This document shows, piece after piece, positions 1 through 28,995 of a stretch of DNA of 28,995 bases. The stretch is from Spirogloea muscicola (Eukaryota; Streptophyta; Zygnematophyceae; Spirogloeales; Spirogloeaceae), in contig WELB01000166.1 of assembly GCA_009602725.1 (NCBI GenBank), positions 258,457 to 287,451 of the forward strand. Direction: 5' to 3'. The position numbers and the translations under genes are program-made. The first letter of the stretch is position 1. Each line of letters starts with the position of its first letter. The notes under the pieces were generated by a model. That model was not told where the DNA came from. It saw only the letters and a list, made by a program, of their open reading frames with translations, and ran no database searches.

Positions 1-184
1 CCCCTTCCCTTCACATCCTTTAGCCCAGGGGGTATCGCATGGATGATGCATCCGAGCTGCAGAGGCCGGCTTGACCTGCCACCTATTTGCAACGCGATCC
101 GGCTGCGCTCAGCAACCTCAAAACATCATGTCAACCGCATATGCCAAGCCCAATTTCTAGTTCACATTTGATATGGTACAGCAG
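1..184. other. Sequence before the first recognised GT47 exon
   Basis: No coding segment continuing the glycosyltransferase upstream could be recognised. It is either intron (a CAG acceptor lies at 182-184) or 5' leader; an in-frame ATG also occurs at 173 and 185. Confidence 0.4.
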
Positions 185-3100
185 ATGTCTGATCTGTGCT
201 GGAATTTCTACAATGTTGGGGCCTGCAGGCAGCCACTCTGGTACAGATTTCCGAGCCGCGAGCTCCTGTATGGCAACGGAAGCGCCGAGACGCCAGGCTG
301 GTGCAACGTGGACCCGGCCGCGGCCGCCCAGGGCCGCGAGACCGTCCTGCAGCACTGCGACTGCAGCTCCCGCGACGGTCTGCTTGGCGAACTTTGTGAG
401 GTCATGGCCCTCCGTAACCAGAGCTCTACACCCTCAGCCGCGCTCACCTGATGCGTTAGACACTTGAAGCACTGCAGCTCGGTGGCTGTCTGTCAAGCTG
501 CAAGTGGAGTCCTCTGTAATTGTTTCTTGCTGTCGCTCCCACAGCTTGCTGGCTCCAATGTCTGGACTAGAAGCAGTGTGTGCCTGCACAGACCCTAAGC
601 CCTGACTTCTTAACTGTAACCCCTCAAAGTCAAGCCCATCAGCCTGACTCCTTAGCAAGAGCATACACACGACATACATGCTTAGTCACACATCTCAGAC
701 ATGCACACTGGTTCTGACATTTAAAGACATGCCAATTGGAGATTAGAGAAGGAGATGCAGAGCAAGAGAAGGAGAGGGAAGAAGTAGTTAACTTCAAGCT
801 GGCCAAGGAGAAAGGTGTGAGGGTGGGAGGAATAGTTACGTCCTGTATATGTGGCTGAATCTCAATGAGGACCAGGGGTTCCATCGTGCAGGTACCAGTC
901 CAGGAATTCTGCTTCAACCAGTGCTCAGGACACGGCATTTGCAACAATGGCTTCTGCAAGGTCAGCACCGACGACAGCAGCTCACCCAGAATCTGAGTTT
1001 TAGATATTTGTATCCAACTACAAAACCCCAGGCAGTTAGAGCTTTCCTAAACCCAGGAAAGCTCAGGAGGCATAAGCGATGCTTGTTCTTGCTGGTGTTT
1101 AGAGCGATTGGTGAATCAGACTTTGAGCCCATCCCCTGGGATGCCGCGAGGGAGTGAAGAGGGTGAAGCGGCTGCTGATGGATGGAAGTCTCTTATGAAG
1201 GCCACCCTAGTCCATCTTTACAGGGAACACAGAGGCAACTATTGCAGCCTCGTTTGACAAGACCAGATGGCTCACAGGCCAGTGATTAGTAGATGGCGGT
1301 TGGAGGTCTGGTCTCGTCTTATGGGTATAACAAGCTGTCCAGGAACCAGACTGGGGGCAGTCAGAGAGGCTCTAGTAAGGGGAGCAGGAGCACTGCACTT
1401 GTTTCCTTCAGGGATTTCTTAAGTGACTACAAGGAATACGTTTGTGGCGTGCTAACCCACACTTAAGACAGCCCACCTTGAGAAGCTTTCGCCTGATGAG
1501 GAGCGTCACTGCCATTTGGTTGTCTAATCTGAGTCTCGTCTGTTGTCTGGAGAGCGCAGTGCGAAGGTGGGTGGTACGGACTCGACTGCAGCATTGCTGC
1601 TGAATCGGAGTCTGATAATGGGACATCCCTATTGAAAACACCACCAATTGTCACCAGTGAAGATGGCGAGGTCCAGGTGCATCTCATGAACGTGCTGAAC
1701 CCTGAGCCCTGAGGCATTAGCACAAGCCCCTGCTCCTAGAACCCAAGCTGCCAGAATTTTGAACAATTCGATCTTTCACAATTTCATTGGTTGTAGTTGT
1801 CACAGTTTACTTGTCACATTTTGTCTTGGGTGATCAATGGGGCGGAACACCAATACTGCGACCTGTGGTCCGCTCACCACTGGCTTACCTTCAGTTTGTG
1901 GCTCAGAAAATCAATGACATGCCTAACTCCAGCCCTGTGCTTTTATTCTTTTCCAGGGTCGCACAGTGGTCAGGCCACGGCCCCTCATTTACGTCTATGA
2001 TCTCCCTGGATCTCAGAGCTATCACATCTACCAGGTGAACCCCACACTTAATAATTAGCTCAACAAGCTTGCTGGCTAAGTGAAAGATGCATTGGTGGTG
2101 CCAGCATCCACCTGTGCCAGCGCTTCAATTAACCTCTAATTGAGCAGTTGGCGTGATTGGTCCAATGGCTGGCCATAAAAGGCCATCACCGGCTGCATTA
2201 CTCGGGCAGACTGGGATTATGGTAGTGTTAAGCTCTTTATACACAAGCGGTCGAGCATGCAGTGTCCCCTTGCCACCCTCTTGACGCTGCCAGCTGAGAC
2301 TGTGCACCGTCTCAGGGCCGGATGCAACGGCGCGCATGCGCCCTCCGGGAGTATGGCTGGTCCAACGAGACCTGGTACATCAACGGCCTCTATGGCCTCG
2401 AGGTATGACTCCTAGTCAGGGCCCTCAGCCTGAGCAGGGCAGGTATCACCAAGCCCAAGTGCGCGGCGCTTGCCTTAGCCAAGGCTTGGGCACCTGGAGC
2501 CATACTCTGCGACCGTCTCGAGTGCATCAGCATCAGCCTCTGGGGATTCTGAACATGATGCTCACAATTCTTCCTTAGCGGTTCTTGTAGGTGCTGGTGA
2601 CGGAGGGCTTGCTCGCAAGCGAGCACCGCACCTTGAACGCAGAGGAGGCGGACTACTTCTACGTCCCCGTGCTGGGAGGCTGTGCTGTGGGGCGGGCCGA
2701 CGACTCCCCCCGCAATGATATGCAGGTCTGCAATCAGACCTTCATGCATAGCTCCAGTCGTTTGCTTAAGAGCGTACCAGTTTGCCACTTATCTAAGTGC
2801 TTCACGATCAGTGTCATGAATACAATGTGACACGAGCAGCGAGATACTCTGGTCGTCCATGTGCAGCATAGGTACAATAACTCGAGGCCATGGCTGTCTG
2901 CGGAGATCTACCGGGAAGCATACGAGCATATACAGAGCAACTATTCATACTGGAATCGCAGTCAGGGCAGAGACCACATCTGGGTCTGCCTCCTAAGCTT
3001 CTGTCCCGCTCTCAATCTGCACCTATTTCTTATCAGGGTCCAAAAGTCTGGATCCATCTGGGCTTGCACCAGTCATGGAAGCCCGCACTGCTCACTTGGG

Positions 3101-5516
3101 CTTGTAGCATACATCATCTAGATTCTCCATGATTGATAAATTACAATAATGGAGTTGCAATGCTTAAGGAGTGAGGAAGAGCAACGGACCCTGAGTTCAG
3201 AGAGCCGCACATTGAACACACTGAGTTAAGCAACTCGAGCTGAGCTTCCAAACCCTGGCCCGTGCGGCTCCTGCAGGTCTTCTCGCACGACGAGGGAGCC
3301 TGCTACGCCCCGCAGGCCATCTGGAGCGGCATCATGCTGTCCCACTGGGGCAACACTGGCAGCTCGCACCCCGGAGTCACGTCGGCGTATTGGTGGGACC
3401 GGTGGGACGTCATGCCATTCACACTCCGCGGCAGCCATCCGTGCTACGACCCCAGCAAGGACGTCGTGCTGCCGGCTTGGAAGCCCCCCATCTTCGTCAA
3501 GGCGTCGCTGCGGCAGTGGGAGAGGTGTGCAGCTAATGCATGTCCATTTGCTCCTAACCGAAGAGCCCTGAACCAAGTTAAGCCTAGACCTGACTCTAGA
3601 CCCTCTGGACCTGCTAATTTAGAACCAAGTTAAGCCCTTGTAGTCGTGACGACAGATTTGTAACCGAGCTGAAATTGTTGTCAAGTCCGCCCAGCTCAGC
3701 CCGTGACACTGAGCTGCCTGCGAACAGGCCCCTCTTGGAGCGCCCAACTTTGTTCTACTTTGCTGGCGACCTGGGCTTCCGGTACCAGCCCGGGCGGCCG
3801 GATCCACGGTAAGTGTGCTTAACAGTTATGTATAATGCCGCAACTTTTAAGTTTCAGGCGGGCTCTGTACTTAGGCCCGCCCGCTGCTTGCTGGAGAGCT
3901 CCATCTTAATCAGATATCTCTTACCTGCGCTTTCAGCTTTGTGAGCTGAAACTAATTGTCAATCCCAAGTCTAATGGGCTGCCTTGACCACATTTTGAGA
4001 GCGCTAATAGATGCCCTTGCATGCTAGTCTTTGCTGATTCGTACGTCTGGTCGGGTGGTCATGTCGCAGCTACAGCATGGGCATCCGGCCGAGGGTGGCG
4101 GAGCTCTTCGGCAGCGTCCCAGACAAAAACGGCTCGCTTGGGTCGCTCGCAGAGGCCAGCGTTGTGGTGGCCACTGGCCACACAGAGGACTATGACAAGC
4201 AGCTGTCATCGTCGCGCTTTTGCGGGGTCTTCCCGGGCGACGGCTTCAGTGCTCGCATGGAGGACGCAGTCATGCATGGGTGCATCCCCGTCATAGTACA
4301 GGTGAAGCCCTTTCACTGCCTGCATCTTCCACATTAAATTTAATGACTTTCAAACCCCGTATTAAAGTCATGAAAGTGCATCTGAGAGGGCAGAAGTGGC
4401 TGTCAACATACTGACTTCATGCCTCAATTGTAACCAATTGGGCATGACCTTGTTCTATGTGTCCTTCAATCTACACCTCATCTCCTTGGGAGGGGTCTGC
4501 TGTGCTGCCATGTAGCGCTGGCAGACTACTTGCAGTTAGATAAGAGCATGCTTTGACACATGCATCCCTCACTATGGCTTTGGATCCTACATTCTAAACC
4601 TCTGAATGTGTAATATACCCTGAATTTTAGCAATTTACCTGCATTCGTGACTGTCTCGTGTGGCGGCAGGATGGCATACACCTGCCTTTTGAGAACTTCC
4701 TGGACTATGCCAGCTTCTCAGTCCGAGTCGCCGAGGCGGACATCCCCAAGCTGGTTACCATCTTGAAGGTGCTGAACACAGTAGCTTTTTAGATGCACAT
4801 CCATCTAATTGACTTGCTTGTGCCTAATTGCGCGTTTTGTGAAAGCAGAATTTTGGGTTTCTCTCAAGCTGGTCGTCTCTCTCAAGGATTGAATGTCTGA
4901 CCTGAGCTTTTGACCTGCTTCACAAACAACTAAATGCCAACACACAGCTAATTGATACCTGGCTGGAGGACTGCCTCTATTGATGACCTTAGTTATGCAT
5001 CATTGCCATCACAAAATTGGTCGGTGACTTGGTTCCTGGCTTCTCCTTGGCAGGCGTACAGCGAGCAGCAAGTACAGCGGCTGTGGGAGGGCGTGCAGGG
5101 CATTTGGCAGCGCTGGTCTTGGCACTCCGTCATCCGCTTGGAGACAGAGCGCCAGCGGGCGCTTGCACGCCCGACCTCGCCGTTTGTCGACGAGCTGGAC
5201 GCGCTCACGTCCGATGACGCGTTTGCCACTCTGCTCCAGGTACAGTTGATGGAGAGCTTGACATCCACTTGATTAGCCACATGACAATATAGCCCACAGT
5301 TGACAGGCTGATTTCTTCCACAATCAAGTACACTAACATTCTTGATCACGTTTTCATCTTTTATAGCACTCGATGATATTGGGAGGCAGCTTCGTGTGCT
5401 ACAGTAGTATATCACAATTATATATATTTTTGCAGGTCCTGCACTACAAGCTCTACCACGACCAGTGGCGGGTCCACAGGAAAACTGGAGGCGAGCCAGT
5501 GAATGTGAGACAATGA
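185..5516 (+). CDS. GT47/exostosin-family glycosyltransferase with EGF-like modules
   Basis: Probable Golgi glycosyltransferase of the exostosin fold (GT47). Exons read as 185-400, 892-960, 1560-1676, 1957-2034, 2316-2402, 2591-2725, 2867-2983, 3277-3524, 3728-3808, 4070-4301, 4670-4768, 5054-5239, 5436-5516, giving 581 codons plus TGA; all borders are GT/AG and all phases agree. The first exons hold cysteine clusters typical of EGF modules: CDCSS...GELCE, then CFNQCSGHGICNNGFCK joined to CEGGWYGLDCS. The GT47 part starts at RPLIYVYDLPG, then YGLE, EEADYFYVPV, RDHIW/VFSHDEGACYAP, FYFAGDLGFRY, and the C-terminal signature SRFCGVFPGDGFSARMEDA, GCIPVIVQ/DGIHLPFENFLDY. The 5' end is unsettled: 185 follows a CAG acceptor, so this may be an internal exon, and the membrane anchor expected of the family is not seen. 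The acceptor sugar cannot be inferred. Confidence 0.88.
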
Positions 5517-5983
5517 GCCTCGTCCAGTCCATTGGCTAATGAAGGAGCCTGGCAGTCCGCTCGAGCTGAACTCGTCGTCTGCAAGTGGCTGAGAGCTCCT
5601 GAGTGAAAAGTCGCCACTATTCTTCATTGTTCTCTTTTAGGACTTTCATTGCTCTCTTTCAGAGCATTGTGTTTGCGTTGAGTACTCCCTGGTTCGCATC
5701 ATTCAAGCTTAGCTAACCTGGTTGGAGCATGCGAATGCTCATTACATTCACCTTGGGGCTCTGCGACGACTTGACACTTGGCCAACACAAGAGTCTATGC
5801 AGATGGCACCCAGGAGGTTCTGCTGGAATGCTCTCCTTGTCTCTCCTTGTCTCGTTATGACCCGAGTACAATCCGAGTCCACTCTCGAGAAAAGGGCCGG
5901 CTTGCAGTGCCGCGCTTCTACGACCAGGCTGATGTTGTCTTGTGCAGTAATACACGTCTTTGTGAGGGCCTTGAGATGGCCCT
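5517..5983. other. Downstream region of the GT47 gene, no gene seen
   Basis: Presumed 3' UTR and spacer. It contains a short imperfect duplication of a TTCATTG-TCTCTTT motif near 5620-5665. No coding exon or clear polyadenylation motif was recognised. Confidence 0.4.
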
Positions 5984-5988
5984 TTCGG

Positions 5989-6026
5989 TTCCAGCCCCTA
6001 TCCTCAACGGGCGAGCCCTTTCTTCC
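5989..6026 (+). mobile_element. 38-bp half-hairpin insertion with TTCGG direct repeats
   Basis: A copy of the last 38 bp of the local repeat family: it starts at TTCCAGCCCC (right arm of the family hairpin), passes through GGGCGAGC and ends in CTTTCTTCC. It is flanked by TTCGG at 5984-5988 and 6027-6031, as expected of a target-site duplication. Confidence 0.6.
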
Positions 6027-6047
6027 TTCGGACTTTTCTTTTTGGAG

Positions 6048-6094
6048 AAAGAAAGGGCTCGCCCAGTTAGGATATGGGCTGGAAAAGCCAGCCT
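6048..6094 (-). mobile_element. Inverted copy of the repeat 3' end, hairpin complete
   Basis: Read on the minus strand it gives GGCTGG-CTTTT-CCAGCC followed by a GGGCGAGCCCTTTCTT end. It faces the plus-strand copy at 5989-6026, so the pair forms an imperfect inverted repeat of about 100 bp. Confidence 0.65.
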
Positions 6095-6291
6095 GGCAGG
6101 CCATCTGAGAGTATGCTACGGGAGCTGCCGAGGAGGAAGGATTGCACAGGTTTTGGAGGAATCCAACGCCCATCTGTCAGAGGAAGGGCTCCCAATTAGA
6201 GGCCAAAGAAATGAACGAAGAAGCGGCTCTCCCAAAGCGGCCGAGGGCTTTGAACAGCCAGCTCGAACCGAGTTGACGAGGTCCGAAGGGG

Positions 6292-6293
<2 letters not shown>

Positions 6294-6379
<86 letters not shown>
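6294..6379. repeat. (GA)n microsatellite
   Basis: Uninterrupted GA dinucleotide run of about 86 bp ending at an N (6380), so its true length is uncertain. It lies directly next to a minus-strand repeat tail (GAGGTCCGAAGGGGCC), the same position as in the run at the window end. Confidence 0.95.
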
Positions 6380-6404
6380 NGAGGACCGGCCGGCGGCCCT
6401 ACCA

Positions 6405-6703
6405 GAAAGCTGATCGAGTCTTGGCTGGTGGAACAAGGCCTCGTCAGTTGCCGTTGGGTACGCCGTTAGCGGCCTCTACGGACCTACTTCCAGGAGCCTA
6501 GCATCTCTTAGCAGGGGTTACTGAGTGATTCGTAGCTGCTTTGCTTCTCTGTGTGCTTGTTTTCCTCAGCGCTTCCCCTGGCCCCCTTCTCGTACTCTGT
6601 TCATTCTTTTTTGGGCTGGCTTTTCCAGCCCCTATTCTTAATGGGCGAGCACTTTCTTTCTTCTTTTCCAGCCCCTATCCTCAATGGGCGAGCACTTTCT
6701 TCT
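6405..6703 (+). mobile_element. LINE-like remnant: decayed ORF end, 3' tail, second tail insertion
   Basis: It begins with a degenerate ORF segment also found at 11365 (AGAAAGCTGATCGAG...), ends the frame at CAGGGGTTACTGA, then continues into the shared tail (CTTCCCCTGGCCCCCTTCTC, GGGCTGG-CTTTT-CCAGCCC, GGGCGAGCACTTTCTT). Within the CTT-rich end a further unit starting TTCCAGCCCC at 6666 repeats the last 38 bp, so a half-hairpin copy landed in the tail of the first. Confidence 0.6.
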
Positions 6704-6711
6704 TCTACGTG

Positions 6712-6810
6712 CTGACTTGTGGTTACTGAGCGGGCCAGCTTAGCCGCAGGTGCTATATACCTGTCACTGTGCTTGCCCTCGTACATTGGCCACTCAGGCC
6801 CTCCCTCAGT
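6712..6810 (+). mobile_element. Remnant of a second LINE-like subfamily (C-terminus and 3' UTR)
   Basis: The stretch reads GTGCTGACTTGTGGTTACTG followed by AGCGGGCCAGCTTAGC, and is homologous to 11150-11255. The frame ends with a decayed L-T-x-G-Y-stop. Its 3' UTR lacks the GGGCTGG hairpin in this window. Confidence 0.5.
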
Positions 6811-8016
6811 CAACACAACCCCTATCCAGCGGCGGCGGCCGTCCGCTGCGGCGGCGGCGGCGCTTGCAGTGGTGGTCAGCAAGTCCCAAAGCAAGAGTTC
6901 GATAGACTTATGTACAATAGACAGTCTACAGATATGTGAATTTCTTGTTTGCGACAGTTACCTGGGCTTTGTGTGAGTGGATGCTAAAGGATGCCAGCCT
7001 TTGTGAAATGGAAGGTTGGAAGGTGCAAGACGACAAACGTGCTATTTGGCACGACCGACACATCTTGTTTACGACAGCTGCCTGAGTAACTGGAGATGTG
7101 ACTGTAAGGGACTGTAAGTAGGCTGCATGAAGATGACAGCCTATGCCAACTGCCAAAGCTGAAAGCTGCGGGATGAGTACTTTTGTGTGCAGGCCCGAGA
7201 CAGGGTGGGCGTGGTGGCCAGCCATGCAGCACGGTCATGTCATGTGCGGAGGGCACTGAGTGCCTGGAGTCAATAAAACTTGGACATGCAGTATTATTTT
7301 CGAGCTGCAAATGTCAGCAGCAAGGACGCCATTGAAAGGTCCAACAAATCCTTACCAATGCAAGCGGCGAGTGAGTAGAGCATGCACAGGCACAACATGG
7401 GAGCGACCTTGTGCAGCTCTTGTGCAAATTCTGAGCTTGACTCCACTTGCCAGCTGGGCGTGTCATGGACCGTCATCCAGATATAGGTTGCACTATCTAC
7501 TGCCTTCACTACAAGTACATTGGCAATCCTTAATAACACAAACCCATCAATCATTGGCAATCCCTAACAACACAAACCCATCAATACGTTATACGACTGA
7601 GGCTGTTGCAAGGTGTAAGACCTGAGGCGCTTTGTAAGTTTAGCACTCGACATTGCAACTTCTTTACCAGTTGTGGTGGTGATATCTGATGCTAAGTGCC
7701 GGGCTACATTTACGAGGGCCACAAGTGGTGGCTGACAGGACCTTAAGCTCAGTGGCGGCCACGGCGGAATTAAGAGGATGTCGGGCGGCCAACTCAATGA
7801 GGTCTGAAAAGAAAAACTTCATGTATAGGACAGCATTGCCAATCCTACAAGATGGGCAATGCTGTGGTTGGCACAGTCAAAGTTATACAGAGCTACCACT
7901 TCTTAGAGGAAAGTGACACCGTGGTCACTAAGCGAGCGTCCACCCACGCAGCACGAATGATAACATAATGGAGATAGAGGCTGGCAAGGTGGTGTAGTGC
8001 ACGCACTTTGTCGACA
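6811..8016. other. Spacer and presumed 3' UTR of the PC-esterase gene
   Basis: No coding exon recognised on either strand. It includes a GGC/GCG-rich patch at 6825-6875, the tandem duplication at 7518-7585, and the likely 3' UTR of the minus-strand PC-esterase just below 8017. Confidence 0.4.
7518..7585. repeat. Two-copy 34-bp tandem duplication
   Basis: Units 7518-7551 and 7552-7585 both read CATTGGCAATCC-TAA-AACACAAACCCATCAAT and differ at two positions (T/C), so the duplication is fairly recent. Confidence 0.9.
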
Positions 8017-10849
8017 TCAGACGACGAAGCAGTGCTTGGAGGGCGCGTTGGCACCATCAGGACACATGATGGATGCGCCGGTGCGGTACATCGTGTCAAA
8101 AACGGGCGCCCACCAGTCGGGCACGTAGGCAAAGTGCGTGCAGTCGCGGCGGGCCTGGCCCTCATGCCGCGCAAAGTGGAACTCGTGCATGTCCATCTCC
8201 CAGAACGCCGACTGCACTGCCACGCTGCGCTTGCCCGCCTCCTCTTCCATTATGTCATCCCGCCACAGCTGCAAGCAGCGCAGCAGGCGTGCAGTGAAGT
8301 GGTCAGTGACGAGGCACTCTGCAAGGCATGGCAACGCACTAAGCAGGAGTACTTCCAGCCCTCCACCCTTACCTGCGACTCAATGTTCTTAGCTGCGTGG
8401 CACGTCATGAGCGCGGCAGTGGCGTCGTCTGTCTCGGGCTTGGAGAAGGCCCCGGAGCCGTCGGTGGAGTAGAAGTGCTGCGGCAGCATGCCGCGGAAGA
8501 AGCCGAGCTTGCCGGGCTGGCGACTGAGGCGCTCAATGCGGCCCGCTAACTCGGCCACGTGCTGCCGCAGCTCCTCGGGCTGCGACTCCACCTCCATGTG
8601 ATAGTGCAGGCCCAGATTTGGTATGACCTGCGGGAGGAGGAAGCCAGTGAGAAAAAGACCCAGATCCTCAGGTGGCGAGCAGATGAGGAGGAAGGACGGT
8701 GGCGCGGAGGATTTTGAGGAGGCCGCAGGGCCTCCGATGCACGGGAAGAGGGGTAGGGGGAGTGAAGTGGGGGGACTGGAAAGAGAGGGAGGGAAGTGGA
8801 GGAGGGAGATAACAGCGGCGCCTCACCACGTCGCTGGTCTCAAAGATGTGGTCGAGCACGGCGGGGTAGAGCACGTACTGCGCCGGCCATGGCTTCTTGT
8901 CGTCCACCATCAGCTTGTACACTGCCACGGCAGCGCTCTAGCAAGCTCAGGCCGCAGCAGCACGGGGGGCCCGGCAGATGGCTGGCCAGCAGGCTTTGCC
9001 AAGGCAGCCGGAGCCAGCATTGGTGTCGGCGGCGGAGGCAACTCACCACGGTAGTAGCTCCAGGTCATGTTGCGGAAGGGCCCGCCAAGGTGGTAGGTCG
9101 TGACCCACGTGTCACAATGGCGGTCATGCCACTCGCAGTACTCCTTGTCCAAGCTGTTTGCGTCCACCAGCACGCGCCGCTTGGCCAGGTCCTCGCGCGT
9201 GTCTGCCGCTGTCCCGTTGCAGTAGTACCTGTACATCGGCACGGGCCACCCACTGAGTGGCAACCATAGCACTCTGAATCTTATCCTCCAGCATAAACAT
9301 CAGAACGCGGCTGCTGATATAGGGAAAGCGGCTGTAGATGCCAGCCAGAAACATACAGAGCGTGTTCATGATGTAATAAGCGGCGCCACAGGCTAGGCAA
9401 ACAGGGCGCTCTTAGTGCCACCATGTCAGCAATAAGAATTCAGATGAGCTGATGGGAGGAAGAGCAACCCCGCTGAGCATGGGAGGGACAGGGAAATGGA
9501 GAGAAGGTTGCGGAGAGAGAGGAGGGTGGGAGGGGCTTGGATTTGAAGGAGGTTGAGGGGGGGGGAGGGTCGATGGTGGCATACGTGCGGTCGAGGAGTG
9601 TGATGTACTCCTCGTAGCCAAGCTTCTGGAGGGAGAGGATCAGCATGTCGTGCACCTGGTGCGTGAGGGAGTCCCCCAGCAGCGCCACGCTCTTGCCGGC
9701 CAAGAGCTGCAAAAAAAAAGAGCGGCCGCAGTAGTGCTCAGGACAATAAGTACAAAGCAAAAGTGGAGTTGAGGGCTGTGACCGGGACGTGAGGGAGGGA
9801 GGAAGGGTGTGAGAGGCGAGAGAAGGGCTACCGCCAAGAAGCGCATGTGACATAGGAGGGAGAGGAAGGAGGCGGTGGAGGACGGCGGAAGTAAGTAAGG
9901 GTGCTATCGAAATGTAAGAACTTCGCTTGCAACCCCGGCAGGAGTGCATAAGAAGAGATTGTACAGCCTTGAGCAGCAGGAAGAAAGCGCTCGCTATACC
10001 AAAGAGAGGACAGCCACGTGCATGCAAAGCTGATAGAGGAGACATTGTCACACTGAAGGAAGGAAAGATAGAAGATTGCAGCTGCTGGATTCAAAAGAGC
10101 GGCTATAAAAGCCAGCCAGGTGCACACAGAGGGTCTTCATGACCATGTTAGCGGAGCCACAGGCTAAGCAGACACGGCGCTCTTAGTACCCTAAGGGAGG
10201 GAAGGGAGGTAGCGAGGCTCACCAGAGCGACGTCGAGGGCATTGTGGACGCGGGAGCCGTCGAGGCGCACAAAGGCGAAGCGGCCGACGCCCTCGGGGAC
10301 ACGCCAGTTGGTCTTGTGGACGTTGGGCGAGCCAGGGCGGCCAAAGATGCGCGCCCACTTGAAGGATCGGCCGTCGCGCGTCGCGCCCAGGCCGTCCATG
10401 TCCACCTCCTGCGCCAGCGCCTCCTCAACCTCCGCCAGCATCTCGCGCCGGTGAGGCACCCCACTGGTAGCAGAGTCTGTGTAATCCCTACTCGCCACTT
10501 CTGCTTCAGTCTCGGCTCCCAATGCTTCCTCCTCTGCCGCAGTCTCCGCTGCCGATGCTGCCTCTCTTGCTGCAGTCTCCGCAGCCAATGGTGCCTGCAT
10601 AGCCGCAGTCGTGACAGGTGTACTGGCGTTGCCGTGGCCGGAGCTGCGGGGGGCGGCGGCCGCAGCCTCGGCGAGAAGGTCGTCGAGGGTGTCAAAATCC
10701 CAGTGGCTGGCTGCCACCGCCGCGGCCTCAAACGCGCTGTCGATGCCGGCGCCGGCGCCGCCGCCGCGGGGGCTCAGGCCGCACATGGGCAGCGGCGTGC
10801 CGGCGGGGTGGTGCTGCGGCCACGGGCCCAGCGCCACGGCGAGGAGGTC
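8017..10849 (-). CDS. PC-esterase (PMR5/TBL/Cas1p-like SGNH acyl-esterase or O-acetyltransferase), 5' partial
   Basis: Enzyme family that adds or removes acyl groups, usually acetyl, on cell-surface glycans in the secretory pathway. Exons on the minus strand: >10849-10223, 9706-9585, 9228-9047, 8921-8827, 8627-8373, 8316-8017 (TGA); phases agree and about 526 codons are visible. Block I follows the first intron: LLAGKSVALLGDSLTHQVHD, with the nucleophile Ser in GDS. The C-terminal exon holds the D-x-x-H pair in RRDCTHFAYVPDWW. Between them lie the typical YCEWH...C..W segment and MLPQHFYSTDG. Upstream of GDS is an Ala/Glu-rich, low-complexity region. The start codon and any signal anchor lie in the assembly gap. 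The last acceptor (AG before TGC at 8316) is the least certain border. Substrate is unknown. Confidence 0.85.
9307..9460. repeat. Dispersed intronic repeat, copy 1
   Basis: Lies in the intron between PC-esterase exons 2 and 3. It shares GCGGCTGCTGATAT, then GCCAGCCAG, CCACAGGCTAGGCAAACAGG, GCGCTCTTAGT and TTCAGATGAGCTGA with copies at 10096 and 19094. On the minus strand it has a GGCTGGC...CAGCC hairpin like that of the LINE-like tails. Confidence 0.75.
10096..10200. repeat. Dispersed intronic repeat, copy 2 (shorter)
   Basis: Lies in the first intron of the PC-esterase gene. It matches copies 1 and 3 in GCGGCTATAAAAGCCAGCC, TCATGACC, AGCCACAGGCTAAGCAGAC and GCGCTCTTAGTACC, but lacks both ends of the longer copies. 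Confidence 0.7.
10498..10615. repeat. Degenerate coding tandem repeat in PC-esterase exon 1
   Basis: A GCAGTCTCCGC-GCC-ATG motif recurs about four times and encodes Ala/Glu-rich AETAA-like segments on the minus strand. It looks like a disordered linker between membrane anchor and enzyme domain. Confidence 0.55.
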
Positions 10850-11106
10850 NNNNNNNNNNNNNNNNNNNNNNNNNNNNNNNNNNNNNNNNNNNNNNNNNNN
10901 NNNNNNNNNNNNNNNNNNNNNNNNNNNNNNNNNNNNNNNNNNNNNNNNNNNNNNNNNNNNNNNNNNNNNNNNNNNNNNNNNNNNNNNNNNNNNNNNNNNN
11001 NNNNNNNNNNNNNNNNNNNNNNNNNNNNNNNNNNNNNNNNNNNNNNNNNNNNNNNNNNNNNNNNNNNNNNNNNNNNNNNNNNNNNNNNNNNNNNNNNNNN
11101 NNNNNN
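10850..11106. other. Assembly gap (257 N)
   Basis: Run of N between the PC-esterase first exon and the repeat field. It hides the PC-esterase start and promoter, and its real length is unknown. Confidence 1.
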
Positions 11107-11255
11107 GCAGAAGGGCTCCGTTCCTGGCATCTAGTATTCATGCATCGAGTAGTGACCTTTATGTTTTGACCCGTGGTTATTGAGCGGGTCAATCTGCTGT
11201 AGGTTATGTAGATTTTTAGATGTGCTTGCCTTTGTACCTGGCCATTTGGCCTACA
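11107..11255 (+). mobile_element. LINE-like remnant, second subfamily
   Basis: The reading frame just after the gap ends SSDLYVLTRGY-stop (stop near 11183), followed by a 3' UTR (GAGCGGGTCAATCTGC...) that matches 6712-6810. Confidence 0.55.
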
Positions 11256-11364
11256 TTTCTTTCTAATACACGATCTCTCCTCCTCGCCCTGGAGGGGCCG
11301 GAAGGCTCTTGCCCTCACCTCACCCCCCTCCCCCTCCCTCCCTCCTCGCCCTCTCCCTCTTTGC

Positions 11365-11675
11365 ATCAGAAAGCTGGTCGAGCCTTAGCTGGTGGCTCAA
11401 GAGCTTGTCGATTGCCGCCCGGTATTCGGGCATCAATCAGCGACCTCTAGGCGGCAGAGCCCTCGCTGCTGCCTCTGGCTCTGGCCAGGGGACCCACTTC
11501 CAGGAGCCCAGCATCTCTGATCTGCGGCTGCTTAGCAGGGGTTACTGAGTGTCTCGTAGCTGCTTTGTTTCTGTTTCTTAGCGCTTCCCCTGGCCCCCTT
11601 CTCGTACTCTGTTCATTCTTTTTCGGGCTGGTTGTTCCAGCCCCTATTCTCAATGGGCGAGCACTTTCTTCCATT
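11365..11675 (+). mobile_element. LINE-like remnant with ORF end, 3' UTR and hairpin tail
   Basis: The frame contains GRALAAASGSGQGTHF and ends SDLRLLSRGY-stop at 11546-11548. It is followed by CTTCCCCTGGCCCCCTTCTC, GGGCTGG-TTGTT-CCAGCCCC and AATGGGCGAGCACTTTCTTC. This is one of the clearest joined ORF, UTR and hairpin copies, and it sets the order of parts in the family. Confidence 0.65.
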
Positions 11676-11739
11676 GGCCCCTTCTCGTCCTTCGTTCTTT
11701 TTCCGGTCTCCGTATTATGTAGCTCAGTTTAGTTCGCCC

Positions 11740-12175
11740 TAGACTGCCTGAAGAGTGTATCGGCTTGAATTAGCCTCCATTTCATTTCATGCGCCCCGCG
11801 CGCCTTCTCTCTTTTTCTTTTTTTTCTTTGGGCTCTTTCCAGCCCATATCCTCAATGGGCGAGCCCTTTCCCTTCTTCCGCCACGGGCAGCAGGGCGAGC
11901 AGCCTGGCTTCAATGTCGCCGGGTCCCTCGCTCACGTCTTCTGGATGCGCTTGGCCATCTCTTTGCAGCGGTCCCTTGCCTTTCTTCTTGCCTTCGCGGT
12001 TCACTTGCGCAGGCCGCGCTTTTCCAGCCCCTTATCCTCAATGGGCGAGCACTTCCTTCTTTAGCGGCGGCCTCCGGCTTCCGTCAGGGCGACGTCTTTC
12101 CGCCTGCGAGCTAATCAGAGAAAACGCTCGCCCATAGAAGAGAAGGCTGGCTAATCCGACTAGAGCATCGTCTGA
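11740..12175 (+). mobile_element. Nested LINE-like remnants; ORF copy broken by tail insertions
   Basis: The left part (11755-11810) is another 3' UTR type (TCGGCTTGAATTAGCCTCC, ATTTCATTTCATGCG, CGCGCGCCTTCTCT), also found at 24590 and 25065. Then comes a tail copy at 11830-11875. An ORF copy follows from about 11943 (MRLAISLQRS, GRALAAASGFRQGDV). It is split by the 37-bp unit at 12022-12058 and, further on, by a minus-strand tail piece at about 12115-12170. Confidence 0.6.
12022..12058 (+). mobile_element. 37-bp half-hairpin insertion inside a retroelement ORF
   Basis: Starts at TTCCAGCCCC and ends GGGCGAGCACTTCCTT. CTT occurs at 12019-12021 and again at 12059-12061. Removing the unit and one CTT rejoins CGC-GCT-TTA-GCG-GCG, restoring the G-R-A-L-A-A-A-S-G-F frame seen in sister copies. 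Confidence 0.7.
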
Positions 12176-12185
12176 CTAGAGATTA

Positions 12186-12312
12186 CCGAGAGTCCCCTTT
12201 GTAGTGTCGTCCTTTTTCAGCACCTCTTTCTTTGGCTTTGAACATTGTCCATTCTTTTTGGGTTGGCTTTGCCAGCCCCTCTTCTCAATGGGCGAGCACC
12301 TTCTTCCTTTGC
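12186..12312 (+). mobile_element. Repeat 3' UTR with hairpin tail
   Basis: It runs from CCGAGAGTCCCCTTTGTAGT through TTGTCCATTC and the hairpin GGGTTGG-CTTTG-CCAGCCCC to GGGCGAGCACCTTCTTC. The stem has a G-T wobble in place of G-C. Confidence 0.6.
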
Positions 12313-12344
12313 TGATGTCTTAGTCCTTAGCTCCCCGGCTCCTT

Positions 12345-12530
12345 CAGACCTTGTCCATTCCTTTGGGCTGGCCTCTCCCAGCCACCAGTCAATGTGGCCG
12401 CGCTTGCTTCTTCTATTGATTGCTGTGAGTTGGCCAGCCCAGGAAAGGGAAGTGCTCGGCCATAGAGAGGAGGGGCTGGGCAAACAAAGCCAGCCCACAG
12501 AATGGACAAAACCCAAAGAGCCAAGAAAGG
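12345..12530. mobile_element. Two opposed hairpin-tail copies
   Basis: A plus-strand copy (CCTTGTCCATTCCTTTGGGC, then TGGCCTCTCCCAGCC) at about 12345-12400 is followed by a minus-strand copy at 12436-12530, whose minus-strand reading is TTTTGTCCATTC...GGGCTGG...CCCAGCCCC. Confidence 0.55.
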
Positions 12531-12574
12531 TGCCGAAAAGAAAAGCACACAGTTACACAGCAGCTAGACACGAG

Positions 12575-12785
12575 ACGACGGCAAAGGAAAGCTCAGTACC
12601 CACGGGTGAGCAGCAGCTAGTCCGAGTAACTCGCAGCCGGAAAGAGAGAGAACGAAGTGCGAAGGGGCCAGAAAGCCTGGACACTCTCTGACCTAAGGCT
12701 GCTCAACAGGGTATGTTGAGCACCCAGTGGCTTGAGTCGCTGTGTGCTTTAGCGCCTTGCTGGCCCCTTCGAAATGCATTCGTAT
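12575..12785. mobile_element. Two decayed LINE-like ORF ends
   Basis: On the minus strand 12575-12640 reads as a decayed ASYSD..LLLTRGY-stop. On the plus strand 12675-12722 reads LSDLRLLNR and a stop, followed by GTGTGCTTTAGCGCCTTGCT, the family 3' UTR. Confidence 0.5.
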
Positions 12786-13036
12786 TTTTTCTCGGCTGGC
12801 CATTGACAACCGTCGCCCTCTACTGGAAGAGTCTCTCAATCTGGCTGCTGGCGAAGTAAAATCCTCCAAAGAGTACAGCTCTTCCAACGTAAGGCAGTGA
12901 GAGAAAAACTCTCCAGGCAAGCCCAAAGAAGTGAGCACAAAGGAAAGTACAAAGAAGTAAATTAATTTCAAACGGGCGAGGGCTGTGAGAAGGGCCGGAA
13001 GGAGCGATACTAGTCTCCGAGACGTCAGCAAGAGGC

Positions 13037-13160
13037 GCTCAATAACCTCGAGTCAGCAAGTGTAAGTCGGAAAACTAGAGGGCGAAAAGGCGTTGCCGTG
13101 ACGGAACCTGGAGGCAGCAGCCAAGGCGTGAGCTGCACGAAAACCGATGGCAATGCTAAG
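13037..13160 (-). mobile_element. Decayed LINE-like ORF C-terminus
   Basis: The minus strand reads a decayed FRAAHALAAASRFR segment and a TCGAGGTTATTGAG end, homologous to the copies at 13866 and 25391. Confidence 0.5.
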
Positions 13161-13224
13161 GACCGCTGCAGGGATATCGGAAGGGCCATCCTCTAAACTG
13201 GAAGAGTCTTCACCTGTAAGATTT

Positions 13225-13765
13225 GAGCAAGCGGCCCGACGGATTGAAGCTGGGCTGCTCGCTCTGCTGTTCCAAGTGGGGCGAGGGCTGTGAACAGCTG
13301 CTGCTGCGGCTGCTGACTCGGGATAACCAGAAGAGAAGACGCTTCCAGTAGAGGATTACTAAGCTCCCATTCGCGTTAGTCTCTTGCATAGGAAGTGGCC
13401 CTTGCCTGAAAGGGGCAAGGGCTGTGAACGGCCAGCCCGAAAAGAAGTGACAAGGTCTGAAGGGGCCAATTAGCGCTTCCCCAAAGAAATCTAGACGCTT
13501 CCAGGAAGAAAAACGCTGCCAGGAGTGGGCGGTGGCTGTGAGAGAACATGGCTCTCCCGATGGGGGCGAGGGGCTGTGAGAGGCCAGCCCAGGAAGAAGA
13601 AGTCCCTGGCTCACGCCGTGCACTTGCGAGCCGGCCGCGCTTCGGCTGCTTCTGGGTCTCGTCGGCGTGCCTCTTCTCTCTTTTCGAAGTGGCTCTCCCA
13701 ATGGGGGCAGTGGCTGTGGTAAGCCAGCCCGAAGATATATGACAAGGTTCGAAGGGGCCAAACTA
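13225..13765 (-). mobile_element. Cluster of minus-strand hairpin-tail copies
   Basis: At least four partial copies occur, near 13268-13290, 13425-13470, 13555-13600 and 13695-13765. They are recognised by GGGGCGAGGGCTGTGA or similar followed by GGCCAGCCC, and by GACAAGGT-TGAAGGGGCC. No functional gene seen. Confidence 0.5.
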
Positions 13766-13865
13766 CGAAGGGGCCAAAATTGCTATATCAGAACTGGGGT
13801 AGGACGAACCACTCAAATAGCTACTGAGTGTAGGAGCCGCAGAATGGCTAGCTGCCCTTTTCCGG

Positions 13866-14040
13866 AAGGCGACTCGCTTGGCCATTTCCTTGCAGAGGTC
13901 CCTTGCCTTTGCTGTCCACCCGCGTGCAGGCCGGGCCTTGGCTGCTGCTTCCGGTTTCCGTCAGGACAATCCGCCTGCTAGTTACTCTGACTTGCACTTA
14001 GTGACTTGAGGTTACTGAGAGCCCCCTTTACTAGACCACA
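13866..14040 (+). mobile_element. LINE-like ORF C-terminus, frameshifted
   Basis: It reads TRLAISLQRSLAFAV, then RAGRALAAASGFRQ, then shifts frame before the end GTTACTCTGACTTGCACTTA and TTGAGGTTACTGAGAGCCCC. Confidence 0.55.
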
Positions 14041-14167
14041 CAGCTATGCACGAGACTACAGCGGAGGGCTTAGTGAACCCAGGTTAGCAGCAGCAACGGA
14101 GTAACCTGGAAAGAAGCTCACTTCTGTGAACAGCCAGCCCGAAATGAATTGACAAGGTCAGAAGAGG

Positions 14168-14690
14168 CGCTCGGCGCTCAGCGCTCGCAGCCCGGGCCAA
14201 GGAGTTGAAGTATGCTGACATCCACGGGGGGACGAGTTTATCCCGCTCGCCATCGACACCGACAGTGCGGTGGGCGCTCGGTGGCTCGAGCTGCTCAACC
14301 AGCTCGCGCACCACGCCATCTCCCGCCGCTACCATGGGGAGCCGGTGGGCTTCCACGTTGCTGGCTCGCTCGCACAGGTGTATCGAATGCGCCTGTCCGT
14401 CTCGCTGGAGAGGTCCATGGCTCCCGCGTTGCATTTGCGTGCCGGTCGTGCCCTCGATGCGGCCTCTGGCTCTGGCCTGGGACTCGCTACCAGGAGCCCA
14501 GTTTCTCCGACCTGCGGCTGCTCAGCAGGGTTTTACTGGGTTTCCCGTTGCGTCGTCTTGTCTAGCTGTGTCAACATGCTTGTCGGCATAGTTTTAACCT
14601 GGCTCTTTGGATTTTGTCCATTCTAGTCGGGCTGGCATCTGGGTCTGCCAGCCCCTCAGTCTGCTTTGTTTCTTTGTGTGCTTGTTTTTC
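14168..14690 (+). pseudogene. Longest LINE-like ORF C-terminal remnant with 3' UTR
   Basis: The frame reads AKELKYADIHG, breaks at a G6 run near 14224-14229, then DEFIPLAIDTDSAVGARWLE, LLNQLAHHAIS, YRMRLSVSLERSMAPALHLR and AGRALDAASGSG. A second shift near 14475 and loss of the stop follow. The F-x-P-L-A block, the LL..LA block and the R-x-R-L-x-x-S-L-x-R-S block resemble the tail that follows the RT domain in several non-LTR retrotransposons. No RT or endonuclease motif is present, so the class assignment is inference. The 3' UTR and a hairpin with an enlarged loop follow at 14620-14660. Confidence 0.55.
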
Positions 14691-14699
14691 TGAGCGCTT

Positions 14700-14790
14700 C
14701 CCCTGGCCCCCTTCTTGTACTCTCTTCACTCTTCCTTTTTGGGCTGGCTTTTCCAGCCCCTATCCTCAATGGGCGAGCACTTTCTTCCTC
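14700..14790 (+). mobile_element. LINE-like 3' UTR and hairpin tail
   Basis: CCCCTGGCCCCCTTCTTGTA leads to GGGCTGG-CTTTT-CCAGCCCC and AATGGGCGAGCACTTTCTTC, nearly identical to the tails at 6613 and 11625. Confidence 0.65.
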
Positions 14791-14804
14791 TGCCAGCCCC
14801 TCTT

Positions 14805-14886
14805 AGCCGCAGGTCGGAGATGCTAGGCTCGTGGAAGTGGGTCCCCTGGCCGGAGCCAGAGGCAGCAGCGAGGAGCGAGGGCTCTG
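14805..14886 (-). mobile_element. Inverted LINE-like ORF fragment
   Basis: The minus strand matches the segment coding SGSGQGTHF and EPSISDL, in opposite orientation to the copy that begins immediately to its right, giving a head-to-head junction at about 14886. Confidence 0.6.
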
Positions 14887-15200
14887 CCACACCATCGCCC
14901 ATCGCTTCCATGGGGAGCCGGTCGACTTCCCTGCAGTCGGGTCGCTGGCAAGTGTATCGAATGCGCCTGGCCGTCTCGCTGCAGAGGTCTATGGCCCGGG
15001 CGTTGCAGCTTCGTGCCGGCAGAGCCCTCGCTGCTGCCTCTGGCTCTGGCCAGGGGACCCACTTCAACGAGCCTAGCCTCTCCGACCTGCGGCTGCTTAG
15101 CAGAGGTTACTGAGTGATTCTCCTGTAGCTCTTTGGATTTTGTCCATTCTTTTTTGGCTGGCTTCTGCCAGCCCCTCTCTTCTATGGGCGAGCACCTTCT
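14887..15200 (+). mobile_element. LINE-like ORF end, 3' UTR and hairpin
   Basis: The frame YRMRLAVSLQRSMARALQLR then AGRALAAASGSGQGTHF and SDLRLLSRGY-stop (stop at 15111-15113) is intact. Next come TTTTGTCCATTC, the hairpin GGCTGGC-TTCT-GCCAGCC and ATGGGCGAGCACCTTCTTC. Confidence 0.65.
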
Positions 15201-15404
15201 TCTTTGCCGGCACGAAGGTGCAACGCCCAAGAAGCAGGTGCCGGCCACCAGCCGCAGCGTGGGCGGCGCCGTGCCGTACGCCGGCAAGGCCGCCGCCAGA
15301 CGCGCGCGTGCCGACGCGCTGGGCCCCACTTGATGCAGCCAGTGCCTTGCGGCTGCAGACTCCGGATCTACTCCCATCCTGCTGTAGCCACCTGCATAAG
15401 AGAA
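15201..15404 (+). other. GC-rich stretch with short open frame, not assigned
   Basis: A frame with KKQVPATSRSVGGAVPYAGK and an Arg/Ala-rich end before TGA at about 15332 looks protein-like. It has no start, no recognised domain and sits within the repeat field; it may be an internal part of a retroelement. Confidence 0.3.
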
Positions 15405-15660
15405 AGCGCGGCCAGATTGACTGGTGGCTGGGAAAGGCCAGCCCAAAAAAATGGACAAGGTCTGAGGGAGCTTGAGTGCGAACGACTAGGACTAAGCATA
15501 AGAAGTGAGCTCTTCTAAAAGCCATTAAAAGCTTGTCGATACGTTTGGGCTGGCTGTTCACAGCCCCTCCCCCCCTTGCTACATTCTCTTTTTGCTGGAA
15601 GGAAGACTCTTCCAGTTAAGGGCGATGGCTGTGGTTGGCCAGCCCAGGAAAAGGGATGCA
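15405..15660. mobile_element. Three hairpin-tail pieces in mixed orientation
   Basis: A minus copy is at 15405-15470 (GACTGGTGGCTGGGAAAGGC, then CAGCCC and ATGGACAAGGTC). A plus piece lies at 15545-15575 (GGGCTGGCTGTTCACAGCCC) and a minus piece at 15618-15655. Confidence 0.55.
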
Positions 15661-15715
15661 TGCATATATTCCGCATGAGCCAGTAAATCCACTTGCACAG
15701 CAGTGTGGGTTTAGT

Positions 15716-16160
15716 TCACCTCACGGGGCCTGAACGCCCCATGGACAGCAGACCAGCTGGCTCGACGTACTCCAGCGGCATGCGCGGCGTGTTGTATCCC
15801 GCCGCCACGGGCAGCACGAGCAGCCGTGCGTGCAACTCCATGTGCCCGTTCATGCCTTGCTGCAAATGTAGCCATACGCCTCTTGGAAGTCCAATTTTAG
15901 TCACCTCACCTGCACCTGCGTATTTGCGCTTTTGCGCCTTGGACACTATCCACAGTCGTGCCCTCCACACTCTTAAGTCCCACAAATCACAGATGCAGGT
16001 GCAGGTAATAGAGGTCCTCAGAGCCGCTAGCTGCGGCCTTAAGGTTAATCCTCCGACGCAGCTTGCCAGTACATACTTCCCACTCCTGCAGCAGCCTCAA
16101 GCGGCCGGCGGTGGCAGATAAGGTGCGGGCAGCAATGCGGCATGTCACTAGATTCCAGAG
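15716..16160 (-). CDS. 3' end of an unrecognised gene (last two exons)
   Basis: The last exon, 15859-15716, follows a TTTGCAG acceptor and codes 47 residues (GMNGHMELHARLLVLPVAAG, then YNTPRMPLEYVEPAGLLSMG and RSGPVR) before TGA. An upstream exon ending at 16077 with a GTATGT donor reads RIAARTLSATAGRLRLLQEW plus E; its 5' border is uncertain, roughly 16160 or at the CAG near 16087. Phases agree. The peptide looks like the C-terminus of a real protein, but I do not recognise the family. Earlier exons should lie upstream on the minus strand, before the end of the TBC gene. Confidence 0.45.
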
Positions 16161-16984
16161 CCATGTCAACGCTTACTGTACTCGCCTCAAGTTGTTGCCG
16201 TTTTTATCCGTATTACTCCGCAAGCAACATGAGCGTGGGACAAGCATTTCAGCACCTGGATACCGTGAAATGCTGCAACTGCTGAAACACAGTACAAAAG
16301 GGCGACACTAAGAGAGGCCAGGCTCAGAGGGTTGGAGGATGCAGAGGAAGTACTACGAGCAGGTGAAATGAGCTGTGTCCGACTCATCCTCTATATGCAA
16401 TCAGCAGTCGTATGTTGGTGCTATGGTCTCGTGGGTCGCGACAAAGGTTTTGTCTTTCTGCGAGCCATGGCTTGGGATTGGCTTGAGATGTTCGGAGGGG
16501 TGCAAGAAGCAGAATGAGCCTGTGGCACCCTGGCATTGGATTGCCTTACCAAGGCTGCTCTTCAGATCCCTGCACATTCACTTGAGGCCGTGCTCTCCTC
16601 CATTGTGTACCCATAAGTGGCGGTGCAAAACAGTCACATGCAATGCTGTGCGAGCAGCAGCAGCATGTGGCAACCTTCCACAGACCACGAAATTTCATGC
16701 ATAGACAAAATCTGCACTGAATCAATAGTATCTCTCCCACAAGGGCTCCCATTTGTCAACCCCTCTGTTCAAATGGTGCCTACTGGCAATGGTAACATAG
16801 TAAATCAGCAATTTGGGCTTGGTAAGCATCATCTGACTCAGCCTAGTGGGCCGTGGAAGCGCTCCCTGCGATAACCAAGCCCAATGTATTGGGGTGGCCT
16901 GGTACATCGGGCTTGAATTTCCAATCTGGATGTGAGGTAACTGCTGCTGCGGAGCGCGCCCTAGCTATGGCTGCCACTCTCTGA
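16161..16984. other. Region with unresolved exons
   Basis: It probably holds upstream exons and introns of the minus-strand gene ending at 15716. One candidate mini-exon, 16569-16548, lies between a CAG and a GTAAGG on the minus strand (GSEEQP), but no homology supports it. Confidence 0.3.
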
Positions 16985-17230
16985 GTGAGGGTGGAGCTGT
17001 GCTGTCTGTGTAAATGTGTGACTGAGTGAAGGCGGAACCTGTGCTGTCTGTTTGACTATATGACTGAGTGAAGGTGGAGCTTGTGCTGTCTGTGTAACTG
17101 TCTGGCGAAATGAAGTTGGAACTTGTGCTGTCTTAGTGACTGTGTGGCTATCTTTGAGTGAGCTCGGAATCAGTGTGAGAGCGGAGCCTCAGCTGTCTGT
17201 GTGGCAGTGGGCTGATCTTTGTGTGAGGTC
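16985..17230. repeat. Degenerate minisatellite, about 50-bp unit
   Basis: A unit like GTGCTGTCTGTGTAACTGTG followed by TGACTGAGTGAAGGTGGA recurs four to five times (near 16995, 17040, 17087, 17122, 17190) with substitutions and small indels. Confidence 0.75.
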
Positions 17231-17648
17231 AAAATCTGTGCGCCGTCATGACGCTGCGTCTGAACTGCTGAGACAAGGGGCGGTCTGCTGGTCCTTCAGA
17301 GAAAGGGAAACGTCCAGTAGACAACTCTGAGTTGAGGAGACAAGAAGCGGAGGCTGCTGATTTGGACGACAGGAACAACAAGAGGAGCAGCCAGAGCAGA
17401 AAAGAATCAGTGCCAGGCTTCTCACAAGCAAGTAACATATCCTTACAGTCTCTGACCGCTTTGAGCTTGACAAGTGCCCAGTGTTCAATTTGGGCACCTG
17501 ACATGCACTTTCGCATGAAATTGGTTATAAGAGTGTATCTGCCACAGCTGCATTGCTTGCACCATTGCAACCAACCAGTTGCATGCTTAGAATGCCAACA
17601 CAATGAAAGAGGCGGTCCACAGCAGCGAACAAGCTTCCGTGTCTGAAT

Positions 17649-17653
17649 TTACA
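17649..17653 (-). promoter_or_regulatory. Possible TGTAA polyadenylation signal of the TBC gene
   Basis: TGTAA on the minus strand, about 218 nt after the stop codon. TGTAA is the usual green-algal signal, but a five-base match is weak evidence. Confidence 0.3.
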
Positions 17654-17717
17654 GGCGCTAGTCAGGACCACAAAGCAGCTGGAATATAGATAGCTGCTGT
17701 CCTCCAGCGCCTGTGCG

Positions 17718-17737
17718 CAATGACGTGTACGTCATTG
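17718..17737. repeat. CAATGACGT-GT-ACGTCATTG inverted repeat
   Basis: Two perfect 9-bp arms around a 2-bp spacer, each carrying TGACGT, the core bound by bZIP (TGA/CREB-type) factors. It lies 134 bp downstream of the TBC stop codon; any role is unknown. Confidence 0.7.
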
Positions 17738-17870
17738 TGTCACAGTGATGCAAAGCAAAGGGTACACGTCTGTTTTGTACAAAAGGTGATGAGTGCATAT
17801 ACAAATCCTCACATTGCTGTAGAGAGTCTGGATTGGAGCGCAGCATCTGTGGTGAAACACTTGATAGGGC

Positions 17871-20800
17871 TCATGAGCTGTCCTCGCCAGGGTTGGGGCT
17901 GGCGGAGGGCATGCAGTTGACTCCTCGGTCGCCGGCGTATACACAGAGGGCCTCAGCATCACGCAACGTGGATTCCAGGTCAATACGGCCGCTCAGCTCG
18001 TTGATGAATTTGAGGAGCGTGTCAAACTCCATCTGCCATGCAACAGCAAGAAGCAGCTTGCATCAGACTATGAGAAAATTTTTGATGCTTCAGGGCATTA
18101 GCCCTAAACTCAACCCAACAAATTCAAGATACGACTGTCTCACAAGTAAAGGTCACTTTATGTGATTTATAGGTCGACAAACTGTATACTCTGTCAGCTT
18201 GCGCACATATCACACAAAATCGGAAGTGATACTGGCAAAACCGCTTCTGTAGAAGGAGGAATTTGGCTGATAGTACCTGCTCGTCCATGATCTTGCGACG
18301 ATGCCGCTTCAGAATTGCGACAGATATGTACAAATGAAAATGTCCTGTCAAGTGTTGACTCCAGAGTACCTCCCAAAGTCGGAGAACATTCTCATAGTCA
18401 AACTCCCTGCACCAGATGCCACAAGTAGAAGGCATCAAGGACAAATCTGTCGTATGTGCAATCAAAAGCACGTCGTGCATGTGCAGTGAAAGGCAGCTCT
18501 TCCAGCTGCCATTGTGATCATTCTAATGCAGGGCCAATGACCAACTCTTCTGTGCAGGTACACAACAAGTAAGACCGGCTTGTGAACCTTTACCTTTTAA
18601 ATTGTATGAGCACCCATCGAAAGCAAAAGAAGTAATTGAGGCAGTCTACGGACTTGAAGTACTCGTGTAAGGGCTGATCCAATAATTGCACGAGCTGAAG
18701 AAAGAAGCAAGTATAAGTCTTTGCCAAAGTAAGCCTCACTGCCTTTGACTGCTACGAGAAGACGCATACAGAGCTGATTTGCTAAAGACCTTGACAAAGT
18801 CATACCTAATCATGTTCACTGTTACAGGTGCTACTCCTGATTGCTAAGCAGAAGTATGCAGTCGTGTTTTGGCAGGTCTGCAAGTGTGGCATACTACCAA
18901 ACCTTGGAAAGCGCGAGGAGCTGGGAGTGCATGCCATTCTGATCCCGATGAAAATTGGGCGCCATCCTCTCCATGAGGGCCGCAAAGCACCAGAAGCTGT
19001 CAGCCTCATCCTCCATAATATACAAAATAGGTGACAGGAGGTCGCTCATGCCCTGTCACAAGCATGGACAAAAATTGTCACAACGTTTTGAACAAAAGCG
19101 GCTGCTGATATTAGTAGAGCGGCTGTAAGAGGCCAGCCAGATGCAGACAGGTGGTCATGACGTAGCCACCAGGCTAGGCAGACAGGGCGCTTCTAGTACC
19201 CCCCTGTCAGCAGTAGGAAGTCAGATGAGCTGAGGAAAGGAAAAAGGGTAGGGAAAAAGGAAAAGGAAGCCCTATGACTATGTGCAATAGCACAATAAGG
19301 ACTTTGGTTGCAATTTTGTCTCCCTTAAGCGAGAGCTACCTTGTGGCTCCTCAGGGCAATAGGCATAGACAAGTTGGTGTGACTTAGGAGATACTAAGTA
19401 GTCAGAAACTGTACTCGACTCACCTGGCAGTATCCCAGGTCGAAATTGTAGAAGCTGTATGTGATGAGTATGCTCCTAAGAAGCTCAACATTGGCATTGT
19501 TGTCACCTTCATAGAAAGGTAGTGTTCGATCTGTCCTCACCTGTAAATACATACACCTACTGACGTAGTCAGAAGATGCCAGCAAGATGGTCTATTCAAG
19601 GCAAGGGCGGTCACCAACAGCAAGTAGCCAAGAGCTTCGTCATTGCAATAAGCAAGGGCTAGCAGAGGTGACCACAAAAAAGCAGGTACTGCAATCTTTA
19701 ACTCCAAAAAATGCAAGCAGGGTATCACAAAGAGCAAGCACAATACCACGTCCTTATCCACACGGTGCTTTCTCTCGCGGTACTTTGCGAACCGCCGAGC
19801 CTGCTGCTCTGATACAGTCTGTTCAGAAGGGAACATAGACCACAGGTGTTGAAGCTCACTTAGGACGCTTCTCCAACTTGCTTCAGCATGTCTTGCTGGC
19901 AGACAGAGCCAACTTCTACGTCATTGCTGGTAAGCAATCAATGAATGTCAAGCATCTGCCTGAGCACAAACAATGCCTGGGCTTGCAGTGAGAGTATGTG
20001 ACCTGCCACTGTGCCTTCAGTACTGCATACTCCTTCCTCTTGAGTTCTGCAGAGGCCTGCCTCTCACTGTGTGTAGAGTCATAAGAGCAGTGACCCAAGA
20101 GGAACTTCCACACCTACAGGGAAGGTTGATAATACTAGATCAGTATCACTCAATTTGCAATCCGTCAGTAAAGTGGCTCTCTACACAGAGCTGCTCTTTT
20201 GTTAGAATATGGCGCAACCATCCCCCTCATACCCGAGGTGTCACAGGTCTAGCCAGCTGAGCTTGCAAAACCAAACTTAGATGTACACTCTGACTATTTC
20301 TGAAGATTTGATGAAGACTTAAATTGAGATTGCATGGGTGTGCATCAATGGTCTAGTTGCTCACTTCTCTGCGCATGGATGGTTCCATGCCTCCATGGAA
20401 TACACGACGTCGGAGAGCTTTGGAATCTGTGACACGGCCCTCTTCGTCCAGGAACGTAGCCCACTGCCGAAATGGCAAGGTAGAATAGTAAGCATGACAC
20501 TAAGTAAGCCTGGAGTCTAATGTCAGGTTGCAAACTTTCATCATGCCACTACAGATTCCACTGCGCACAAGGTGAAACGACTTTCGTGAGATGTTACCTC
20601 TTCTGCACCCAATGGTGGAGGTCGAGCTCTGGCCCAGACTAAAGCGGGCGACTCCTCCTGAAGTTTATAGAAGATGAACATAGGGACTTTAGAATGTACT
20701 GCTACTCCTGCTTGTCAATCAGCTATCACTTTCTACCGTCTGACACAGCCTGGGACGTTGTATCCTTTGCCAGGAACTGGTTCAGGCCAAGTGATCACCA

Positions 20801-23781
20801 GAAGGAAGCCATTGTTTGCAATATAACACTAGACACCTATTGCTTTCACCTCCTAATAATAAATTCACGAACCTGTGACCCATCCACAACTTCGAACATG
20901 CCTACACTGGTCGTTGCTTCGCTGTCCTGGAAATATATACACCAGATAAAGGGTGGTTCAAACAGTGAGCAAGAACACGTGTAGTGCTCCGATGCAACCT
21001 GACATGGACACTGCTTCTTGAACTCTTCGTGTTGCTGTTGTCATCCACTTATCCAGAGGTTAAATATTGCATAAAGGCCAGGAATGACAACGTGCTGACA
21101 TGGTCTACGCAATACTAAGTAGTATTGCGTAGACCCTAGCAAAAAGACATTATTCGTCGAAGCTGTGCATGTAAATAGTACCTCATCAGAGCTGAAAGGA
21201 ATCTCCTGTCTCTTCTCTGTGAGTGGTTTCCCAACCAAAGGCACTTCTTTCATGTGTTCAGTCTCCTCATCCTGCATGTCGGCAGCCCTCCTAGGCATCG
21301 GCGTGAGGTCGTCGGCATCAACCCCTCCAAGGAGTCGGCCATCTCCCTGGCACTTATCAAAGAACATATCAGAGACCGGGAAGCTTGCAGCTATCATCCT
21401 TCACTGCAGACATAAGAACTGGCATTCCCAGGTCTCCAGCACAAGATGCAACTGCTACAGTAGGAAGATTGATGCACATGTTCTTCGTCTTACAGGCTAA
21501 CTCAGCAAGTACAGGCATTGGGTTTTTTCTACACTTTCTTATGTCACACAGGACAGGTAGCTGATAAGTCATTACCGACACTGACCACTGATGAGAAAGC
21601 AAGCCCATCTCTACTGTAGGCATTCACCACTGATAAAGGAAGTGTTACCTGTGGTCCTCCAAAAATTTGAGCAGTGGTCTCTCGAGCGAATTTGGTGACG
21701 AAAGAGAATTTCTCAAGTATCTGTATGGAAACATCTCGCGTTGCTTCGCGAGTCTCCTGATGTGCCTCGTCTCTGCCAATCCAGACCTTGCCTCTGTCCA
21801 GCACAAAGAGACAATGCTACAAGCACTCTCATCCGCTTGTTTGTGTGTAAAGCTATGCATCCATGTACTAACTCGTGAATTATGCACAGATGCATGCCAC
21901 GTCCTAGGAATGTATTACTGATTATTACAGGACATAGACTGGCACTTGAAAAAGGTCAGGCATCATTGCCCGCATGCCCTAGAGGTTCTTCCCAACCAGC
22001 AGGAAGTGCAGGGCCATGAAGTTCGACATGGTACAACTTGCATAGTCTGCCCAATATTGCCCAATAGTGCTCACACAGTCTGAGAAGGTGCACTCTTAGG
22101 AACAGCTGCCTCAGGAAGTCCTTCCTGGCGCGCTTCCTCAGTGGTTACAGTTGGGCGAGCTACCACCTCCGTAAGATCAAAGGATGCGAGACTCTTCTGC
22201 AGTAACAGATGCTGACTGAACCATGAGAGAAGATTGTAGATTGTTGTTGGCATTTGATTGGCATCTCTGTAAGAAGGAAGGTTGAGGCACTGCTTTCTTC
22301 AGGCATACCGCGATAATGCAGGCTCAGTACTAGTACTGCAAAGCTTAGCTAGACTGCGACCTGCAAAGGGTCCTGTATGTCGTTCACAAGGTAGACATTG
22401 GCGTCATCCGCAGTCCTGCATAGCAACATGTGAACAAGGTATAAGTTCACCAATGAAAACGACAGACCCTAGCATGAGGAGATTGATGGGCAGAAAAATA
22501 GTCAGGCATGATGGAAGACCTGCATGCAGTGTAGCGTTGTACTTCTAGACAGAAGACATGCCTCTGGCACTGCCTTACCTTACAAGAAGAGCATATTCTT
22601 TCAGCGTATTCAAGAACTCCCGGACTCCACCGTTGCCGAAATAGAGGGGCGGAAATGCCAACCCTAAAGCCAAACGAGCAGTCTGCAAAAAGGATAAGGA
22701 GATGCTACAGGCAAGATGGACGAGCGGAGAGTATGACTTGTCCTTACTTGAGGAAGCAGCTTGGAAATGCAATTGACCTGTATTAAGGACGATGATAATG
22801 TATTGCCACCCGAAGCTGGGGGTGTGGCGCCTTATGGACCGCATCTCAGAGACTGACACGGCTCGGATTGTATATAAATTGCGGTCTGCACAAAGAATTG
22901 CCACCAAATGAGATAATAGCATGGCGAACATCTGCAAGTTTGATTCTTTCGGGGTGGTGTGACTGTCGGTGCATGCTGCTCTCCAGGGGGGGACTGCCAA
23001 CTCATGAGCTCATCAGTAACCAATACACAGTCATCACCAGCTTCATATTGTTCACGAAAAGGTAGCTTTCGAAACTCTGCTCAACCTGCTTGATTGCTTA
23101 GCGCATAGTACCCTCTAGTAACTGCCACAAGCCATCCCAGAGAGGAGATTTGGCAAGGTATCTCACAAGCATCTACACACAAGGCCATAAGAAGTTGGGT
23201 AATGTGGACCTTTCTCTGGCGCCCTGCCATTCAGCAGGGCCTTCTTTGGAAGCAACACAAACGCGCCCTCCTCAGCTAGACCGCCCTGATTGTACGGAAT
23301 CCAGGTCTGCCATGCCATGTGAAAAGACATCGTATGCATTGATGATTCTTGTCAGCAGCTACTGATTATTGACAAGGCTGGCAAACGTGAAACACTTTGC
23401 CTTGTTCCGCTATGCACAATGACAAGGTACGTTGCCGACCGCAAAGTTCCGTTTTAGAGCCTTCGACACAATGACAGAGGGGCAGCAGCTGACCATGAAG
23501 AGCGACGGGCCCTGCTTGATGAGCTTGAGGCGGCCGTTGATGCGCTCGCTGGCCGACTGCGTGGGGTGTACCGACACATTGTCCTTGACGAACACCTCTT
23601 CGTAGACCTCACCGCCGGCAAGGGGCGCACCGGTGCCCTCTGCAGCCCTCAGGCTGTCGGCGGCGCCGGCCTGCGCAAGGGGACTGCCGCAGCCGTCAGC
23701 GGCAAGCTTTTGCCGCTCGATGGCGAGGTGCGGCGTGTGCGCCCGCCGAGCGCGGCGGCCGAGCCGGCCTCGGAGATGATA
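17871..23781 (-). CDS. TBC1D15/17-like Rab GTPase-activating protein
   Basis: Stimulates GTP hydrolysis by Rab GTPases in membrane traffic; relatives act on Rab7. Minus-strand exons: <23781-23494, 23306-23210, 22885-22778, 22663-22579, 22415-22361, 22289-22077, 21720-21649, 21346-21182, 20926-20873, 20657-20598, 20463-20365, 20113-20003, 19854-19747, 19540-19424, 19052-18903, 18694-18594, 18406-18277, 18032-17871 (TGA). All phases agree; 628 codons follow exon 1. The N-terminus has the DUF3548/TBC1D15 module (NVSVHPTQSASERINGRLKL, TWIPYN, RRHTPSFGWQYI). The TBC domain shows VFHGGMEPSMRREVWKFLLG, the Arg finger in VDKDVVRTDR and the Gln finger in LGYCQGMSDLL, so it should be active. Exon 1 has no in-frame ATG before a stop at 23784-23782; the true start lies in a further exon, perhaps at ATG 24002 or 24041. 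The start of exon 8 is also ambiguous. Confidence 0.9.
19094..19245. repeat. Dispersed intronic repeat, copy 3
   Basis: Lies in the TBC-gene intron 19053-19423. It matches copy 1 along its length: GCGGCTGCTGATATTAG, GCCAGCCAG, CCAGGCTAGGCAGACAGGGC, CTGTCAGCAGTAGGAA and TCAGATGAGCTGAGG. Orientation relative to the host gene is the same in all three copies. Confidence 0.75.
21102..21135. repeat. Perfect 16-bp-arm hairpin in a TBC-gene intron
   Basis: GGTCTACGCAATACTA, a 2-bp AG spacer, then its exact reverse complement, within the intron 20927-21181. Possibly a small foldback element or a structural element of the intron. Confidence 0.9.
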
Positions 23782-24059
23782 TCACCGTGCTCTGGAGCAA
23801 GCGGCAGGCAATGACTGCACCACAGACACCTAGGATTTGGCTCTAAACGGGCAGGCGCGGCACAGCGAGCGCAGGACGTGGCCCGCAGCCGCGGGGCCGG
23901 CGACGGCGGCGACAGCGACGCGACCGCCGAGGCGACGGCAGCCGCGGCGCAGGCCGACCTGNCGCCGCCTCCTCCCCCCGCAACGACGGCGGCGGCGGCC
24001 ATGGCGGCGGGGAGCGCGGGCGGCGCGCTCCCCTCGTTCAATGGCGCCCTCGGCGTACA
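23782..24059 (-). other. GC-rich likely 5' region of the TBC gene
   Basis: GCC/GCG-rich DNA with an Ala-rich minus-strand frame containing ATGs at 24041 and 24002 (MAAAAVV then glycines, and an N at 23962). It may hold exon 1 and the 5' UTR, but no donor could be fixed that joins it to the frame ending at 23494. Confidence 0.35.
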
Positions 24060-24370
24060 CCTGGCTGGCCTCTACGGCGGCGCTTCACCGTCAGCAGTGG
24101 GAGTCGTCTTTCCCTCCCTCCCTCATCGGGCTTCTGTCCGTTACCGGACCGCTCGCCGGAGGTAACCCACCCCGTCGTGGGCCTGCTGCCGTCCTCCGAC
24201 CCCTCGGGTACCGACGTCCCCCTTCGCCCCCTTCGTCCCCCTTCTGATCTGCTGTTGCTCACACGTGGATACTGAGCAGCCATCTGCATCTCCCTCTGCA
24301 CCGTCTTGCACTTTGTAGTGTAGTCCTTTTTTTTTCCTTGGCTTTGCCAGCCCCTCTTCTCTATGAGGCG
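24060..24370 (+). mobile_element. LINE-like ORF end with 3' UTR, abutting the TBC promoter
   Basis: It begins CTCTACGGCGGCGCTTCACC (compare CTTTACGGTGGCTACGGTAC at 25580) and ends SDLLLLTRGY-stop at about 24273. Next come CACTTTGTAGTGTAGTCC and the hairpin piece GGCTTTGCCAGCCCC. It comes within about 60 bp of the candidate start codons of the TBC gene. Confidence 0.5.
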
Positions 24371-24545
24371 ACGTCTTTCCGCCGGCTAGCTACTCAGACT
24401 TGCACCTCCTGACTAGAGGTAACTGAGCGTTCCCTGGCTGATGTCTTAGTCCTAGTCCTTCGCACTCCGGCTCCTTCAGACCTTGTCCATTCCTTTGGGC
24501 TGGCCTTTCCCAGCCACCAGTCAATCTGGCTGCACTTTCTCTGTG
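24371..24545 (+). mobile_element. Further LINE-like ORF end and hairpin tail
   Basis: GCGACGTCTTTCCGCCGGCT encodes the GDVFPPASYSDLHLLTRG end. It is followed by CCTTGTCCATTCCTTTGGGC, then TGGCCTTTCCCAGCC and ACCAGTCAATCTGG. Confidence 0.55.
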
Positions 24546-24589
24546 GGCCAGGTTGTGCCAGGTCGGGCGACACACCATGCGAAGAGGAA

Positions 24590-24660
24590 GAGAAGGCGCG
24601 CGTGTCGCGTGAAATGAAATGGAGGCCAGTCCAAGCCGATACACTGTTCAGGCAGAGTCT
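24590..24660 (-). mobile_element. 3' UTR piece of another repeat subtype
   Basis: The minus-strand reading TGTATCGGCTTGGACTGGCC, TCCATTTCATTTCACGCG and CGCGCGCCTTCTCTTC matches 11755-11810 and 25065-25115. Confidence 0.55.
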
Positions 24661-24719
24661 AGGGCAAAAAGGAAGAAGGAGAGGCACTATAATGACCACC
24701 CCCGGGGCGACCACTTCTT

Positions 24720-25115
24720 CCGTGCGCCATGGACAAATACGGCGGCTACGGAACGAAGTGGTCTTCCCTCCTCCATCGCCTGGCACTGCATGTTGATGCC
24801 CGCCGACGTAGTCAGGCGGGTAGCTTAGGCCATTTTAGCGTCCCGAAAGCCATCGTTGCATGCCATAGAATGCGGCTATTATTGAGTCTGCAGCGCTCCC
24901 AGGCACTCGCAATTCACCAGCGTGCTGGTCGTGCATTAGCCCAGGCTAGTGGCTTCCGTGGTGGTGGTTTGGCTCCTCAGTATAGCTTGTCAGATATGCA
25001 TGTGCTCACTCGGGCATATAAGTGTCCCCCCTAGCCAGCTCATTATTCAGTTACCAGGACCTTTGTGAGGCTAGAATTGGCCTCCCTTTCAATTTCATGC
25101 GTATCGCGCGCCTTC
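24720..25115 (+). pseudogene. LINE-like ORF C-terminus, best conserved copy, with 3' UTR
   Basis: From ATG 24729: DKYGGYGTKWSSLLHRLALH, then RMRLLLSLQRSQALAIHQR, AGRALAQASGFRGGG and SLSDMHVLTRAY, stop at 25032-25034. Frame is lost just upstream (GACCACTTCTTCCGTGCGCC). The tail at 25065-25115 belongs to the GGCCTCCCTTTCA subtype and lacks the GGGCTGG hairpin. Confidence 0.55.
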
Positions 25116-25159
25116 TCGCTGTGTGCGAGCACTTCTCTTCGGTTCTGCTTTCGCCCTTC

Positions 25160-25345
25160 TGCCGTCTGCTCACCCGTGGTTACTAACGTCACACTGTTTA
25201 CCTTGGCAACCTTAAGCATAGGGCTTCGTTTACGCAGCCTTATGTTTTGCATCACTTGTATCCTGAACGAGAATATTCTAAATTGACTGGTGGCTGTGAG
25301 AGGCCAGCCCAAAGGAATGGACAAGGTCTGGAGGGGCCGGATTGC
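25160..25345. mobile_element. ORF-end scrap and minus-strand hairpin tail
   Basis: CTGCTCACCCGTGGTTACTA at 25167 is a decayed LLTRGY end. At 25282-25345 the minus strand reads CCTTGTCCATTCCTTTGGGC, then TGGCCTCTCACAGCCACCAG, a complete hairpin tail. Confidence 0.5.
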
Positions 25346-25390
25346 ACAGAAAGCAAGGTACTAATTGCTAAGACGGCAGCAAGGTGGCGC

Positions 25391-25575
25391 TCAGTAACTC
25401 CGAGTCAGTAAGTGCAAGTCAGAGTAACTAGCAGGCGGATAGACGTCGCCCTGATGGAACCCGGAGGCAGCAGCCAAGGCGCGGCCTGCACGCAAGTAGA
25501 CAGCGAACCATGTGTTGGCTTGACTTGACTTCCCTTTCATGAATGAAAGGGAGGCCAAGTCACCGCGCGCCTTCT
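25391..25575 (-). mobile_element. LINE-like ORF C-terminus on the minus strand
   Basis: The minus-strand frame reads VYLRAGRALAAASGFHQGDV, then YPPASYSDLHLLTRSY and a stop at 25391-25393. To its right, TTCCCTTTCATGAATGAAAG (from about 25530) is a short palindrome made of the GGCCTCCCTTTCA tail motif in both orientations. Confidence 0.6.
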
Positions 25576-25579
25576 CTCT

Positions 25580-25862
25580 CTTTACGGTGGCTACGGTACG
25601 CACTGGTCCTCCCTCATCCAGCATCTGGCCCGACTGGTTGACGCGCGTCGTTGCAGTTGGGGGGGCAGCTTGGGGCACACTAGCATTGCACAGGCATTAG
25701 TTGCATCTAACAGCATGCGATTCCTGCTTACTTGTGAGAGGCCAGCCCAAAGGCCCTTACTTCGCAGCGCTGGCAAGCTCTGGCTATTCATCAACGAGCT
25801 GGGAGCTCTGTAAGTCAGGCCACCGGGTTCTGTGGCGGTGCTCCGGGCTTCCCGACTTTTGA
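25580..25862 (+). pseudogene. LINE-like ORF C-terminus split by a 22-bp insertion
   Basis: The frame reads YGGYGTHWSSLIQHLARLVD, then GGSLGHTSIAQALVAS and MRFLLT, where it is broken. After the 22-bp unit at 25734-25755 it resumes as SQRWQALAIHQRAG, then a decayed end. It is a sister of the copy at 24729. Confidence 0.6.
25734..25755 (-). mobile_element. 22-bp half-hairpin micro-insertion with 7-bp target duplication
   Basis: GTGAGAGGCCAGCCCAAAGG plus CC, flanked by CTTACTT at 25727-25733 and 25756-25762. Its minus-strand reading CCTTTGGGCTGGCCTCTCAC equals the left arm and loop of the hairpin tail at 25282-25325. Deleting 29 bp restores the host frame. Confidence 0.75.
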
Positions 25863-26029
25863 GGGCAGCCATACAGGATGCTCTCTGACATCGGCAGCTC
25901 TACCACTCTGTCAGCCTTGACTGTAAGCCCAGCAAAGTCACCCAGGTTGATGTTTCTTCAATGCCCGCGGCAGCAGCATATGGGTGGGCCACCCTGCTGG
26001 AGCAGTGCCCGGCAAGCAAGGCAGAGGGG
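25863..26029. other. Spacer between repeat field and kinase stop
   Basis: Presumed 3' UTR of the minus-strand kinase gene; no other feature seen. Confidence 0.4.
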
Positions 26030-28455
26030 CTAAACAGCAAGTAGCTCGAGGCAGCGAAGGTCAACAATTGCAGCCAGCGAGCGCTCGGCGACGGCTGCTG
26101 CGAGAGCGTGCAAGCGGCCACGCCCGCCGCTGTCTGGTGGCACGTGCCCGGCGAGGTTCACCGCTAGCACAAAGTAGTAGAGTGTTGCGACGCGGTAGTC
26201 CTGCCAGCAATCAGTGAGCGTGTACATGCCATTGCCACCTTCTGCGACAGCCTCCAGCTCCTGTAAGTAGAGCTCCACTGCAGCAATGGAGGCGTGGGTC
26301 GCCATTAGCTCTACATGCATTTGTCAGTTGCAAGCGCTGCCAGGCCACAAAGCGGCTGCTGCAAGCATTGCTCCACATCGGTGTGTAGTGAGGCTGCGCT
26401 CACAAAGGGGGCGCTCAGCTCCACGGCGCAGGTCTGGTGCACAGCTCTGGCTAAGGAAGTAGGCGATGTCAGCAGGGCCGCGGCCAGCTCCGCAATCTCC
26501 AAAGTCCATGTACAGCAGGTTTGACTCGCCGCCGTTCCTGCTGCTGCTGCTGCTGCTGCTGCCACCACTGCCCCTGCTGCTGCTGTCCTTGGCAAGGATG
26601 GCACTAGACGCCTGCTGTCGCAACTGCGAATGCCAGGGATTGAATTTTGAGGTTAAGAGCTTACACCAGCAATCCGAGCAGAGCCGGCGCTGAACGAGGA
26701 CAGGTGGAATGATACTGACACCTCGACATTGACACCTTGAAGTTGACCAACTTTAGATGTCAACATGCGGACACTGCTCCAATGATATTTGATTGACTTT
26801 ATCAAGTCCTGCTCGAGCTCAGGGACTCGAGGGTAGGATATTGAAAGCACTCTTGCCAAAGGATCTTGCGGAGGCTTTGACTCAGCGCCTCTGAGTACGG
26901 GCCAATTCCAAGCAGTAAGGCCGCAGGCAGTCCAGATTACATCAAGCTCCAAATCAGAAGGTGGAGTAGAGCAGAAGGCACCCTGAAGAGGTTTGGCTCT
27001 TGGGAGTGGAAGGCTGGGGTCGTAAGTCTAGGGTTATGGCTAGCTATCATGCAGCACGGAGAGCATGATGGCGGCGCACCTCATACACATTGTCAAGCCG
27101 GAGGTCACCGTGGAGCAGTGTGCGGGGGTGCGAGCCAAGGTGGTCGAGCAGCTCGGCGGTGTGCTCGGGAAGTCGGGCCAGCGGCGCGCGCAGCGCTGGC
27201 GGCACAAGCCCCCCAAAGAGGGCCAGGAAGGTTGGCCACGCACTGGTGTACTCTCCTGCATCGAATGCCTTGACGCGCTCCTCGTCCAGCTTCGGCAGCC
27301 ACGCCCACCCATCGAGCTCTGGGCTGCCCCAGAACCGCGCCTGTCATGGGAGAGAGGAGAAGAAGAAGGGGGAGGGGAAGAGAGGGTGAGAGGGAGGAGA
27401 TTTGGGCATCGATCTGCGCCTCCAGCAGCATTCATTTTGCTCCATTGGCCTTGGCGGCCCGACAATGACTACAAGGCGAGAGGTGAGACGGAGAGGGCAG
27501 AAAGTGTGGCTGCAGAGAAGGAGCTGGGAGGGAGGGAGGAGGGAGGGATGTTCGAGCAACTCCTACATGCAGGCGCGCTGCGTCCAGCACGACCGTGGCT
27601 GCCTGCGGATGGGTGGCGCCTGTGACTTGGTCCAGGGGCGCAGCTTCGGTGAGGTCCTCCATCAGCAGCACCATGTGGCCGGATGCAGCGTCGTGGTGGC
27701 TGCAGTAGATAGCCGGCGTGCGCAGCGCCAGCGCCTGCGGCACCGCTGGTCCCACAGCGGCAGCGGCCAGGACCGGCGGCCGGGTGCCCATGACATTGTA
27801 GAGGCCGGCCTCCCGGGCATAGCTTCCGTTGGCTCCGGCCATCCTGCGGATCTGGACGCCTGGCACCGAGGCAGGTTGGCCGCTGCGATAGAGTCGAGGT
27901 GGGCAACGGAGTATGGTGGGAGAAGGGAAGAAGAATAATGGACAACGGAAGTGGGAGGGAGGCAGGGATGACATGACGGACCTCAGGCGAGGGGTGCGCG
28001 AACTTGGCGACGAGCGTGGCAGGCGCGCCGGCAGGCGGGGGCGCGCCCTTGTAAGCGAGCGTCAGCCGGTGCAGGAGGCTTAGGAGGCCCACGCCGCTGC
28101 CGATGCGCTGCGACGCTGTCGCCCGGACTGCCGAGCTGGGGCTGAGCGTGCCCGCCTGCTCGAGTCGGGATCAAGGTCTGGGGTCTTGGATTAGGGTTTT
28201 GGTTTGGCTTTGGGGTTCGAAACCTAAAACCCTGAACTTAAACCCTCCAAGAGAGATGCAGGAACGGGAGGAGAGGATGGAAGAGGACTGGTGGCGCACC
28301 TGCCGCAGGACCTCCGTAAGCCACTCATCAGTGACCTCCTGAGGCCGTGTCGGGAAGTCAGGCTGCGTAGTCACCTGGCTCAAGTACTTGGTTCGCGGGC
28401 CGTTGGCAAGGGACCTCAGTCGCGCCGCAGCATGGAGCAGCTCGCGGCGGGCCAT
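26030..28455 (-). CDS. CHK/EcKinase-like phosphotransferase (APH/choline-kinase fold)
   Basis: Likely ATP-dependent kinase of a small metabolite; substrate unknown. Minus-strand exons 28455-28300, 28155-27982, 27851-27567, 27340-27080, 26623-26404, 26277-26030 (TAG) give 447 codons with consistent phases and a family-typical length. Motifs in order: PTRPQEVTDEWLTEVL near residue 36; GVGLLSLLHRLTLAYKGAP and APATLVAKF (nucleotide-binding Lys); IRRMAGANGSYAREAGLYN; VLLMEDLTEAAPLDQ; catalytic loop TLLHGDLRLDNVY; metal-binding LLYMDFGDCGAGRGPADIAY; YTLTDCWQDYRVATLYYFVL near the end. ATG 28455 is the first good start and opens an Arg/Ala/Leu-rich, amphipathic segment that could be an organelle presequence. 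A Ser-rich insert separates the catalytic loop from DFG. A plant or animal viral origin is not indicated. Confidence 0.85.
26536..26586. repeat. CTG/CAG trinucleotide repeat coding poly-Ser in the kinase
   Basis: Seven CTG units, a short interruption and four more. On the minus strand they read AGC and encode a run of seven serines next to SRGSGG, between the catalytic loop and the DFG motif of the kinase. Confidence 0.85.
28156..28299 (-). other. First intron of the kinase gene with telomere-like inverted repeat
   Basis: Within the intron (28190-28247) lie ATTAGGGTTTTGGTTTGG and, opposed to it, AACCTAAAACCCTGAAC followed by TTAAACCCT. They resemble the TTTAGGG plant/algal telomere unit, in foldback arrangement. 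Confidence 0.5.
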
Positions 28456-28794
28456 AAGTCTGGCCTCGCCAAATGCCAGAAGGAACACCGGGCTCAGACA
28501 CCGCCAGCAGCCGGGTTTCTCAGTAGAGCCATCTCCGGGCCGAGTCCACAAGGTCGGTGTCCCGGCAATGTGCGGCCGTCAGAGTGAAGCACTGCATTGT
28601 CGCGGTCAGAGCAGCTGAAGCTCGGATGCAGGCGGGTGTGGGTGGCGGCCAGAGGGAGCTGGGAATGAAGGCGGTTTTGGGGTTGTACAGACGGACTGGG
28701 CAGGAAGTGAGTGCGGAGGGAGGGAGGTGGGCAGGCGGTGTGGTGTGGTGGTGTGGTTGGGGGGGGGAGGAGAGGGGAGAACGAGAAAGTGCTT
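28456..28794. other. Upstream region of the kinase gene
   Basis: Presumed promoter and 5' UTR. It contains a TGGTGTGGTGTGGTGGTGTG stretch and a G9 run near 28760. No TATA-like element was convincing. Confidence 0.35.

Positions 28795-28995
<201 letters not shown>

Follow-up and report, generated by a model that had tools for sequence, protein, structure and literature searches.

The stretch of Spirogloea muscicola DNA analyzed here has a length of 28,995 nucleotides and is referred to as the window. At 25727..25762 it contains a 22-bp segment between two copies of CTTACTT. The question raised by this locus is whether so short a segment is a real insertion and, if it is, what delivered it. The original prediction read it as one half of a hairpin whose two halves move separately after a break at the apex. 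The features at and around the site were as follows.

25727..25733, no strand assigned: left copy of the target duplication, CTTACTT, read from the sequence and present as a single copy in empty-site paralogs.
25734..25755, minus strand: inserted piece GTGAGAGGCCAGCCCAAAGGCC, 22 bp, made up of the loop and one stem arm and antisense to a LINE-like 3′ tail.
25756..25762, no strand assigned: right copy of the target duplication, CTTACTT, from the sequence and the empty-site paralogs.
25583..25846, plus strand: host, an older LINE-like C-terminal ORF remnant split by the 22-bp insertion, from genome matches and alignment.
25561..27388, no strand assigned: stretch duplicated at C145 (locus L030), which carries the same insertion; 90% identity over 1833 aligned columns.

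The segment at 25727..25762 is a true 22+7 bp insertion. Positions 25500-25900 of the window were compared with the genome (153 Mb, 471 contigs), only the best candidates being scored. The host DNA at 25583-25846 was found to be a dispersed repeat. Among the 42 genome matches listed for 25500-25900, 33 span the insertion site and 9 do not. On recomputation 31 of the 33 listed spanning matches were 25-34 bp shorter than the window. Full length was seen among them only in the window itself (difference 0) and at C145:256513-256850 (difference 2). Nine spanning loci were aligned, of which eight (L031-L038) were empty and one (L030) was filled. Because the eight empty loci show an uninterrupted target, typically CGCTTACTTTGCAGCG, the gain comprises 22 bp and one 7-bp copy of the target. 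The original prediction was exact in the coordinates and sequence of the insertion and of its CTTACTT duplication. It had named polymerase slippage as an event that would undo this reading. Slippage as the source of the duplication is ruled out by the empty sites, and also because the 22-bp insert is unrelated to its flanks. The filled locus at C145 has kept 21 of the 22 insert bases while its CTTACTT duplication has decayed. Since this duplicate carries the same insert, the insertion is older than the C145 duplication. The duplicate of 25561-27388 takes in sequence beyond the LINE remnant. The L030 sequence stops at the limit of 25561..27388 and the duplication may extend further.

The insert matches an element copy at 25295-25315 exactly over its first 20 bases, or 21 with the preceding T counted. 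Twenty insert bases are surely derived from the element, and the final CC follows the family core in one independent retrieved copy (L008). The 15-mer core, GTGAGAGGCCAGCCC, has 3,054 exact occurrences in the genome while the reversed control has 0. Full copies hold this core within GGCTGTGAGAGGCCAGCCCAAAGGAATGGACAAGG, antisense to a 3′ untranslated tail that comes after ORF ends such as SDLHLLTRGY (LLTRGY). At one locus two adjacent upstream frames matched the RVT_1 profile in order. The matches were partial (positions 3-83, E 3.9e-4; positions 118-193, E 1.4e-3), both fell under the curated cut-off, and they belong to a related host family and not to the piece's own family. On these matches, upstream of a related ORF, the parent elements of the piece and of the host are called LINE-like. 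A Pfam search with three C-terminal ORFs returned nothing but one weak match under the cut-off, the L037 ORF gave no match, and PDB sequence searches gave no relevant match. LINE-like ORFs with reverse transcriptase pieces were observed at L034, L036, L037, and L119, and a C-terminal CCHC + D-X14-D pattern was noted by eye. In the L037 ORF this pattern resembles what we take to be a putative restriction-like endonuclease motif. No tRNA genes and no Rfam families at the gathering score were predicted in the window. The tail CTTTTCCAGCCCCTATCCTCAATGGGCGAGCACTTTCTTCTT is present as two tandem units of ~43 bp at 6620-6706, which are perhaps the kind of unit meant in the original prediction by the other half of the hairpin. 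The element copy nearest the insertion was mapped as follows.

25281..25507 (ends approximate), minus strand: nearby LINE-like tail copy with the 21-base identical stretch, absent at C145.

By eye this copy is flanked by at most a short (~4 bp) duplication. It is missing from the C145 duplicate, so it probably arrived later and did not act as donor.

The piece is part of a hairpin, as had been claimed, but it does not end exactly where the right arm starts. Judged by the conserved stem GGCTG/CAGCC its end overlaps the right arm by one base. When a 48-base source stretch is folded at lowest energy, the piece stops one base short of the close of an 8-base loop. This fold is a weak one (z -1.67; equaled or bettered by 12 of 200 shuffles), and the hairpin is absent from a 66-base hand-joined stretch (z -0.53; 53 of 200 shuffles at least as stable). 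Both predicted folds leave the break point unpaired, but they are weak and differ as to whether the hairpin forms. Breaks were counted genome-wide with three patterns, the four bases directly before the chosen point all being non-family. The apex itself had 36 breaks; the point two bases outward had 27 and the point two bases inward had 94. Twenty of the 94 are a loop-length variant (GCT...), leaving 74. Other copies broken at the apex, without which the original prediction would have fallen, do therefore exist, yet the apex is not enriched. The apex was rejected as a preferred break point of moving pieces, and the reading of a break at the apex is not supported as a rule.

The copies of the 15-mer were also examined individually. 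CT is lacking before GTGAG in 515 of the 3,054, and 80 of these, retrieved as unselected list heads (20/233 and 60/282), were read by eye. The larger part of the 80 keep the upstream arm and differ by single bases, making them point mutants and not breaks. A total of 120 flanks were examined, comprising the 80 CT-less copies, 33 further apex-broken copies and 7 from the set of 27 with the outer break. Fifty were tested against swapped flanks, with no clear excess of long flanking repeats, and the other 70 were read by eye. A 10-bp flanking repeat at L129 was accounted for by family homology and an 8-bp flanking repeat at L071 was within chance in the swapped-flank comparison. L082 (C24:391563-391750) and L096 (C103:284791-284978) have the same flanks around the motif over ~150 bases, pointing to a probable recent duplication. 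The search for further fragments with flanking direct repeats, suggested in the original prediction, did not reveal, among the 120 flanks, any further isolated copy of this hairpin half whose flanking duplication exceeded chance. In this sample a clean duplication accompanies this hairpin half only at the event described here and its duplicate. Hairpin cleavage may be the source of this one piece, and a parallel is described in PMC5322556.

Very small insertions with duplicated targets recur in this genome and are not exceptional. In a survey of 250,936 bases an empty counterpart elsewhere was found for 42 of 18,066 duplication-flanked candidates, compared to 9 of 43,166 control placements without duplication; by eye ~19 of the 42 survey positives are GC-rich simple sequence, and the others include a 9-bp insert with a 7-bp duplication at L113 and the 27-bp insert at 13545-13571. 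Long GA/AG dinucleotide runs are present in the window at 6294-6379 and 28885-28995, the latter touching the window end. Another k-mer survey gave 101 matches, mostly local tandem repeats. In an all-against-all gap search 1 of 16 gaps had a duplication. At L012 421 a 5-bp duplication (CTTAG) flanks 10 inserted bases, AGAGAAGGCG, which by eye resemble the 3′ terminus of the host LINE family. A second small insertion was mapped in the window.

13534..13582, no strand assigned: GGCTGTGAGAG, a 27-bp LINE tail (13545-13571) and GGCTGTGAGAG again, in a hairpin loop; 11-bp repeat.

The GGCTGTGAGAG repeat at this site may be arm homology. The pattern GGCTGTGAG N{1,31} GTGAGAGGCCAGCC, which itself requires a duplication of at least 5 bp, was found at 42 places genome-wide, all different, and the reversed control at 0. 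Compared to the intact hairpin these 42 loop insertions had inserts of 0-28 bp (median 16) and duplications of 5-16 bp (median 9). When the inserts were sorted by motif post hoc, 24 of the 42 contained a LINE tail (20 antisense, 4 sense), 5 had fewer than 4 inserted bases and 13 were classed as other. Several of the 13 resemble short tail ends. Inserts such as TCCATCCTACCCAGAT have no recognizable LINE tail. In 14 of the 42 the duplication begins at the foot of the hairpin arm (GGCTGTGAG...) and arm homology is possible. When the duplication requirement was removed 85 loop interruptions were found, 49 with a duplication of at least 5 bp and 36 with less. Shuffled middles gave 1.2 expected interruptions with a duplication of at least 5 bp compared to the 49 observed.

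The original prediction had called so small an insertion with a clean target duplication unusual for any known element. At 22 bp the piece is indeed extreme, but this genome repeatedly shows duplicated targets around inserts of 0-28 bp. The 22-bp insertion is an unusual case within a group of very small insertions, of which many are LINE tails. Catalogs of retro-insertions usually cover lengths of tens to thousands of bases, and insertions of 0-28 bp with duplicated targets are probably easily missed by repeat annotation. Even so, they disrupt reading frames and give rise to composite repeats. A literature search on very short LINE insertions with target duplications returned next to nothing, which is no proof that they are unpublished.

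The hairpin loop appears to be a favored landing site, at five to eight times the level of a control stretch. In this control, taken from the same tail with an equal-size pattern, there were 3 places (one a plain tandem duplication) per 1,467 intact copies. The loop had 42 places per ~2,539 copies, a denominator derived as 3,054 minus 515 and not directly counted (odds ratio 8.1 vs control, Fisher p = 6e-6). Removal of the 14 possible arm-homology cases left 28 loop places vs the 3 in the control (odds ratio 5.4, p = 0.0012). The ratio rests on one control stretch, and loop and control may differ in conservation. It is tentatively suggested, at rather less than an even chance, that the loops of the LINE group's own 3′ tail hairpins serve as self-made landing pads. 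Pairing of the purine-rich loop GTGAGAG with CTTCTCTTTC-type LINE RNA ends would be a likely cause of the preference. New tails of a few to ~30 bases may keep entering old hairpins and splitting them at the apex, and repeated landings may build the genome's chains of short nested repeats. Now and then an RNA broken in the loop, as proposed for the 22-bp piece, may be inserted as well. If the loop hotspot is true, the dozens of natural products in this genome would allow a direct study of how LINE reverse transcriptase starts and stops at a hairpin.

For the 22 bp itself the preferred reading, to which we give about an even chance, is an end-truncated, tail-less retro-insertion by LINE-type machinery. 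It is supported by the 7-bp duplication, the antisense fragment of a LINE tail, the empty sites and the recurring 0-28 bp insertions, and the 7-bp duplication is in the size range of the other small insertions. A LINE endonuclease would have made a staggered cut in the target. The 3′ end of the template RNA would have been within the unpaired hairpin loop, the RNA having been cleaved or degraded, and reverse transcriptase would have copied ~20 bases before release. The ends would then have been filled in and joined. The hairpin split would accordingly mark where the template RNA happened to end and no specific cleavage site. Unlike the tail-holding inserts the piece is without the LINE tail end; it stops in the hairpin, by eye ~25-30 nt short. 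On the priming side a single base is common to the target and each of 23 distinct retrieved intact copies. Matches of the last 10 bases between target and source averaged 2.0 compared to 2.6 at random window sites. With one shared base, internal priming by complementarity is not supported, and the end of a broken RNA or cDNA is the more likely starting point.

Several other origins were weighed against this retro-insertion. A staggered double-strand break could have had its 7-base overhangs filled and been closed through non-homologous end joining that took in a stray 22-bp scrap of DNA or cDNA. This is the strongest of the rivals, though somewhat unlikely. The clean 7-bp duplication and the one shared base at the left joint would suit it, the repeat is so abundant that a random scrap could well derive from it, and some of the loop insertions are not recognizable LINE tails. 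Against it stand the LINE tails in 24 of the 42 small loop insertions, which point to reverse transcription as a main source here. The piece could also be the remnant of a longer copy that was inserted with the 7-bp duplication and has since been largely deleted. The repeats of the window are indeed much rearranged. As both ends abut exact duplications and the C145 duplicate is also 22 bp, the deletion would need to have been precise and early, and such a remnant is improbable.

Specific cleavage at the apex, mobilizing both hairpin halves as separate units as the original prediction proposed, is very improbable. At a distance of two bases, breaks occur as often or more often (27; 74-94), and loop-split hairpins are largely due to other pieces inserted into the loop, against which stand the 36 other copies broken at that point and the end of the piece at a base unpaired in the predicted folds. 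We consider replication template switching from the neighboring copy 438 bp upstream the least probable origin, and a most improbable one. The 21 identical bases at 25295-25315 would provide a template, but that neighbor is missing from the C145 locus that shares the insert and the data suggest that it arrived later; it was set aside as donor on this ground. Template switching by itself also yields no target duplication.

As in filler DNA, where short fragments of other loci are joined at breaks by non-homologous end joining, the 22-bp piece is a short fragment of another locus. A clean duplicated target is less typical of filler DNA. The 5′-truncated LINE insertions are short copies with target duplications of variable length, and the 24 of 42 loop insertions with LINE tails look alike. 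The 22-bp piece shares with them a duplication of variable length and an empty site elsewhere; they keep the 3′ terminus of the element whereas the piece does not. In PMC3747384 truncated LINE copies are given as 100-1,000 bp, and the 0-28 bp insertions found here are far below this range. Stringent LINEs and SINEs are described in PMC3747384 and PMC5135761 as having stem-loop 3′ tails. A stem-loop-like 3′ tail sequence is present here too, although for this copy the hairpin is predicted to be weak.

The tailless retropseudogenes, as they are presented in PMC5322556 and mentioned in PMC3747384, are RNA-derived sequences with no 3′ tail that have target duplications and are attributed to LINE machinery. 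They are truncated at single-stranded regions of the source RNA, and internal priming is favored for them (PMC5322556). The filters given in PMC5322556 are a length of at least 30 nt, duplications of 8-35 nt and nearly complete 5′ ends. The piece differs from them in its length of 22 nt, in being an internal piece truncated at both ends, and in its exact duplication of 7 bp, one under their lower limit. Its source is a LINE-like tail and its complementarity on the priming side is one base, short of that described for them. Because it falls outside these filters it is not filed as a tailless retropseudogene. It is nevertheless a tail-less piece flanked by a target duplication, and it appears to work like one.
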